Source: Candidatus Poribacteria bacterium (GTDB lineage Bacteria; Poribacteria; WGA-4E; WGA-3G). Taken from it: a stretch of 64,000 nt of DNA. Within the stretch, counting starts at the first letter, position 1; the number at the start of each line of letters is the position of its first letter. A program made the translations under genes and the position numbers. The DNA is taken from assembly GCA_026706025.1 (NCBI GenBank), contig JAPOZO010000049.1, forward strand, positions 1-64,000, in the 5' to 3' direction. The notes below the pieces were generated by a model. That model was given only the letters and a program-made list of their open reading frames with translations, did not search any database and was not told the DNA's origin. Positions 1 through 64,000 of the stretch are shown in pieces.

Positions 1-148
1 TACACATATCAAAACCGTCTCTCGATAAAAATTAACGATTTATGAAACACCCTCATTTAAATAACAACCACCACAGTGTCAAAAGCCTCTCTGTCTGGAC
101 GCGGATAGATGCGAGGCACAAGCGAACTACCCTATAGGAGATAGACTC

Positions 149-1030
149 ATGAGTCTTTATCGTTTTTTAACCGAGCCCAGGCTGCAATACTCTCATTTCC
201 AATTCTTTATAACGGTTGTCGTCGCTACTGGGGCGACTGCCTTCTTTCTTCACTACATGGATGGTAAAAACGACAGTGCCAGAGAGGCAAGGCTGAGGCA
301 ACACATTGCTGATGCCCGCGCCGAAGTTCAGCACCTAAAAGCAGCGGCTGCCAAACGAAACGGTACCGCCCAATCCACCCCTGCGTTGCTAAAGGTCCCC
401 TCCGAGACGGAGACCCAGACACCCGCTGGGCACGCGCCCGATGACAGCGATGTTTCCATATCCGACGACACGGTGGAAGTTGTGCACACAGGGCCTTTCA
501 AAGGGCTGCCGCTGGATGTCGCCAAGGAAATCCATGAAGAATATACCGCTGCGCCTCTGGCGCGTGCGAAGCGGTATGACGAATGGGACCAGCGGAGAAG
601 GGCACTAAAAGAAAAGGACATCGCATTGGCGAAAAAAGAATTAGCCCATGGAGATGCCGTTCTCGCGGATTCAAAGAGACACCGCGAAAATCTCTTAGCG
701 GCTTTTGCGCGTATGTCCCCCGAAGAACTCGAGGCTGCGCGGAAAGAGGCTTTGAAAACGCAGCCTGCCGAGGAGGTCGATCTTTTTTTTAGGCACGTCG
801 CGGAGTACGGCACCGTTAAGTCTCCTGAGGAAATAGAACAGACGGCGCAGGACCTCAAGAAAAACCGAGAAAGTCTGGCGATAGCGAAGCGGGAATTGGT
901 AGCGGAGCGGGGACAATTCACACGCGAGTGGGAAGAACTTCAGCGCACAAAGCCCCTTCCGCCGAATTTAGGTTTGGACGAGTTCTACACAGAATGGAAA
1001 AAACGTAATAGCTCAAAGCCCTCACCATAG
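149..1030 (+). CDS. Hypothetical membrane-anchored coiled-coil protein
   Basis: I do not recognise this 293-aa protein. It has a short cytoplasmic N-terminus and one hydrophobic segment at about residues 19-37. A helical, charge-rich stretch (about 45-70) follows, then a Pro/Thr/Ser-rich linker, and then long Lys/Glu/Arg/Ala-rich helices to the C-terminus that look like coiled coil. The likely topology is a single-pass inner-membrane protein with a large soluble domain. The start is supported by TAGGAGA about 7 nt upstream of the ATG. The next gene is 160 bp downstream on the same strand and encodes an exported propeller protein; no functional link can be shown. Real gene likely, function unknown. 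Confidence 0.75.
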   Translation: MSLYRFLTEPRLQYSHFQFFITVVVATGATAFFLHYMDGKNDSAREARLRQHIADARAEVQHLKAAAAKRNGTAQSTPALLKVPSETETQTPAGHAPDDSDVSISDDTVEVVHTGPFKGLPLDVAKEIHEEYTAAPLARAKRYDEWDQRRRALKEKDIALAKKELAHGDAVLADSKRHRENLLAAFARMSPEELEAARKEALKTQPAEEVDLFFRHVAEYGTVKSPEEIEQTAQDLKKNRESLAIAKRELVAERGQFTREWEELQRTKPLPPNLGLDEFYTEWKKRNSSKPSP

Positions 1031-1190
1031 TGGGCTTTGGACATTAACCTCACAGAAATCAGAACCCATTACAACTTTGGAAAACTGCCCGCTTTTCACT
1101 GGGCGAAACCCCGACATTCATTGAACTCGGCGAGTTTCCAATGGAAATGGAAATGCCCAAAAAAATAGACACAGAACCACCGGAGCTCCC

Positions 1191-2168
1191 ATGAAATATC
1201 TTCGTCCCTTATGCCTGATCTGCTGCCTCGGGTGCCTCCTGCCCCTGACAACAACGCAGGCTGAGTTCAACGCAGAAGCGATCTTTGTCCCTTATCCCGA
1301 TGACGAAAAATCGGAAATGTGGATCACCAACGTGCAGAACACACGCCATGCACGAAAAATCTATACACACCCACAAAACATCTATGATCTGGCAGTCCAA
1401 CCCGATGGCAACTTTATCGTTTTTGTTGCGGAAACCCTAGACCCTTTTTTCGTTTTTGACGCATACATAATAGATAGACGGAGGCTTCGGGAAGGGGCAC
1501 GAAACTTGACAAAACTCCGTTTTGATGCTATCTGGGATATAGACATCTCAAAAAACGGGGATGTCGTTTTTACAAACTATGACACGGCACTACATCAGGG
1601 CATAAAGTATGGTGTCTACCTCATTCGCAGTCATGATTTAAAAAACGCGATACCGAAAGCGGAACTGCTCGTCGAAAGAGAGTCTCTTCACGCAAGATGG
1701 TCACCTGATGGCAGATTTATCGCCTTTGAACACATGAACAGAGTTATGATCCACGATGTCAAAACAGGTGCCACCAGCGGCATAGACTTCGGATCTGATC
1801 CTGTGTTCGCTCCCGACGGGAATCGCCTCGCTTTTTTTCATGATGTTTGGGGACTGGAAGTCGCAATCTCCATTGTTTCAATACACCCCCGCCGACACGT
1901 GAAAACAATCGCACTGGATGATGGAAAACCTATAGGCAATCTGGATTGGACCCCCGATGGGGAGTCGCTTGTTTATACAGTGCATGGTTCTCCTCGTCGC
2001 ACCTACGTCGTGCCTCTGGACGGTTCGCCGCGTGAGGAAATTCTGATTTTACTCGATGGTATTGTCCAGCATTTTGACTGGACAAGCGCAACATACGCCG
2101 TGGAACCCACGAAAAAACTCACCACGCTCTGGGGCGCACTGAAAGTAGACAACACACACAGCAGGTAA
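1191..2168 (+). CDS. Exported TolB/WD40-like beta-propeller protein
   Basis: This 325-aa protein has an N-terminal signal peptide (hydrophobic residues about 5-20, ending near TTTQA), so it is probably periplasmic or exported. Repeated PD40-type motifs mark blades of a TolB-like beta-propeller: LAVQPDGNFIVF, WSPDGRFIAFE, FAPDGNRLAFF and WTPDGESLVYT. Such domains usually serve as protein- or ligand-binding scaffolds; no catalytic residues are evident. CGGAGCTCCC just before the ATG is a usable ribosome binding site. It is not TolB itself: there is no TolB N-terminal domain and no tol/pal neighbours. Specific role unknown. Confidence 0.75.
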   Translation: MKYLRPLCLICCLGCLLPLTTTQAEFNAEAIFVPYPDDEKSEMWITNVQNTRHARKIYTHPQNIYDLAVQPDGNFIVFVAETLDPFFVFDAYIIDRRRLREGARNLTKLRFDAIWDIDISKNGDVVFTNYDTALHQGIKYGVYLIRSHDLKNAIPKAELLVERESLHARWSPDGRFIAFEHMNRVMIHDVKTGATSGIDFGSDPVFAPDGNRLAFFHDVWGLEVAISIVSIHPRRHVKTIALDDGKPIGNLDWTPDGESLVYTVHGSPRRTYVVPLDGSPREEILILLDGIVQHFDWTSATYAVEPTKKLTTLWGALKVDNTHSR

Positions 2169-2287
2169 CGTTTCCGTCGCGAGACAACACATTCCCACAC
2201 AATCCCCCCAACCGAAAATCATATTAATCATAGAAATCACAGTTCAGATTTCAACACACGGATATAACTGCCAATTCCCATAATCCC

Positions 2288-2317
2288 TTGACAACGGCAT
2301 CTTATGTCAACTATAAT
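2288..2317 (+). promoter_or_regulatory. Sigma70-type promoter of the ribokinase gene
   Basis: TTGACA (2288-2293) and TATAAT (2312-2317), both perfect consensus, are separated by 18 bp. The TATAAT ends 36 bp before the ribokinase ATG. The in-frame TTG at 2288 is therefore the -35 box and not a start codon. Confidence 0.75.
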
Positions 2318-2353
2318 TATCAAAAATCGTTAATAGAACAGGAGCAAGTCGTG

Positions 2354-3298
2354 ATGAACCGTGCAACACCGAAAGTTACCGTCGTCGGCAGCCTGAACAT
2401 CGACTTGGTGTGCCACGCATCGCGGCGACCCGATAAAGGCGAAACCATCATCGGCAATGCCTTTGATATATTTACAGGTGGGAAAGGATTCAATCAGGCG
2501 ACTGCCGCAGCACGGTTAGGTGCCGAAGTCACGCTTATCGGAAGTGTCGGTGCAGATCCTTTCGGAGAGATGCTACTCGCCGCGGCAGAAAACGAACATA
2601 TTAACAGTAGGTTTGTCACAAGACGTACAGACATCGGCACAGGCGTCGCAACAATCGTGATTGAACCGGATGGCGACAATAGCATTATCGTCGTGCCACG
2701 CGCCAATATGGCACTCACGACAGCAGATATAGATGCTGCCGCGGATTGTATCGCAGCAGCGGATGTGCTCCTCCTACAATTGGAAACGCCGATTGCGACA
2801 TCCGAACACGCAGCAGCAATTGCCAAAAGACACGGCACGACAGTGGTACTAAACCCTGCACCTGCGCAACCGCTGCCGGATAGCCTTTTGAAATACGTCG
2901 ATATCCTCACCCCGAACCAATCCGAAACGGAATTGTTGTCGGGGATGAAAGTTAGCAGCCAAAAAGAAGCAAGTCGGGCAGCGGAGGTGTTACGCACGCG
3001 TATGGTGGATACCACAAACGCCGCCGTTGTGCTAACCCTCGGCGCACAAGGGGCATTGACGTTGACAGGAACGACATCCGAACGTGTCTCCGCCCTGTCT
3101 GTTGAACCCATAGATACCACAGGCGCAGGGGATGCGTTTTGTGGCGCGCTCGCAACCGCCTTAGCAAGCGGTGAAACTTTACATCCGGCAGTTGCGTTTG
3201 CAAATGCCGCAGGCGCAGCAGCAGTCACCGTCGTTGGCGCGACACCTTCAATGCCGACACGAACGAAAATTGAACATCTGTTAGCATCTGGAAAATAA
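2354..3298 (+). CDS. rbsK: Ribokinase (PfkB family sugar kinase)
   Basis: ATP-dependent sugar kinase of the PfkB/ribokinase family, probably phosphorylating D-ribose to ribose 5-phosphate in the cytoplasm. About 314 aa, the usual length. The N-terminal VVGSLNIDLV strand is typical of ribokinase, and FTGGKGFNQATAAARLG is the substrate-binding glycine signature. The C-terminal DTTGAGDAFCGAL signature carries the catalytic aspartate and anion hole. The start at 2354 is chosen because AGGAG lies 9 nt upstream and a consensus promoter precedes it; a GTG one codon earlier is possible. No ribose transporter or rbsD neighbour is present, so the exact sugar is inferred. The gene stands alone between a propeller protein and a TPR protein. 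Confidence 0.88.
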   Translation: MNRATPKVTVVGSLNIDLVCHASRRPDKGETIIGNAFDIFTGGKGFNQATAAARLGAEVTLIGSVGADPFGEMLLAAAENEHINSRFVTRRTDIGTGVATIVIEPDGDNSIIVVPRANMALTTADIDAAADCIAAADVLLLQLETPIATSEHAAAIAKRHGTTVVLNPAPAQPLPDSLLKYVDILTPNQSETELLSGMKVSSQKEASRAAEVLRTRMVDTTNAAVVLTLGAQGALTLTGTTSERVSALSVEPIDTTGAGDAFCGALATALASGETLHPAVAFANAAGAAAVTVVGATPSMPTRTKIEHLLASGK

Positions 3299-3349
3299 TA
3301 CTATTTCTAAAAGTTTATGTTCCATTAACCGCACCGTTGACCCAGACCC

Positions 3350-3444
3350 CGGTAGGTGCAGTTTTGCAGTGTACACACCCCGGGGAATGCCCATAAGGCA
3401 TTCATACCGTTGATTCATGCGATCTGCATTCCTAACCGCACTGG
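3350..3444. repeat. Cloverleaf-type intergenic repeat carrying a nested hairpin repeat
   Basis: This matches the intergenic repeat at 25519-25573 (left arm TAGGTGCAGTTTTGCAGTGTAC, right arm ATGCGATCTGCAT...AACCGCA). A hairpin element is inserted between the arms at about 3379-3416. The inserted unit contains GAATGCC/GGCATTC (3385-3391 with 3397-3403, loop CATAA) and ends CATACCGTTGATTC. The same unit lies inside a different repeat at 7669-7731. The rest of the 243-bp gap holds only the upstream region of the next gene. Confidence 0.7.
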
Positions 3445-3541
3445 AATAGATGCTTTTAATAAAAATAATCAATCAGAATTGGTATAACAATATCAAAGTA
3501 GAAAAAACGCAACTTACAATCCATCAAGGAAAATTAAAAAA

Positions 3542-6529
3542 ATGAAAAACATACGCCTAAATCCCATACTGATAGTACTAATTATAAACTTAGTATTTAC
3601 TATATCTTTATCACAAGTTTCCACCGCTGCAGAAAAATGGGAAACGAACATAAGGAAAGACTTCACAAAGGTCCTCCGAGAAAAAAAGAAGCCTGCCGAG
3701 AAACACCGCGAATTTATCCTGAAATGGCAAAAACAGGGACGACTCGCCACACTCCTAACGCTCTATGAAACAGCAAAAGATAATTCTCAGAGACAACAGT
3801 CCGCTTCTCCTGCAATGAACGCCGCATTTTACTATGGCTTAGGATACGTCCACGCCCTTGGGGCTACGAAAACCGATGAAACCTTTGACACAGCGGTTAC
3901 CTATCTACAACGCGCCCTCGAAATTGAACCAGATCTGTTTTGGGCACGTTTCAATTTGGGTGGCATCTATCAACAACAAGGCGAAAGCGATGTAGGGCGA
4001 AGCTCGCAAGCCTATTTTCAAAAATCACTTGCGGAATTTGAAACTTGCGTCCGTTTAAACCCGAATTATTACCCAGTTTACTATCGTATCGGTGATATCC
4101 ACTTGAAACAGCAAAATTATATAGAAGCACTTCAAGCCTTTGAGACAGCACGAAAACTAAACCGGAAATGGGAATACCCACAATACGGTATCGGTTTAGT
4201 CTACTTGGCACAAGGCGAAACAGATCGCGCTCGCGAAGCGTTTGAAAACATTACACATCAAAAGAAAAAGTTCGTACCCGCTTACATCAAACTCGGACAA
4301 GTCCTCGCTACACAAGGTTTTTTCGATGACGCCCTAACAGAATACGCCAAAGCCGCACAGCATCAACCTTACGCCGCGCAAGACCTTTACGAACTCGCGG
4401 TTATCTTTAATGAAAAAGGCAATACGGATGGCGCGATTCAGCTCTATCAACGCACAATTGAGACGGAACCAACGCATGCGCAATCACATTTCGCGCTCGG
4501 AGAAATCTTCTACACCAGCGGCAATACCGAGACCGCACTACACCATTACCAACAAGCATTATCCGTCATGCCGAGTCTCAAGGATACTTTCTATGAACCG
4601 CTGGAACCTTACTTCGCAGGGTTAATGACACCCGATCAAGCGATGCCAATTATAGAGAAAGCGATGTTCGTCCTTCCCAACGATCCGCGTTCCTACTTTT
4701 ATGCAGGCACTATTGAAGCCGATGCAGGCAACATCGAAAAAGCGATCCAACATTATGAGAAAACAATTGAAATAATTGAAGCCGACGCAAGTTATTTGCA
4801 AGTTGAGCTCCCCTTGGGGAGTTTCCTCGATGCTTATTTTAAACTTGGTGAACTCCACCACCAACAAGGGAATATAGATACAGCGATAGGTTACTTCAAA
4901 CGCGCATTGGAATTGAATCCAGAGTTAGCCGACAGATTCATCGTGCAGGGACAGCGTGCTTTCGATGAAGAAAACTATCAAGATGCCATTGAACCTCTAA
5001 ATATCCACCTGCTGCTATTTCCCGAAGATGTTAGTGCGACCTATCTTCTTGGGCAAAGCTACGAAGCAAACGGCGATACAGACAGCGCGATTACTTTTTA
5101 TGAACGCACCCTGACATTAGACCCACAACGACCGGACGTGCTTTTCAAAATGGTGCACATATACCGTGGACGCGAAGCACATCAGCAGGCAGTTGATACC
5201 CTAAAGCGACTTATTGAGATCGCGCCTGAAACCACTGAAGCACACTACCTTTTGGCACTGTCCTACCTTTCGCTAAAGCAGCCTAACGATGCGCTACCCG
5301 CATTCCTCGAAACGATTCGGTTGCGTCCTGATGATGTCGCAGCACATTACCACACAGCAATTCTGTTTGAAGAAAACGGTGAGATAGACAACGCCATCGT
5401 GCATTACGAGAAAACAATCACGCTTGATACGACCTTGATTGAAAACGACATCGGGCGTAGCCTACAAACCCCGATGCAAGGGGTCAAGGCAACGGAAGTT
5501 GAACCCTTTTTCCGTCTCGGGGCAATCTATCGCCAACGCAACGATGAGGATAACATTCTTCGTATCTATCAACCCGCGCTGGAAATTGAACCCGAACATC
5601 CTGAAATCCATCATCTCCTCGCCGTTATCTTTGAAAAACGAGACGAACGTGAGAACGCAATCAGATACTACGGATTGGCGAACCATTACAACCCCGACAA
5701 CTTCGATTGGCACTACAGTTACGCACGTCTACTCGACCGGCACGCTGAAACGCTCGGAGAGGACTATCACAAACACGCCGAGATGGCTGTTAACGAATAC
5801 ACCACAACTATTGCCCTGAATCCCGACTACGTGGATGCTTACTTCTACCGCGGAATGCTCACACTTCGCTATCGGCAGATTGGTAAAACGCTCTACCGCT
5901 ACAGCCAAATTTTAGAGGATTTCAAACAAGTAGCACTCTTTCAACCCAAAAACCGCGAGGCAAACTATAACATCGGCGTTATCTATCTCGAAATTGACCG
6001 ACACCGCCCCGCGAGAGAGGCTTTTGAACGCATGCTCTCTTACGCGCCAAAATATAGGGGAATCCACCTACATCTCGGAAAAATCGCAGAATGGGAGCAG
6101 GCATGGAAGGCGGCAATCAAACACTACGAAGCCGAAGCAGCACTGATTCAACAACCCGCTGAAAAAGGGGACGATATTGCCGCTAAGACGTATCAACGCC
6201 TCGGAGAGCTTTACTACGCCCACGCTTTGGATTATAACGCCGCGAAAGAGACTTTAGAGAAGGCACTCGCTTTAGACGACACGCATGTACCGACACTGCT
6301 GAATTACGCGAATAACTTCTTCAGTATGGATTTACTCGGTTCAGCAGCGGAACAGTTTGAACGCGTAATACAACTGGCACCGGACAATTTGACAGCGAAC
6401 TATAACCTCGCATTAATGTATGAATACACAGAAAAAAGCAAGCAAGCAAAAGCACAATGGAAACGCTTCCTTGAACTCAACCCACCCGAGCAGTGGAAAA
6501 TTGAGGCAGAAAAACACCTACGCCAGTAG
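3542..6529 (+). CDS. Large exported tetratricopeptide (TPR) repeat protein
   Basis: This 995-aa protein begins with a signal peptide (hydrophobic residues about 8-27, then STAA), followed almost entirely by TPR repeats. The 34-residue pattern with A-x-x-x-Y/F-x-x-A and a Pro near position 32 recurs throughout, for example YLQRALEIEPDLFWARFNLG, YFKRALELNPELADRF and FYERTLTLDPQRPDVL. TPR superhelices mediate protein-protein contacts. The signal peptide places this one in the periplasm or at the outer membrane, though no partner can be named. The start is fixed by AAGGA 11 nt upstream in the sequence AAGGAAAATTAAAAAAATG, which recurs before the gene at 14877. The biotin ligase gene begins 5 nt after the stop, suggesting co-transcription. 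Confidence 0.85.
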   Translation: MKNIRLNPILIVLIINLVFTISLSQVSTAAEKWETNIRKDFTKVLREKKKPAEKHREFILKWQKQGRLATLLTLYETAKDNSQRQQSASPAMNAAFYYGLGYVHALGATKTDETFDTAVTYLQRALEIEPDLFWARFNLGGIYQQQGESDVGRSSQAYFQKSLAEFETCVRLNPNYYPVYYRIGDIHLKQQNYIEALQAFETARKLNRKWEYPQYGIGLVYLAQGETDRAREAFENITHQKKKFVPAYIKLGQVLATQGFFDDALTEYAKAAQHQPYAAQDLYELAVIFNEKGNTDGAIQLYQRTIETEPTHAQSHFALGEIFYTSGNTETALHHYQQALSVMPSLKDTFYEPLEPYFAGLMTPDQAMPIIEKAMFVLPNDPRSYFYAGTIEADAGNIEKAIQHYEKTIEIIEADASYLQVELPLGSFLDAYFKLGELHHQQGNIDTAIGYFKRALELNPELADRFIVQGQRAFDEENYQDAIEPLNIHLLLFPEDVSATYLLGQSYEANGDTDSAITFYERTLTLDPQRPDVLFKMVHIYRGREAHQQAVDTLKRLIEIAPETTEAHYLLALSYLSLKQPNDALPAFLETIRLRPDDVAAHYHTAILFEENGEIDNAIVHYEKTITLDTTLIENDIGRSLQTPMQGVKATEVEPFFRLGAIYRQRNDEDNILRIYQPALEIEPEHPEIHHLLAVIFEKRDERENAIRYYGLANHYNPDNFDWHYSYARLLDRHAETLGEDYHKHAEMAVNEYTTTIALNPDYVDAYFYRGMLTLRYRQIGKTLYRYSQILEDFKQVALFQPKNREANYNIGVIYLEIDRHRPAREAFERMLSYAPKYRGIHLHLGKIAEWEQAWKAAIKHYEAEAALIQQPAEKGDDIAAKTYQRLGELYYAHALDYNAAKETLEKALALDDTHVPTLLNYANNFFSMDLLGSAAEQFERVIQLAPDNLTANYNLALMYEYTEKSKQAKAQWKRFLELNPPEQWKIEAEKHLRQ

Positions 6530-6534
6530 TACCT

Positions 6535-7191
6535 ATGGACATTAAGGACTTTGGCGCGACACTTCAGACTTCATTTATCGGACGCCAGATTGAGCATCAC
6601 TCGCAAGTTGGCTCCACCAACGATATTGCAATCGCACGTGGCAAAGCAGGCGCGGCAGAGGGAACACTCGTCATCGCGGAACATCAAACCGCTGGACGTG
6701 GGAGATATGGCAGAAAATGGGAAGCACCACCGGGCAAATGCCTTCTTGTGTCAGTTATCCTGAGACACCGGCTGCTGCGTGACCAAGTCGCACTCCCGAA
6801 TCTTGTGGGGGCAATCGCGATTGCACGCGCACTCCAGACAACACATGGACTTGAAGCGCAGATTAAACCGCCTAACGATGTCCGTATTAGACAAAAAAAG
6901 GTGGCGGGTGTGCTAACAGAACTCGCTTATGACGCGCAGCAGCACCCGTTTTTTGTCTTAGGTTTCGGCGTGAATGTCAATATCGGTTTGGAGGATTTTC
7001 CACCGGAATTGCGCGAAACCGCAACTTCTGTGCGGATAGCGTGTGAGCATTCTGAAGATCAGAACACCGAGGTCTGTCGTGCTTCGCTGCTACATGCGAC
7101 ACTCCGCCAGTTAGAAGATACCTATTTGCAGCTGAAAGCCGGTGAGACTGACTTAATCATGAAGCAGTTTGAGGAATTGCAGGAAAAATGA
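6535..7191 (+). CDS. birA: Biotin--[acetyl-CoA-carboxylase] ligase, regulator-less type
   Basis: Attaches biotin to the biotin carboxyl carrier protein through biotinyl-AMP, in the cytoplasm. This 218-aa protein has the BirA catalytic core: the S-T-N-D motif near residue 28, the ATP/biotin loop GRGRYGRKW (about residues 55-63), the PPNDV motif (usually WPND) and the KVAGVL strand. There is no N-terminal winged helix, so it is the monofunctional class that cannot repress a biotin operon by itself. The C-terminal domain is short. It lies 5 nt after the TPR gene and overlaps the next gene by 4 nt (ATGA), so the last two genes are translationally coupled. The PPND in place of WPND is a small departure from the consensus. 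Confidence 0.85.
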   Translation: MDIKDFGATLQTSFIGRQIEHHSQVGSTNDIAIARGKAGAAEGTLVIAEHQTAGRGRYGRKWEAPPGKCLLVSVILRHRLLRDQVALPNLVGAIAIARALQTTHGLEAQIKPPNDVRIRQKKVAGVLTELAYDAQQHPFFVLGFGVNVNIGLEDFPPELRETATSVRIACEHSEDQNTEVCRASLLHATLRQLEDTYLQLKAGETDLIMKQFEELQEK

Positions 7192-7625
7192 AAGTAGTGA
7201 TTAGTGCCTGTCTTTTAGGCGTTCGCTGCCGATACGACGGTGGCGACAGCCGAAACGAATCAGCAATAAAACAGAAAGAGACGGACGATCTGATCCCCGT
7301 CTGTCCGGAAGAGGCGGGTGGGTTGCCGACACCGCGCCCGCCCGCAGAAATAGTCGGTGGCGATGGGGATGATGTCCTAAACGGTAAAGCAAAAGTCATG
7401 ACTGTTGATGGGACAGACGTGACTGCGGCATATTTGAAGGGCGCACACTACGCCTTACACATTGCGCAATCACACAGCGCAACGCAAGTGATACTCAAAG
7501 CAAAGAGTCCGTCCTGCGGGTGCGGCGACATCTACGACGGCACTTTCTCAGGCACACTCACAACCGGCGACGGCGTAACCACTGCCCTCCTGAAACGCCA
7601 CGGTATTACCGTTACTTCCATGTAG
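7188..7625 (+). CDS. DUF523 family protein
   Basis: This 145-aa protein matches the DUF523 family along its full length. It has the N-terminal VISACLLGVRCRYDG segment with two cysteines, the VCPEEAGGLPTPRPP block, and the KSPSCGCGDIYDGTF cysteine block near the C-terminus. The conserved cysteines suggest metal or cluster binding, but the biochemical role of the family is not established. The start codon overlaps the birA stop codon (ATGA), so it is probably translated by coupling. It is followed immediately by an inverted-repeat-bounded intergenic element. Confidence 0.85.
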   Translation: MKVVISACLLGVRCRYDGGDSRNESAIKQKETDDLIPVCPEEAGGLPTPRPPAEIVGGDGDDVLNGKAKVMTVDGTDVTAAYLKGAHYALHIAQSHSATQVILKAKSPSCGCGDIYDGTFSGTLTTGDGVTTALLKRHGITVTSM

Positions 7626-7629
7626 TTAG

Positions 7630-7791
7630 GACTTACGCATTCCCTCTTAAAGTCCCCCTGATAAGGGGCGGGGAATGCCCATAAGGCATTCATACCCGGG
7701 GAAGCCCACACGGGCTTCATACCGTTGATTCTGATTCTTTAGGGGGTTAAAAATACGGAAATTGCCACTTTTTGCTCAATTTGCGTAAGTC
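7630..7791. repeat. MITE-like element with 10-bp terminal inverted repeats
   Basis: Bounded by GACTTACGCA (7630-7639) and its exact complement TGCGTAAGTC (7782-7791). A second, shorter copy at 30397-30487 shares the ends plus the internal GATAAGG, TTAGGGGGTTAAAAAT and TTTGCGTAAGTC blocks. This copy is longer because 7669-7731 carries two tandem hairpin units, GAATGCC/GGCATTC and GAAGCCC/GGGCTTC, each ending CATACC. No coding capacity. It lies between two genes convergent toward it. Confidence 0.7.
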
Positions 7792-7807
7792 TTGGTAGTT
7801 TCTAATT

Positions 7808-8581
7808 TTAAGAGATTAAACGACGAACCTGTTCTCCTATGTCAGGACTCCGCATCAACGACTCACCGACAAGCATCGCATGAATACCGGCTTCTTGCAG
7901 CTTCACTACGTCTTCACGCGAATAGATACCGCTTTCACTCACCACAACCCTATCCGCTGGGATCGCTTCATGTAACTGAAATGTTGTCGCAATATCTGTG
8001 TGAAATGTACGCAAATCACGGTTGTTGATACCGATAATCTGCGCCTCTACCTCCAACGCAATCGCCAATTCTTCACGTGTATGCACCTCCACCAGACATG
8101 CCAGTGACAACGACGCTGCGACATCCATGAATGTCCGTAACTGTGCGGCTGTCAATGCTGCTACAATTAGTAAGACCGCATCCGCGCCCGCGACACGCGC
8201 TTGGTAGATATGATATGGATCAATCGTGAAATCTTTCCTTAACAGTGGCACATCAACAGTGTCGCGAATTGCGCGCAGATAGTCGAGTTCCCCCGCAAAA
8301 AAATGTTTATCTGTGAGTACGGAAACAGCAGCTGCCCCGTTTTCGACGTAGGTTTCGGCAATCGACACCGGATGGAAATCCTCACGGATAATGCCTTTAC
8401 TGGGCGACTTTTTTTTCACTTCTGCGATAAGTTTGACCGCCCCGCTCCCTGTGATAGCATCCCGAAAATCCCGCGTTGGCGGAAGATTCGTAATCGCCGC
8501 TTCCAACCTCGCAAGTGGTATTTGTGCCTGTTCAGCTGCTAATTCTTTCTGTTTATGTGCAATGATTGTGTCTAATATCAA
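7808..8581 (-). CDS. trpC: Indole-3-glycerol phosphate synthase
   Basis: Ring closure of CdRP to indole-3-glycerol phosphate in tryptophan synthesis. It is a cytoplasmic TIM barrel with the expected motifs in order: KLIAEVKKKSPSKG (catalytic Lys on beta-1), VLTDKHFFAG, LLRKDFTIDPYHIYQARVAGADAVLLI, GINNRDLRTF, and SESGIYSREDV with the phosphate-binding glycines. The start is taken as TTG at 8581, where LILDTIIAHK matches the usual IGPS N-terminus and AAGGA lies 11 nt upstream. An in-frame ATG at 8659 has no ribosome binding site and adds residues unlike the family. A 17-aa ORF with a strong ribosome binding site ends 4 nt before the TTG. trpD lies upstream on the same strand. Confidence 0.88.
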   Translation of the reverse strand: MILDTIIAHKQKELAAEQAQIPLARLEAAITNLPPTRDFRDAITGSGAVKLIAEVKKKSPSKGIIREDFHPVSIAETYVENGAAAVSVLTDKHFFAGELDYLRAIRDTVDVPLLRKDFTIDPYHIYQARVAGADAVLLIVAALTAAQLRTFMDVAASLSLACLVEVHTREELAIALEVEAQIIGINNRDLRTFHTDIATTFQLHEAIPADRVVVSESGIYSREDVVKLQEAGIHAMLVGESLMRSPDIGEQVRRLIS

Positions 8582-8585
8582 TTTC

Positions 8586-8639
8586 TTAATTTTCCTTGCG
8601 GAGTAACGAAGGACGTTTGAACTGCCGTGTGCGTTCCAT
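8586..8639 (-). CDS. Candidate 17-aa leader ORF upstream of trpC
   Basis: A 17-codon ORF (MERTRQFKRPSLLRKEN, then TAA) has the best ribosome binding site in the trpD-trpC gap: GGAGGA at 8647-8652, 7 nt before the ATG. It stops 4 nt before the TTG start of trpC, and its last codons contain the AAGGA of trpC. Translation of this ORF could therefore couple to trpC initiation. It is basic and contains no tryptophan, so it is not a classical Trp attenuator peptide. It could also be chance. Confidence 0.35.
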   Translation of the reverse strand: MERTRQFKRPSLLRKEN

Positions 8640-8702
8640 CTATCCGTCCTCCATTTCATTACGGACTACGAACTTCGTTTCTATTTAACGCTTCGCGAAT
8701 AA

Positions 8703-9716
8703 TCAAAAATTGTTTGAAACGCGCTTGAGTCCTTCTAATTTCGCGAGTGCCGCACCCGAATCAATAGATTCCGACGCAAGTTCAATGCCAGCATCAAGAT
8801 TATCCGCTTTCCCACCCGCAACAATCGCGGCACCAGCGTTTAGCACAACAATATCGCGTTTGGGGCCTTTTTCACCGCTCAAAATATTAACTGTAATCTC
8901 AGCGTTTTCTTCAGGGCTACCCCCCAAGAGCGCAGCAGATTCTGCATTCGGAATTCCGAATGCCGTTGCATCAAGCGTGTAAGTCTTGACAGTACCGTTC
9001 CGTAGTTCAGAGACACGCGTTGTTGTCGTCGTCGTGATCTCATCCAACCCGTCATCTCCGTGCACGACAAAGGCGCGTCTACATCCAAGGTTGTTCAAGA
9101 CATTGGCGTGCGTTTCAGTGAGTTCTGGCGCGTAAACGCCAAGCACCTGTGCCTGCGCACCTGCCGGATTCGTCAGCGGACCTAACGCATTGAAAATGGT
9201 TCGGATGCCAATCTCTCGGCGCGGTCCGATAGCATATTTCATCGCACCGTGCAATGCCGGGGCAAACAGAAACCCGATACCGCCTTCATCGATGCATTGC
9301 CCAACGTGTTCAGGACTAATCTCAATATTCACACCCAACGCCATTAGCACATTCGCACTGCCACTCTGCCGTGTTACGCCTCGGTTTCCATGCTTCGCGA
9401 CCGGCACACCTGCTCCTGCAACGACGAAAGCGGAAGTTGTCGAGATATTGAAAAGGCTCAGACCTGTGCCACCCGTGCTACACGTGTCAACAACCAATGA
9501 GTGCTTCGTCGGAACAGGCGTAGCTTTATCACGCATGACGCGCGCAGCACCCGTAATCTCCTCTATTGTCTCACCTTTGAGCCGTAGCGCCGTAAGAAAA
9601 CAGGCGATCTGCGCGTCTGTTGTCTTACCTTCCATGATCTCATTCATCGTCTCAATCATCTCTGCTTCGGTTAAGTCATTTCCTGCCATAACCTGCTGAA
9701 TCGCTTCTCGAATCAT
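8703..9716 (-). CDS. trpD: Anthranilate phosphoribosyltransferase
   Basis: Transfers the phosphoribosyl group of PRPP to anthranilate, the second step of the tryptophan branch. The 337-aa length is typical. Family motifs are present: the N-terminal helical domain with AEMIETMNEIMEGK, the VDTCSTGGTGLSLFNIS glycine loop that binds PRPP, KHGNRGVTRQSGSAN, FLFAPALHGAMK, RTIFNALGPLTNPA and the acidic VHGDDGLDE metal site. The start is well supported by AGGAGG 7 nt upstream. trpC follows 121 bp downstream on the same strand; no trpE, trpF or trpBA lies in the window, so the pathway genes are dispersed. Confidence 0.92.
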   Translation of the reverse strand: MIREAIQQVMAGNDLTEAEMIETMNEIMEGKTTDAQIACFLTALRLKGETIEEITGAARVMRDKATPVPTKHSLVVDTCSTGGTGLSLFNISTTSAFVVAGAGVPVAKHGNRGVTRQSGSANVLMALGVNIEISPEHVGQCIDEGGIGFLFAPALHGAMKYAIGPRREIGIRTIFNALGPLTNPAGAQAQVLGVYAPELTETHANVLNNLGCRRAFVVHGDDGLDEITTTTTTRVSELRNGTVKTYTLDATAFGIPNAESAALLGGSPEENAEITVNILSGEKGPKRDIVVLNAGAAIVAGGKADNLDAGIELASESIDSGAALAKLEGLKRVSNNF

Positions 9717-9763
9717 GTAATTTCCTCCTGGTGTTATTTCAATGTCGCGTTTGTGATGCGGGT

Positions 9764-9967
9764 ATCGCGAGCACAGCTCGCTCCTACAAGAAGATGCGAC
9801 CTGCGCTAAATCTTTTCCCTCACAATTTAAAATAGTGAATGGCTATCAGCAGTCAGCACTTGGCTATCAATTAATATCGTTTGGCATTCAATTTTCTTGT
9901 AGCCCCCACAGGAACTTTGCTACTACAACAAAGTAACTGAAAACCGATAACTGAAAACTGAAAACTA
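9764..9967. repeat. Intergenic hairpin and CTGATAAC-type repeat tract
   Basis: No gene is seen between 9717 and 9967. A GC hairpin GCGAGC/GCTCGC with loop ACA lies at 9767-9781 and is followed by TCCTACAA, resembling REP-type elements. Further on, GGCTATCAGCAGTCAGC (from about 9841) and degenerate repeats of AACTGAAAACCGATAACTG (about 9925-9966) belong to a low-complexity family also seen at 18414, 38332 and 47361. Confidence 0.5.
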
Positions 9968-11914
9968 TTAAAATAAAAACCGGTACATCGGTTGGTTCGT
10001 CGTAACCCCTATGATGCTCCATACACTGCCAACGATAAATTCGCCTAAAATCAGACCGAGAAAGAACGGAATAAGTTTTCGGTGTGCGCTCACACCACCG
10101 TGCCGAAGAATAATCCATTTGATGACGGAACTCACCAAGATCGAGAACCAAAACACGTTCATCGACCAGCTGCTGGAGATTGCAAATCCAGCCGGATGAA
10201 AGGGCCACCAAAAGAGTCGCATCCGCATTACCATCAAGAAACCGGTAATGAGGAAGCCGACACACATTGCAACAATTGCTGGCACATCTGGTGCTCTCGG
10301 CGAAGTTAACCAACTTTGGAGCCGGTTGAAAGGTCGTCCCGCGAACCAATCACGTGCGCCTTCAATGTAAGAGATATGATAGAACGCCCAGAATGAGGCG
10401 AATGTACCGATAACAATCGCAATGCACATCGCGATTAACAAGCGTCTATTAGAAATTCCGGTACGTTCCGCTAATTTGAATCCCTCCAAAATGTGTGGCA
10501 TCGGGTGCCCACGGTAAGCACGATTGAAAAAGAAGAGATACGCCATTATCGTCAAATTGTGTGGACCGAGTAGTCGTGTTCCAAAGATACGGGGCATCAT
10601 CTCATCAGGACCAATAAAGTGCAGGTCATGTACCGGCGAACCGAGTTCCGCACGCATTCGGGTTACCGCGGTAGAAATCGCATAATAGATGCCAAAAAAC
10701 ACGAGGATCGCCCAGACAGACATACCCGCTGTTTTACAGAACCCGACGATAAAGATAAGACTTGCGAGAAGCCCTAACACCGTGACTCGATAAGACATCG
10801 GTTCATCTGAATCGTCAACACGCGGGTCGTTTCTAAATAACTTACGTCCAACTTGTGCAAGATGCTTTCGCGTCGCTACAATAGCAATAACAAACAAGCC
10901 GAGATATGCCCCGAAAGATTGCTCATCCGTGAAAGGAAAATTCGGCATGCCCCGCACGCCTAAGGCATCTCCAAAGACGCGCTCTACCTTCCAAAAGAGA
11001 TAGAAAAACCAGCATGAAAACGACAGGTCAAGCGGGATAAAAAAAGCGATGCCCACCGCGAACGGAAAAACAGCAATAGGGGTCCAACCCACTGCACTCC
11101 ACGGTTTCTGTGTAAAGAACGGACGTAAATCGTAGAGCCTACCCCCCAAACTCGGCACACTCGGATAAAGATAGTGAAGCCCATTAAGAATGTCAATTGC
11201 CCCAGCAATCCCGAACCCAAGCCACATCATCTTATTTGTCAACAAGTTCGTTCTACCACCGCTTGTCAACTCAAGCGGCAATTGGATAATGGGGTAACTC
11301 AGTTTCTCGTGTTCCGTCCACTGCTTCCGCACGAGGCTGTTGATACACACCATCAGGAATACCATCACGCATAGGAAACCGCCCCAAGCGACTGTTGTCG
11401 TCAGCCAACCTTGGACAGTTTCCCATTCGTAGAGCGTTGTCTCACCGCGATAATACTCCGTTAAAAAAAGCCTCTCCTTAACAGCCATCCAATCGGGGAT
11501 ATACCGATGAAACAGGTCTGCCCAGTCATTTTCCGGCGTTGCGTACCAGAATGCATACGGAATCATCGGAATCAGGACGCGAAGTACATCGTGGCCCGCC
11601 AGCGAAGACGCAATCGCCAGCATGACGTAAACCGTCAGCAATTCGCCCTGTTGCATAGCGATCCCAGGGGCTACCCGTATCAAGACGAGGTTAACACCCG
11701 TGATAACAAAAACGCAGAAAATGACGTTAAAATAGAGAGAAATAGTCGTCGGATACCCTTGCCCGGCAGAGTCCAGAATCCAGTACATGTTCGGGATGAT
11801 AAGGAGCGTACCGAGTAGAATCGCTCGCCATGAGGCACCAAACTTAATGTTTCGACTATTTTGTTCGGAAGGTTCTCTGAATCTATAAGATTCTGAAGTC
11901 AATTCGCTCTTCAA
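9968..11914 (-). CDS. Polytopic membrane protein of the DUF6785/DUF6784 type
   Basis: This 648-aa protein is strongly hydrophobic, with roughly 14 or more predicted transmembrane segments. Features recalled for the DUF6785/DUF6784 family include the early GTLLIIPNMYW segment, the EHEKLSYPIIQLPLEL motif, the VHDLHFIGPDEMMPR loop, and HPMPHILEGFKLAERTG before the last membrane block. These proteins resemble oligopeptide-transporter-like permeases, but the substrate is unknown. Length is consistent with a complete gene. It is encoded alone on the minus strand, divergent from the dioxygenase gene at 12131. Family assignment is from memory of the motifs; transport is inferred from topology only. 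Confidence 0.75.
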   Translation of the reverse strand: MKSELTSESYRFREPSEQNSRNIKFGASWRAILLGTLLIIPNMYWILDSAGQGYPTTISLYFNVIFCVFVITGVNLVLIRVAPGIAMQQGELLTVYVMLAIASSLAGHDVLRVLIPMIPYAFWYATPENDWADLFHRYIPDWMAVKERLFLTEYYRGETTLYEWETVQGWLTTTVAWGGFLCVMVFLMVCINSLVRKQWTEHEKLSYPIIQLPLELTSGGRTNLLTNKMMWLGFGIAGAIDILNGLHYLYPSVPSLGGRLYDLRPFFTQKPWSAVGWTPIAVFPFAVGIAFFIPLDLSFSCWFFYLFWKVERVFGDALGVRGMPNFPFTDEQSFGAYLGLFVIAIVATRKHLAQVGRKLFRNDPRVDDSDEPMSYRVTVLGLLASLIFIVGFCKTAGMSVWAILVFFGIYYAISTAVTRMRAELGSPVHDLHFIGPDEMMPRIFGTRLLGPHNLTIMAYLFFFNRAYRGHPMPHILEGFKLAERTGISNRRLLIAMCIAIVIGTFASFWAFYHISYIEGARDWFAGRPFNRLQSWLTSPRAPDVPAIVAMCVGFLITGFLMVMRMRLFWWPFHPAGFAISSSWSMNVFWFSILVSSVIKWIILRHGGVSAHRKLIPFFLGLILGEFIVGSVWSIIGVTTNQPMYRFLF

Positions 11915-12031
11915 ATCGCGGGGTGCTTTCTCTTTCTCATACGTTCGTCTGCCCGTAGATGCATTTAATGGCGCGTAAGATTACGCACATCCTGAAAGTC
12001 AAACGTCACATGCTCAAAAAATAAAATTGCT

Positions 12032-12060
12032 TTGATTTTTTTCGGGGCATCCTATATAAT
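12032..12060 (+). promoter_or_regulatory. Sigma70-type promoter of the dioxygenase gene
   Basis: TTGATT (12032-12037), a 17-bp spacer and TATAAT (12055-12060) lie about 70 bp before the ATG at 12131, on the same strand. Confidence 0.6.
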
Positions 12061-12130
12061 GTATAGCATGATTAGGATCCTGATTCGCAGATCGAGGCCA
12101 CTTTCTCAATATCATTAAAGGATAAATCTT

Positions 12131-12967
12131 ATGGATACTATAACTGACGCTGCCGAAACAGCCATCTTTACACCACAGCACAAGGAATTTGTCGAAAATA
12201 ACGGGTATCTGTTGATTAAGAATGCCTTGCCCGCTGATGTCGTCGCGGAAATTGATACCGCTGTCGACGAGGTTTACGCCAAAGAAGAAGCCGCAGGGAA
12301 TCTTGAAGCAGGCGGTAAATTGAATCTCCGTAACTGCATCACACACCACGAAGCATTCCTTCAACTCCTTGATTGGCAGAAAACCGTGCCACTCGCCTAC
12401 GGCGTGCTGAATTGGAACGTACAGATGATTACATCCCATCTGATTGTACTGCCTTCAAAAGAGGAACCACCACCTAAAGTAAAAAACCGTATTGGCTTGC
12501 ACCGTGACGGTGGGACATCACATGCCGAAATGCAGGAACCCCACCCTCGAATCATGCTTAAGATTGCTTACGCTATCAGCGACCAATCCGATCCCGCCTC
12601 TGGCGCGACTGTGCTGGTACCCGGAAGTAACCGATTGACAGGCAAACCCCCAACCGATCCAGAGACGGGCTGGGCACGCGGTGCTATTTCTATGAATGTC
12701 AATGCCGGAGATGCTTTCCTCTTTGAACAACGCACATGGCACGGTATCGGACACAACTGGTCGGGTATGCCGCGCAAAACCATTTTCATGGGATACGCCT
12801 ATCGCTGGGTCAAACCGATGGATTATATCACGATGCCTGACGAACTCGTTGCCAAATGCAACTCGATCCAGAAGCAATTAATCGGGGTCGTCAGCGATCC
12901 GATGAGTTATTATATACCGCAAGACCAAGATGTACCGCTGCGCGCTACGCTCAATTCGGAAGCGTAA
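12131..12967 (+). CDS. Phytanoyl-CoA dioxygenase (PhyH) family protein
   Basis: Fe(II)/2-oxoglutarate-dependent oxygenase of the PhyH family, 278 aa, cytoplasmic. The N-terminus has the family pattern FVENNGYLLIKNALPADVV. The iron-binding facial triad is visible: HRD in GLHRDGGTSH (His-x-Asp) and the distal His in RTWHGIGHNWSG. The 2-oxoglutarate-binding Arg lies in RKTIFMGYAYRW. Substrate cannot be predicted, because many PhyH proteins of this lineage act on unknown small molecules. AAAGGA 9 nt upstream supports the start. It is a paralogue of the protein at 47507-48355, with the same GYAYRW/GYSYRW tail motif. Confidence 0.88.
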   Translation: MDTITDAAETAIFTPQHKEFVENNGYLLIKNALPADVVAEIDTAVDEVYAKEEAAGNLEAGGKLNLRNCITHHEAFLQLLDWQKTVPLAYGVLNWNVQMITSHLIVLPSKEEPPPKVKNRIGLHRDGGTSHAEMQEPHPRIMLKIAYAISDQSDPASGATVLVPGSNRLTGKPPTDPETGWARGAISMNVNAGDAFLFEQRTWHGIGHNWSGMPRKTIFMGYAYRWVKPMDYITMPDELVAKCNSIQKQLIGVVSDPMSYYIPQDQDVPLRATLNSEA

Positions 12968-13006
12968 TAACGCATAAACGCGTAAAGTGCGGATGTGCAC
13001 CGCTCA

Positions 13007-13912
13007 CTATTCAAGCTTGCTCTTGAGCGAAAGGCTATAATCAAGAAGTGCATTGGCATACGGCATATTGTGAAGCCCATACCCGCTATCGCCTTTAACC
13101 ATGTCGTAGTTCAGTTTTGCGTCCAGATAGTCTTGTGAAGTTTTGTCAGGCGCAGCGTCAAGCATCGTTTTGACGGCTTGCATCTTCGCCTCTATCTCAG
13201 CACGATATTGTGGTAACTTCGTCTCCATGCTATTATCCGCACTATCGTGACACCCCGCAGTACTGCATACCGATAGGTCAGCGATAAATGTATGTCCCCC
13301 GTGTTTCGCAACCGCCTTAGGGTCCTCTTTCGCCATGTGGCATTGCACACACCGCTTTTTCATCACGCGGACGTGCGGCGACGGCATCCGTTTCACACCG
13401 GCGCCCTCGCGTCCGAGGAACATTTCCGATTGGGATTGGTGAACGATGCCAGCACCCGCACAACCGCAGTCCATTTTATGACAGCTGACACATAACTTTT
13501 TCGCGGGTTGCACCAGTAAATGTTCCGATTTGCTCGCGTGGGAATGGCACGTAGAACAAGAAACAGCATTCACCGCTGTCTCTATATTATAGGTATGCCC
13601 CGAATAGACCCGCTCACTAAAGACTTCGTAACCAGCGGAGTGACAGCTCAGGCAGGATGTCTGCACCTCATACGGACCTTCAATCAGGTTGACAAGAGCG
13701 TGTGAGTGTCCCGCGTGTTGCCACTCTTGATAGGCGGGTTCGGTCCCGTGACACTTGTTGCAACCTTCAGCAAACGGCGTTTTTGTGTTAGATGCATCAT
13801 TCTCTATAGGTGCCGCGTAGAGTGTCCCGATCTTATCGTAGCCACAGAGTGCGAAAAGGGCAATCGTTCCCATCAGTAGGGCTAATCCTAAAAATAAGAA
13901 AACCTGTTTCAT
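13007..13912 (-). CDS. Multihaem c-type cytochrome
   Basis: This 301-aa protein has an N-terminal membrane anchor or signal segment (about residues 3-22). Five CXXCH haem-binding motifs follow: CNKCH, CLSCH, CSTCH, CVSCH and CVQCH. A sixth possible site, CSTAGCH, has four residues between the cysteines. Histidine-rich spacing such as EWQHAGHSHA could supply distal ligands. It is probably a periplasmic, membrane-anchored electron carrier of the NapC/doubled-CXXCH kind. The C-terminal 80 residues lack cysteine and look helical. Maturation would need the ccm genes found 5-16 kb away. Partner oxidoreductase unknown. Confidence 0.85.
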   Translation of the reverse strand: MKQVFLFLGLALLMGTIALFALCGYDKIGTLYAAPIENDASNTKTPFAEGCNKCHGTEPAYQEWQHAGHSHALVNLIEGPYEVQTSCLSCHSAGYEVFSERVYSGHTYNIETAVNAVSCSTCHSHASKSEHLLVQPAKKLCVSCHKMDCGCAGAGIVHQSQSEMFLGREGAGVKRMPSPHVRVMKKRCVQCHMAKEDPKAVAKHGGHTFIADLSVCSTAGCHDSADNSMETKLPQYRAEIEAKMQAVKTMLDAAPDKTSQDYLDAKLNYDMVKGDSGYGLHNMPYANALLDYSLSLKSKLE

Positions 13913-14095
13913 GAATTTTTATTGTCCTTGTACAATTTTTTAAGTCGCTTGACTATGTTGCTTACTAAATAGTCTCTGATAGTTAAATATCATACCTGAT
14001 TTGGCGAAATATGTCAAAACTTTTTAAATGCACCCAACCTGCTCATTGTGCCTTTAACGCTTCGCCAAACGCATGGAAAAGTGGGAGGGATTTTT

Positions 14096-14761
14096 ATGTC
14101 TCAAGCCGAAAATGGAATAGATCTTTTCAATGGTAAAAACATGGACGGTTGGCTTGCACGAGGTGGCGCGCCACAACATGAATGGGATGCTGCTGGCAGC
14201 GTCGCTCTTAACCCTGACGACGCAAAACTGCTCACAACGACAACCGGTGAAGGAATCTTTTTTTTTTTTAATGATACGGCGACCACCGAGATCTACACCG
14301 AAGCAGAATACGGTGATTGTGAACTCCACGTGGAGTTTATGGTACCACAAGGCTCTAACTCCGGCGTTTATCTCATGGGTAGATACGAAATCCAAATACT
14401 GGACAGTTGGGGTGAGACAGAACTGCGCTACGGCTCCTGTGGCGGCGTATATTGTCGCTGGATCGATAATCAGCCAGTAGACGGCGTACCGCCACGTGTG
14501 AACGCAAGCAAACCCCCAGGCGAGTGGCAAACGTACGACATCACCTTCCGCGCACCAAAATTTGATGCCGATGGCAATAAGACTGCAAATGCTACCTTTG
14601 TCAAAATCGTCTGGAATGGACAGATCGCCCATGAAGATGTTGAGGTCGTAGGCTGCACGCGCGGGGCAATGATAGAACATGAAGCCACCGCCGGTCCATT
14701 GATGTTACAAGGCGACCACGGGCCTGTTGCCTTCCGCAATGTTGTGCTCAAACCGGCTTAA
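14096..14761 (+). CDS. DUF1080 (3-keto-disaccharide hydrolase-like) protein, interrupted by adapter-like sequence
   Basis: The protein matches the DUF1080 family, a concanavalin-like beta-sandwich linked to 3-keto-glycoside hydrolysis. It shows IDLFNGKNMDGW at the start, YGDCELHVEFMVP, GSNSGVYLMGRYEIQILDSWG and GEWQTYDITFRAP in the body, and GPLMLQGDHGPVAFRNV at the end. The start at 14096 follows GGGAGG with 5-nt spacing. Around residues 55-68 it reads GIFFFFNDTATTEIYT, which is the in-frame translation of a T run plus the Illumina P5 oligo (14258-14298). The true residues there are therefore uncertain, although the frame continues correctly on both sides. A Gfo/Idh/MocA oxidoreductase gene follows, a common pairing for this family. 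Confidence 0.85.
   Translation: MSQAENGIDLFNGKNMDGWLARGGAPQHEWDAAGSVALNPDDAKLLTTTTGEGIFFFFNDTATTEIYTEAEYGDCELHVEFMVPQGSNSGVYLMGRYEIQILDSWGETELRYGSCGGVYCRWIDNQPVDGVPPRVNASKPPGEWQTYDITFRAPKFDADGNKTANATFVKIVWNGQIAHEDVEVVGCTRGAMIEHEATAGPLMLQGDHGPVAFRNVVLKPA
14258..14298 (+). other. T12 plus exact Illumina P5 adapter sequence
   Basis: Twelve T (14258-14269) are followed by 29 nt (14270-14298, beginning AATGATACGG and ending GATCTACAC) identical to the Illumina P5 oligo. A T spacer before P5 is the layout of flow-cell grafted primers. The in-frame translation contains NDTATTEIYT, a known signature of adapter contamination in protein databases. This is an assembly artefact, not biology. Confidence 0.95.
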
Positions 14762-14876
14762 AACTATTGGGTGTAAATCACAAACTACCTTGCTTACAGA
14801 CTACCAGTTTCTGGTAGAACGAGCTCGCGATCTTTATACTTGGCTCCAACAGTAGCGTAGAAGGAAAATTAAAAAA

Positions 14877-15965
14877 ATGCAAAAATTCAAACTTGGTGTC
14901 ATCGGTGCAGGCGGTATCGTCTGCCGGATGCATCTTCCGGATCTCGCACAAGGCACTGATTTTGAAATTAGTGTCATCGGCGGTAGACGCGAACACCGTC
15001 TCAAACATCAATGTCAAGAGTTCGACATACCCCGCTGGACACAGGATTACGACGCAATCATCGCTGATGATGCGCTTGATGCAATACTGGTCGGCACGCC
15101 ACATCCTTTGCACGTTTCGTGGGGTGTCAAAGCGTTGGAGGCAGGCAAGCATGTGCTCATGCAGAAACCGCTCTGCGGCGAGATGGATGAAGCAAATCAA
15201 TTTGTCGAAGCCGCCGAAGCCAGCGGTAAAACGGTGATGTGCCTCCCGCATTTCAACGCCGCTATCTATAAAATTCGCCAATTAATCGCCGAGAACGCAA
15301 TCGGGCGCGTATCCGGGGCGAGAATGCGAAGTAGCCACGGCGGACCTGAGATCTATTACGCAGAAATCCGCGACATCTTCGGGGAAACAGGCGACGATCT
15401 ATGGTTTTTCGACGCGAAACAGGCAAGTGTCGGCGCACTTTTTGACATGGGCGTTTACGCCGTTTCCAGTCTTGTCGCTATGCTTGGTACCTTCAGACGG
15501 GTGACCGGCTTCGTTTCTACGTTCGACAAACCGACCGAATTAGAGGATGTCGCGACGCTCGTGCTCGAAATGCAATCAGGCGGAATTGTTACTGCCGAGA
15601 CGAGCTGGTGCGATCCAGCACGCACGGGTGAGGGGAGTGTACACGGCACGGCAGGAAAACTCACGATGCCAGGTAAAGATGGCGCAGCACTTAGTCAATT
15701 GACCCCCACCTCTTACACGCGTGAACATGCACCCGTTGATGTTAAAGCGATTGATTGTTCAGACGCTGCACCGAGCGGGATGCACGCACATTTCGCCGAA
15801 CATATCCGTGAAGGGACGCAGCCGCCACTCTCAAATGTTTACACGGCGCGGCACGTCACTGAAATTCTGCTTGCCGGACTTGAATCTTCCGCAACGGGTA
15901 AAGCAATCGAACTGACGACAGAAGCAGAAAATTGTGGAAATTGTTCGTCTCCGGACTGTTGTTGA
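14877..15965 (+). CDS. Gfo/Idh/MocA family oxidoreductase with cysteine-rich tail
   Basis: NAD(P)-dependent dehydrogenase of the Gfo/Idh/MocA type, 362 aa, with an N-terminal Rossmann fold (LGVIGAGGIVCRMHLP) and the dinucleotide-associated KP motif in HVLMQKPLCGEM. A C-terminal alpha/beta substrate domain follows, with GALFDMGVYAVSSL. The substrate is probably a sugar or cyclitol; no specificity can be read. The extreme C-terminus ends in six cysteines' worth of unusual sequence, NCGNCSSPDCC, which could bind metal and is not usual in the family. The start has AAGGA in AAGGAAAATTAAAAAAATG. It lies 115 bp after the DUF1080 gene, with a small hairpin (CTACCAG/CTGGTAG, 14801-14817) between. Confidence 0.87.
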   Translation: MQKFKLGVIGAGGIVCRMHLPDLAQGTDFEISVIGGRREHRLKHQCQEFDIPRWTQDYDAIIADDALDAILVGTPHPLHVSWGVKALEAGKHVLMQKPLCGEMDEANQFVEAAEASGKTVMCLPHFNAAIYKIRQLIAENAIGRVSGARMRSSHGGPEIYYAEIRDIFGETGDDLWFFDAKQASVGALFDMGVYAVSSLVAMLGTFRRVTGFVSTFDKPTELEDVATLVLEMQSGGIVTAETSWCDPARTGEGSVHGTAGKLTMPGKDGAALSQLTPTSYTREHAPVDVKAIDCSDAAPSGMHAHFAEHIREGTQPPLSNVYTARHVTEILLAGLESSATGKAIELTTEAENCGNCSSPDCC

Positions 15966-16024
15966 TACGAGAATTGAACTAACGAGAAAAGAGAAAAAAT
16001 AATTAGGAAGGAAACAGAGAGGTG

Positions 16025-16057
16025 TTCATGTAGGCGCGCTTTCCGCGCCTACATGAA
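16025..16057. terminator. 14-bp perfect hairpin between convergent genes
   Basis: TTCATGTAGGCGCG (16025-16038) pairs fully with CGCGCCTACATGAA (16044-16057) across a 5-nt loop. It sits between the stops of two convergent genes, so it could terminate transcription from both sides, though no long T run follows. The GTAGGCGCG stem is also the form of dispersed REP-like hairpins. Confidence 0.55.
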
Positions 16058-16070
16058 ATTTCTAAACGCT

Positions 16071-16520
16071 TTAATCCAAATTGGCGTGAAGTTCATACCA
16101 GTCATCAAGGTTATTGAGATTAACAGCGTCTAAGATAGAGCCGTCGTCGTTAATACCGCTTGCACCAAGAATGCTGCCGCGGGTATCATCGTCGTGATTG
16201 TAGCCCGTAATCGCGGCGTTCAGTTCATCGACTGCCGCTTGGTCAAGGCTTCCGCCACTCTGTTCCAAGACCCACGCTTCAAACTGTGGATAAGAGGGCA
16301 AATTGTCGCTAATGTATGCCAGTGTAGCATCCTTATCCAGTCCGAGTCCATCTAACACCATCTGATCGAAGCCCGCGCCGCATGCGGGATAATCTTCATG
16401 GAGGACACCTTTGGCATCCATTAGCACTTTCGACCAGAAGCGTGGGAGATGCAACACCCCAAGCGGTCCCGCAACCCCGGAACTAATCGTTGGAATTTGT
16501 TTTTTCTTTCTTCCGAACAT
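16071..16520 (-). CDS. DUF5069 domain protein
   Basis: This 149-aa soluble protein matches DUF5069 by its LPRFWSKVLMDAKGVLHEDYPACG opening, the central FDQMVLDGLGLDKDATLAYI, and the following YPQFEAWVLEQSGG. Function is not established. The final 50 residues are Asp/Asn-rich with a repeating feel. A GGGAGGAG ribosome binding site precedes the ATG. It is monocistronic, with 144 bp separating it from the FtsB-like gene. No enzyme activity can be inferred. Confidence 0.75.
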   Translation of the reverse strand: MFGRKKKQIPTISSGVAGPLGVLHLPRFWSKVLMDAKGVLHEDYPACGAGFDQMVLDGLGLDKDATLAYISDNLPSYPQFEAWVLEQSGGSLDQAAVDELNAAITGYNHDDDTRGSILGASGINDDGSILDAVNLNNLDDWYELHANLD

Positions 16521-16664
16521 TCTGTTTCTCCTCCCTTACTTTGAACGTTGAGTAATAGGTCGGTACCATCGACACAACAGGTGTCGTTGCCTGTTATGCG
16601 AAATTCTACGCTATTATAGCAGCGCACAGAAAAAAAACAAGTAAAATTTAAAGGGAGTTACAAA

Positions 16665-16952
16665 TCACTTAACAGCGTCAGGTTTAACCACTTTAAACTT
16701 GCGTTCACCCGCCCGAATATAGCCAAGTCGTTTTCTGGCGAGCCGTTCCTTTGTTAACTCGTCATTCTTCAACATCTCAACACGTTGCTTTAGCCGATCG
16801 CGCTTAGCCTCCAATCCCCGTATCTCGGAGCGATAGGCTTCCTCAGCGAGCTGCGCTCGTTGCCAGTCGTTATAACCATTCATGAATTGTCTGACGCTGA
16901 CCACAAGCAAAGCAAGGGCAATCAGAAATAGGATAGGACGAAAAATGCGCAT
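16665..16952 (-). CDS. Septum formation initiator (FtsB/DivIC-like) protein
   Basis: A small bitopic membrane protein of about 95 aa. A short N-terminus is followed by one transmembrane helix (RPILFLIALALLVVSV) and then a coiled coil (EEAYRSEIRGLEAKRDRLKQRVEML). The end resembles the FtsB family (LARKRLGYIRAGERKF, compare the usual R..LG....GE). FtsB bridges FtsL and FtsQ in the divisome. The start at 16952 is preferred because AAAGGACA lies 4 nt upstream; an in-frame ATG at 16988 lacks a site. It lies directly downstream of enolase, the classical eno-ftsB arrangement, which supports the call. Confidence 0.8.
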   Translation of the reverse strand: MRIFRPILFLIALALLVVSVRQFMNGYNDWQRAQLAEEAYRSEIRGLEAKRDRLKQRVEMLKNDELTKERLARKRLGYIRAGERKFKVVKPDAVK

Positions 16953-17017
16953 AAAGTGTCCTTTGAAAAGCATAATTTCGGACAACACAGCGGCTGTCGC
17001 TATACGAATGCAAGCAT

Positions 17018-18358
<1,341 letters not shown>

Positions 18359-18413
18359 CTAAATTTCACTGCGTCTAACACAGTCAAGCCGCTCTTAACT
18401 CTCACTGCGAGGC

Positions 18414-18434
18414 AAACTGATAACTGATAACTGA
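18414..18434. repeat. AACTGATAACTGATAACTG low-complexity repeat
   Basis: Tandem AACTGATA units lie in the eno-ccmB gap, just outside the ccmB stop. Related tracts occur at about 9925, 38332 and 47361. Such repeats are common intergenic filler in several bacterial lineages. Confidence 0.5.
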
Positions 18435-18438
18435 CACA

Positions 18439-19137
18439 CTATTCCTCAATAACAGCATCCGCAAGTAGGTACGCGGATGCTAAAAAGACTAAACTACACC
18501 CGATGAGCAAATTCAGCCAAAACCGCTCGTTCAACCCACCGGTCACCAAAAGCGAAACGGTACATTTTGCACCGCCCATAATGATTGGAATAACAAGGGG
18601 GAGTAAAATGACGGAGAGTAGGCTTTCGCCGCCGTTTGTACTTGTGGACATGCCCGCTAATAGCACACCAACGGCACAAAACCCAAGCGTACCGATACTT
18701 AGTACGCCGAGCAGCTTCAGTAATATGCCCATCGTCACCACATCAAGCAAATCTAAGAATTGAAGCGCGATGGGGGTAATAACAATTTCCAATAGAAATA
18801 GAAAAACGACGTTGCTGATAACTTTGGAAAGGTACAGGTTACTCGCATCAACACCCGTAAGCCGAATGCCGTGCAGAGCCCCGTGAGAACGTTCCACTGC
18901 AAATGAACGATTCAAGGTAATAATTCCTGCAAAAACAAACGCTGTCCAGAGAACACTTGCGGCTAATTTGCCACGTTCTACCTTTTCAGGGAAAATCGGA
19001 CCAAACGCAAAAGCAAAAATGAGAACAACTAACACACTGAAAACGAAAATCAATACCAGCGTCTCTTTTGAACGGAATTGAAGTCCAAGGTCCTTGCGAA
19101 TCAACGCACCAATCTGACGGAGTGTTTTTTTTATCAT
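18439..19137 (-). CDS. ccmB: Haem exporter protein CcmB
   Basis: Membrane subunit of the CcmABCD complex, which releases holo-CcmE during c-type cytochrome maturation. The 232-aa protein has six hydrophobic segments. It also has the CcmB-type N-terminus (IGALIRKDLGLQFRSKETLVLIFVFSVL), the NRSFAVERSHGALHGIRL loop after the second helix, and the LGFCAVGVLLAGMS helix. The CcmA ATPase gene lies immediately upstream on the same strand. CcmC, normally adjacent, was not found anywhere in the window. The family can be confused with other ABC-2 type permeases, but the FAVERSHGAL loop fits CcmB. Confidence 0.85.
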   Translation of the reverse strand: MIKKTLRQIGALIRKDLGLQFRSKETLVLIFVFSVLVVLIFAFAFGPIFPEKVERGKLAASVLWTAFVFAGIITLNRSFAVERSHGALHGIRLTGVDASNLYLSKVISNVVFLFLLEIVITPIALQFLDLLDVVTMGILLKLLGVLSIGTLGFCAVGVLLAGMSTSTNGGESLLSVILLPLVIPIIMGGAKCTVSLLVTGGLNERFWLNLLIGCSLVFLASAYLLADAVIEE

Positions 19138-19224
19138 GGCGGTTTTCGCTCCGTTTCGTCCTGCTTCGCAGTGAGAACCGAAACGGGTTTTCGAGGAATT
19201 TGTGCCGGTTATTTCCTCAATAGT

Positions 19225-19938
19225 TCAGACAGAAAGACTTGATTGCATTTTCTCTTCGTACATAAGCAATAACGCCTCTGCCGTAATTTCGTCTTTCTGT
19301 GCGATCTCTTCCAGTTCCCCGTTTATCATAAAGAAAAATCGTGTACCTACGAGATACCCCAACTCTGTATTATGTGTCGTGATCACGATACCTTTGCCGT
19401 TTTGCTTTTCCTGAGCAATACGCTCTAAAACAAACTGCTTGGCAGAAGCATCTAATCCAGAGAAAGGCTCGTCGAGTAATAGCACTGAAGGATGATGCAG
19501 GAGAGCTCTGGCAATCATAAAACGCTGCGTCATACCGCGTGAGAAGATATGCAGGGGTTCGTGGGCAAAGCGTTGCAAACCGACTTCGGTAAGCAGCGTC
19601 ATACAGCGGTGTTCTAACTGCTTAACGCCGTACATATTTCCAAAAAACTTGAGGTTCTCATAGGGACTGAATGTCGGGTAAGCGAGCATCTCATGGATAA
19701 CAACACCCAGCATGCTCCGCACATCTGAGTATCCCGCAATTGCGTCCGTGCCTTCAATCTCAAGTTTCCCAGAGGTTGGTTTCAGGAGGGTTGCGAGAAT
19801 TTTGATGAACGTCGTTTTACCGGCACCGTTGGGTCCGAAAATCGTAACCACCTCTCCGGGGTTAACCGAAAGCGTGGCGTTTTTGACAATCGAGCGATGT
19901 CCGAAGTCCTTGGTGAGTTGGGAAGCACGAAGACGCAT
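19225..19938 (-). CDS. ccmA: Haem-exporter ABC ATPase CcmA
   Basis: ABC ATP-binding subunit, about 237 aa. It has Walker A (FGPNGAGKT), the Q-loop region, a signature region at FSRGMTQRFMIARALLHHP (FSRGM in place of LSGGQ, typical of CcmA-like and ABC-2 ATPases), Walker B (VLLLDEPFSGLD) and the H-loop (ITTHN). With CcmB it would drive holo-CcmE release. The start at MRLRASQLTK (19938) is preferred over 20016: the upstream 26 residues do not fit the family, and AGGGGCG precedes this ATG. The ccmB stop-to-start gap is 87 bp. Pairing with CcmB supports the call over a generic ABC-2 exporter. Confidence 0.85.
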   Translation of the reverse strand: MRLRASQLTKDFGHRSIVKNATLSVNPGEVVTIFGPNGAGKTTFIKILATLLKPTSGKLEIEGTDAIAGYSDVRSMLGVVIHEMLAYPTFSPYENLKFFGNMYGVKQLEHRCMTLLTEVGLQRFAHEPLHIFSRGMTQRFMIARALLHHPSVLLLDEPFSGLDASAKQFVLERIAQEKQNGKGIVITTHNTELGYLVGTRFFFMINGELEEIAQKDEITAEALLLMYEEKMQSSLSV

Positions 19939-19980
19939 GGTGTGTGAACGCCCCTGTAGTAGGCAATAAAAAAAGGCAGT

Positions 19981-20000
19981 GGGCGGGAGACAACCCGCCC
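19981..20000. repeat. GGGCGGG/CCCGCCC intergenic hairpin
   Basis: A perfect 7-bp GC stem with loop AGACAA lies between korB and ccmA. No T run follows, so it is more likely a REP-like element than a strong terminator, though it may stabilise the korB transcript end. Confidence 0.5.
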
Positions 20001-20064
20001 CGACAGCCAATATCATAAATCAAACGGATAGACAAGCACAATGACCCATCGCCTCCGTTCATCT

Positions 20065-20979
20065 TTACATCATTCTCTGGACAATCGCGTCACCCTGTTC
20101 TTGGGTAATACTCAGCGGTTGATGCGCTATAGGTCCGTTTTTTAAAACGGGTTCCATTTCATCCAATGATTGGCGGCTTGTATCATGGTAGAACAACCCA
20201 AGCTGCGTTTCATGACCCGTCTTGACCGCTTGTTCAATTGCAGCGGCCCTGTCACTTGTGTCATGATCTTCAAGGTATTGGACCCGCTCTTTCCAATGAT
20301 CGAAAATTACCTGCGCCCCTCCCTTCCAGGTCACACAAGGACTGATAACATCAATGAATGCAAACCCTTTGTGCTGCATCCCGTTATACATCAATTCCGC
20401 GAGTTGTTTTGCGTCAGAACTAAAGGCTCTTGCGACATAAGTCGCACCCGCGACAATTGCCATCGCAACCGGATTCAGAGGTGTCTCTAAATTACCGAAC
20501 GGCGTGCTTTTCGTCTGTTCTCCTACCATAGTCGTCGGTGAGGCTTGTCCGACTGTCAACCCGTACGTCTCGTTATTCATGACGATGTAGAGGAGATCAA
20601 TATTTTTTCGCATCGTATGAATGAAGTGATTTCCGCCGATGCCGTAACCATCACCGTCACCACCCGTGACGACAACATTCAACTCGTGATTGGCAAATTT
20701 AGCACCCGTTGCGACTGCTAAAGCCCGACCGTGTAGCGTATGCATCCCATACGTTTTGACATAACCAGGAAGGTTAGAGGAACACCCAATCCCACTGACT
20801 GTCAAGTGATCATGATTGCCACGCCCGAGTTTCGCATAAGCATTTTGTAACGCATTCAGTACACCGAAATCACCACAAGCGGGACACCAATCTGGGTTAA
20901 CATCACCTTTAAAATCTCGCGCCGTCGGCGCGCCTTGAACAGGTCTTTCTCTTCTCGATCTTCTCGCGCTTCTTGCCAT
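20065..20979 (-). CDS. korB: 2-oxoacid:ferredoxin oxidoreductase beta subunit
   Basis: Thiamine-diphosphate-binding subunit of a 2-oxoacid (probably 2-oxoglutarate or pyruvate) ferredoxin oxidoreductase. It has the N-terminal NPDWCPACGDFGVLNALQNA block, GIGCSSNLPGY, the GDGDGYGIGGNH TPP/Mg signature, the NNETYGLTVGQASPTT loop, and a C-terminal DVISPCVTWKG. The enzyme couples oxidative decarboxylation to ferredoxin reduction, reversibly. The start at 20979 is chosen because AAAGGAGG abuts the earlier in-frame ATG (20988) with no spacing but lies 9 nt before this one. It follows korA after 18 bp, forming an operon. Confidence 0.92.
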   Translation of the reverse strand: MARSARRSRRERPVQGAPTARDFKGDVNPDWCPACGDFGVLNALQNAYAKLGRGNHDHLTVSGIGCSSNLPGYVKTYGMHTLHGRALAVATGAKFANHELNVVVTGGDGDGYGIGGNHFIHTMRKNIDLLYIVMNNETYGLTVGQASPTTMVGEQTKSTPFGNLETPLNPVAMAIVAGATYVARAFSSDAKQLAELMYNGMQHKGFAFIDVISPCVTWKGGAQVIFDHWKERVQYLEDHDTSDRAAAIEQAVKTGHETQLGLFYHDTSRQSLDEMEPVLKNGPIAHQPLSITQEQGDAIVQRMM

Positions 20980-20997
20980 CTGATTCATCCTCCTTTG

Positions 20998-22782
20998 TTA
21001 CACAACGATCTCTTGATACGGGACATAAAGATCCGTTTTACTGTTCAGAAGTTCACGGGCTCCATCAGCAACGTGGTGCGGCATAAACGGTTCACCGTCG
21101 TATTTGCGGATGTGACTGTCTGCCTTAAAGCCAGTCTCACCCCGTAAGAAACGGGCGAATTGCCCGGTGTAGTTGCACTCAACGATAATCGAATACGCAG
21201 ATTTCGCAAGCACTTCGTTGACGGCATCTTCATCCATCGGATAGAGCCACTTAAAGTGGATATGGTTGGTAGCAATGCCTGCTTCGGCCAACTGTTGTGC
21301 CGCTTCACTAATCACACCATGCGTGGATCCCCACCCAATCAGGGTGACTTCGGCATCTTCGGGGCCCTCAAGCGTCGGAGGCGGGAGAAGTTCAACGATG
21401 CCTTCCATCTTCCGTTGCCGTTTCTCCATAATGTCACGACGTTTGTGAGGATTCGTGAATTCATCGCTAATCAGACCCCCATCTTCATCATGATCGTCGG
21501 TAGCCACAACGTGCATGTGCCCAGGCGTGCCGGGGATAGCACGGGGCGAAATCCCGCTGTCTGTGATTTGGTAACGCAGATATTCACCATCTGGCTGCCC
21601 TTGGTCGGTGATTAATTCCCCGCGGTCAATTTCCGGCTGCCAGTTGATAGAATCCGGCACGAATGTCGCGTGACCTTCCGCCAGCGACAAATCCGTGAGT
21701 ACCATGCCGGGGCACTGAAACTTGTCAACGAGGTTAAAGAGTTCAGGTATCGTATTAAACCCGTCCATAATACTGGTAGGTGAAACAACAATTTTCGGAA
21801 AATCACCTTGGCTCGCGCCGAGAACTTGCCATAAATCGCCCTGCTCGGTTTTGGTCGGTAAACCTGTGGAGGGACCGCCGCGTTGAACATTAACAACAAC
21901 AATCGGAATTTCCATCATGCCCGCACTGCCAATCGCTTCCGACATGAGTGCGAAACCGCCACCCGACGTCGCACACATTGCGCGTGCCCCGGTGTGTGCA
22001 GCACCGATGACCATGTTGATAACGCTGATTTCATCTTCACATTGACGGACGATAATACCGAGATCGCGAGCATTCGGGGCCATCCAGTGGAGAATACCTG
22101 TTGACGGACTCATCGGATAGGCAGCGTAAAATTTGACACCTGCGGCTGCACCGCCCATTGCCATCAACATATTACCACTACCGAACGCCAATGGCGGATC
22201 CTGTTTCTCAAATTGGACATCAAACGGTGTAAAGTGTTCAGCGGCGTAATTGTAACTCGCCCGCGCAGCAGCAACGTTCGCATCCACTACGGCTTGCCCC
22301 TTGCGTTTGAGGAACGCGCGGATAATGATATCCTCAAGCAGGCTTAAATCCACACCGACTAACTGCAAAGCGACACTGGATGCACAAACATTCAGCATTA
22401 ACCTTTTTCTATCAGGATCGTTCGTCAATTCTTTATAGGAAATAGGGCACAACTGGATGTCATCACGTTCCGGTTCTTGTTTGACATCATCGCTGTTATA
22501 GATAAGTGCACCACCGGGTGAAACGTGCGGCAAATGCTTCTCTAAACTGTCCCGGTCTAAGGCAACAATCAAGTCAATTTTGTCGCCATGGTTGGCGATT
22601 GGTTCAGAACTGACTCGGATAGTCAGGAAGGAGTGACCGCCACGGATGAGGGATTGATAGGCGGTGTAAGTAAAAACGTTCAGCCCATACCGGGCAAAGA
22701 TTTGGCTGATGCTTTTACCAGCAGTTTCGATACCTTGCCCGGGTGCCCCTCCTACGGCGATTGCAAAATCGTACTTTGCCAT
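20998..22782 (-). CDS. korA: 2-oxoacid:ferredoxin oxidoreductase, fused gamma-alpha subunit
   Basis: This 594-aa protein fuses the gamma domain (residues about 1-190, with IAVGGAPGQGIETAGKSISQIFARYG) to the alpha pyrimidine-binding domain. The alpha part has GSGNMLMAMGGAAAGVKFYAAYPMSPSTG, the CATSGGGFALMSEA and VVNVQRGGPSTGLPTKTEQGD blocks, and a C-terminal VTLIGWGSTHG transketolase-C domain. This is the usual KorA layout. With KorB it forms the complete two-gene enzyme. The substrate (2-oxoglutarate versus other 2-oxoacids) cannot be settled by eye. The ribosome binding site GAAGGGAG precedes the ATG, and a promoter lies about 200 bp upstream. Confidence 0.92.
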   Translation of the reverse strand: MAKYDFAIAVGGAPGQGIETAGKSISQIFARYGLNVFTYTAYQSLIRGGHSFLTIRVSSEPIANHGDKIDLIVALDRDSLEKHLPHVSPGGALIYNSDDVKQEPERDDIQLCPISYKELTNDPDRKRLMLNVCASSVALQLVGVDLSLLEDIIIRAFLKRKGQAVVDANVAAARASYNYAAEHFTPFDVQFEKQDPPLAFGSGNMLMAMGGAAAGVKFYAAYPMSPSTGILHWMAPNARDLGIIVRQCEDEISVINMVIGAAHTGARAMCATSGGGFALMSEAIGSAGMMEIPIVVVNVQRGGPSTGLPTKTEQGDLWQVLGASQGDFPKIVVSPTSIMDGFNTIPELFNLVDKFQCPGMVLTDLSLAEGHATFVPDSINWQPEIDRGELITDQGQPDGEYLRYQITDSGISPRAIPGTPGHMHVVATDDHDEDGGLISDEFTNPHKRRDIMEKRQRKMEGIVELLPPPTLEGPEDAEVTLIGWGSTHGVISEAAQQLAEAGIATNHIHFKWLYPMDEDAVNEVLAKSAYSIIVECNYTGQFARFLRGETGFKADSHIRKYDGEPFMPHHVADGARELLNSKTDLYVPYQEIVV

Positions 22783-22831
22783 CTTGGCTCCCTTCTAATA
22801 ATTTTTCGTATTCCATTCTGATGTAGCACAA

Positions 22832-22861
22832 TTTACTGAAGATACACCGCAGTTCAGTAAA
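22832..22861 (-). promoter_or_regulatory. 9-bp inverted repeat in the korA leader
   Basis: TTTACTGAA (22832-22840) and TTCAGTAAA (22853-22861) are exact complements around 12 nt containing ACACCGCAG. It lies in the transcribed leader between the korA promoter and start, so it could be an operator or an RNA hairpin. The loop resembles part of the core of the cloverleaf repeat family (TGCGGTGTA in reverse). Confidence 0.4.
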
Positions 22862-22979
22862 CCCAACAACACCAGAGTGGTGGACAAATAAGCAAATTGA
22901 TTCGTTTATTAGTTACATTGCGATATTTGCACCTTATTTTTAATCTTCATACAACACATATAACATTCTACTTTTTTTA

Positions 22980-23008
22980 ATTATACCATATCTGAGCGAT
23001 TTTTTCAA
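22980..23008 (-). promoter_or_regulatory. Sigma70-type promoter of korAB
   Basis: On the minus strand TTGAAA (complement of 23003-23008), a 17-bp spacer ending TGG, and TATAAT (complement of 22980-22985) form an extended -10 promoter pointing at korA. The rest of the 22783-23078 gap is AT-rich with no ORF seen. Confidence 0.6.
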
Positions 23009-23078
23009 GTTTTTTAACTCTCAACGGAATGCATTATACAGCAAATTTTACAAACCTGCACCTCCTATCAGAGTGTGT

Positions 23079-23186
23079 CTATTTAGGTTGTCGAAAGCGG
23101 TCCTTTAGAAAATTCTCCAACCATTGACGAACATCAGGGTACAGGTCTATAGCGCGCTTTGGAAAAACTCTTTTGTTGTTCTCCAT
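23079..23186 (-). CDS. Candidate 35-aa small protein coupled to the HEAT-repeat gene
   Basis: A 35-codon ORF begins at an ATG that overlaps the stop of the upstream HEAT gene (TAATG), a classic coupling arrangement. The sequence includes KRAIDLYPDVRQWLENFL, a sensible amphipathic helix, and ends FRQPK before TAG. The LYPDVRQWLENFL segment looks like the beginning of a longer domain, so this could be the truncated stub of a lost gene rather than a true small protein. It is the last ORF of the ccm-to-HEAT run. Confidence 0.45.
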   Translation of the reverse strand: MENNKRVFPKRAIDLYPDVRQWLENFLKDRFRQPK

Positions 23187-23800
23187 TACGCTTGGCTGAA
23201 CGCTTCAAGTGCCTGTTTCGCTTCCGGGGTTCCAATTTTTTCTAAGGCAAAAGCCGCATGGTTTTGGACTTCTTCGGATTCATCAGCAAGTGCCTTGATA
23301 AGCGCAGGCACCGCAGCCGCTGCCGCACCCTCCAGCTTAGCAAACGTGTATGCAGCATAAGACCGAATATCATCCGACGGATCGTTCAAAGCCTGAATAA
23401 GTGCAGGCATCGCACCAATTGCCGAAACCCCCATCAGATTGAGCGCACGAGCTGCATATTCGCGGAACTCTTCATTGAGTTTATCAGATAACGCTTCAAC
23501 CAAAACCGGTACCGCTGGTTCACCTATACGACTCAGCGTATCACCGAGAGCGAGCGCGTGGTACCGCTCAGCGACCGCCATCTCCTCAATAAGCGCAGGT
23601 ATTGCCGGTTCACCAATCGCAGCCAAGACATCAGTGGCTTGTTCAACCACATCGCCAAGATTATCAGCGAGTGCCTCAACGAGCTGCGGAATCGCAGGTT
23701 CACCTATAGCAACTAACTCTTCCTTTGCAGCCTCACGGATATCGTCATCCAACTCTGACAAATCATAGATTAAATCGGCTACAATGTGTTCCGTCTCCAT
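23186..23800 (-). CDS. HEAT-repeat protein
   Basis: This 204-aa soluble protein is built of about five to six HEAT/PBS-lyase-type repeats. They show as EEELVAIGEPAIPQLVEAL-like units: AIGEPAIPQLVEALAD, AIGEPAIPALIEEMA, RIGEPAVPVLVEALSD, SAIGAMPALIQALND and AAAAVPALIKALADES. It has no signal peptide. HEAT solenoids bind proteins and the partner is unknown. Its ATG directly follows the stop of the upstream 131-aa gene. The first 40 residues are clearly paralogous to that gene (HIxADLIxxLxxLDxxxRxxAKxELxAIGxPAIPQLxxxL), so the two arose by tandem duplication. Confidence 0.82.
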   Translation of the reverse strand: METEHIVADLIYDLSELDDDIREAAKEELVAIGEPAIPQLVEALADNLGDVVEQATDVLAAIGEPAIPALIEEMAVAERYHALALGDTLSRIGEPAVPVLVEALSDKLNEEFREYAARALNLMGVSAIGAMPALIQALNDPSDDIRSYAAYTFAKLEGAAAAAVPALIKALADESEEVQNHAAFALEKIGTPEAKQALEAFSQA

Positions 23801-24196
23801 TTACTCGCCTTTCTTAACATACGCCAACATCGTGATAAGACGGTCCGTCTGTTCGGGTCGTAAGTACTTGTAAAACCATTCCGAGAACTCGCGTTCGGCT
23901 CTGGTGAGTTCCGCCGTCAGTGCCGGGACAGTGGACTCTCCGATTTCTGCCAAAATCTCCGAAGCGTTATTCGCCATCTGTTCCATGTAAACCGGAATAG
24001 CAGACTCTTCGATATGGGTGTAGAACTCAGCACCATACCCGGATATATGCCAGCACTCTTGGGTAAGAACATCGATGAGCTGCGGAATAGCCGGTTTACC
24101 TATGGCAATCAATTCTGCCTTCGCGGTGTCCCGAACGTTTTCGTCTAAATGACCCAACATGACTATCAAATCAGCGATGTGGTGTTTGCTATGCAT
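23801..24196 (-). CDS. Short HEAT-like protein with a CcmI-like tail
   Basis: This 131-aa protein has two recognisable HEAT-like repeats at the N-terminus (HIADLIVMLGHLDENV, AIGKPAIPQLIDVL) and weaker ones after it. Its last 35 residues (SEWFYKYLRPEQTDRLITML) match the C-terminus of the upstream protein (SERVYKRLRREQTERLTTLL). This indicates a fusion or a shared tail module. The ATG overlaps the upstream stop by 8 nt and the stop abuts the next ATG, so all three are translationally coupled. Function unknown. The position, following cytochrome c maturation genes, suggests but does not prove a related role. Confidence 0.75.
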   Translation of the reverse strand: MHSKHHIADLIVMLGHLDENVRDTAKAELIAIGKPAIPQLIDVLTQECWHISGYGAEFYTHIEESAIPVYMEQMANNASEILAEIGESTVPALTAELTRAEREFSEWFYKYLRPEQTDRLITMLAYVKKGE

Positions 24197-25502
24197 TGTT
24201 TCCCCTTTTTTGTTGTTCTAAGAGTGTGGTGAGGCGTTCTGTTTGCTCTCGGCGCAAGCGTTTATAGACACGCTCCGAGATCTCTTGCCTCTCGTACTTA
24301 TCATCAAGATGCGTTATAAATTCAAGCCTTGCGACGCGCACATGTTCGCGATCGTCAGGGCTTAGTTTAAGAAGCCAACCTGCATCCGGAGGTGCTGACG
24401 CATCATCCGTATCAGGTTCTGTCGTATTGTTGGCTGCACGGAGTTTGAAAAGTGCTGCCACGAAAAATCCACCGGTTAACGCCGCAGCAACAGCGATAAG
24501 AATTAACTGTCCCAAATTGGATGTCTGCTCCGGTAAAGCACCACGAGCAACACCCATATTTATATTAAGTGCTAAGTCAATCTTTTTACCCGCTGCGAAC
24601 GTCTGATCCGCATTGCTCTCATATATTAGATATACGCTACCATGGATTTGTTCGCGTCTCGGTGTCCCGAAAAACTTGGCACGCGGCACCAAACCAATAC
24701 CTTCTGGAATAAAGACGTAAAACCGCATCGTGTTAAAATTCAAGCGACGGGATAGGTCCAATCCGGTTTTTCCAACGTGAGAAATATAGTTGTAGCCTAA
24801 GTGCGATTCTCCAGGCGGTAATGGGGTTTTGAGAATAACCTGATTGGTGGCAGCGTCTATCGTGAGTTCTACTGGCGGATGTGGTTCAAACCCTTCAGTG
24901 TCTTGCGGGAGTGTTAAATGTATCCCAACTTTTTGCGTACCATGTGTTGTTCTAAAAGGTAAATCACTTAGGTTTTCAATCCCTATTGCCTCAGCGACTG
25001 TGACAGCACCGTCCGGAGCGTGGTCTGCAGGCGGAGGTCCAATGATAAAAGTATACGACTTGACAAGGATTTGCGTATTATCATCCGCAAACGCCCCAAT
25101 CCCAAAGTTAATCTTGATATTCGGAACCCAAGTTGACAGAACCAAATCCTTCTCGGTGTAGTCAGTATCATCATGAACAGTTGAAACCGTGTAGTGGATA
25201 TTCGGATCAAGCGGTAACTCCGCGAAGCGGTAGTTCCCGTTTTCATCTGTGGTTGTCTCTTTGGTCTCAACGGTATCAGCTTTATGAATCGTGAGGATTA
25301 TACGATGCGCAACAAGCGGTTTTTCGAGTTTACTGTCAATAACTGTGCCTTGGATGTCACCGAGTTCTGCCGTTTGGGCATATAGCGCAGAGAGCGAAGA
25401 GAAAAAAATTAGGACAATCGCTAACAGACGACTCGGACACCGGACGGTGATAGCGCCAAATTGCGAGTTGCCCCTCTTAATAAGTACGGTTTCCAACCGC
25501 AT
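24189..25502 (-). CDS. Exported carboxypeptidase-regulatory-like domain membrane protein
   Basis: About 437 aa. A signal segment (LLAIVLIFFSSLSALYA) is followed by a carboxypeptidase regulatory-like beta-sandwich (GDIQGTVIDSKLEKPLVAHR... DENGNYRFAELP). A beta-rich central region comes next, then a transmembrane helix near residues 365-385 (LILIAVAAALTGGFFVAAL), and a cytoplasmic tail DKYERQEISERVYKRLRREQTERL that resembles the CcmI-like gene upstream. The start at 25502 is preferred over 25634, because the earlier residues are translated from an intergenic repeat (25519-25573). It sits between ccmI-like and HEAT genes in one transcription unit. It probably senses or scaffolds in the periplasm, but this is inference. 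Confidence 0.75.
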   Translation of the reverse strand: MRLETVLIKRGNSQFGAITVRCPSRLLAIVLIFFSSLSALYAQTAELGDIQGTVIDSKLEKPLVAHRIILTIHKADTVETKETTTDENGNYRFAELPLDPNIHYTVSTVHDDTDYTEKDLVLSTWVPNIKINFGIGAFADDNTQILVKSYTFIIGPPPADHAPDGAVTVAEAIGIENLSDLPFRTTHGTQKVGIHLTLPQDTEGFEPHPPVELTIDAATNQVILKTPLPPGESHLGYNYISHVGKTGLDLSRRLNFNTMRFYVFIPEGIGLVPRAKFFGTPRREQIHGSVYLIYESNADQTFAAGKKIDLALNINMGVARGALPEQTSNLGQLILIAVAAALTGGFFVAALFKLRAANNTTEPDTDDASAPPDAGWLLKLSPDDREHVRVARLEFITHLDDKYERQEISERVYKRLRREQTERLTTLLEQQKRGNNA

Positions 25503-25518
25503 ATCAGTTGCCCCGCTT

Positions 25519-25573
25519 GGTAGGTGCGGTTTTGCGGCGTACTCGCCCAAATGCGACCTGCATTTCAACCGCA
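25519..25573. repeat. Cloverleaf-type intergenic repeat (reference copy)
   Basis: Outer stem TGCGGTT (25525-25531) with AACCGCA (25567-25573) encloses two small hairpins, GGCG-TACT-CGCC and AAATGC-GACCT-GCATTT. Related copies are at 55427-55474 (outer stem GGGCGAT/ATCGCCC, same core), 3350-3444 (interrupted) and, degenerate and reversed, about 40783-40820. Confidence 0.7.
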
Positions 25574-25596
25574 TATAAGATGCGTTTTTGTACATG

Positions 25597-25947
25597 TTAT
25601 GTTCCGGGTTGTTGTTGCTGTTTAAATCGTTCAATCTCTGCTTCTACATCCGACAAAGATTCATTTTCGAGTTGTGTGATGACGCGTGCAGTCTCTTGTA
25701 AAAGCTCCTCGCGTAGCTCCTGATAATCGGCTTCTGAGAGTTTCCCTGTTTCATAATCTTCATCGAGATCCGCCAACGCTGCGTAGCTGCTTTCACGTTC
25801 CTGAAAAAGCACCCGCCGCCGTTCTTCAATAGCCTCTTCGGACGTTACAGCATGTTGTCCACCCGTTTTTGAGAAAATTGGAAACCCCAAATAAACGAGA
25901 AGCAGGATTCCAAAGATTACCATCCATAAAAGCAGAAGAAAAGACAT
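25597..25947 (-). CDS. CcmI-like membrane protein (N-terminal domain only)
   Basis: This 116-aa protein has one N-terminal transmembrane helix (FLLLLWMVIFGILLLVYLG) and a cytoplasmic or periplasmic helical hairpin with the motif YETGKLSEADYQELREELL. That motif is typical of the N-terminal part of CcmI, the apocytochrome-binding assembly factor. The C-terminal TPR domain of full CcmI is missing. The start at 25947 follows AGAGG with 6-nt spacing. It lies directly after ccmH in the ccm operon, which supports the role. The related motif is repeated in the next two downstream genes. Confidence 0.7.
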   Translation of the reverse strand: MSFLLLLWMVIFGILLLVYLGFPIFSKTGGQHAVTSEEAIEERRRVLFQERESSYAALADLDEDYETGKLSEADYQELREELLQETARVITQLENESLSDVEAEIERFKQQQQPGT

Positions 25948-26005
25948 AAAAGACCTCTCTGAAAACCACGCGTGAATGCTATTGTACACGAAAAAATTGC
26001 TGAGT

Positions 26006-26587
26006 TTAACTTTCCCGCCTATACCTTTCCAGTTCAGCTTCAACCTGCTGTACGGTTTCATCAGAAACTTGTGACGCTGACGCCTCACGCGCGCCTGCCG
26101 CCGCTGTTTTCTGCCTTGATCCGGTTGATCTCCGCAGCACAACAAAGACAACCCCTCCAATAAGGATAAGTATGATAACCGGCATAGCATAGGCAAGGAG
26201 GTTAATACCTTCTACGGGCATGACCGCATAATATTGCGGTCCGTAAGTGTCAAGATAATCCGTGCGAATCTGCTCAACGGTCTCGCCAGCAAGTAGCCGA
26301 TCGCGAAAATTGTTCTCAATATTCATTGCCGTGCCGCACGTACACACTTCAATTGTCTCCCTTACACACCCGCAGTAACAATAGACTGTAGTGAGCAGTT
26401 CCTCTAAATCGGACGCAACTGTGGCATCCTCCACGCCCTTCGGTTCTGCGACCTGAGACTCCCCAGTCTGTGCGTACCCAGTGACAATAAAACTACAAAC
26501 GATGAGAAGCACAACAATCGAAATAAAATTAAGAATTAAAAATTCATTAGACGTTATAATGCGCTCAAATCTTCCAGTTTTCACCAT
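26006..26587 (-). CDS. ccmH: CcmH-type cytochrome c maturation protein, atypical cysteine motif
   Basis: CcmH normally reduces apocytochrome cysteines in the periplasm through a LRCxxCQ motif. This 193-aa protein has a signal/anchor helix (about 16-38), then a periplasmic helical domain whose cysteine block reads YCYCGCVRETIEVCTC in place of LRCxxCQ. The typical downstream pattern NNFRDRLLAGETVEQIRTDYLDTYGPQYY follows, then a second transmembrane helix (IILILIGGVVFVVL) and a charged tail. Position between ccmF and ccmI-like genes supports the assignment. The clustered cysteines suggest different thiol chemistry or a bound metal. Confidence 0.82.
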   Translation of the reverse strand: MVKTGRFERIITSNEFLILNFISIVVLLIVCSFIVTGYAQTGESQVAEPKGVEDATVASDLEELLTTVYCYCGCVRETIEVCTCGTAMNIENNFRDRLLAGETVEQIRTDYLDTYGPQYYAVMPVEGINLLAYAMPVIILILIGGVVFVVLRRSTGSRQKTAAAGAREASASQVSDETVQQVEAELERYRRES

Positions 26588-26602
26588 CTTATGCCTCGTT
26601 TA

Positions 26603-28621
26603 TCACGAGTCTCTACTGCGTTCAGATTTCTCGGCTATCGCAACAATTCCACCCAACACCATCACAGCAACACCAATCCAGACGACGCCAATCAGAGGGT
26701 TGTAATACGCCTGAACGTTCACAACACCTCCTGTCTTGATATCTCGTGGAACGTTGGCAAGGGCAACATAGAGGTCATTCATACCGACGTGATGGATCGC
26801 TGATTCCTTGGTAGGTTCCTCATCCGGCTTCGCCCTGTAGTAGGCGTGGAGCGCGGGTTCCATTGTTCCTATTCGTTTTCCGTTCTTGGCAACATCAAAA
26901 ATAACACCACTCCGAAGATAGTTCGCGTGTTCTTTCTCAAACGAGTCTATCATTGTCAGTTTATACTTGCCTACTTCCATTGACTCACCGAGTGTCATAC
27001 TTTTGGATTCCAGCAGAAAATAGCCTTTCGATCCCATAATGCCGATATAGAGGATAACGATGCCGATATGGATGATGTAACCGCCGTATCGTCTCTTGTT
27101 ACGCTGGATAAGGAGATTCAAGCCGTTGACGAAGGAGGTCTCTTGTCGTTTCGCGCGGAGTTTCGCACCCCGATAAAATTCTGCAAAGATTGCGGCAAGC
27201 ACAAAAACGGCTGCAAAACTACAGAGCACTGAGTACAGCGGAAAAGTATATCCTATTAATGCAAGGAATCCCCATGTCAGAGCACCGCCAATTAAACCGA
27301 TAACAAGCGGCAATAAAAACATGCGTCGGAAGTTGTTCGCAGTAATTTTCTTCCATGAGATGATTGGACCAGCACCCGTCAAGAACAGAAGCAGCAACCC
27401 CGGAATAATCACAACTTTATTGAAAAACGCTTCAGGAACAGAAGATTTTTCACCATTAATCGCTTCGGAGATGATCGGCCACAACGTACCCCAGAGGATA
27501 ATTAGGGTTAACCCGACAAGGAGCCAGTTATTCAGAAGAAAGGCACTCTCACGGGAGAGAAGGGACTCTAAACGATTCGCACTCTTAAGCCGGTTCCAAC
27601 GATAGACGATGAGTCCGATAACCCCGGCTGTTGAAGCTAAAATGAAACTCAGGAAATACCCACCAATACCCGATCCACCGAAAGCATGCACCGATGTGAT
27701 AATTCCGCTACGCGTAATGAAAGTCCCCAAGAGTGTAAATTGGAAGGCAAGGGTAATCAGGAGGATATTCCAAAGTTTGAGCATATTCCGCTTCTCTTGG
27801 ATCATCACAGAGTGTAGATACGCGGTCCCGAGGAGCCACGGCATAAAAGAGGCGTTTTCGACGGGATCCCATGCCCAATAACCGCCCCAACCGAGTTCTT
27901 GATACGCCCAATTGCCACCAAGCGTGATACCGATAGTCAGTATGATCCATGAAAATAGCATCCATCTGCGCGAACGGAGTATCCAACCGCTGCCGATTCT
28001 ACCAGATGCAAGCGCACCAACTGCGAACGCAAACGGGATCGTCAGGCTAATCCAACCGATATATAACGTCGGTGGATGGATCGCCATGAGCGGCGTCTGG
28101 AGAAGCGTGTTCATTCCTTGACCATCGGCAGCGACTTGCCCATTGGGGAACCGAGCGAGTGGATTGTAAATGCCGTCTACTAAACCTGTGACAAGGATGG
28201 TGAAGAAAAGCTGAACAAGAGCGATCGGAATCAGGGAGTAGTCTGCTAAGGTATCCTGCGTCTGTTTGTTACGCTGGTAGTTCTGATAGACAACAATAGC
28301 ACCGCCGACTGTAAGCAGCCAGAGCCAGAACAAGAGCGAACCGGACATGGCACCCCAGAGTGCGGTGATTTTATAGAGTAACGGTTGTGCCGCGCTTGAT
28401 ACCTCAAATACATAGCGCATTGAGAAATCATCGGTCAGAAAACCGTAGATTAATGCACCCGTCGCGATACTGATAAGGATGAAGGTGGCAACAACGGCGT
28501 TTCTACCGCTCTGGATGGCACGGGCATTTCGTATCCACAGCCCGAAACTCAGGAAACCGATTGCCCACAAACATGAAAGCACAGAGAGGTATATAGCGGC
28601 TTGTCCGATTTCCGCAGTCAT
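26603..28621 (-). CDS. ccmF: Haem lyase CcmF
   Basis: Integral membrane protein of the haem ligation step: it receives haem from CcmE and attaches it to CXXCH apocytochromes. The 672-aa length, about 15 transmembrane helices, and the tryptophan-rich WWD domain (GWGGYWAWDPVENASFMPWLLGTAYLHS) are diagnostic. The LLQTPLMAIHPPTLYIGW segment, with a likely haem-ligand histidine, is also present. A large periplasmic loop near the C-terminus (MTLGESMEVGKYKLTMIDSFEKE) precedes the last helix. It lies in operon order ccmE, ccmF, ccmH, ccmI-like with short gaps. Confidence 0.95.
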   Translation of the reverse strand: MTAEIGQAAIYLSVLSCLWAIGFLSFGLWIRNARAIQSGRNAVVATFILISIATGALIYGFLTDDFSMRYVFEVSSAAQPLLYKITALWGAMSGSLLFWLWLLTVGGAIVVYQNYQRNKQTQDTLADYSLIPIALVQLFFTILVTGLVDGIYNPLARFPNGQVAADGQGMNTLLQTPLMAIHPPTLYIGWISLTIPFAFAVGALASGRIGSGWILRSRRWMLFSWIILTIGITLGGNWAYQELGWGGYWAWDPVENASFMPWLLGTAYLHSVMIQEKRNMLKLWNILLITLAFQFTLLGTFITRSGIITSVHAFGGSGIGGYFLSFILASTAGVIGLIVYRWNRLKSANRLESLLSRESAFLLNNWLLVGLTLIILWGTLWPIISEAINGEKSSVPEAFFNKVVIIPGLLLLFLTGAGPIISWKKITANNFRRMFLLPLVIGLIGGALTWGFLALIGYTFPLYSVLCSFAAVFVLAAIFAEFYRGAKLRAKRQETSFVNGLNLLIQRNKRRYGGYIIHIGIVILYIGIMGSKGYFLLESKSMTLGESMEVGKYKLTMIDSFEKEHANYLRSGVIFDVAKNGKRIGTMEPALHAYYRAKPDEEPTKESAIHHVGMNDLYVALANVPRDIKTGGVVNVQAYYNPLIGVVWIGVAVMVLGGIVAIAEKSERSRDS

Positions 28622-28682
28622 GCGTTTCTGTGCCTCCTCAAAAAGGTATTGTTGAACATACTGCTAAAGTATTATGCATTTC

Positions 28683-29144
28683 TTAGTCTGAAGCATACGA
28701 AGTTTCATCTGTAGGCACGGCACTTTCTGCCCCTTCATATTTTGAGGCGCATTTCGTCATGAGTTTAGTCGCAACAACGAGGTTCTGTGTTGCGTCGTAT
28801 CTACCTTCAACGAAAACGCTACCGCCATCCTTAAAGTTATCCGGTTTAAGCCGATCCTCGTAAATCACGTTGACTGTCGCCTCAGTCTCGCGGTCCTGGA
28901 CAGCAAAGGTGAGTTTAAAATTGACGGTATCCCATTGGGAACTTCCGTCTGCGATGAGACCATCAACTTGGACCAGTTGATCGTTTGCGCTGCTCGCATC
29001 TGCCACAAGCGCAGCGGGTGTGAAATGCCGCATACTCTTTTCTTTTGTCATAGTCAACACTAAAATCACAAAACCACTTAGCAAAATAACACTCGCAGCG
29101 ACCACTTTGAGTCTTTTCTGTTTTTGCACCTGAGCATCCTCCAT
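28683..29144 (-). CDS. ccmE: Haem chaperone CcmE, CXXXY variant
   Basis: Periplasmic haem chaperone anchored by one N-terminal helix (VVAASVILLSGFVILVLTM). It is followed by the OB-fold (QVDGLIADGSSQW, FKLTFAVQDRE, VNVIYEDRLKPDNFKDGGSVFVEGRYD). In classical CcmE, haem is bound covalently to a His in HDxxY. Here the equivalent is KCASKY, giving Cys132 and Tyr136 (CXXXY), the variant described for some archaea and sulfate reducers. Total length 153 aa. It is the first gene of the ccm operon, divergent from the aldolase gene at 29374. Confidence 0.92.
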   Translation of the reverse strand: MEDAQVQKQKRLKVVAASVILLSGFVILVLTMTKEKSMRHFTPAALVADASSANDQLVQVDGLIADGSSQWDTVNFKLTFAVQDRETEATVNVIYEDRLKPDNFKDGGSVFVEGRYDATQNLVVATKLMTKCASKYEGAESAVPTDETSYASD

Positions 29145-29211
29145 TAATACGAATCAGTAGGCGCGACTTTTAACCGTACTGATGAGATAAAACCTTCTCT
29201 TTAAAATAATA

Positions 29212-29242
29212 CTTGATTTTACATGCAAAATCAAGTTAAAAT
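29212..29242. promoter_or_regulatory. 9-bp palindrome overlapping a candidate promoter
   Basis: CTTGATTTT (29212-29220) and AAAATCAAG (29227-29235) are exact complements around ACATGC. A possible promoter, TTGATT at 29213 and TAAAAT at 29237-29242 (18-bp spacer), reads toward the aldolase gene. The palindrome fills the spacer, a common operator position in the divergent ccmE/aldolase region. Confidence 0.45.
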
Positions 29243-29333
29243 AGTATTAAATCAAAAAATCGTGTGGAATCCCACGTAGCAATACGCCTTGTGAAATCTG
29301 AAAGCAGATTACCAACGAAAGGGAAGAAAAGAA

Positions 29334-29358
29334 TTGTGGAAACTTTCGATTTCCACAA
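29334..29358. promoter_or_regulatory. Inverted repeat TTGTGGAAA/TTTCCACAA before the aldolase start
   Basis: A perfect 9-bp inverted repeat (29334-29342 and 29350-29358, 7-nt loop) ends 15 nt before the ATG at 29374. No obvious ribosome binding site lies between. It may act as an operator or as an RNA hairpin controlling translation. Confidence 0.4.
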
Positions 29359-29373
29359 CTGTCTTCGTAAAAT

Positions 29374-30321
29374 ATGAAACTCAATTGGCAGCACCATCCA
29401 TGGGCGGGTGTATTCCCGGCAACGCTCTGTCCCTTTCATGAAGATGAATCAATCAACGAAGCCGGATTGCAGCAATACATGCAAGAACTCGCAAGTGTTC
29501 CTGGCATAAAAGGGGTCGTCTGCAATGGACACACCGGCGAGATCATGTCTCTCCGCCTTCATGAAAGACAACAAGTTACACGGATTACCGCCGAAGCCGT
29601 CGGTGACCGGGTTAAAGTCGTCTCAGGCGTTAGTGCCGAAGGGAGTTTGCCAGCGATTGATGATGCACTCGCAGCGAAGGAAGCCGGCGCGGATGCTATC
29701 CTTTTAATGCCCGCACATCACTGGTTACGTTTCGGTAGGACACCTGAAACCGCAGTCGGTTACTTCCAAGATGTTGCCGAAGGCGCGGATATACCGATTA
29801 TTGTTCACCAATATCCTGCATGGACAAAGGCAGGGTATAGTCTTGAAGAGATGCTGGAGATGGTGAAAATCCCACAAGTTATCTGCATCAAAATGGGGAC
29901 CCGCGACATGGCGCGCTGGCGATGGGACTACGAACAACTTAGAGAGGCTGCATCAGATGTTCCTATCTTGACCTGCCACGATGAATATCTGCTCGCTTCG
30001 CTGCTTGAAGGGAGTGACGGCGCACTCATCGGATTTGCTGGATTTGTACCAGAACTTATGGTGGATGTTGTCCACGCCGCGCTAAATGACGATCTCATCG
30101 GGGCACGCAAAGCACGCAGTCAAGTGGATTCATTGGCACGGATCGTCTACAACTTCGGTGAACCCAGCAGCGACGCACACCAGCGAATGAAATGCGCACG
30201 CTGGTTGATGGGCAGATTCCCATCAATGACAATGCGCCGACCGCTCCGTCAATTGTCCACAGCCGAAGTAGATAAAATCCGAGCAAGCCTTGAAGCAACT
30301 GGCTATCAGTGCGTTCACTAA
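29374..30321 (+). CDS. Dihydrodipicolinate synthase (DHDPS/NAL) family protein
   Basis: Class I aldolase of the DHDPS/N-acetylneuraminate lyase family, 315 aa, TIM barrel. Visible are the N-terminal PATLCPFHEDESINEAGLQQYMQ, the NGHTGEIMSL loop (GTTGE-like), GVSAEGSLPAIDDALAAKEAGADAILL, the Tyr in IIVHQYPAW, and the Schiff-base Lys in VICIKMGTRD. Other family members act on pyruvate plus aldehydes of many kinds. The genomic context (three Gfo/Idh/MocA genes downstream) suggests sugar-acid or related catabolism rather than lysine synthesis. No clear ribosome binding site precedes the ATG, and a 9-bp inverted repeat is found instead. Confidence 0.86.
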   Translation: MKLNWQHHPWAGVFPATLCPFHEDESINEAGLQQYMQELASVPGIKGVVCNGHTGEIMSLRLHERQQVTRITAEAVGDRVKVVSGVSAEGSLPAIDDALAAKEAGADAILLMPAHHWLRFGRTPETAVGYFQDVAEGADIPIIVHQYPAWTKAGYSLEEMLEMVKIPQVICIKMGTRDMARWRWDYEQLREAASDVPILTCHDEYLLASLLEGSDGALIGFAGFVPELMVDVVHAALNDDLIGARKARSQVDSLARIVYNFGEPSSDAHQRMKCARWLMGRFPSMTMRRPLRQLSTAEVDKIRASLEATGYQCVH

Positions 30322-30396
30322 ATCTTCGGTGTAGTTTGCAAACCGAAAACTTGCTGTTAAAAGTTTGAACGCGTTCACCACTCAGTACGAATTAGC

Positions 30397-30487
30397 ACTT
30401 ACGCAGCTGCTTTGTAAGTCCTTTGATAAGGCGATTTAGGGGTTAAAAATCGAAAACCTCGCGCCGTGTGCTAAATTTGCGTAAGTC
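30397..30487. repeat. Short copy of the MITE-like element
   Basis: ACTTACGCA (30397-30405) and TGCGTAAGT (30479-30487) form 9-bp inverted ends. The internal blocks TTTGATAAGG and TTAGGGGTTAAAAATCG match the element at 7630-7791, but without the inserted hairpins. This copy probably shows the ancestral form. It ends 35 bp before the next gene. Confidence 0.7.
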
Positions 30488-30522
30488 CTGCGAATATTAT
30501 ATGATAGAGTTGGAGGGTCGGA

Positions 30523-31737
30523 ATGTCAGGTCTAAAATACGCTCTGATCGGACACGGCAGACGTGGTGCCGCGCATCTATCAACAGCCGCGACATTAAAG
30601 AATACCTTTGACATCGTTGCTGTATGCGACGCACACCAGGAATCAGCAGAAATCGGTGCAGCGAAAGTTGGCACTAAAGCCTATACAGATCTCAGGAAAA
30701 TGGTTGATGAAACCTCGCCAGATGTCTGTGATGTCGTCGTGCCTGCGCCGCTACATCATATCGTCTCCTGTTACCTCTCTCGATGTGGTATTTCACACAA
30801 CGTGGAGACTGGACTCGCACCGACACTCGGTTTGATGGACATGATGATCGCCGACGCTGCCGAAAATGGCGTGAAACTCCAGACATCAGAGAACTTTCCG
30901 TTTGTCCCGGTAGAACAGTTCGTCTGTAAACTCATTAAGGAAGGGGTCATCGGAAACATTCATAAGTGCCATCGACTCTTTTCTACAACAGGCTACCATG
31001 GACTCGCCGCAATACGGTGTCGTATGAATGCCAACCCGAAAGCAGTCAGCAGTATCGGACATACGATGCCTGTCACCCCTTACGTCGACCGGGCAAAACG
31101 AGATTTTAATCGCGAAAACCTTGAGTTTTACGCCATAGATTTCGATAACGGTGGACTCGGCATCGCCATGGTAGGGAACAAGAATGGATGTCTCGGACGA
31201 AATAAACTCGTCGGTTTTGAGACGTGTGGTGAGCGCGGTACGATCATCACTAACGGGAACCAAGGTGCTACTGGCGGTGAAACAGTCAATGTCTGCACAG
31301 ACGAAGACCTTACCCAAAACGCCGGCAGAGCGCAAACATACGAATTTCAGAGAGAATATAATGCAGACAAAACACTGCACCGTATCTTTGTAGAACTCCC
31401 GGCATCATTAGGGGGTACTGTTGAGTGGGTAAATTCTTATCAGCATACGAGCATTTCAGAGACAGGTATCTCGTTGGCAACAATGCTTGACGGTATTGCC
31501 CGCGCAGTTCGAGAAGATACACAACCGATTTGGACAGGAGAGATGGGTAGAGCCGATCAGGAAATGGTGATTGCTGCGCACCGATCCATCCAGACAAATC
31601 GACAACCTATCCAGCTTCCACTTGAACCTGATCCTATTGAAGAGGACGCGTTTGATCGCAATTTTGAAACTCAGTTTGGTGTCCACCCGCGCGCGGACAT
31701 CGAAAAAGCGTTACAGGTTAATTTCAAGGCGCGTTAG
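30523..31737 (+). CDS. Gfo/Idh/MocA family protein lacking the usual catalytic Lys motif
   Basis: This 404-aa protein has an N-terminal Rossmann motif (YALIGHGRRGAAHL) and the usual alpha/beta layout, with a C-terminal substrate domain. At the site where the family normally has EKP, with a Lys near the substrate, the sequence reads NVETGLAPTLG, so the lysine is absent. The protein may bind NAD(P) but work differently, or be non-catalytic. The downstream segment LQTSENFPFVPVEQFVCKLIKEGVIGNIHKCHR keeps the family pattern. GGAGGG lies 5 nt before the ATG. It begins a three-gene set with the next two Gfo/Idh/MocA genes. Confidence 0.8.
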   Translation: MSGLKYALIGHGRRGAAHLSTAATLKNTFDIVAVCDAHQESAEIGAAKVGTKAYTDLRKMVDETSPDVCDVVVPAPLHHIVSCYLSRCGISHNVETGLAPTLGLMDMMIADAAENGVKLQTSENFPFVPVEQFVCKLIKEGVIGNIHKCHRLFSTTGYHGLAAIRCRMNANPKAVSSIGHTMPVTPYVDRAKRDFNRENLEFYAIDFDNGGLGIAMVGNKNGCLGRNKLVGFETCGERGTIITNGNQGATGGETVNVCTDEDLTQNAGRAQTYEFQREYNADKTLHRIFVELPASLGGTVEWVNSYQHTSISETGISLATMLDGIARAVREDTQPIWTGEMGRADQEMVIAAHRSIQTNRQPIQLPLEPDPIEEDAFDRNFETQFGVHPRADIEKALQVNFKAR

Positions 31738-31767
31738 TTGAAGCAAAGATTGCTTATAAAGGAAAAA

Positions 31768-32739
31768 ATGAAAGAAGTTAAAATCGGATTTATCGGATGC
31801 GGCGGTAATGCCAATGGACACATGAACCAACTGTCGGGCATTGAAGGCGCAAGAATTGTCGCCGTGTGCGACGTTCAGGCTGAACGCGCGCAAAGTGCAG
31901 CCGAGAAGCATAATGCGGATCCCTACACCGCTCACCAAGACCTACTTGAACGTGATGACTTGGAGGCAGTCTATCTCAGTCTCCCTGTTTTCGTTCATGG
32001 ACAACCAGAACTCGACGTTATTGCGCGTGGCTTACCGTTTCTCGTTGAAAAGCCTGTTGCCATTAATATTGATATTGCACGTGAAATCGAAGCGGCGGTG
32101 AAAAAAGCCGGACTCATAACATGCGTAGGTTACCAACTCCGTTATCTCGGTTCGACGCGAATAACGCAGCAAATTCTAACGGATAAAACGATTAACATGG
32201 TGGTCGGCAAGTATTGGTGTGGAAGTGGTCTCGGTAGCCCAGATGGATGGCTACGACAAATGAACAAATCCGGCGGTCAGTTGGTCGAACAAGCAACACA
32301 CACAATTGACATGATGCGCAATCTTGCCGGTGAAGTGGAATCGGTCTACGCGATGCAAGCAAATCGAGTGCTAAAAGAAATCGATTGCCCAGACAGTAAT
32401 AGTGTCGGACTTCAATTCAGCAACGGTGCCATCGGTTCACTGACAGCCGCTTGGGCGTATGCACGCGACTGGTCAAATGCCAATGTCTTGGATATCCTAT
32501 ATGAACAAGAATTATTGAATTGGAATCCGTCAAGAGTCTCAGTACATGAAGATGGTGAATGGGTGGATAAAACAGAGCCGGGACCGACAATCGACGAAGT
32601 TTTTGTAGAGGCTGTCCGTAGTGGCGACGCGTCTCCGATTTTGAGTCCGTACAGCGATGCCGTCAAAACACTTGAAATATCGCTTGCGGCAAATCTCTCA
32701 GCACAAGAGAAACGGTTAGTAGAAATTTCTTCACTATAG
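31768..32739 (+). CDS. Gfo/Idh/MocA family oxidoreductase
   Basis: NAD(P)-dependent oxidoreductase of about 323 aa. The N-terminal KIGFIGCGGNANGHM glycine-rich loop starts the Rossmann fold. ARIVAVCDVQAERA ends its second strand, and PFLVEKPVAINID carries the canonical EKP lysine. The C-terminal domain includes QLVEQATHTIDMMRNL, with His that may be catalytic. The start at 31768 is used because AAAGGAAAAA precedes it and the TTG at 31738 has no site. It lies 30 bp after the previous gene and 49 bp before the next, forming an operon-like set with a common substrate class. Confidence 0.88.
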   Translation: MKEVKIGFIGCGGNANGHMNQLSGIEGARIVAVCDVQAERAQSAAEKHNADPYTAHQDLLERDDLEAVYLSLPVFVHGQPELDVIARGLPFLVEKPVAINIDIAREIEAAVKKAGLITCVGYQLRYLGSTRITQQILTDKTINMVVGKYWCGSGLGSPDGWLRQMNKSGGQLVEQATHTIDMMRNLAGEVESVYAMQANRVLKEIDCPDSNSVGLQFSNGAIGSLTAAWAYARDWSNANVLDILYEQELLNWNPSRVSVHEDGEWVDKTEPGPTIDEVFVEAVRSGDASPILSPYSDAVKTLEISLAANLSAQEKRLVEISSL

Positions 32740-32788
32740 TAGAAGGGGTTTGTAACCCCGAATCCACTGACAATTCCAAGGTAAAATT

Positions 32789-33772
32789 ATGTCAAAAAAA
32801 TATCGGGTCGCAATTGTTGGGTGTGGTGGTATATCTAATGCACACGGCAACGCGTGGCGAAATTTGCCGGAGATTGAAATTGTAGGCGCGTGCGATGAGA
32901 AGTTTGAATCGCTTGAGCGTTTTGCTACCGAATATAACGTTCAGAACACTTACAACGACCTCCGACAGATGTTAGAGAAACAGGAGCCAGATGTTCTGGT
33001 AGTCGCCACGTGGCCCTCACGCCATCTCAAAAATGTGCTTGAGGCAGTGCGGTGTAATGTCAAAGGTATTCTTGTTGAAAAGCCAATTGCCGTTAACACC
33101 ACGCAGTTGGAGCAGATGATTCAAGTTACAGAAAACGCCAATATCTTACTGATGGAAGCGTTCATGTACCGGCATCACCCGTTGACGCTCGCCGTGAAAC
33201 AGAAGATTGAGGAGGGCGCGATTGGGGAAGTACGCTACGCGCGCTCCACTTTTTCGACAGGACTCACGGATCGACAGAATTGGCGATTGAGAGGTGATCT
33301 CGGTGGCGGTGCTGTCATGGATTTAGGATGTTATTGTATTAACATCATCCGTTATCTCGTCGGACGAGAACCGCAGTCCGTCTGGGCAACAGGCAAATTT
33401 GAACCAATTAACAACGTCTGGGAAACACTGATCGGAACCTTAGATTTTGGCGATGGTATTACCGGGCAATTGGATTGCAGTTTCGGTTGGACGTGGCGTG
33501 AATCCTATGAAGTCGCTGGCACGGAGGGTATGCTCTTTGTTCAGAGCGCATGGGGCAATTCGGAGGGTGAGGCACATTTCATCGTGAATGGTGAAACTTT
33601 TAGCGTTAGCGGCGTGAATCCTTACGCCGCTGAAATCTTGGACCTCTGCCAAGCAGTAGAAAACGGCATGCCGACCCGATTACCGATATCAGACGCGCTC
33701 GGAAATATGCGAACCATCGATGCATTGCACGAATCCGCAGGCACAGGTCAGTGCATCAAGATCTCTGTGTAA
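32789..33772 (+). CDS. Gfo/Idh/MocA family oxidoreductase
   Basis: This 327-aa NAD(P)-dependent oxidoreductase begins with YRVAIVGCGGISNAHG and has ILVEKPIAVNTTQLEQM with the catalytic Lys. A typical GGGAVMDLGCYCINIIRYL motif follows in the C-terminal domain. It resembles sugar dehydrogenases such as xylose or trans-1,2-dihydrobenzenediol dehydrogenase types by the MEAFMYRHHPLT motif. AAGG precedes the ATG. A 6-bp hairpin (GGGGTT/AACCCC, 32745-32759) lies between it and the upstream gene. A 187-bp gap with no gene follows. Confidence 0.88.
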   Translation: MSKKYRVAIVGCGGISNAHGNAWRNLPEIEIVGACDEKFESLERFATEYNVQNTYNDLRQMLEKQEPDVLVVATWPSRHLKNVLEAVRCNVKGILVEKPIAVNTTQLEQMIQVTENANILLMEAFMYRHHPLTLAVKQKIEEGAIGEVRYARSTFSTGLTDRQNWRLRGDLGGGAVMDLGCYCINIIRYLVGREPQSVWATGKFEPINNVWETLIGTLDFGDGITGQLDCSFGWTWRESYEVAGTEGMLFVQSAWGNSEGEAHFIVNGETFSVSGVNPYAAEILDLCQAVENGMPTRLPISDALGNMRTIDALHESAGTGQCIKISV

Positions 33773-33959
33773 AGACTTCAGAATAGTTAGCAGCAATCGA
33801 GGGATTAATCATTAACCATCGACGGTCTCACTCGGTAAAAGGGTGTTGTGTTCATCTTGGCGTGTTAAAAAGCCTGCGCGACTTGAAGAATGTACAGAAT
33901 TAACAGAAAACCTGCGCGGAATGTAGTGGAGCGCAGCCCAGGAGGCCATAAATTAAAAA

Positions 33960-36359
33960 ATGTTTGAACAAATAATGAAGTATCCCATTGACGTTTTTCG
34001 AGAGGGAGATTTCTCGTTTGGGGTACCGCTACCAGGGCTTCTAATTGCCGTTCTACTTATCGCGCTTGTTGCCGCTACTATTTGGGCATATCGGAGTACA
34101 CAAGGACGTATCAGACGCGGGTTCCGCGGGTTTCTTATCTTTCTTCGCGCCATCGTGCTCTGTCTAATCGCCTTTTGTCTACTCAAACCGTTTCTAACAA
34201 TTTACCAGTCAAACCCTGATGATTCCTACCTATTGGTAATGGTTGATCGTTCCAAGAGTATGCAGATTACCGACGCTACCGATTCAGCACCACGCCTGCA
34301 TCGGGTCAACGATCTACTCTTTGCCGAGAATGAAGGACTCCTTGAAAAACTGAACGCCAAATTCAAAGTACGCCTTTTTGCATTTGACACTACAGCAAAA
34401 CGTATTCCTGACGGAGCATTGACGAGCGCGAACGGAGAAAGCACAGACATTCCCCAAGCATTAAACGAAGCACTTGATGACCTACAAGGAATCCCTCTCT
34501 CTGGTGCCGTCCTTTTAACCGATGGCGTAGATAGAAGTGGCACTGACATCACCAAGTTTGCGATGCAAATTCGAGAGCGAAAACTGCCTATCCACACTAT
34601 CGGTGTCGGGGCAGAAGAAGGCAATCCAGACCTTGAGATCGTCAAATTGGATGTGCCCCGCACCGCAGAAGAAGATTTTCCCGTCGAAATATGGGCTACC
34701 GTAAAACGGAAGGGATTTAGCGGCAAAAAGGTTAATCTCCAATTAACAAGCGAGGGACGAATACTGAAAACAGAATCCGTTGACTTAGACGAAGGGCCCT
34801 CTTGGATACCGCAAATCGGTGGAACAGACGCTGCTTCGGACGAAAAAACAAAACGCGTGGGGCTTAAGTTTACACCGCGCCAAGCCGGAACCCAAAAATT
34901 TGAGGTGCATGCAGCCTTGGGAGAAACGGAAGCGGTACCACAGAACAACACAAAAACATTTTTACTAAAGGTTGCCCCGACCAAACGTGTGAAAATCCTG
35001 TTTGTCGATGGTAAGCCGCGCGCTGAATTTGGGTTCATAAAACGGACGCTGAAAAAGGATCCCAACGTCCAATTAACCGACCGGATCTTGACAAAACTCT
35101 CAGCTGATGGCAGCAGAAATTATCTCGGCACTCGCACCACAACATCGCACGATTTTGATTTTTATCCAGATGATAAAGAGACACTTTTCGACTTTGATGC
35201 TATCATCTTAGGCAACGTGGATGCCTCCCAATTTACACCCGCGCAACTTGAAAATACACTTGAGTTTGTACGCACCCGCGGCGGTGGATTGCTAATGTTA
35301 GGCGGTTCAAGCTCTTTGGGAAACCACGAACTCGCTGGATCCTATATCAATACACCTATCGCACAGTGCATCCCCGTAGAAATAGAACTCGGATCCCCGC
35401 CAGCACTAACAACACCAAGACGACGGACCAGATTAACCACAGGTTCACGGTTCTCTGCGAAAAACGAAGGATATAAATTGCAACTGACACCAGACGGGAA
35501 AGTCGAAAATTTGATGGCGTTGGCGGATACCCCTACCGAAAATATGGAACGTTGGGCGAATCTCAAACCGCTTGTAGGCTATAGTAAAGTCAAACGTGCC
35601 AAGGCAGGTGCGCTCGTTTTGGCGGAACATCCAACTGACCGGAATGAATTTGGAAATCGAATTCTCATCGCAACCCATAATTACAACGCCGGACGCGTGA
35701 TGGTTTTTACGCCACATACTTCATGGCGATGGCAAATGCTCAAAGACTCCCCTGAAGATGATAGCCATGAACGCTTCTGGAGACAGACCGCCAGATGGTT
35801 GACAACCGCACCAAAAGAACACATTAAACTTGATATCGCAAAAACAGCCTACACATTGAAAGAACCTGTCGTGATTGAGGTTACCGCTACCGATAAACAA
35901 TTCCAACTGACTAACAACGCAAAAATTCGAGCTATTGTTGTTGACGAAGCAGGCAAGCGCAAAGAATTAAAACTTGAGCAGGTCCTTGGTAGAGATGGAC
36001 TTTACACAGCACGCTTTATTCCGAATCAATACGGTGAATACACTGTCACTGCTACCGGTACCCTTGCTGGTGAAAACCTCGGTGAACAACAGACCCTTTT
36101 TGAGGTAAAAGCATCTTACGCCGAATTTAGTAATGCTGAACTCAACATTGCGCTCCTCAAAACGCTTGCTGAAGGGAGTGGTGGGAAGTACTATGCGACG
36201 GAGGAGGCAGCCCAACTCGTGAATCAGATTCCACTCGTCGAAAGCGCAACCTCAAAAATTACGGATGTTGACATCTGGAATATCCCGCTTATTTTTGGTG
36301 CTGTGATCGCACTCCTCGGATTTGAATGGTTCTTAAGAAAACGGAGCGGTTTGGTATAA
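33960..36359 (+). CDS. VWA and glutamine-amidotransferase-like domain membrane protein
   Basis: This 799-aa protein has two N-terminal transmembrane helices (LLIAVLLIALVAATIWA, FLRAIVLCLIAFCLL). A von Willebrand factor A domain follows, with the MIDAS motif DRSKS and LLTDGVDRSG. A class I glutamine amidotransferase-like domain (FDAIILGNVDASQFTPAQLENTLEFVRTRG, GGSSS) and C-terminal Ig-like sections lead to a last helix (PLIFGAVIALLGFEWFL). Proteins of this layout cluster with MoxR ATPases and DUF58 proteins. The MoxR gene at 38467 is 2 kb downstream, so a MoxR/VWA chaperone-like or cell-envelope system is plausible. AGGAGG lies upstream of the ATG. Confidence 0.82.
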   Translation: MFEQIMKYPIDVFREGDFSFGVPLPGLLIAVLLIALVAATIWAYRSTQGRIRRGFRGFLIFLRAIVLCLIAFCLLKPFLTIYQSNPDDSYLLVMVDRSKSMQITDATDSAPRLHRVNDLLFAENEGLLEKLNAKFKVRLFAFDTTAKRIPDGALTSANGESTDIPQALNEALDDLQGIPLSGAVLLTDGVDRSGTDITKFAMQIRERKLPIHTIGVGAEEGNPDLEIVKLDVPRTAEEDFPVEIWATVKRKGFSGKKVNLQLTSEGRILKTESVDLDEGPSWIPQIGGTDAASDEKTKRVGLKFTPRQAGTQKFEVHAALGETEAVPQNNTKTFLLKVAPTKRVKILFVDGKPRAEFGFIKRTLKKDPNVQLTDRILTKLSADGSRNYLGTRTTTSHDFDFYPDDKETLFDFDAIILGNVDASQFTPAQLENTLEFVRTRGGGLLMLGGSSSLGNHELAGSYINTPIAQCIPVEIELGSPPALTTPRRRTRLTTGSRFSAKNEGYKLQLTPDGKVENLMALADTPTENMERWANLKPLVGYSKVKRAKAGALVLAEHPTDRNEFGNRILIATHNYNAGRVMVFTPHTSWRWQMLKDSPEDDSHERFWRQTARWLTTAPKEHIKLDIAKTAYTLKEPVVIEVTATDKQFQLTNNAKIRAIVVDEAGKRKELKLEQVLGRDGLYTARFIPNQYGEYTVTATGTLAGENLGEQQTLFEVKASYAEFSNAELNIALLKTLAEGSGGKYYATEEAAQLVNQIPLVESATSKITDVDIWNIPLIFGAVIALLGFEWFLRKRSGLV

Positions 36360-36382
36360 AACATCAAAAAAGGAATGAAAGC

Positions 36383-36949
36383 ATGACACAACAAGAACTT
36401 CACGAAATCACGCAGGGCATTCGTTCACCGGAACAGGTCTCCATGACGTTGGCAGAATTTCTTGAGAACGATATAGACGGATATGAATACGTTAAAGGAG
36501 AATTAGTGCCGATGTCCCCACCAACGAGGATACATAGTAAGATTAGTGTTAACGTTATCCGGTATTTGGATCAGCATGTGCGTGAGAATCAGTTAGGGGA
36601 GGTCCATGTAGAGGCAACTTTTCAGGTGGGTGCACGCGGGCTGAAGCCAGATGTTGCGTTTGTGTCAACTTCCGGGTTGGATGGAGACGAAAACACAGGT
36701 TTCCTGATACCGCCCGATTTGGCGATTGAGGTGGTTTCACCGACAGACGTTCAGTGGCGTGTTGTAGACAAAGCGTTTGCCTATCTGAACGCCGGAACCC
36801 GCCTTGTCTGGGTTCTGGATCCGCGTTCTAAAACGGTGACGGTCTATCGCTCTGAAAACGACATGGCACTGCTCATGCGCGAAGACACACTCACCGGTGA
36901 GGGTGTCGTGCCGGGGTTTACCTGTCAAGTTTCTCAACTCTTTGAATAA
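36383..36949 (+). CDS. Uma2 family putative endonuclease (DUF820)
   Basis: This 188-aa protein matches the Uma2/DUF820 family of PD-(D/E)XK-like proteins. It shows MTLAEFLENDIDGYEYVKGELVPMSPPTRIHSKI, GLKPDVAFVS (the acidic PDVAF motif), PPDLAIEVVSPTD (the E-V-SP catalytic strand) and YLNAGTRLVWVLDPRSKTVTVY. The activity of these proteins is largely unproven. The family is expanded in cyanobacteria and some symbionts. The start at 36383 follows AAAGGAATGAAAGC; it begins just after the VWA gene and ends 23 bp before the sulfatase gene. Confidence 0.85.
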   Translation: MTQQELHEITQGIRSPEQVSMTLAEFLENDIDGYEYVKGELVPMSPPTRIHSKISVNVIRYLDQHVRENQLGEVHVEATFQVGARGLKPDVAFVSTSGLDGDENTGFLIPPDLAIEVVSPTDVQWRVVDKAFAYLNAGTRLVWVLDPRSKTVTVYRSENDMALLMREDTLTGEGVVPGFTCQVSQLFE

Positions 36950-36972
36950 TTGTGCCCTAAATAAGGAAAACC

Positions 36973-38331
36973 ATGAACAATTCTTACAAAAACGTGATGT
37001 TTGTCATCGCTGACGATTGGAGCCGTATCGCAAAGTGCTACGGAAATGACGTTATCCGAACACCAAACATTGATGCATTTGCGGAACGCGGTGTCGTGTT
37101 CGACCATGCATTCTGTACAAGTCCCTCGTGCGCCGTGAGCCGTGCATGTATTCTCACCGGCCAACATAGCCACACACATGGACAATACGGACACTGCCAC
37201 GGAATACACGGATTTCGCACGCATGAATATATGCAATCCGTCCCAAAGATCCTGAAAACACACGGATTCGCTACGGCATGTATCGGAAAGAAACACGTAG
37301 AACCAGAGAGCGTTTACCCCTTCGATTTTGAACCAAAAGTTAACGCCCGAAGCCCTGCGGACATGGCAACAAAGGTCACACAATTTCTCAACGAGAATAC
37401 AGATACGCCTTTCTATCTCCATATCGGCAGTACGCATCCGCACCGCGCAGGCAAAGGATTCGGAAACGATCAGACACCCGCAGGTATTGAACCCAGTTCC
37501 TATACACCCGATGAGATCATTGTCCCAAATTTCTTGCCAGACGTACCGGCTGTCCGTGAAGACCTCGCAGACTATTACGAAAGCGTCTCGCGATGGGATG
37601 CTGTCGTAGGTGCAGTTTTAGATGCACTTGATGCTTCTGGCCGTGCAGACGAAACCCTCGTTTTTGTAACAACCGATCACGCGATGCCATTTCCCGGTGC
37701 GAAGGCATCAAGCTTCGATAGTGGACACCACTGCCCACTGCTGATTTCCAGTCCTACGCAACAGAAACGCGACTTCCACAATCAAGCACTCGTCAACTGG
37801 GTAGATTTCTGCCCGACGATGTTAGATTGGTGTGGTGTTACGCACCCCGATGGAGAAAACGCACTTCCGGGTAGGTCAATTCTCCCTATTCTTGAAGATG
37901 ACAGCGCACAACCGGGCAACGGTGAATGGGAAGAAACCTACTTCTCACACTGTTTTCACGAAGTGACGAACTACTACCCGTATCGCGTCTTACGCGGCAG
38001 ACGGTATAAATACGTCCGTAATCTGGCGTACCAACTGGAGACACCACTCCCAAGTGATCTGTTCCGCTCGATTTCATGGACAGCTGTACGTGATGACAAT
38101 GTCCAGCAACTCGGAGAACGCCAGCGTACTGATTTTCTACAACAGAGCCGCGAGGCGTTGTTTGATATCCAGAACGATCCCGCAGAGTCGCGGAACCTCA
38201 TTGATGTACCAGCGTTACAAGACATCGCCAACGAGATGCGCCGAAAAGTCATCGAATTTAGGCAGAAAACTGAGGATCCGTGGCTTGAGCAATCCTTCCA
38301 AGAAGGCGAAACACAACCGTTTTTCACCTAA
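36973..38331 (+). CDS. Sulfatase family protein
   Basis: Alkaline-phosphatase-superfamily sulfatase, 452 aa, no signal peptide, so probably cytoplasmic. VMFVIADDWSRIA gives the metal-binding Asp pair. The formylglycine site reads CTSPSCAVSRACILTG with Cys53, where the common motif is C-x-P/A-x-R; here the third position is Val. GKKHVEP, HIGSTHPHR and VFVTTDHAMPFPGAK (the later metal ligands) follow. Post-translational conversion of Cys53 by FGE or a radical SAM enzyme would be required; an FGE-like protein at 46334 lacks the usual active cysteines. The substrate is probably a sulfated glycan or small ester. Confidence 0.88.
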   Translation: MNNSYKNVMFVIADDWSRIAKCYGNDVIRTPNIDAFAERGVVFDHAFCTSPSCAVSRACILTGQHSHTHGQYGHCHGIHGFRTHEYMQSVPKILKTHGFATACIGKKHVEPESVYPFDFEPKVNARSPADMATKVTQFLNENTDTPFYLHIGSTHPHRAGKGFGNDQTPAGIEPSSYTPDEIIVPNFLPDVPAVREDLADYYESVSRWDAVVGAVLDALDASGRADETLVFVTTDHAMPFPGAKASSFDSGHHCPLLISSPTQQKRDFHNQALVNWVDFCPTMLDWCGVTHPDGENALPGRSILPILEDDSAQPGNGEWEETYFSHCFHEVTNYYPYRVLRGRRYKYVRNLAYQLETPLPSDLFRSISWTAVRDDNVQQLGERQRTDFLQQSREALFDIQNDPAESRNLIDVPALQDIANEMRRKVIEFRQKTEDPWLEQSFQEGETQPFFT

Positions 38332-38464
38332 TAGCCGTCAGCCATCAGCCATCGGCTGTCAGAGGGAATGATTGTCAGTCGTCGGTGTGTAACCTCGCTT
38401 CTCACGTGGATACCACAAAACTCTCTTGCTGAAGGCTGATAGCCGACAGCCGATAGCCATTAAC
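38332..38464. repeat. AGCCATCAGCC/GCTGATAGCC repeat tract
   Basis: The gap between the sulfatase and MoxR genes is flanked by tracts of AGCCGTCAGCCATCAGCC (38334-38361) and GCTGATAGCCGACAGCCG (38436-38458) that are partly complementary. They belong to a dispersed low-complexity family also at about 9841 and 47361. No gene is seen. Confidence 0.55.
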
Positions 38465-38466
38465 AC

Positions 38467-39459
38467 ATGCAAAACTACGACTTAGAAGCAATGAACGCCC
38501 GCATCCAAGCCGATAGCGGGTTAGTTCAGCAGATACTCACAGAAACAGGGAAAATTATCGTCGGGCAAACCGCGTTATTAGAGGGACTAATTATCGGGCT
38601 GCTTTGTAACGGGCACATTCTACTCGAAGGCGTACCCGGACTCGCCAAGACAACCGCTGTCAGCGCACTTGCGCAGACCATTGACGCTTCCTTCAATCGT
38701 CTTCAGTTTACTCCTGATCTACTGCCAGCAGACCTCGTCGGCACACTCATCTACGATCAGCAGAAAGGCGATTTTTACACGAAAAAGGGACCCATTTTCG
38801 CCAACGTTATCCTCGCAGATGAGATCAACCGCGCACCCGCTAAAGTGCAAAGCGCGCTCCTTGAAGCGATGCAAGAACGGCAGGTAACGATTGGTGGTAC
38901 GACGTATCCACTTGATGACCCGTTTCTCGTTTTGGCAACCCAAAATCCGATTGAGCATGAAGGCACCTATCCACTACCAGAAGCACAAGTGGACAGATTT
39001 ATGCTAAAGATTAAAGTTGATTACCCCTCACATTCAGAGGAATTACAAATCCTTCGCCGGATGACAACTGAAGAAATCGCTACAATTCAACCGGTGATTT
39101 CTCCGGAAGATATTATTAGGTTCCGAGAGGTTGTCCGAAACATCTATATGGCGGAACAATTGGAGAATTATATCGTCGATTTGGTGTGCGCAACGCGCGC
39201 CCCAGAAGCGTATCAGTTAGACGAACTCAGGACACTCATTGAATACGGTGCCTCGCCACGCGCGACGATCTTTCTCGCCTTTGCGGCAAGAGCAAGAGCG
39301 TTCCTTTCCGAGCGCGGTTATGTCACGCCAGAAGATATTCACGCCGTCGGTATGGATGTACTAAGGCATCGAGTCATCATCAGTTATGAGGCGGAGGCGG
39401 ATGGACGTGATGTTGAAAGTATTATCACACAGGTGTTCGCAAAACTTGAGGTGCCATAA
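38467..39459 (+). CDS. MoxR-type AAA+ ATPase
   Basis: Cytoplasmic AAA+ chaperone of the MoxR family, 330 aa. Walker A (LLEGVPGLAKT), Walker B (VILADEINRAPAKVQSALLEAM), sensor 1 (LATQNPIEHEGTYPLPEAQVDRF) and the C-terminal ASPRATIFLAFAARARAF motif with sensor 2 are present. MoxR proteins help assemble or metallate complexes and usually precede DUF58 and VWA genes. Here the VWA gene is upstream and no DUF58 gene is seen. The annotated start has no strong ribosome binding site. The stop lies 4 bp from the stop of the convergent argG. Confidence 0.93.
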   Translation: MQNYDLEAMNARIQADSGLVQQILTETGKIIVGQTALLEGLIIGLLCNGHILLEGVPGLAKTTAVSALAQTIDASFNRLQFTPDLLPADLVGTLIYDQQKGDFYTKKGPIFANVILADEINRAPAKVQSALLEAMQERQVTIGGTTYPLDDPFLVLATQNPIEHEGTYPLPEAQVDRFMLKIKVDYPSHSEELQILRRMTTEEIATIQPVISPEDIIRFREVVRNIYMAEQLENYIVDLVCATRAPEAYQLDELRTLIEYGASPRATIFLAFAARARAFLSERGYVTPEDIHAVGMDVLRHRVIISYEAEADGRDVESIITQVFAKLEVP

Positions 39460-39463
39460 ACGT

Positions 39464-40708
39464 CTACTCCTGCGTCTGTCCAGCAACAGCCGATGCCCGC
39501 GCGCCTACACCCAACACTGCTAAAAACCCTTCCGAATCTGCATGATCAAAGTCACCGATATCTTCCATAGAGGCTGTCTCCTCGGAATAGAGTGAATGCG
39601 GTGCGCCCCCTGCAGCATAGAATGCGACATTTCCCTTGTAGAGCGCCACTGTGATAGTCCCACTCGCCAAGTCAGTCAGCGGTTGAATCGAAGATAGCAA
39701 TGCCTGCGTCGCAGCATCAAACCAGTAACCTTGATAAATCTGTTCAGCGATTGTCGGTGCAACGTTATCGAAGTGTCGGCGCGCACGTCTGTCTAAAATC
39801 AGCTGGAGCAGATACTCATAACACTTTCCAAGCAATTCCATCCCTGGCGATTCGTAAACGCCGCGGCTCTTAATTCCAACAAACCGATTTTCAACGGTAT
39901 GAATACCGATACCAACCCCATTTCGTCCACCGATACGATTCGCCTCTGTCAGACTCTGAAGTGCTGTGACAGGGCTTCCGTTGACTTCAACAGGTGTCCC
40001 ACGCGCAAAGGTAACTGTAAAGTGCTCGACATCATCAGGGGCATCTTTCGGATGGACTCCCATACCCGGACTGATAAAACCTGCCGGAGTCTTCAGCGAT
40101 TCGAGCTGCCCGGCTTCATGCGTAAGTCCGAGGAGGTTGGCGTCGGTTGAGTAGGGCTTCTCGTGTGTCGCAGTAATCGGTAGGTTGTGTGCTTGGCAGA
40201 AGTCTATCATCTCTTTTCTACCGCCGAACTTTTTCAGGAATTCAGCATCTCGCCACGGGGCATAAACCTCGAAATGCGGATTAAGCATATTCGTAGCGAG
40301 TTGAAACCGAACCTGATCGTTGCCTCTACCCGTTGCGCCGTGCGTTAAGATAGAAACACCGCGTTTCTCCATCTCCGGCAGCAGTGCTTTCACTGTGACA
40401 TGTCGCGCGATACCTGTCGTATTCCAGTAACCACCTTCATACATTGCTTGGCACTGGATAAGACGGATACCATCTTCCGCAAGGGCATCTTTCGCGTCTA
40501 TAATAACAGCCTCTTCAGCACCACACGCCAACATTCGTTCCTTGATTTCAGAAACGTCTCGTTCGTCAGGTTGTCCGAGGTCAGCCGTAAAGCAGACAAC
40601 GTTGACTCCGTTATCAACCAACCATTTGGTGATGGTGCAACTATCCAAGCCACCCGAAACAGCAGCTCCAACTGTTTTCCCTTTCAATATATCAATATTC
40701 AAAAGCAA
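39464..40708 (-). CDS. argG: Argininosuccinate synthase
   Basis: Joins citrulline and aspartate to give argininosuccinate, using ATP, in arginine synthesis. The 414-aa protein has the PP-loop GAAVSGGLDSCTITKWL, the FTADLGQPDERDV block, LTHGATGRGNDQVRF, and KPYSTDANLLGLTHEAGQLE. These match the ArgG family along the full length. No other arginine gene is in the window. It is transcribed alone on the minus strand, tail to tail with the MoxR gene. Confidence 0.93.
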   Translation of the reverse strand: MLLNIDILKGKTVGAAVSGGLDSCTITKWLVDNGVNVVCFTADLGQPDERDVSEIKERMLACGAEEAVIIDAKDALAEDGIRLIQCQAMYEGGYWNTTGIARHVTVKALLPEMEKRGVSILTHGATGRGNDQVRFQLATNMLNPHFEVYAPWRDAEFLKKFGGRKEMIDFCQAHNLPITATHEKPYSTDANLLGLTHEAGQLESLKTPAGFISPGMGVHPKDAPDDVEHFTVTFARGTPVEVNGSPVTALQSLTEANRIGGRNGVGIGIHTVENRFVGIKSRGVYESPGMELLGKCYEYLLQLILDRRARRHFDNVAPTIAEQIYQGYWFDAATQALLSSIQPLTDLASGTITVALYKGNVAFYAAGGAPHSLYSEETASMEDIGDFDHADSEGFLAVLGVGARASAVAGQTQE

Positions 40709-40782
40709 ACTCCAAGATATTGTATTTTAAGTTATACCATTCCTAATTGAATACCTTTCAATGTACATGTAGCATGAGGCAC

Positions 40783-40825
40783 GTCGCATCTGGGGTGTTT
40801 CTTCAAGTACACCGCAAAACTGTTA
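40783..40825. repeat. Degenerate reversed copy of the cloverleaf repeat
   Basis: Read on the minus strand, this contains AGTTTTGCGGTGTACTTG and CCCCAGATGCGACGTGC, the two inner-hairpin blocks of the repeat at 25519-25573, with a small insertion between. The outer stem is decayed. It is part of the 458-bp argG/41167 intergenic region; the remainder is AT-rich and holds the promoter at 40958. Confidence 0.45.
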
Positions 40826-40957
40826 GTTTGTGCAACCGCGACCGTTTCAGAAAAGTTGGGCATGCAATATCTACTTCGAGAAATAGTATTATGTCGGAAT
40901 TATATCACTTTTTTCAGGAGCTTGCAAACCAATATTGAAATATTCAACAAAGATATA

Positions 40958-40986
40958 TTGATAATTTATCTCGTTTATAGTATGAT
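40958..40986 (+). promoter_or_regulatory. Sigma70-type promoter of the 1006-aa protein gene
   Basis: TTGATA (40958-40963), 17-bp spacer, TATGAT (40981-40986). The implied leader is about 170 nt long and contains a possible hairpin at about 41041-41071 (GAAGG...CCTTC with inner GAG/CTC). A long leader suggests post-transcriptional control. Confidence 0.5.
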
Positions 40987-41166
40987 ATTTTTAATAGTGT
41001 GACGGCACTTGCCTATCTGGAGCAACCAATCTGAGAGCGGAAGGTAGCGAGACTTTTCTCACCGTCCTTCACAAATGGCGTTAGGTTCGCAATCTCCACA
41101 CGACGCTTTCAAGCCGTTCTTTAAGGTTCGTAAAGACCCAAAGCACGTATATTTTGGAGATTTCTC

Positions 41167-44100
41167 ATGGAATCTGTGAAAGATATTATCCAACAGTGCC
41201 ATGAACGGCGACAAAAGGAGCTGCAGCAGCGGGAAACCATTGTCTCCCCCACGTTGCACGGTGAGTACCCTTACCACTATATTGTTTATTGTGCGCGTCA
41301 GCATCCGTTGCTTTTGCATGACCTTGAACAGGCAGCTATCTCGTTTACGCCGATCGGACAGGCTCCCTTTGATCAGGGGCCAGCGTATCGTGGTGGTACG
41401 CGTCTCTTAAGACGACAAGGCACACTCAACTGGAGCTCGAGACGATGGTTCTCGTCGTGGGGGATTCAGGTCTATACAGGAACGCCATCCGCCCGCGAGG
41501 GTGCTAACTGGCACGACATCGAGTTTACTTACAGAGCGATCCAAGACGCCCCTGATGCCGTTGTTGCATGTGTGGACGCACTCGTCAATGCTGTTATGAA
41601 CCCGCTACTCACTTTACTCAAAGGTGGAGGCTTGCGGTTTTCGTGTCGAGTACCGGACTATCTCCATCCGAACACAACGGACGCAAAGGAGTATATCCAT
41701 AAGCATCTACCTGACATAGACCACCGCGATCGTGATATCTACGTTAAGATTATTGGCGATAAAGGCTACACACGCTGGGATGCCCGCTACGAGATCCTTA
41801 AGGGCAGCCTATTAGACCCACCCATCATTTCTAAAGATGTGCTTTTTGCGTTTCTCGATGTTTTGCGAGAGCTGCTTCATGAACCCGCTCCAGCATCCGA
41901 ATTAGACTTAATAGATGAAGCACTCGTGGATACACAGGATTTCGACGATTTCGATGTCATAGAATCGTTAGAAACAGAACAAGTTGTGAATGAAAGTCTC
42001 CTTGCAGTGCAACGCGGTGAACTTTCTCCGATTGGAATCAAACGACCCAGACCGCTCCTTAAAAAAGTGAAACACACTGCGGTGGAAGATGAGAGGAAGT
42101 TCTCTGAACCGGAAGCCCGCATTCTTGGGATTATCACGGGTTCAATGAGCACTGAAAAGAAAAGTGAAATCGAAGCCACATTCCTTGATACCACACCTAT
42201 ATGGATCAACGCTAATACCGCACACGATGCTGAAGACGCAGAACGGTATTATGAAGAACAAGGTGTTTCAGTAGGACGTTGGAAACCGAGAAACTATCGC
42301 TGGAAACAGACGGAGTGGACACCCATTGCTGAACGGATGCAGAATCCTTTCGCGCGGGGAAACGTCTGCGAAGATGCCAAGAGATGTGATGCCTTAGCGC
42401 AGAAGGGCGGTGATCCGAATAGGAGTATCTGCCCAAGTTGTCCGGTTTATGACGCGTGTCAGGCGCGCGGGTATCTCTCTCAATTCGAGATGCTCAAGGA
42501 AAAGCAGGTCATCGTATCCAATATTCCAAACCTCTTTCTGGATCGGCGGTACGCCGGACTTGTTGATGCGTTGATTGTTTCTGATCGGATCTGTATTATA
42601 AACGATTCTGAATCCCAACTCACGAAACTCTTTTCAGAGCATCATCTGTCAACCGAAATTCTTGAAGACTGGCTCATTAATTGGAGTAGTGCAGCGTTGG
42701 GGCAATTCGCAAAAACAGTGCTGAACGCTATTCGGATTACAGACAGTCAACACGGCGATATCGCGAAGCGAATTCGCACAGTTATTCAGGCGTTTGAAGG
42801 ATTAGAAAATAGCATTGTTCAACAGATGTGTCAGATAAATTGTAGAGATAAAGCGGGGAACTGGGTTGCAGTAGATACTGATAGTGCGATCCAGCTCGAA
42901 ATTTTGGATATATCGACCTCAGAAAACATAGAGAAACTCCCAAATGTGTATCGCGACTCGAAGTGGACGCTATGGCATCAGTTGAAAACATTTTTCGCGT
43001 ATTACACCCGGGATATGGATGCGCCGATGTTTGTCGATGACGGGATTTTGCGGTTCTGGTTACCACCAAGAATTCATCAAGAGATTCAGAAACTTGTGTT
43101 CATATCACCAGCGTTCTCGGAAGATGGCTTTAAAAAAGTGTTTCCTGAAGAAACTGTTTCGGTGAGACGGGTTGAATCGCAAGAAACATCACTTTCAGGG
43201 AATAAGGTTTTTCAGCTACGGAGCGCACCGCATATTTCCTATGCAATCGCAAACTACGAGGTTAAGTGGGATGTGTTCAGCCTTTCTGAAATTGCGAGCC
43301 GCTTTTTTCGCAGTATCTATCAAGAAATGAAGCAACACCCAAATCGCAATCATGTCGTTATCTCAAGCACAAGTACGAGGGTGATGTTGAAAAATGTTTT
43401 TGATAAGATTATCAGCTACCACGATCTTATCAAAGACACCCCAGCACATCCTGAGGACTTGCGATCCACTTTTGAAGCGACTGACCTTTACTACGACCGC
43501 ATCAATGTTCTACAATCTATCTTTAAGACTGCTGATGTTGTCTGGATCGTTGGTACACCTTATTGGCCCCCAAAATTCATCTGGGAAGAAGCGAAAATTC
43601 TGTTCGGAAATCAAGTGGAACCGTTAAATTACAACCTGACAATGAATCCTTATCAATTTGAAGATGAACGGATACAGGAACTCTACGAACAGAACGCTAT
43701 CGGTGCACTGACACAGATCGTCCGTATCGCTGGATCCAATGAGGCATCAGGCAAAACGCTGGTTCTCAATACGGCTTTGCGGCTACCCTCTGTCACCGAT
43801 GCCCCAGAGACACAGTTATTCGATTGGGAAGACTTTGAGATCGCTGGCGGGTTGGATGAACTTTCAGAGACAATTCGGATACGCGAGGGATACGAGGCAG
43901 AATACGCGAATATGGACGCCTCTTGGAACCGAAAACGTGTTGAATATCTGCTTGGTGTTTCTAAGGCACAAGCGAACCGTATCTTGATGAGATTACGGGG
44001 CGGTAAAATCGAGCGGACCCCATTTCATGTGCAGATTTTCAGTCTACTTTCGGATGGAGAGAAAACAACATCTGAGATCCTCGAAGCAATTGACGGGAAT

Positions 44101-44187
44101 CCGGGCTCCATTAAAAACGAACTCACCCATCTTGTGGAAACAGGTGAGATTGTCAGAATCCGGCGCGGTGTCTATGCACTTGCGTAG
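41167..44187 (+). CDS. 1006-aa orphan protein, possible degenerate Fe-S helicase-like
   Basis: I cannot assign this protein to a family. An N-terminal region (to about residue 245) has features such as WGIQVYTGTPSAREGANWHDIEF, which I recall from other large poribacterial proteins of unknown role. A five-cysteine cluster follows (Cys401, 407, 422, 425, 431; C-x5-C-x14-C-x2-C-x5-C), then KQVIVSNIPNLFLD and a strand ending IINDSE. That order resembles the Fe-S domain and adjoining motif II of XPD/DinG helicases, with DEAH replaced. No canonical Walker A is seen: GSNEASGKT near residue 860 has one extra residue. The C-terminus holds two possible winged helices (WNRKRVEYLLGVSKAQANRI; FSLLSDGEKTTSEILEAI). 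AT-rich repeats follow. DNA-related function is inference. Confidence 0.75.
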   Translation: MESVKDIIQQCHERRQKELQQRETIVSPTLHGEYPYHYIVYCARQHPLLLHDLEQAAISFTPIGQAPFDQGPAYRGGTRLLRRQGTLNWSSRRWFSSWGIQVYTGTPSAREGANWHDIEFTYRAIQDAPDAVVACVDALVNAVMNPLLTLLKGGGLRFSCRVPDYLHPNTTDAKEYIHKHLPDIDHRDRDIYVKIIGDKGYTRWDARYEILKGSLLDPPIISKDVLFAFLDVLRELLHEPAPASELDLIDEALVDTQDFDDFDVIESLETEQVVNESLLAVQRGELSPIGIKRPRPLLKKVKHTAVEDERKFSEPEARILGIITGSMSTEKKSEIEATFLDTTPIWINANTAHDAEDAERYYEEQGVSVGRWKPRNYRWKQTEWTPIAERMQNPFARGNVCEDAKRCDALAQKGGDPNRSICPSCPVYDACQARGYLSQFEMLKEKQVIVSNIPNLFLDRRYAGLVDALIVSDRICIINDSESQLTKLFSEHHLSTEILEDWLINWSSAALGQFAKTVLNAIRITDSQHGDIAKRIRTVIQAFEGLENSIVQQMCQINCRDKAGNWVAVDTDSAIQLEILDISTSENIEKLPNVYRDSKWTLWHQLKTFFAYYTRDMDAPMFVDDGILRFWLPPRIHQEIQKLVFISPAFSEDGFKKVFPEETVSVRRVESQETSLSGNKVFQLRSAPHISYAIANYEVKWDVFSLSEIASRFFRSIYQEMKQHPNRNHVVISSTSTRVMLKNVFDKIISYHDLIKDTPAHPEDLRSTFEATDLYYDRINVLQSIFKTADVVWIVGTPYWPPKFIWEEAKILFGNQVEPLNYNLTMNPYQFEDERIQELYEQNAIGALTQIVRIAGSNEASGKTLVLNTALRLPSVTDAPETQLFDWEDFEIAGGLDELSETIRIREGYEAEYANMDASWNRKRVEYLLGVSKAQANRILMRLRGGKIERTPFHVQIFSLLSDGEKTTSEILEAIDGNPGSIKNELTHLVETGEIVRIRRGVYALA

Positions 44188-44207
44188 GCAGATACTTATC
44201 CTCTCAA

Positions 44208-44249
44208 ATCCTTTCAAAGCGCATTTTTATCCTTTCAAAGCGCATTTTT
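44208..44249. repeat. Perfect 21-bp tandem duplication after the orphan gene
   Basis: ATCCTTTCAAAGCGCATTTTT occurs twice without a gap (44208-44228 and 44229-44249). A short AT palindrome (ATACAA/TTGTAT, 44281-44295) followed by T6 comes next and may terminate the upstream transcript. Confidence 0.7.
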
Positions 44250-44301
44250 TGCGAAAAATCCATCAAAATAAGATTTTTTTATACAAAAATTGTATTTTTT
44301 C

Positions 44302-44330
44302 TTGCAAAACTGAATTAATTGATGTATAAT
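44302..44330 (+). promoter_or_regulatory. Candidate promoter in the AT-rich repeat region
   Basis: TTGCAA (44302-44307), 17-bp spacer, TATAAT (44325-44330), with an ATG only 9 nt after the -10 box. The nearby 44340 ORF would be leaderless. Confidence 0.45.
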
Positions 44331-44339
44331 TTATTTAGT

Positions 44340-44552
44340 ATGACCAAAGCCCACAAATTATACATAAGTCGTTATGATTTCAGTCATACGGAATTCAAAC
44401 TGAAATCCATTCATACTTCACATTCATATATCATACATCATGATTTCAGTTATACAGAATTCAAAAGGAGATTTTGGCAGAGCACAGAGAGGAACTTCCA
44501 GAAGCGCGCCCCTCTGCTGCTCGCCAACTCCTTTTTCAAGCCACTCCAGTAA
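44340..44552 (+). CDS. Candidate leaderless 70-aa ORF with internal repeat
   Basis: A 70-codon ORF follows the TATAAT at 44325-44330 so closely that any mRNA would start near its ATG. There is no ribosome binding site. It contains the duplicated peptide YDFSHTEFK / HDFSYTEFK, which arises from the 24-bp DNA repeat, so the reading frame may simply reflect repeated DNA. I cannot tell whether it is translated. Confidence 0.25.
   Translation: MTKAHKLYISRYDFSHTEFKLKSIHTSHSYIIHHDFSYTEFKRRFWQSTERNFQKRAPLLLANSFFKPLQ
44376..44465. repeat. 24-bp direct repeats and TCATAC-type motifs
   Basis: GATTTCAGTCATACGGAATT (from 44376) recurs with two changes at 44442-44465, 66 bp apart. Between them lie several TCATAC-like hexamers. 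The arrangement resembles iterons or operator arrays. Outside these the 44188-44738 region carries no clear gene apart from the candidate ORF. Confidence 0.6.
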
Positions 44553-44671
44553 ATATACTCTCTTACGCCTGACAGATTAGAAAGATTCGTTGAACCCATA
44601 TTATACAGGACCCACACAATACGAAATGAGTTGCGCGACTACAAACCCATAGCAAGCAGTCTAAAAAATTC

Positions 44672-44700
44672 TTGACATCCTTCCCAAAACTGCATACAAT
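44672..44700 (+). promoter_or_regulatory. Sigma70-type promoter of the propeller gene
   Basis: TTGACA (44672-44677), 17-bp spacer, TACAAT (44695-44700), 38 bp before the ATG at 44739. It would drive the propeller and lipoate-ligase-like genes. Confidence 0.7.
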
Positions 44701-44738
44701 AAAACCTCAATACAATATATCGTATACGGAGGTTTCAC

Positions 44739-45371
44739 ATGCCCACAATCGAAAAAGTTTTTGACTCCCCAGGTCCACAACCCAACGGAATGCAAGCCAC
44801 AGAAGACGGACTCTGGATCCTCGACCAACAGACCAATGAGGTTCACCTCGTCTCCTACGATGGCGATGTGAAAAAGACCCTCGCCACTGGTTCCGACAGG
44901 GGCAGCGGTATTACAGATACAGGAGACACACTCTGGCTTGCGTCTACCTACAGTTGTGAAATCCTATCAACCGATCCAGAAAGCGGTGAGACGCTCGCCT
45001 CTTTTGAAACACCCGGCGCAGGTCAGACCGGTGCACACGGCTTGGAATGGCGCGACAATAAACTCTGGTTAGCGGTGCCACCTTCTGCCACCGTTTATCA
45101 GGTAGATGTTGAAGACGGTTTCAAGGTAATACACACACTCCCTGCTCCCGGCGACCGACCGCACGGTATCGCATGGGTCGGTGACGATCTCTGGTGTGTC
45201 GAAACGAACCATCGCGCGATCTTCCATCTCGATCCAGAAGATGGCAGCCATATCAACAAAATTGAGATACCCGAACCCCACCCGGAACCACACGGAATGA
45301 CGTACTGGGACGGGTATTTTTGGTACTGCGATGCGCATACGACAGCGGTGTGCCGCGTCCCACTATCTTAA
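44739..45371 (+). CDS. Vgb/SMP-30-like beta-propeller protein
   Basis: A 210-aa soluble protein of five propeller-like repeats: GLWILDQQTNEVHLV, TLWLASTYSCEIL, KLWLAVPPSATVYQV, DLWCVETNHRAIFHL and YFWYCDAHTTAVCRV. Each is followed by an Asp/Glu-rich turn. This resembles the Vgb lyase / gluconolactonase propellers, without a recognisable catalytic set. There is no signal peptide. A promoter lies just upstream. Its stop overlaps the next ATG by 1 nt (TAATG), so the next protein is coupled. Function unknown. Confidence 0.78.
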   Translation: MPTIEKVFDSPGPQPNGMQATEDGLWILDQQTNEVHLVSYDGDVKKTLATGSDRGSGITDTGDTLWLASTYSCEILSTDPESGETLASFETPGAGQTGAHGLEWRDNKLWLAVPPSATVYQVDVEDGFKVIHTLPAPGDRPHGIAWVGDDLWCVETNHRAIFHLDPEDGSHINKIEIPEPHPEPHGMTYWDGYFWYCDAHTTAVCRVPLS

Positions 45372-46156
45372 TGGAAACCATCGGCAGACTGCTGAATATG
45401 GGAAAAAATAGTGCGGCGATGAACATGGCAATCGACGAAGCAATCCTCGCTGCACAGAAGGAACAGCCGAATCCAACACTACGGTTTTACGGTTGGACGC
45501 AACCCGCATTCAGTTTCGGCTACTTCCAAGATATTGCCGCAGAAGTCGACGTGGATACGTGCCGTGCAGATGGCATCGAACTAGTGAAACGAATGACCGG
45601 TGGCGGCACCGTTGTGCATGGATGGGAATTGACTTATACACTGATCCTCCCAAGGAGTGCTGGAGAATTAAGTGTTTCCGACGCTTATCAACGCATCGGA
45701 CAATCCCTCATCAAAGCGTTCCAGAAACTCGGCATCCCCGCGCAGTGCTACGCTGCATGTCCTGATGCCTCCCAAACAGCACAAAATATCTGCCTGACCA
45801 ATCCCGCTGAACACGATGTGATGTCGGATAACAAGAAATTGGCAGGCGTTTCTGTCAGGCGCAGTCGAAATGGGATCATGTTTCAAGGCTACATCTCCTT
45901 GGATATGCCGCCCCTCTCTATCCTCGCACGCGTCTCAAAAGACCCTGAGGTCCAAGAGATGCTGCGTGAAAAATCAACTGCTATCAATATAGACGGACGT
46001 TCGATAACCCGAAGCGCACTCATCCAAGCAATATCTGAAACATTTAACCTCGGAATTGCGTTTCATTCAAGTGAATTGTCACCAACAGAACAGACACAAG
46101 CAGAAATCTTGGTTGACACCAAGTATGCTACAACAGCGTGGAATTTTTCGGCGTAG
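45371..46156 (+). CDS. Lipoate--protein ligase / octanoyltransferase-like protein
   Basis: About 261 aa of the BPL/LplA/LipB superfamily. Visible are the N-terminal MNMAIDEAILAA, the lipoyl-binding RMTGGGTVVHGWELTYTL, and the catalytic Lys in SDNKKLAGVSVRRSRNG. FQGYISLDM follows. Such proteins attach lipoyl or octanoyl groups to the 2-oxoacid dehydrogenase or glycine cleavage carriers. The start at 45371 overlaps the upstream stop (TAATG). The stop codon lies inside the first copy of the 42-bp tandem repeat, so the last residues may have been changed by the repeat. Confidence 0.85.
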   Translation: METIGRLLNMGKNSAAMNMAIDEAILAAQKEQPNPTLRFYGWTQPAFSFGYFQDIAAEVDVDTCRADGIELVKRMTGGGTVVHGWELTYTLILPRSAGELSVSDAYQRIGQSLIKAFQKLGIPAQCYAACPDASQTAQNICLTNPAEHDVMSDNKKLAGVSVRRSRNGIMFQGYISLDMPPLSILARVSKDPEVQEMLREKSTAINIDGRSITRSALIQAISETFNLGIAFHSSELSPTEQTQAEILVDTKYATTAWNFSA

Positions 46157-46275
46157 CTCGCAGGTTTCCGAAAACTTGCTATACAAAAAACGGCGTAGCT
46201 CGCAGGTTTCCGAAAAATTGCTATACAAAAGACGGCGCAACTCACAGGTTTCCGAAAAATTGGTATAAAAAATCG
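46150..46275. repeat. Three tandem copies of a 42-bp repeat
   Basis: Units beginning GGCGTAGCTCGCAGG start at 46150, 46192 and 46234 (period 42 bp). The third is diverged (GGCGCAACTCACAGG). The period is a multiple of three, giving RRSSQVSEKLLYKK-like peptides in one frame. It spans the stop of the lipoate-ligase-like gene and ends just before the FGE-like gene. Confidence 0.8.
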
Positions 46276-46333
46276 GATGAATCAAGACTAAAAACCCACC
46301 AACGTCGTTCTTATTCCGCAGGGTGCGTTTATC

Positions 46334-47356
46334 ATGGGCACCGATATTGAACCCTTCTATGGGACCGCATTAGTCAACTCAGAACACGCGAAACTTGATG
46401 AGGCACCGATGCACGTTCGCTTTCTGGATGCATTTCTCATTGAACAATATCCTGTGACGAATGCCGAATACGCAGCTTTTGTAGCAGCAACGGATCATCC
46501 GCCGCCGGTACATTGGAAAAACGGTAACTTTACGCCTGAGGACGCGAACCTCCCGGTTGTCCACGTCAGTTGGCACGATAGCAATGCGTATGCCCAATGG
46601 GCAGGCAAGCGGCTCCCCACAGAAGCAGAATGGGAAAAAGCGTGTCGGGGTCCCGATGGCAGGATTTATCCATGGGGCAATATCTTCATTCCCGATGAAT
46701 CCGAGTCCACAGAAACTCCGCCTGAAACTTTACAGATCTTGACAGCGTCCCTTACGTCCGTAGGCACCCGACCTGTCACAGCAAGTCCTTACGGGGTCGG
46801 CGAAGCTGCTGGGAACGTGTGGGAATGGACTGCTGACTGGTATCAACCATATCCTAATCCAAAACACGAAAAAACAGAACAGGCAACTCCTGAAAAACAG
46901 AAAGCCTTACGCGGTGGTTCATGGTTGGAAGTGCGCGATAGCACAGCAGAACGCTACTTTCGATGCGCCAACCGTTTACATGCACCACCAAACTATAGTG
47001 CCGGAAATATCGGATTTCGCTGTGTCGGAGAGGTGCTACCCGGACAAGCCGAGTCGGTGCATGTTCCCGTAGAGCCACTTATTGACTATATCAAAAAAAA
47101 GAAACTCGCCAATCTACAACTCCTTCAGAAACGGGCACAAAGAAACAGTTTTAAAGATGCCCTGATTGCCTTCGTTCTCATCGGAGGCGCAATTTATAGC
47201 GTCGCGGTAAATCCTGACTTGATGTTAGGCGGTACGATCGTCGGCATGATTGGTGTAGGGTTCCTTTTTACTGCAAGCGTGAATTTTTGGCGGAGATGGC
47301 GCGCCGCCCAGCGAGCGAAGCAGGTGGCGTCCGAAAATTTTCTAATTTCTCATTAA
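46334..47356 (+). CDS. FGE-sulfatase (SUMF1-like) domain protein, start possibly disrupted
   Basis: This 340-aa protein has the SUMF1/FGE fold: DAFLIEQYPVTNAEYAAFV, WHDSNAYAQWAGKRLPTEAEWEKA, GNVWEWTADWY, RGGSW and FRCANRLHAPPNYSAGNIGFRCV. The two cysteines used by true FGE (in SYMCHRSYC of human SUMF1) are replaced by WLEVRDSTAE, so sulfatase activation is unlikely. A C-terminal transmembrane pair (about 265-310) anchors it. The domain normally begins VLIPxGxFxMG; here NVVLIPQGAF precedes the chosen ATG but is cut off by an in-frame TAA (46289-46291) right after an ATG at 46277. The start may thus be broken or non-standard. Confidence 0.78.
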   Translation: MGTDIEPFYGTALVNSEHAKLDEAPMHVRFLDAFLIEQYPVTNAEYAAFVAATDHPPPVHWKNGNFTPEDANLPVVHVSWHDSNAYAQWAGKRLPTEAEWEKACRGPDGRIYPWGNIFIPDESESTETPPETLQILTASLTSVGTRPVTASPYGVGEAAGNVWEWTADWYQPYPNPKHEKTEQATPEKQKALRGGSWLEVRDSTAERYFRCANRLHAPPNYSAGNIGFRCVGEVLPGQAESVHVPVEPLIDYIKKKKLANLQLLQKRAQRNSFKDALIAFVLIGGAIYSVAVNPDLMLGGTIVGMIGVGFLFTASVNFWRRWRAAQRAKQVASENFLISH

Positions 47357-47360
47357 CGCC

Positions 47361-47426
47361 GTTGCTGACTGCTGATAGCTAACAACTAATGGTTTCCACT
47401 TTGTCCTAACAACCGATAACTGATTA
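47361..47426. repeat. CTGATAGC/GATAACTG low-complexity repeat
   Basis: GCTGACTGCTGATAGCTAAC and AACCGATAACTGATTAC are members of the family seen at about 9841, 18414 and 38332. They lie between the FGE-like gene and the second dioxygenase gene. Confidence 0.45.
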
Positions 47427-47506
47427 CATATATTTTTCACGTTGACGAAATTTCAAAATCAGTATAAACTTTTCGCAAACCAAAGCATCTTTCATGGGGG
47501 AACACA

Positions 47507-48355
47507 ATGAATCCGCTATGTTTAGAACACTGTTTGACCGAAACAGAAAAACAGCATTTTGAGGAAAACGGCTTTTTGGTCGTTGAAGATGCCATCCCGC
47601 AAGAGATGGTTGAGAAGTTAATTGCCGCTGTTGATCGCGTCGGTGCTGAGTACTTGGGCAAAGACGAACTCCCACCCGACGCACGTTTCAACCTCCTTGA
47701 CTTCGTGGGTAGAGATGAGAGTTTTATCGAGTTGCTGGATTGGCACACAACGTTCCCAAAAGTGTGGGGAATTTTAGGATGGAACATCAAACTCTACCAT
47801 TCACATCTAATCGTGCTACCACCGCTGCCATCCGAAGAACATGATAAACAGAAACGACTCGGATGGCACCAAGACAGTGGAAGACTCAACATTGAATTGG
47901 AAGGTAACCCGCGCCCGCGTGTATCGCTGAAAGTCGCCTACTTCTTGACGGATACATCCGTACCGGGACGGGGTAATTTCTCCGCAATACCGGGCAGCCA
48001 CCGACTAAACAAGGTAGAAATGCCAGAAGACAGCACCGCGGACCCTGAGAACGCCACACCTATATTCGCGAAACCAGGAACCGCTGTCTTTTTCGATCGG
48101 AGACTCTGGCACGCAGCAGGACGTAATACCTCCGACACCATGCGCAAGGTACTTTTCTACGGCTATAGTTACCGCTGGCTCCAACCTCGCGATGATATGA
48201 CAGTGGAACACGTCATGGAGCACTCCGATCCAATTCGACAGCAGATTTTGGGTAAAAGCACGGGCGGTATGGGGTATACCTCTCCGGGGGAAAAAGATGT
48301 CCCACTCCGAACATGGATTCAGGAAAACCTCGGTTCCGAAGCGGTCGTACACTAA
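47507..48355 (+). CDS. Phytanoyl-CoA dioxygenase (PhyH) family protein
   Basis: Fe(II)/2-oxoglutarate oxygenase, 282 aa. The N-terminal FEENGFLVVEDAIPQEMVEKLI is typical. The iron ligands are in GWHQDSGRL (His-x-Asp) and LWHAAGRNTSD (distal His), and the 2-oxoglutarate Arg is in MRKVLFYGYSYRW. It is a clear paralogue of 12131-12967, though the substrate may differ. GGGGGAA precedes the ATG. A GACGGGCA/TGCCCGTC hairpin follows the stop. Confidence 0.88.
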   Translation: MNPLCLEHCLTETEKQHFEENGFLVVEDAIPQEMVEKLIAAVDRVGAEYLGKDELPPDARFNLLDFVGRDESFIELLDWHTTFPKVWGILGWNIKLYHSHLIVLPPLPSEEHDKQKRLGWHQDSGRLNIELEGNPRPRVSLKVAYFLTDTSVPGRGNFSAIPGSHRLNKVEMPEDSTADPENATPIFAKPGTAVFFDRRLWHAAGRNTSDTMRKVLFYGYSYRWLQPRDDMTVEHVMEHSDPIRQQILGKSTGGMGYTSPGEKDVPLRTWIQENLGSEAVVH

Positions 48356-48370
48356 CAGAGAAACACACCG

Positions 48371-48390
48371 GACGGGCAACCCTGCCCGTC
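48371..48390. terminator. 8-bp GC hairpin after the dioxygenase gene
   Basis: GACGGGCA (48371-48378) pairs with TGCCCGTC (48383-48390) over loop ACCC. No T run follows, so it may be a REP-like hairpin rather than a strong intrinsic terminator. Confidence 0.45.
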
Positions 48391-48549
48391 CTTACCCATC
48401 AATGTAAACCAATCATTAAGCGATCCGACATCTGAAAGTTGAAAGGCACTACATTTTTTTTGGCAATCCAAGCAGGAAAATTGTATACTTTTATTAAATA
48501 AAACACATACAATTTCCTAACATATACAGAATAGAGGTTGCCAATTCTA

Positions 48550-50772
48550 ATGAAAAGTTTGTTTTGCCTGATGATGACTCTTATAGTTCCTGTAGTTGCC
48601 TTTTCACAAACGGGAACAATTGAAGGCACCGTCTACAACAACGACACGAAAACACCATTGGCAGGCGCAGAGGTCCGGATCCTTCAAACCGATGAACGTC
48701 AAAAAACTGATGAAAATGGAAAATTCGTATTCAGTACTGTTCCTGAAGGCACTTATACATTAGTTACCACGGTGCCTGAGACGCAACTGATACAACAAAC
48801 CTCGGTGGTCGTCGCAGCAGCGGAAAGTCAAAAAACCGAAATCTATGTCGCAACAGAACAGGTTCGTCTTGAAAGTGTAGAGGTAACCGGCAAACGCGTC
48901 CCCAAGACTGTCAACAAAAAAAGCATTCAAGCATCAGAAATTACGCGCCTGCCCGGCACCGCTGGCGACGCGCTCCGCGCCCTGCCTGCCATTCCGGGCA
49001 TCGGGGTCGCAAATGATTTCAGTGGCGCACTCTACATCCGTGGCGGCTCCGATGAGGATAACCTCTATTACTTCGACCGAGTACCCGTCGGCTATCCCTA
49101 CCATTTCGGCGGACTCGTCTCTTCTTTGAGTTCCGAAATTATTGACGACATTGATGTCTACGCCGGCGGATATGGCGTCGAATATGGTGTCGATTCACAA
49201 GCAGTGATTGACATCTCCTCACAAAACAGCAGTCCAACAAACTTCGGTGGAAAATTTAATCTTAACCTCCTCTACTCAGAAGGACTACTCCAAGGCAAAA
49301 TCGGCGAAAAAGGGTTCTGGTACGCAGCTGGACGCAGAAGCTATATCGACCTTTTCATCGGCTCATTCTCGTTTGACACGGGGTCAATCACTGCCTTTCC
49401 TCGCTTTTGGGATTACCAAATTAAAGCAGGCTACGATCTTAGCGAAAAACATCAACTCTTTTTTAATCTCTTCGCCTCTGGGGACCGATTCGCCCTAAAG
49501 TTGGACGGTGATAGTGTAGACCAAGACTTTAGAGGGAATACCAGTTTTGAAAGTGGTTTTGAGGGCGCGGGGATCCACCTCCGCTCATTCCTGACGGAAC
49601 GGTTCACCTCCTACCTATCGCTAACCCGTTCAAAGTTTCTATTTGATGTCAATTTTGGTCCTGAGCTTTCTCTTAATATTGATGCCCCGAGTTACACCCT
49701 CCGCGAAGATCTCACTTATGAACTCAACCCGAGACATCGTTTAGAATTTGGATTAATTCTCGGACTTGAGCCCGGTCAGGTTACCGGCACTTTCACACGA
49801 ATACCGGATGAAGGTGAGATTGACTACGACATCCGATTCGAGGAAAAGATCGCCTTAGACGAATATATCCGTGGACAACGCATTGAAGGCTATCTGCAGG
49901 ATAGGTATACGCTGCTACCTTTTCTATCCGTGGCCTTTGGACTCCGTTTCGATTATTTTAACCGTACCGATGAACTCTCTATTCAACCACGTGGCAGCCT
50001 GCTTGTAGAACTCCCCAATAACTCGGAACTGCAATTCTCGTATGGCGTTTACAACCAAGCTCCAATACCAGCACTCCTTTCTCCTACTATCGGTAACCCC
50101 GCTTTAAAGCCAAGTCGCGCCAGTCATTACATCCTCGAACTCAAACGGCAGCTTTCACAAGCGACAGAAATCAAAATGTCAGCCTATTATAAAGATCTCG
50201 CAGACTTGGCGACAGTTGATGAAGAAGCCGCTTATCTCAATCAAGGGACCGGCTATGCACAAGGCACTGAAATCTTTCTCAGACATCAGCGCGGAGATCG
50301 GTTTTTTGGCTGGATTTCTTACGCATATGCACTCTCCAAACGCCGAGACCGCATCGGCGAACCGTATCGTTTCTATTCGTTTGACCAGACGCACGTCGCA
50401 ACACTCGCCGCCAGCTACAATCTGACACCCACATGGGAATTCGGCGCGAAATGGCAATATCGTACGGGTAATCCCTATACACCGGTTGAAGACGCGAGAA
50501 TCCAGTTCGATCCAAGGAACGGAAGACCTATCTATATTCCTATTTATGCTGAAACGAATTCTGACCGGTTACCGGCTTATCACAGGTTGGATTTGCGCGT
50601 CAGTAAAATTTTCCAATTTGGCGGATGGAAACTCGGGTTCTTCTTGGAACTCCTGAATACCTATAACCGAAAAAATTTGCTCGATTACAATTACAGCGAC
50701 GATTACCAAACACGGGATGATATCAACCAGCTGCCTTTCCTTCCTTATTTAGGAATTACAGCGGAATTTTAA
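48550..50772 (+). CDS. TonB-dependent receptor with N-terminal carboxypeptidase-like domain
   Basis: Outer membrane beta-barrel importer of about 740 aa. A signal peptide (LMMTLIVPVVAFSQ) precedes a carboxypeptidase regulatory-like domain (GTIEGTVYNNDTKTPLAGAEVRI). A plug domain follows (LRALPAIPGIGVANDFSGALYIRGGSDEDNLYYFDR), and then the barrel, with the C-terminal strand ending PYLGITAEF. Energised by TonB (gene at 57288). The start at 48550 is preferred to the upstream TTG. AGAGG lies 12 nt upstream. A similar receptor gene follows 55 bp downstream, so the pair probably forms an operon. Substrate unknown. Confidence 0.88.
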   Translation: MKSLFCLMMTLIVPVVAFSQTGTIEGTVYNNDTKTPLAGAEVRILQTDERQKTDENGKFVFSTVPEGTYTLVTTVPETQLIQQTSVVVAAAESQKTEIYVATEQVRLESVEVTGKRVPKTVNKKSIQASEITRLPGTAGDALRALPAIPGIGVANDFSGALYIRGGSDEDNLYYFDRVPVGYPYHFGGLVSSLSSEIIDDIDVYAGGYGVEYGVDSQAVIDISSQNSSPTNFGGKFNLNLLYSEGLLQGKIGEKGFWYAAGRRSYIDLFIGSFSFDTGSITAFPRFWDYQIKAGYDLSEKHQLFFNLFASGDRFALKLDGDSVDQDFRGNTSFESGFEGAGIHLRSFLTERFTSYLSLTRSKFLFDVNFGPELSLNIDAPSYTLREDLTYELNPRHRLEFGLILGLEPGQVTGTFTRIPDEGEIDYDIRFEEKIALDEYIRGQRIEGYLQDRYTLLPFLSVAFGLRFDYFNRTDELSIQPRGSLLVELPNNSELQFSYGVYNQAPIPALLSPTIGNPALKPSRASHYILELKRQLSQATEIKMSAYYKDLADLATVDEEAAYLNQGTGYAQGTEIFLRHQRGDRFFGWISYAYALSKRRDRIGEPYRFYSFDQTHVATLAASYNLTPTWEFGAKWQYRTGNPYTPVEDARIQFDPRNGRPIYIPIYAETNSDRLPAYHRLDLRVSKIFQFGGWKLGFFLELLNTYNRKNLLDYNYSDDYQTRDDINQLPFLPYLGITAEF

Positions 50773-50827
50773 CCCGACCTCCTTTTTTTAAAAGAATCTG
50801 TCTGCTAACCCTTTCAGGAGACAAGCC

Positions 50828-52969
50828 TTGAAAAAGATACTGATCCTTTTAATTTGCCTGGTCCCGTTTAGTGCTATCGCTCAAACTAATGAAACGCCCC
50901 AGTCAAGCTCAGCAGAAAACGAAACAGCTCCTCCTGTTGTTAAGTTAGACCCTGTAACAGTTGAAGGAGAGCGAATCGAAAGAAAACCGCGACATACTTT
51001 GGATGACAGTTTTATCAGGCGTGCCACAGGAAGCGCAGGAGACCCGCTTCGAGTATTAAATCACCTTCCCAGCATCGGTGTGCTGAACGATTTCGTCGGC
51101 ATCCTCTCTGTGCGAGGCGGTGGACCTGAGGATAACCTCTACTATTTCGATCGACTGCCGTTAGGATACCCGTACCATCTCCACGGAATCGTCTCCACTG
51201 TCAATGCTGATGTGATTGAAAATATTGAGGTGTATCCGGGTGGATACGGCGCAGAGTTCGGTGCGGACTCACAGGCTGTGATTGACATCCACTCGCGTAC
51301 GAAGACTGATACTCGGTTAGGCGGAACAGCCAACGCCAATCCCGTGTATGCTCAAGCCTTCCTTGAAGGAAATATAGGCGAACAAGGGTACTGGTACGCC
51401 TTTGGACGGCGGAGTTATATGGGGCCTCTTTTTGAATTGTTACCACGGTTGTTAGAAATTGAGGATGATCGGGTGACCGAGGTGCCAAGTTTTTGGAGTT
51501 ATCAGGGTAAAGCGGTCTACCAATTAAATAACACACACAGGTTGGTAGTCAACACCATTGGAGCAGACGATTCCGGCGAATTGAACTTTACTTCAGATGA
51601 AGTGTCTGATAGCGACCTGCCAGGTCCACTGAGCTCAAATAACCCCTTCGATTCACAAGGGATTCATCTCTATTCCGAAAAACAGGACGTATTCACATCA
51701 ATTGTGTCACTCACGCGTTCATTCTCCCGGACGGAACTTAAGTTCGGTGAAGGTTACTTCTATCGGAGCGCACAAAGCGTCTACGCACTGCGAAGTGACC
51801 TCAAGTACTGGATCAAGCATCCGAAAACGCTGCTGGAATCTGGATTTGTACTTTCAAATCTCCCTATATCACTGATGAGTGTCGGTGCGCGTCCTTTTGA
51901 AGAAGGGGATCCAGACTATGATTTCAGGCTTAAGCAAGATGGAGAAAAAATCCTTACCAATATATCCAAGAGCCTGCATCGTCTCGAAGGGTACCTGCAA
52001 GCAACACAGGACTTACCTTCGCCTCGCTACACTGACCTCTATGCCACTATCGGGATGCGTGCAAGCTATTTTAATCTGATAGACAACTTTTCACTCCAAC
52101 CGCGTGGGCTCCTCGGCGTGAGGCTCGGACCAGATTTTGAGAATACCGAAGAACCACATCTTTTTCCCATAGATCTCCGTTTCATGTACGGCAGTTATGT
52201 TCAGAACCCGCAGTTTTATCAAGTCGTCCTTGGGAAAGAGAATCCAGAGATTGCCCCAAGTCTGGCAAGGCATTATGTCGTTGCATTGGAAAAAATGTTA
52301 ACCTCAAAACCGAAGGAAATAGGTTCAACTGTACCTACAAAGAAGAGACCGTTACCCAATCAGACAAAGATTGAAATCGCTGGCTATTACAAAGACCTTC
52401 GCGATATGATTACTTATAACACATCCGAAAGACGTTATCAGAACCAGCGAACCGGATATGTGAAAGGTGTTGAGGTCTCATTGGAGCATCAAATAGGCGA
52501 CGCGCTGCGGGGTTGGCTCTCTTACGCTTATACTATCTCTAAACGCCAAGATTCTCCAAGGGATGACGAGCGCTTTTATATGTATAATACGCCACATGTT
52601 GTAACGATCGGCATGAATTATCAATCAGACAGATGGGAATTTGGCGCAAATTGGCAATACAAGAGTGGCGCGCTATATTCGCCGTTGGTTGATCGGGAAC
52701 GGTATACCAATCCGTTTACTAAAAACAAAACGTGGCTACCAATTTACGGCGATCCGGAGCGCACAGCAGCATATCATCGCTTGGATTTACGGTTCCACTT
52801 ATCTTTCTTAAATATCGGCAGATGGAAGGGAGGGTTTACCGCAGAACTCTGGAACGCTTACAACCGCACCAACATCCTTCAAGTTCGCTACAACAAAAAT
52901 TATACAAAACAAGTACCGGTCGCCCAATTGCCTATAATCCCCTTCCTGGCACTGACGTTGGAATTTTGA
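50828..52969 (+). CDS. TonB-dependent receptor
   Basis: A 713-aa outer membrane receptor with a signal peptide (ILILLICLVPFSAIAQ). It has no carboxypeptidase-like domain but does have a plug domain similar to that of the previous protein: LRVLNHLPSIGVLNDFVGILSVRGGGPEDNLYYFDRLPLGYPYH. The barrel ends IPFLALTLEF. The TTG start is supported by AGGAG with a 7-nt spacer. It is a close paralogue of its neighbour, sharing the ENIEVYPGGYGAEFGADSQAVIDI-type motif, so the pair arose by tandem duplication. Substrate unknown. Confidence 0.88.
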   Translation: MKKILILLICLVPFSAIAQTNETPQSSSAENETAPPVVKLDPVTVEGERIERKPRHTLDDSFIRRATGSAGDPLRVLNHLPSIGVLNDFVGILSVRGGGPEDNLYYFDRLPLGYPYHLHGIVSTVNADVIENIEVYPGGYGAEFGADSQAVIDIHSRTKTDTRLGGTANANPVYAQAFLEGNIGEQGYWYAFGRRSYMGPLFELLPRLLEIEDDRVTEVPSFWSYQGKAVYQLNNTHRLVVNTIGADDSGELNFTSDEVSDSDLPGPLSSNNPFDSQGIHLYSEKQDVFTSIVSLTRSFSRTELKFGEGYFYRSAQSVYALRSDLKYWIKHPKTLLESGFVLSNLPISLMSVGARPFEEGDPDYDFRLKQDGEKILTNISKSLHRLEGYLQATQDLPSPRYTDLYATIGMRASYFNLIDNFSLQPRGLLGVRLGPDFENTEEPHLFPIDLRFMYGSYVQNPQFYQVVLGKENPEIAPSLARHYVVALEKMLTSKPKEIGSTVPTKKRPLPNQTKIEIAGYYKDLRDMITYNTSERRYQNQRTGYVKGVEVSLEHQIGDALRGWLSYAYTISKRQDSPRDDERFYMYNTPHVVTIGMNYQSDRWEFGANWQYKSGALYSPLVDRERYTNPFTKNKTWLPIYGDPERTAAYHRLDLRFHLSFLNIGRWKGGFTAELWNAYNRTNILQVRYNKNYTKQVPVAQLPIIPFLALTLEF

Positions 52970-53063
52970 TAATCCTGCCCAATTGAATTTTATATAGCCT
53001 AATTCGCCTCCTTTTTCGTCTATACATTAATCAGAATCTCGTTCCCCAAAGGAGGCAACGTTT

Positions 53064-55325
53064 TTGGACGAGTATCTATTTTCTTCCCTCAAATTCCAAA
53101 AGTTCATAACTTTCTTGTGCGTCGTCACGCTATTGCCCACTATTATCGCCAACGGACATGCCGAGACACATAACAACCAGATTAAAGCATACCGTACCTA
53201 CGAGAGCGTCGAAATTGACGGTGATTTAACAGAAGCGGATTGGCAGCGTGCGGAACCGATGGATCGGTTTGTACAGGTCGAGCCAAATGTAGGCGAAAAC
53301 ATGTCGGAACCAATGGAACTTCGGATCCTCTACGACGATGAGAATATTTACTTCGGTTTTACCTGTTTCGACTCAGAGATGTCCAAACTCATCGCAAACG
53401 AAATGCGCAGGGATGCCCGGGACCTACACGAAAACGACAACGTTTTTGTGCTATTGGATACATATAACGACAAACGGAGCGGTTTTTTCTTTCGGATGAA
53501 CCCGCTTGGCGCGATACAGGACAGAGCCATTACGAACAGTGGCGATTCGATGAACACCGATTGGGACGCCGTTGTCGCATGCAAGTCAAAAATTAACGAT
53601 TCCTACTGGACAGCGGAACTCAGCATTCCGTTTAGTCAACTCCGTTTTGAACAGAACGATCCGATGACATGGGGCATCAATGCTGGACGCGGCATTGCTC
53701 GCCAGCGAGAAGAGGGTATATGGATGCCTGTTCCATCCTCTTATGGCGGTCGGGCAAAATACCGAACAGCACATGTCGGGAACCTTGTCGGACTCGAAGG
53801 AATTGCACCCTCTCGAAACCTTGAATTTCTGCCGTATTTTCTGCCCGGTATCACCCAAGTTAAAGATGATAACGGCACACTCCAAACGACACGTGAATTC
53901 AAACTCGGGTTCGATGCAAAATACGGTATCACCTCAAATCTCACCGCTGACATCACTTATAACACCGACTTCGCACAAGTTGAAGCAGATGAGGAACAGG
54001 TAAATCTTACCCGATTCAGTCTCTTTTTTCCTGAGAAACGACCCTTCTTTCTCGAAGGCGCAGGGCTTTTCGATTTTGGTATTCCACGGACGAGTTCCCG
54101 TCGACCGCCACCGATGCTCCTTTTTTATAGCCGACGGATTGGTCTCGCACAAGGGAACGCTATTCCGATTATCTTTGGTGGAAAAGCGAGTGGCAAGGTA
54201 GGTTCTTACGGTGTAGGATTTCTCAATGTTCTGACAAACGAATTCTATGAGGCTGGTACAGACGACGATGATCCAATCGACATCCCGCGCACTAACTTTT
54301 CCGTGATGCGGATTACGAAAGATATTGCCGCAGGTTCGCGGATCGGGGTGATGGCAGTTAATAAAGACGACTTCGGAGATTACAACCGCGCAGGCGGTTT
54401 CGACTTTGAATATCGACCCAACGATCGTCTAAATGTTCGAGGCATGTGGTCCCGAACTTTTGAACCCGGTATGTCTGGTCAGAATAACGCTTGGTACCTC
54501 GGTTCTCGATGGCAGAATAATCGCTTCCGTCTGGAGGGGGCGTATACCGACATTGATGATGATTTCAATCCCGCTGTCGGATATGTGCGACGTACCGGCA
54601 TCCGAAATCTTCGTGGCGAGGCACGCTGGATTCCAAACCCCCAAAAATTTGGTATCCGACAAGTTTGGACGGGGCCAGAGGTGAACTATCTTCTCAACCA
54701 CAACAACGAATTAGAAGAATGGAACATTTCCTATATCAATTGGTTTGAATTCGACACCGGAGACTATATCTTTTTCAGCGGTAGACGCAATTTTGAGCAA
54801 TTGAACGAGGTTTTCGATTTTCGGGATGGTATAGAAATTCCGATAGGCGACTACCAATCCAACGCATTTAATATCCGCATGTCCAGTAATGACAGCCGAC
54901 CAATTGGTGCCACCCTCGGCGGCGGCATTGAGGATTTCTACAACGGCACAGTTCGTAGAGCATACCTACAAACCACTCTTAAACCGAATGGGCATATAAG
55001 TGTGAGCGCACAATACCAATTTAATCAGGTAGTGAACCTACCAGAAGCGTATTTCACCGATGGGCAACCCCGTCCTGTTTACGTCAATCTGTTCAGAGGC
55101 AGACTTGACTATTCCTTTTCTACAGGGCTTTTTGCAAAACTCTTTGCTCAATGGAATGCTGACACAAACGTTGTGTCTACCAACTTCCTTATCAACTATA
55201 TCTATCGCCCAGGAAGCGATTTCTATTTCGTTTTCAATCAGACGTATGATACGAATGGCACGACTAAATCCCGCCTATTGGATTCAACAGTGGTTGCAAA
55301 AATGACCTATTGGTGGAATCCGTAA
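53064..55325 (+). CDS. CBM9-like plus DUF5916 outer membrane protein
   Basis: A 753-aa protein with a signal peptide (FITFLCVVTLLPTIIANGHA). A family 9 carbohydrate-binding-like beta-sandwich follows (IDGDLTEADWQRAEPMDRFVQ ... YFGFTCFDSEMSK). The rest is the DUF5916 part, with the conserved FFLEGAGLFDFG (after FPEKRP) and a long beta-rich region ending KMTYWWNP, which looks like a beta-barrel. The TTG start is well supported by AAAGGAGG. It lies 94 bp after two TonB-dependent receptors, so a joint role in binding or uptake of a polymer is plausible but inferred. Confidence 0.85.
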   Translation: MDEYLFSSLKFQKFITFLCVVTLLPTIIANGHAETHNNQIKAYRTYESVEIDGDLTEADWQRAEPMDRFVQVEPNVGENMSEPMELRILYDDENIYFGFTCFDSEMSKLIANEMRRDARDLHENDNVFVLLDTYNDKRSGFFFRMNPLGAIQDRAITNSGDSMNTDWDAVVACKSKINDSYWTAELSIPFSQLRFEQNDPMTWGINAGRGIARQREEGIWMPVPSSYGGRAKYRTAHVGNLVGLEGIAPSRNLEFLPYFLPGITQVKDDNGTLQTTREFKLGFDAKYGITSNLTADITYNTDFAQVEADEEQVNLTRFSLFFPEKRPFFLEGAGLFDFGIPRTSSRRPPPMLLFYSRRIGLAQGNAIPIIFGGKASGKVGSYGVGFLNVLTNEFYEAGTDDDDPIDIPRTNFSVMRITKDIAAGSRIGVMAVNKDDFGDYNRAGGFDFEYRPNDRLNVRGMWSRTFEPGMSGQNNAWYLGSRWQNNRFRLEGAYTDIDDDFNPAVGYVRRTGIRNLRGEARWIPNPQKFGIRQVWTGPEVNYLLNHNNELEEWNISYINWFEFDTGDYIFFSGRRNFEQLNEVFDFRDGIEIPIGDYQSNAFNIRMSSNDSRPIGATLGGGIEDFYNGTVRRAYLQTTLKPNGHISVSAQYQFNQVVNLPEAYFTDGQPRPVYVNLFRGRLDYSFSTGLFAKLFAQWNADTNVVSTNFLINYIYRPGSDFYFVFNQTYDTNGTTKSRLLDSTVVAKMTYWWNP

Positions 55326-55426
55326 TGTCAAGCACGAAGCCGTTTCAATATGAGGCTATTTAGTCAAGTCACCTCCGAACACACACTATAATGGTTTCCC
55401 TACTACAAGCAACCCCGTTTGTAGTA

Positions 55427-55474
55427 GGGCGATTCTGCGGCGTACTCGCCCAAATGCGATGTGCATTATCGCCC
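55427..55474. repeat. Cloverleaf-type repeat, copy with a changed outer stem
   Basis: Outer stem GGGCGAT (55427-55433) with ATCGCCC (55468-55474) differs from TGCGGTT/AACCGCA of the 25519 copy on both sides, yet still pairs. The core CTGCGGCGTACTCGCCC and AAATGCGATGTGCATT is conserved. This double change supports selection for the structure. The remainder of 55326-55581 shows no gene. Confidence 0.7.
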
Positions 55475-55632
55475 GCCAATTTCCTAAGTTGTTTCCAATT
55501 TTTTTCTCAACCCATCTATCGTATGCGGCTAACAACCGATTGCTCACTACTGAAAATTGAACGGTTCCACTGTTTGGCAGCAAAAAATTGACACGTGATA
55601 GACCCCGCCCTAAAGGGCGGGCTTCCGCAAAG

Positions 55633-56844
55633 TTATGCGAAAGCATTTGTGGATTTCAGAAACCGACTGGACGCTTCAACGGAGCAGCCTACTATCTTGC
55701 CAAGCAAAACAATAGGTCTTACTTCTCCTAACCCAAAGGAAGCTACCCCTTCCTTGAGAATGTTTAGAGCAGCGTTATGGTCTCTGTCAAGGGACGTTCC
55801 ACAACTTCGACAGTCCCATTCACGGACTGCTAACGTCAGGTTTGCATTTTTGTAACCGCAAACAGAACAGCATCTACTGGTCGGTGTCCACCGTCCAATC
55901 TTTAGAACGGTTTTTACCCGTTTCTTCGATTGGTGGTGGAGTTTCTGTAAGAACTCACCGAAAGCAAGATCAGAGACCTGTTTGCCAAATAGGGCTTTCA
56001 TACCGCGAAGGTTCAGATCTTCAAAGAACATTATATCAAACTTCCGACACAACTCTATCGCAAGTTTCCAATGGTGGTCTGTTCGCTGGTTCGCAGTTTT
56101 CTTATGAATGCGGAACACTCGCTTGCGACAGCGTTCTTGATTCTTAGAACCTCTAACCTTGCGGGAATATGCTTTTTGTGCCTTCACTAAATCATTCGCA
56201 TTCTGTTTATAGAACATCGGCGAAGTATATCCATGTCCGTCACTGCCAGTCAGGAAGTCTTTGAGACCCATATCGAACCCTTCGGCTTTACCCGTCTTGG
56301 GTTCGGGTTTGACTTCACTACATTCTTCTGTGAGGGTGATATACACATCTCCGAGTGCGTCTCGCGTAACTTGAACTTGTCTGATTTTGCCTGCTATGCT
56401 TCTATGCAAAGAGAAACGATACCAACGTCCATTGAGACGGATTTGATATGTCGCACAACTCCGCTCGTGTTTCTGCTTTGGAAGTAAATACTCTAACTTG
56501 ATTTGGTTGCCACGAAACGTCATGCCTTTGTGTTTCTTACAGGACTTGAATTGTGGGTGTCCTCTATCGAGTGTCCGCATCTCTTTGAAACTTTGTGCCA
56601 AACGCTTCAGCACATTTTGCAACGCCCACGAGTAAGGGATATTCCAATGTCTATACTTCTCAAGTTTCTTGAGTTTCGTTAAATGGGCAGACATTTTGGA
56701 ATACGAAAGTCCCTTACCATATCTGCGGTAATAACGCATACACAACGCAATGAAATGATTACGCACAATACCGCAAATATTCAAATCATTGTGCAAATAC
56801 TTCAAAGTCTTATCGAAAAAGAGTTGATGTTTCGTGTTTCGCAT
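55633..56844 (-). CDS. tnpB: TnpB, RNA-guided nuclease of IS200/IS605 type
   Basis: A 403-aa TnpB, complete. RuvC motifs are present: Asp191 (GFDMGLKDF), Glu275 (MFFEDLNLRG) and Asp355 (DRDHNAALNIL). A zinc ribbon is formed by Cys326/Cys329 and Cys345/Cys348. Both catalytic and structural residues are intact, so it should be active. In this family the guide (omega) RNA is made from the 3' end of tnpB and the right end; here that is the segment with the hairpin at 55604-55621. No TnpA transposase was found, so movement would need one in trans. A candidate target motif cannot be read. Confidence 0.93.
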   Translation of the reverse strand: MRNTKHQLFFDKTLKYLHNDLNICGIVRNHFIALCMRYYRRYGKGLSYSKMSAHLTKLKKLEKYRHWNIPYSWALQNVLKRLAQSFKEMRTLDRGHPQFKSCKKHKGMTFRGNQIKLEYLLPKQKHERSCATYQIRLNGRWYRFSLHRSIAGKIRQVQVTRDALGDVYITLTEECSEVKPEPKTGKAEGFDMGLKDFLTGSDGHGYTSPMFYKQNANDLVKAQKAYSRKVRGSKNQERCRKRVFRIHKKTANQRTDHHWKLAIELCRKFDIMFFEDLNLRGMKALFGKQVSDLAFGEFLQKLHHQSKKRVKTVLKIGRWTPTSRCCSVCGYKNANLTLAVREWDCRSCGTSLDRDHNAALNILKEGVASFGLGEVRPIVLLGKIVGCSVEASSRFLKSTNAFA

Positions 56845-56854
56845 GGTATATCAA

Positions 56855-56937
56855 GTATCAAGTCTTTAACCCTTGTTCAGCAGATAGGCAGACACACAAT
56901 CAAGCGATTGTGCTGAACATGTCTGCCAACTTGATAC
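56855..56937. repeat. Interlaced inverted repeats upstream of tnpB
   Basis: Four arm pairs: GTATCAAGT (56855-56863) with ACTTGATAC (56929-56937); TGTTCAGCA (56874-56882) with TGCTGAACA (56911-56919); GGCAGACA (56887-56894) with TGTCTGCC (56920-56927); CACAATC (56895-56901) with GATTGTG (56906-56912). Because the second and third pairs cross, they form a pseudoknot-like pattern. Confidence 0.65.
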
Positions 56938-57055
56938 ATATATGAAACCACTATTTTAGGTAAAAGTCAAGTTTTTTGACGCAACAAAAGGATCCGTCGC
57001 TACTACATCCCCGCCTTGAAAGGCGAGGTTTTGTAGCGGAAGATTTGATAAAAAA

Positions 57056-57105
57056 TTGACACATAAGTAAAAATATGCTATAATTAAGTATATTTATGCT
57101 ATAAT
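57056..57105 (+). promoter_or_regulatory. Consensus promoter of tonB, overlapping the element edge
   Basis: TTGACA (57056-57061), 17-bp spacer, extended -10 TGCTATAAT (TATAAT 57079-57084). A second ATGCTATAATT follows 21 bp on (TATAAT 57100-57105). The -35 lies in the 13-bp repeat that also flanks the far end of the tnpB element. Confidence 0.7.
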
Positions 57106-57211
57106 TGAGGGCGTTTACTACATTTCGTGAGTCATATTAAACATTTTGGTCGTACTTGACGTTAAAATAAGTACTTACGAATAGTTTTAAAAAAGTATTT
57201 TTGCAACGCCG

Positions 57212-57255
57212 GTTTCGGTCAACTACACACAATAACAGTGCCCTGTGACCGAAAC
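57212..57255 (+). promoter_or_regulatory. 10-bp inverted repeat in the tonB leader
   Basis: GTTTCGGTCA (57212-57221) and TGACCGAAAC (57246-57255) are exact complements with a 24-nt loop, ending 32 nt before the tonB ATG. It could be an operator or an RNA structure near the ribosome binding site AGGAGG. Confidence 0.45.
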
Positions 57256-57287
57256 TATCCCTCTTCTGTTTATAGGAGGAAAAGCGA

Positions 57288-58235
57288 ATGAGTAGCAGAA
57301 CTTCCGGTATGCTCAGTCAAATGCGAGAGCGTCGCGTTGAACGTAAGAAACCGAAGCGTTTTGTCGCATTGAAGAAGGTTTCGCTAGATCCGAGCCAGCA
57401 GAGCGACATCTCCAACGCACAGGCAAACCTGCCGAAACACCCCATCACGCAGAAACACATTAAACAGAGTTCCACAGCGTTTTCAGTCGCAATAGCGTTT
57501 CATGTCCTCATCGCTATATTTATTGGGACTTACGTTATCGTCGATCAGATTGAACAAGAAAGTGAGACTTTTGATGTCAGTATCGTCTCAGAAGAGTCAA
57601 AAGCGAAACGCCGGTTCATACGCCGAGAAGCACCGAAATTCAACGAGGCACGACAGACTCAACAAAAAGTCGTTATCAAACAGCCGGTAAGGACTAACAC
57701 CGCCCAACTGCCAAAAGATGGGTTCACAATTCCCCAAGGCCCAGAGACAGCACTTGACCTCACAACGCCTGACGTTGGCGAAGGCCTCACACCCATAGAT
57801 GTCGATCGGAATTTTGTAAAACCGACACCGACCATTGAACCCGAAACAACGGTACAAGGCTTTAAGATAGAACGTGAAACAACAACACTGATTGATAAAC
57901 TTGACACACCTGAGCCCGACGCAGCACTTGGCGTAGGTAACATTAACTTCAGTTCCGAACCAGGCGTTACTAACCCTGCGTTCAAGATCAGAGTAGAGCC
58001 GAAGTATCCGGAAAATGCCAAGAAAGCAGGTAAGGTAGGCGACGTTATTTTGCAAGCAACCATCGATGAAAATGGCATCCCAAAAGACATTGAAGCATTG
58101 ACAAAACTCGGATTCGGGCTCGAAGAAGCGGCAATCGCTGCGTTCAAAAAATCTTCTTTCCGTCCAGCAATGAAGGGTGAAACACCTATTAGTAAGCAAG
58201 TTCAAATAACCTACGAGTTTACACTTGACGACTAA
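57288..58235 (+). CDS. tonB: TonB energy transducer
   Basis: A 315-aa TonB protein linking inner-membrane energy to outer membrane receptors. It has an unusually basic N-terminal extension (about 70 residues). One transmembrane helix follows at about 65-85 (FSVAIAFHVLIAIFIGTYVIVDQ), with SVAIAFH before it as in other TonB proteins. A Pro/Thr-rich periplasmic linker and the C-terminal domain (VEPKYPENAKKAGKVGDVILQATIDENG ... IAAFKKSSFRPA) complete it. AGGAGG precedes the ATG. No ExbB or ExbD gene is nearby. The two receptors at 48.5-53 kb are likely clients. A truncated copy of its 5' end follows the stop. Confidence 0.9.
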   Translation: MSSRTSGMLSQMRERRVERKKPKRFVALKKVSLDPSQQSDISNAQANLPKHPITQKHIKQSSTAFSVAIAFHVLIAIFIGTYVIVDQIEQESETFDVSIVSEESKAKRRFIRREAPKFNEARQTQQKVVIKQPVRTNTAQLPKDGFTIPQGPETALDLTTPDVGEGLTPIDVDRNFVKPTPTIEPETTVQGFKIERETTTLIDKLDTPEPDAALGVGNINFSSEPGVTNPAFKIRVEPKYPENAKKAGKVGDVILQATIDENGIPKDIEALTKLGFGLEEAAIAAFKKSSFRPAMKGETPISKQVQITYEFTLDD

Positions 58236-58283
58236 GCATACTGCTTGTTATTCTGCGCTTCTTACTTAAAGGAAACAAAATGA

Positions 58284-58382
58284 ATGAGTCGCAGAACTTC
58301 TGATATGCTCAGTCAAATGCGGCAGTGTCGTGCTGAACGTAAGAAACCGAAGAAGTTCACCCGATTTTTAGCAACCCTTTAG
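58284..58382 (+). pseudogene. Truncated copy of the tonB 5' end
   Basis: Thirty-two codons (MSRRTSDMLSQMRQCRAER...) match the first 25 residues of TonB at 19 positions. It has its own AAAGGAAAC site, then diverges and stops at TAG (58380-58382), overlapping the end of the opposing FliG-like gene. It is the remnant of a tandem tonB duplication, though a short peptide could still be made. Confidence 0.6.
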
Positions 58383-59121
58383 CTGCGAAGTTTCGCACTA
58401 AACTGACAACCGATTGGCGAGCGGTATAGGCAATCTGTGTCTGTTCAAACGTCAATTGTGCAATTTCCGCCTCTACAGCCTCCGCTTGGGAGGCTGACAT
58501 ATTTTCAAGGAACCGATCGTGTATTACTGGTGGGGCATTGTGTAGGGCAAGAGCCAAGGTCGGTTTGTCTAATACCTGCAGGATAGTTTTGATCGCTTCA
58601 TTCTCCAAATTACTTAAATCTTCAAAGGTAAACAACTTCTCAGAGACGCTCTCCACCACCTCCGGTTGTCTCTCTGCCAATCTTTCCAACAACCGATTCT
58701 GCCCTGCGATATCCATATAGGACAGTAGTTTAGCAAGATTTGCTGCGCCGTCACCCAAGAAGGTCGTTTTCTGGAGTGCCTCCTTAATCTTGGCAATCTG
58801 TTCGTCCCAGATTTGTGTCGCGCGTTCGGCATCAACGATCTCTGTTGTCGTCACCTTCTCAGCGATGCGGACCTGTTTATCAAACGGTAACATCGCGAAA
58901 ACTTTTCCAACATGCACGGCGAGGGCGTTTTCGATAGATTCACTTTTCAGCTGCGTGCACATCACAAAAAACAGCGCAGCGTCGTCATCGTCTACGTTCT
59001 GGAACGCTGCTAAAATGACTTGTGGGTGTGTTTCGTCAAGCAAAGCCTTCAACGCTTGCAGTGCAGCATCATCCAAAAATGGCGGATTTGTCGTCTGTGC
59101 GTCTGTATTAGGAACCGACAC
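58357..59121 (-). CDS. FliG-like protein with altered torque residues
   Basis: About 254 aa. It matches the middle and C-terminal domains of flagellar switch protein FliG: THPQVILAAFQNVDDDDAALF, and EKLFTFEDLSNLENEAIKTILQVLDKPTLALALHNAPPVIHDRFLENMS, with the C-terminal four-helix domain. In FliG the next helix has charged residues that interact with the stator (SQRAAD and RDD in E. coli). Here it reads SASQAEAVEAE, so the arginine and the aspartate pair are not conserved. The start is taken as GTG 59121 after AGGGG; an ATG at 59157 would overlap purM by 50 nt. No other flagellar gene is seen, so it may have another role. Confidence 0.75.
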   Translation of the reverse strand: MSVPNTDAQTTNPPFLDDAALQALKALLDETHPQVILAAFQNVDDDDAALFFVMCTQLKSESIENALAVHVGKVFAMLPFDKQVRIAEKVTTTEIVDAERATQIWDEQIAKIKEALQKTTFLGDGAANLAKLLSYMDIAGQNRLLERLAERQPEVVESVSEKLFTFEDLSNLENEAIKTILQVLDKPTLALALHNAPPVIHDRFLENMSASQAEAVEAEIAQLTFEQTQIAYTARQSVVSLVRNFAAKGLLKIG

Positions 59122-60148
59122 CTTGCACCCCTTTTTCGCCTGCGACCACCTCACCAATACGATAGGTAGATTCCCCAGATGCGTTCAGGGACTTTAAAGC
59201 GTCATCAACAGCATCAGGGGCAAGCACGACTACCATCCCAATCCCCATGTTGAAGACCCTATACATCTCTACCTCTTCAACATTCCCTTTTTCCTGTAAA
59301 AACGGAAAAATCGGCGGAATCTCCCATGTCCCCTTCTGAATGTCAGCGACACATCCGTCCGGCAGAATCCGTAGCACATTCCCGGGCAATCCACCGCCAG
59401 TGATATGGGCAATCCCTTTAATCTCGCAGACCTTGCGAAGTTCCAGAATAGATCTCACATAACTTTTGTGGGACACCAGCAGGGCTTCCCCAACTGTAGC
59501 AGAAAGGTCAGGGATGTAGGTATCAACATCGTAGCCACACCTATCAAATAGAATACGGCGGACCAGGGAGAAGCCGTTGGTATGTAAACCTGCCGAGCCT
59601 AACCCGATGAGTTGATCGCCAGGGGCGATCTTTTCACCCGTAATCACGTCCGCTTTCTCAACCGCGCCGACAATCGTCCCGACCAAATCGTATTCACCGA
59701 GCGTGTAAATATCTGAAAGCTCTGCGATTTCACCGCCGATTAAGGCGCAACCAATCTCTCGACATCCTGCTGCGAGACCTGTCACAATACCTTCAATCGC
59801 TGCTGGTTCTACCTTGCTGATGCCAATGTAATCCAAAAAGAAAAGCGGTTCCGCTCCCTGTACAACAATATCGTTACCACAATGTGCGACAATATCAAAA
59901 CCAACAGTGTCGTGTCGTCCTACTTTAAACGCGACCTTTAACTTTGTGCCAACACTATCCGTACTGGAAACAAGCACCGGCTCTTGATACGATTTGAGCG
60001 CAAAAAGCCCCCCGAAACTCCCAACATCGCTGAGTACCTCAGGACGGTAGGTGGTCTGGACGAGAGGTTTAAGCCGAGATATTGCCTCGGACTCTGCTTC
60101 AAACGAGACCCCGGCATTAGCGTACGTCAACTGCTTTTTATCTGCCAT
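59108..60148 (-). CDS. purM: Phosphoribosylformylglycinamidine cyclo-ligase (AIR synthase)
   Basis: ATP-dependent ring closure to aminoimidazole ribotide, step five of purine synthesis. The 346-aa protein has the PurM motifs: YANAGVSFEAESEAI at the start, VSSTDSVGTKLKVA (ATP-binding), HCGNDIVVQGAEPLFFLDYIG, LIGGEIAELSDIY, GLGSAGLHTNGFSLVR and HITGGGLPGNVLRILP. The adenosine and phosphate sites are intact. The start overlaps the end of the upstream small membrane protein by 11 nt. purF lies just beyond it, which forms a purine operon. Confidence 0.95.
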   Translation of the reverse strand: MADKKQLTYANAGVSFEAESEAISRLKPLVQTTYRPEVLSDVGSFGGLFALKSYQEPVLVSSTDSVGTKLKVAFKVGRHDTVGFDIVAHCGNDIVVQGAEPLFFLDYIGISKVEPAAIEGIVTGLAAGCREIGCALIGGEIAELSDIYTLGEYDLVGTIVGAVEKADVITGEKIAPGDQLIGLGSAGLHTNGFSLVRRILFDRCGYDVDTYIPDLSATVGEALLVSHKSYVRSILELRKVCEIKGIAHITGGGLPGNVLRILPDGCVADIQKGTWEIPPIFPFLQEKGNVEEVEMYRVFNMGIGMVVVLAPDAVDDALKSLNASGESTYRIGEVVAGEKGVQGVGS

Positions 60149-60455
60149 CTGATTTCTCTTGTTCCTTCAATAATTGTCTGCGAAGCGGAGAAACGCTTTT
60201 CCTCGGTCTTAACAAACTAATGACTAACACAACACCGCTAATACCTAAAGCAACGAGAACACCGATCTCCTGCGCTTTTTCAGGTTTTATATTCGGCTGC
60301 AACTTCTCAAGCAGTACAGGAAGCACCCAACTCAAAACCATTCCGAGAATCGCACAAATCAGCAGAGAAATAAGCGTATTGCGTCCTTGCGGTGTACCTA
60401 TCGGATTCGGTCTTTTCTGATTCCCACTCTTTTTGTTCTGCCTAAAAATCAGCAT
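60138..60455 (-). CDS. Small two-helix membrane protein between purF and purM
   Basis: About 105 aa. A basic N-terminus is followed by two hydrophobic segments (LISLLICAILGMVLSWVLPVLL and IGVLVALGISGVVLVISLL) and a short basic C-terminus. I do not recognise it. The ATG at 60455 follows GAGGAAAA and is preferred to 60488. It lies between two purine genes and overlaps purM by 11 nt, so it is probably co-transcribed. A function is not inferable. Confidence 0.7.
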   Translation of the reverse strand: MLIFRQNKKSGNQKRPNPIGTPQGRNTLISLLICAILGMVLSWVLPVLLEKLQPNIKPEKAQEIGVLVALGISGVVLVISLLRPRKSVSPLRRQLLKEQEKSDGR

Positions 60456-60505
60456 AAAAATTTTCCTCGTAGGTGCTAAGACTATCATTAAAACATTCAG
60501 TGAAT

Positions 60506-61912
60506 CTACATAATCAACGGCAGTTGTTCTGAAGATTCTTCCACAAGTGGGATGGGATATTCTCCATCAAAACAGGTGGTGCAAAAATCCTGAGATGCCT
60601 TCACCGAATTGAGCAACCCTTCAATGCTTAGATAACCGAGGCTGTCGGCGCGGATATACTTTCGTATCTCATCAATCGTGTGCGAACTCGCAATTAATTC
60701 ACCACGGGTCGGTGTGTCTACCCCGTAGAAGCACGGGAATTTATTTGGAGGCGAGGCAATTCGGAGGTGGACAGCTGTCGCACCGCCCTGCCGAACGATT
60801 TTAATAAGTTTCCTGCTATTTGTCCCACGCATAATCGAATCGTCTACGAGCACAACCCGTTTTCCGCGCAACACATCGCGTATCGGGTTCAACTTCACTT
60901 TTACCATCAGTTCTCGGATATCCTGCGTCGGGTTCATGAAAGAGCGACCAACGAAAGGGTTCCGCGACAATCCTAAATCGAAGGGAATGCCAGATTCCTC
61001 AGCGTATCCGAGCGCAGCAATCGTCGCGGAATCAGGCACCGGGATCACAACATCCGCTTTGACCGGGTGTTCGCGCGCCAGTTGCCTGCCGAACTCTCGG
61101 CGCGGGTTGTTCACACTGTGCCCGAACATTATGCTATCCGGACGTGCCAGATAGATATATTCAAAGATACACTGCGATAACTCCGACTGTCTCTTATGAA
61201 AGCGCAACGACTCTAAACCGAGATGGGCAGAGCGTATAAATACCAATTCTCCCGGTTCTACCTCGCGTATCGGTTCTGCTTCAATGACATCAAAGGCACA
61301 CGTCTCGGAAGCTAACACATACGCATCACCAAGCTTACCGAGCCACAGCGGACGGAACCCGTGCGCATCGCGAGCCCCCATCAGCGTGCTATTATCCATG
61401 CATACGAACGAGTATGCTCCCTCAACACTTCGTAGCGCATCAACGATCCTATGCTCTAAAGCCTGCTTTCGCGAATGTGCTATCAAGTGGAAAATGACTT
61501 CTGTGTCCAAACTTGTGCTGAAGATCGAACCAGCATTCTCCAAATGATTCCGAATGTGTACAGCATTGACAAGATTGCCGTTGTGCCCAAGCGCAAGCGG
61601 TCCCTGTTTGTAATTTCGGACCAGAGGTTGTGCATTCTCAAGCGTGCTTGCCCCCGCCGTCGAATAGCGGTTGTGCCCAATAGCGATATGACCCTCCAGG
61701 TTCGCTAAAGTCTCAGCAGTAAACACAGAGTGAACCAGACCCATGCCGTGGTGATACGTAAATTTCTCGCCATTTGATGCGACAATGCCGCTGCTCTCTT
61801 GCCCTCGATGCTGAAGGGCACGTAACCCCAGATAGGTCAACTCTACGGCTCTCGGATGGCCGAAAACACCGAAGACACCGCACTCGTCCTTCGGCTTATC
61901 ATCATACTGCAT
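60506..61912 (-). CDS. purF: Amidophosphoribosyltransferase
   Basis: First committed step of purine synthesis: PRPP plus glutamine gives phosphoribosylamine. About 468 aa. The catalytic Cys lies in KDECGVFGVFGHP, exposed after removal of a short propeptide; starting at 61912 places it at residue 11, as in Bacillus-type PurF. The glutaminase domain also shows ALQHRGQESSG and HNRYSTAG. The PRPP-binding motif is VVLVDDSIMRGTNSRK. Two C-terminal cysteines (QDFCTTCFDGEYP) and Cys 2-3 residues further suggest the [4Fe-4S] type. A start at 61936 would lengthen the propeptide. Confidence 0.95.
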   Translation of the reverse strand: MQYDDKPKDECGVFGVFGHPRAVELTYLGLRALQHRGQESSGIVASNGEKFTYHHGMGLVHSVFTAETLANLEGHIAIGHNRYSTAGASTLENAQPLVRNYKQGPLALGHNGNLVNAVHIRNHLENAGSIFSTSLDTEVIFHLIAHSRKQALEHRIVDALRSVEGAYSFVCMDNSTLMGARDAHGFRPLWLGKLGDAYVLASETCAFDVIEAEPIREVEPGELVFIRSAHLGLESLRFHKRQSELSQCIFEYIYLARPDSIMFGHSVNNPRREFGRQLAREHPVKADVVIPVPDSATIAALGYAEESGIPFDLGLSRNPFVGRSFMNPTQDIRELMVKVKLNPIRDVLRGKRVVLVDDSIMRGTNSRKLIKIVRQGGATAVHLRIASPPNKFPCFYGVDTPTRGELIASSHTIDEIRKYIRADSLGYLSIEGLLNSVKASQDFCTTCFDGEYPIPLVEESSEQLPLIM

Positions 61913-62031
61913 TTTGATGGTTAAACCCTCCAGCATGCGCTCTTAAATTTTCGCAATTCTTCATTGAAGGAAGCCTTTCGCAAATTTACGCTTGCTCTGC
62001 GCTCGCCTCAGTCCTTTCCACGTCTGCTAAT

Positions 62032-62574
62032 CTATACCATAAGCGCAACATCGCGCTCCGATACGGACAGCTCTAACCTATACCCCACTATCGCACCGAT
62101 AGGGACAGCAAGGATATACCAAATTTCGACCGGTAAACCTACGGACACCCACCCGCGCATCGGTAACGAAATGATATACGCGAGCGTCTTAAGCACAGGG
62201 ATTAGCAACGCCAAGATCAAGTTTGGCTTGCCAAATATCTCCCACGGCACGTTAAGAAGGGCAAGCAAGCCAACAACAGCAGGTGGACCCAAAAACGCAC
62301 CTGAGCAAAGCGATTTCAGCGGAATATCAACACCGAACTTTTGACTCACAAAGCGCATCCCTACGCCCGCTCCTATAATTACGACACCATACGTGATAAC
62401 CAGTGAGATGAGGAGAAATAAACCTACCCAGAAACCGTGATTGATTCGATCTCCAAGTAGCACCTGCCAAATAAAACTCTCAAAGACAAACAGGCAAACC
62501 CAACCGCCTACCAGTCCAATGATACCCCCAGTAGCAATCTGCCCAAGGGTCAACGTAACACTATTCGTTTTCAT
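62032..62574 (-). CDS. Hypothetical polytopic membrane protein
   Basis: A 180-aa protein with about five hydrophobic segments, including GGIIGLVGGWVCLFVFESFIW, VGLFLLISLVITYGVVIIGAGVG and LILALLIPVLKTLAYII. The start at 62574 has GGCGGAAG just upstream, with only a short spacer. I do not recognise a family. It lies 95 bp upstream of purF on the same strand and may be the first gene of the run, though no link to purine synthesis is evident. Confidence 0.65.
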   Translation of the reverse strand: MKTNSVTLTLGQIATGGIIGLVGGWVCLFVFESFIWQVLLGDRINHGFWVGLFLLISLVITYGVVIIGAGVGMRFVSQKFGVDIPLKSLCSGAFLGPPAVVGLLALLNVPWEIFGKPNLILALLIPVLKTLAYIISLPMRGWVSVGLPVEIWYILAVPIGAIVGYRLELSVSERDVALMV

Positions 62575-62771
62575 ATCTTCCGCCCAATTCTCTCTTAAAT
62601 GTATTAATTCTATTGTATCACGTTGCAACATTATTGTCAAAATTATCTTTTTTCAGAATTGGTTTGACACAATTTAGATTTTGCATTAAACTGTTGCCAC
62701 AAAATGCAGTTCTTATGTTCAATTACGCAGCGTGAGCGGCGGCTTTAGTGCCGTTTCTAAAGGAGGCTCTC

Positions 62772-63419
62772 ATGTCGAAAATCCTTGTACTGTCAGGTGA
62801 AAACCACCGTTTTAATGCAAGTGCCAGCGTCATCCACGATTTTCTTTCCGAAGATGCTGACATCTCAGCAACGTTAGCCGATGATAAAGGGATCTTAGCA
62901 TCATCCGAGTTACAGACCTATGATGCGTGTGTCTTTGGCACCGGCTTCACGCGCACAGAACGCCAAGAAGACGGATCTGTCGCACGTGTGTCCGATTTAA
63001 CCCCAGATGAAGAAGACGGTTTATTCGGATTTGTAAGTGAAGGCAAAGGATTAGTCGGTATTCACGGGACCGCATGGTGGATCGGCGGTCGCGCTATGGA
63101 TCTTATCGGGGGGGCTTCCAATTGGCATCCACCCGGCTCAACCTTTACTGTCCATATTGAGGATGACGCGCATCCAACGACCCAAGGCGTTGAAGATTTT
63201 GATGTGGAAGATGAGATTTATATCTCTGCACACGACCCGCATATTCATGTCTTGGCATCCGCTGAGTGGTTCGGCAAGGCGCATCCTATGGCGTGGGTAA
63301 AGCCCTACGGTTCCGGACGCGTCTTCTACACGACTTTAGGACATGGACCAGGCACCTTCGAGCGCGCGGGTATGCAGAAATTCCTCACGCAAGGCGTGAA
63401 ATGGGCAGCCGCATCCTAA
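62772..63419 (+). CDS. ThuA-like domain protein
   Basis: A 215-aa soluble protein with the glutamine-amidotransferase-like fold of the ThuA family. It shows KILVLSGENHRFNASASVIHDFLS, the LVGIHGTAWWIGGRAMDLIGG segment with the family GxHG, then HDPHIHVLASAEW and KPYGSGRVFYTTLGHGP. ThuA proteins are linked to trehalose and other sugar use, though their catalytic role is not well defined. AAAGGAGG precedes the ATG at 62772. It is followed by a mandelate racemase-like gene, so a sugar-acid pathway is plausible. Confidence 0.88.
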   Translation: MSKILVLSGENHRFNASASVIHDFLSEDADISATLADDKGILASSELQTYDACVFGTGFTRTERQEDGSVARVSDLTPDEEDGLFGFVSEGKGLVGIHGTAWWIGGRAMDLIGGASNWHPPGSTFTVHIEDDAHPTTQGVEDFDVEDEIYISAHDPHIHVLASAEWFGKAHPMAWVKPYGSGRVFYTTLGHGPGTFERAGMQKFLTQGVKWAAAS

Positions 63420-63433
63420 CGAACATTCTGTGA

Positions 63434-63455
63434 GGCGAGGCATAAATGCCTCGCC
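63434..63455. repeat. 9-bp hairpin GGCGAGGCA/TGCCTCGCC
   Basis: A perfect stem (63434-63442 and 63447-63455) with loop TAAA lies between the ThuA-like gene and the next. It resembles other dispersed GC hairpins in the window. Confidence 0.5.
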
Positions 63456-63478
63456 ACGCCACATTATCGCATACACAC

Positions 63479-64000
63479 ATGCAGACACTAAAAATCACAG
63501 ACATAGAGACCGAAGTCGTTCAGGTAAACCACCGCGGCAATTGGCTCTTCGTCAAGGTCCACGCTGATAACGGCACAATGGGGGTCGGCGAGGCTTCCCA
63601 CGGTAAAGATGATAACAGCGTTCGACATATTATTGATACCCTCAAACCCGCGCTCGTCGGATGGAACCCGTTTCAACTGGAGGCATTCCGCCAACGTTTC
63701 TACCGAGACACTGAAAGCCATACCTATCATACCGCACTCAGCGGAATTGAGCAGGCGATGTTCGATCTCGCTGGCAAGGCATTAGACGTACCAAGCTATC
63801 AACTGTTAGGTGGCAAGTGCCGAGAAAAGATTCGTCTCTACGCGAATATCAACCGCGCAACCGTGGATCGCAGCCCTTCCGGATTCGCTAACAATGCCGA
63901 GCACGCCGTTGCTGAAGGTTTTACCGCCATAAAATGCGCACCTTTTGACGATGTTTCAGTCGCTAATATTTCGCGCGGGAGTCTAACACCCGCTATCTGT
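63479..64000 (+). CDS. Mandelate racemase/muconate lactonizing enzyme family protein (cut by window end)
   Basis: An open frame runs from ATG 63479 to the window end, 174 codons with no stop, so the C-terminal half is not seen. The sequence has the enolase-superfamily N-terminal capping domain (KITDIETEVVQVNHRGNWLFVKVHADNG), then SGIEQAMFDLAGKALDVPSYQLLGGK and LYANINRA. Toward the end, EGFTAIKCAPFDD carries the first Lys of the usual KxK-type acid-base site. Such proteins are often sugar-acid dehydratases (for example galactonate dehydratase-like). The start lacks a strong site. The metal-ligand residues lie outside the window. Confidence 0.85.
   Translation, partial: MQTLKITDIETEVVQVNHRGNWLFVKVHADNGTMGVGEASHGKDDNSVRHIIDTLKPALVGWNPFQLEAFRQRFYRDTESHTYHTALSGIEQAMFDLAGKALDVPSYQLLGGKCREKIRLYANINRATVDRSPSGFANNAEHAVAEGFTAIKCAPFDDVSVANISRGSLTPAIC

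Follow-up and report, generated by a model that had tools for sequence, protein, structure and literature searches.

An apparent length-conserving overwrite of a poribacterial DUF1080 gene by a surface-bound Illumina oligo, and its recurrence in public genomes

In this study we describe a block of foreign sequence within a DUF1080 gene of Candidatus Poribacteria which, judging from sequence comparison, is almost certainly a sequencing artefact, and in which an Illumina oligo takes the place of native gene sequence of the same length, with nothing added. The block lies in a window of 64,000 nucleotides, the whole stretch of DNA that was analysed (contig JAPOZO010000049.1 of assembly GCA_026706025.1), and overwriting of the same kind recurs in other genomes and in phages, with both the P5 and the P7 oligo.

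Identity and boundaries of the block

The Illumina P5 oligo is present as an exact match (29/29) at positions 14,270-14,298 on the + strand, with a run of twelve T (14,258-14,269) directly 5' of it. The first two T (14,258-14,259) form bases 1 and 2 of a conserved Phe codon and are TT in 21/21 orthologs, and divergence from all orthologs starts with the remaining ten (14,260-14,269, + strand), which correspond to the T10 spacer of a surface-bound oligo; the foreign oligo is T10 plus P5, 39 nt at 14,260-14,298. Directly 3' of P5 the native gene continues without adapter, and the site is internal, 14 kb into the window. P5 occurs only once across the 6,273,306-base genome, in which we found neither P7 (at ≤3 mismatches) nor the TruSeq 13-mer. 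The block was absent from the 72 other genomes of the order and from the complete E. coli genomes that were searched, and 100 shuffles of the sequence gave no match to P5 at ≤3 mismatches. Separately, the bases that follow P5 (14,299-14,313) show a likeness to the start of P7 (AAGCAGAA, ACGG). We rejected this likeness, of CGAAGCAGAATACGG to the P7 sequence CAAGCAGAAGACGG, as coincidence, the orthologs having nearly the same bases, which form Glu-Ala-Glu-Tyr-Gly codons.

The gene that carries the artefact (14,087-14,761, + strand, with the ATG at 14,096 as its likely start) matches nearly the whole of the PF06439 profile (DUF1080, 3-keto-disaccharide hydrolase; E = 3.5e-36, 125.5 bits against a gathering score of 26.8), and outside the block it appears to be an ordinary member of that family, a putative hydrolase by profile. 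Its frame remains open through the block (...TTTTGEGIF FFFNDTATTE IYTEAEYGD...). The original prediction of twelve T and an exact P5 in a DUF1080 gene whose frame survives is thus confirmed, and its view of the block as an Illumina artefact is supported by the absence from the other genomes of the order that were searched and by the divergence from orthologs. The neighbouring genes look ordinary (PhyH, a multihaem cytochrome, GFO/IDH/MocA and DUF6785); the one adjoining the DUF1080 gene on the opposite strand (13,007-13,912) is multihaem c-type cytochrome-like, with several CXXCH motifs.

Replacement of native sequence in the DUF1080 gene

The comparison set consisted of 21 same-genus orthologs with 81-89% amino acid identity, four of which (G005, G010, G018 and G021) come from genomes in 1-3 contigs. 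The window gene aligned with all of them without a gap. At residues 59-68 (numbered from 14,087), which lie within an otherwise conserved motif, 9/10 residues match none of the 21 orthologs; the motif reads F-[YH]-N-G-[APT]-T-G-R-T-x-D-I-Y-T in the orthologs and F-F-F-F-N-D-T-A-T-T-E-I-Y-T in the window. At the nucleotide level, positions 14,260-14,290 show only 8-11/31 identity to each ortholog, which is the level expected by chance, between flanks that are 80-92% identical. Because the alignment is gapless, the flanks are conserved and the intervening identity is at chance level, these 31 nt (+ strand), encoding [YH]NGxTGRTxD in the native gene, were overwritten rather than interrupted. A plain 39-nt insertion would likewise have kept the frame, and we dropped it wherever homologs align without a gap. 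In one genome of the genus the DUF1080 ortholog (G019:C82:35398-35562) has, approximately, just residues 1-27 and 191-222 left, which gives the appearance of an internal deletion.

The sequence ATCTACAC at 14,291-14,298 (+ strand), identical to the 3' end of P5 and the inferred priming site, is exact in 14/21 orthologs, matches at 7/8 positions in six and at 6/8 in one, and the base preceding it is C or T in 21/21 orthologs, never G. The native match to P5 most likely comprised 8 nt (ATCTACAC) and not 9. The idea that the 3' end of P5 had misprimed on genuine sequence is therefore upheld, with this shorter match, as is the warning that the local protein sequence should not be trusted, residues 59-68 being false. 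The proposed alignment to DUF1080 relatives places the divergence squarely within 14,260-14,290. What did not stand is the notion of 41 extra nucleotides: the change is a 39-nt replacement, length for length, and two of the twelve T are native.

Recurrence in other genomes and phages

A collection of genomes yielded 81 stretches of T10-P5 with a base other than T directly 3' of it. Many of these are read-through at contig ends with adapter behind, and 35 are internal without adapter behind. When the coding frame was scored independently to the left and to the right of the block, 16 of the 17 clearly scored same-strand cases kept their coding phase (P = 2.7e-7 against an expectation of 1/3), as did 21/35 once less clear and opposite-strand cases were included. 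Since a 39-nt insertion would also keep the phase, homolog alignments were needed. Compared with homologs of solved structure, an XerD-type recombinase (L034; XerC/D-type), ClpC (L095), RNase J (L047), MreB (L070) and a viral RmlA (L121) all align across the block without a gap. The alignment of LeuB (L100), which has small gaps in a variable loop, can be read either way, and a RelA-type gene with T10-P5 (L078, 2840-2890) is an exception in which about 90 residues are missing and length is not conserved. For two further loci (L115 and L168) a search for usable relatives found none, and phage hits in which adapters were present (L157-L159) were left out. Two of the phase-conserved cases (L035 and L057) lie in contigs whose names give an assembly k-mer of 87, which suggests that reads spanned the block.

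The strongest support for the generality of overwriting comes from two comparisons at the nucleotide level. Viral contig L122 aligns with L337 without a gap, with 496/520 positions identical outside the block and 18/39 inside it, and L337 carries native GATCTACAC, a 9-nt match, exactly at the position of the P5 end. Because the block in L122 brings TAA TGA into frame, the conservation of length cannot be explained by a frame that stayed open. The second comparison involves the portal gene of Klebsiella phages Marfa (MN044033.1, L419 1596-1629) and EI (MN106245.1, L417 396-429), which both carry T10-P7 at the same site. The same 821 nt of phage HMGUkp2 align with them ungapped and hold native CGGCATACGAGAT, which matches the 3' end of P7 over 13 nt. 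As in the DUF1080 gene, a surface oligo has here overwritten sequence without a change in length, at a site where its 3' end matches the native bases; the differences are that the oligo is P7 rather than P5, that the match is 13 nt, that the same site is affected in two records and that a stop now interrupts the portal frame of each phage, the gene in EI being annotated as two portal fragments.

Why the frame so often remains open can be understood from the codon phase of the priming hexamer. In long ORFs CTACAC falls as xxC-TAC-ACx in 42/60 instances and GTGTAG as xGT-GTA-Gxx in 24/24. Among phase-conserved artefacts, those in sense orientation read FFFNDTATTEIYT in 12/12 and those in antisense orientation VDLGGRRIIKKK in 7/9, both of which are open frames. 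An open frame is thus frequent because length is conserved and the hexamer favours one codon phase, and from codon usage at priming sites one would expect NDTATTEIYT to turn up in protein records, with no need for selection. The peptide strings NDTATTEIYT, LSLHDALPI and FLMIRRPPR were not found in the literature searched, of which coverage was partial.

Origin of the overwrite and its implications

Library PCR primers have P5 without a T run. The T10 that precedes P5 in the block therefore points to an oligo bound to the chip surface as the source, rather than to a primer from library PCR. When viral contigs were searched with P5 alone and no demand for T, the run was 8 or 9 T twice and otherwise at least 10, unless the contig started there. 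An example of a 10-T spacer on surface-bound primers is given in PMC11123353. At internal T10-P5 sites of the genome collection, runs of 11-12 T occur somewhat more often than would be expected from random native T upstream, for which phasing and oligo synthesis length are possibilities.

From the identity of the oligo, its native 3' match, the equal-length replacement and the recurrence with both oligos, all of which were observed, we infer a mixed-cluster step. With its 3' 8 nt equal to native gene sequence, P5 could prime inside the insert, and during cluster amplification or paired-end strand resynthesis the surface oligo would do so, yielding truncated strands beside full-length ones in a single cluster. 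A read toward the truncated end would then report native sequence followed by P5 and spacer from the dominant truncated strands, until these end at the chip surface (T10) and the full-length strands restore native sequence in register. Such reads would cover both flanks, and a k-mer assembler would see an equal-length bubble, of which the wrong branch was kept here. This model would account for the precise length of the block, its edge at T10 and the way in which an assembler could cross it, and we regard the full account as likely. The length loss in RelA (L078), the ambiguity of LeuB (L100) and the excess of 11-12 T runs speak against it. Given the conserved length, one would predict that reads do span the site, with poor quality over the block, and not that spanning coverage falls to zero.

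The main rival accepts the mispriming but holds that no read spanned the block, and that the draft was overwritten base by base with P5-T10 read tails at a consensus, mapping or gap-closing stage. It likewise accounts for the conserved length, the T10 and the match at the 3' end; however, several phase-conserved cases lie in contigs named after k-mer assemblers, for which a consensus step is not expected by default, and misprimed tails are more usually clipped or placed with a gap than written over base by base, and we consider it rather unlikely. Ordinary adapter contamination, with a library PCR primer or read-through into adapter incorporated into the contig as an insertion or a chimera, is common in public assemblies (PMC11536531) and explains many of the 81 T10-P5 hits. 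At the DUF1080 site it is highly improbable, given that neither TruSeq nor Nextera adapter lies behind P5, that PCR primers have no T10 spacer, that the site is not at a contig end, that the gapless ortholog alignment contradicts an insertion and that neither P7 nor the TruSeq 13-mer occurs elsewhere in the genome. The open frame and otherwise intact appearance of the gene might be taken to favour genuine genomic sequence, yet an exact commercial 29-mer with T10, absent from the rest of the order as searched, giving residues seen in no ortholog of a conserved motif and overwriting unrelated genes and phages in the same manner, makes this reading vanishingly improbable.

Moeller et al. 2024 (PMC11536531) described TruSeq adapter in public microbial assemblies, concentrated at contig ends. 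The DUF1080 case resembles such contamination in that Illumina oligo sequence was carried into deposited genomes and MAGs, but differs in being a surface oligo at an internal site, with no adapter behind and an equal-length overwrite. No paper describing surface-oligo mispriming was found in the literature searched, which was covered in part, and such papers may exist.

Nothing biological follows from the altered residues of the NDTATTEIYT block, and masking is warranted for 14,260-14,290, that is, residues 59-68 of the DUF1080 protein. More broadly, we lean towards the view that mispriming by surface oligos in Illumina clusters, with P5 as well as P7, generally introduces internal false sequence of conserved length into public genomes, often leaving the frame open through hexamer phase, and that such blocks can slip through adapter screens directed at TruSeq or contig ends as well as through frameshift checks. 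Since length does not change, the errors can be taken for genuine protein variants. The same overwrite affects conserved genes (those for ClpC, the XerC/D-type recombinase, RNase J, MreB and RmlA) and has broken the portal gene in two deposited Klebsiella phages; a simple screen for T10 followed by P5 or P7 would find such errors.
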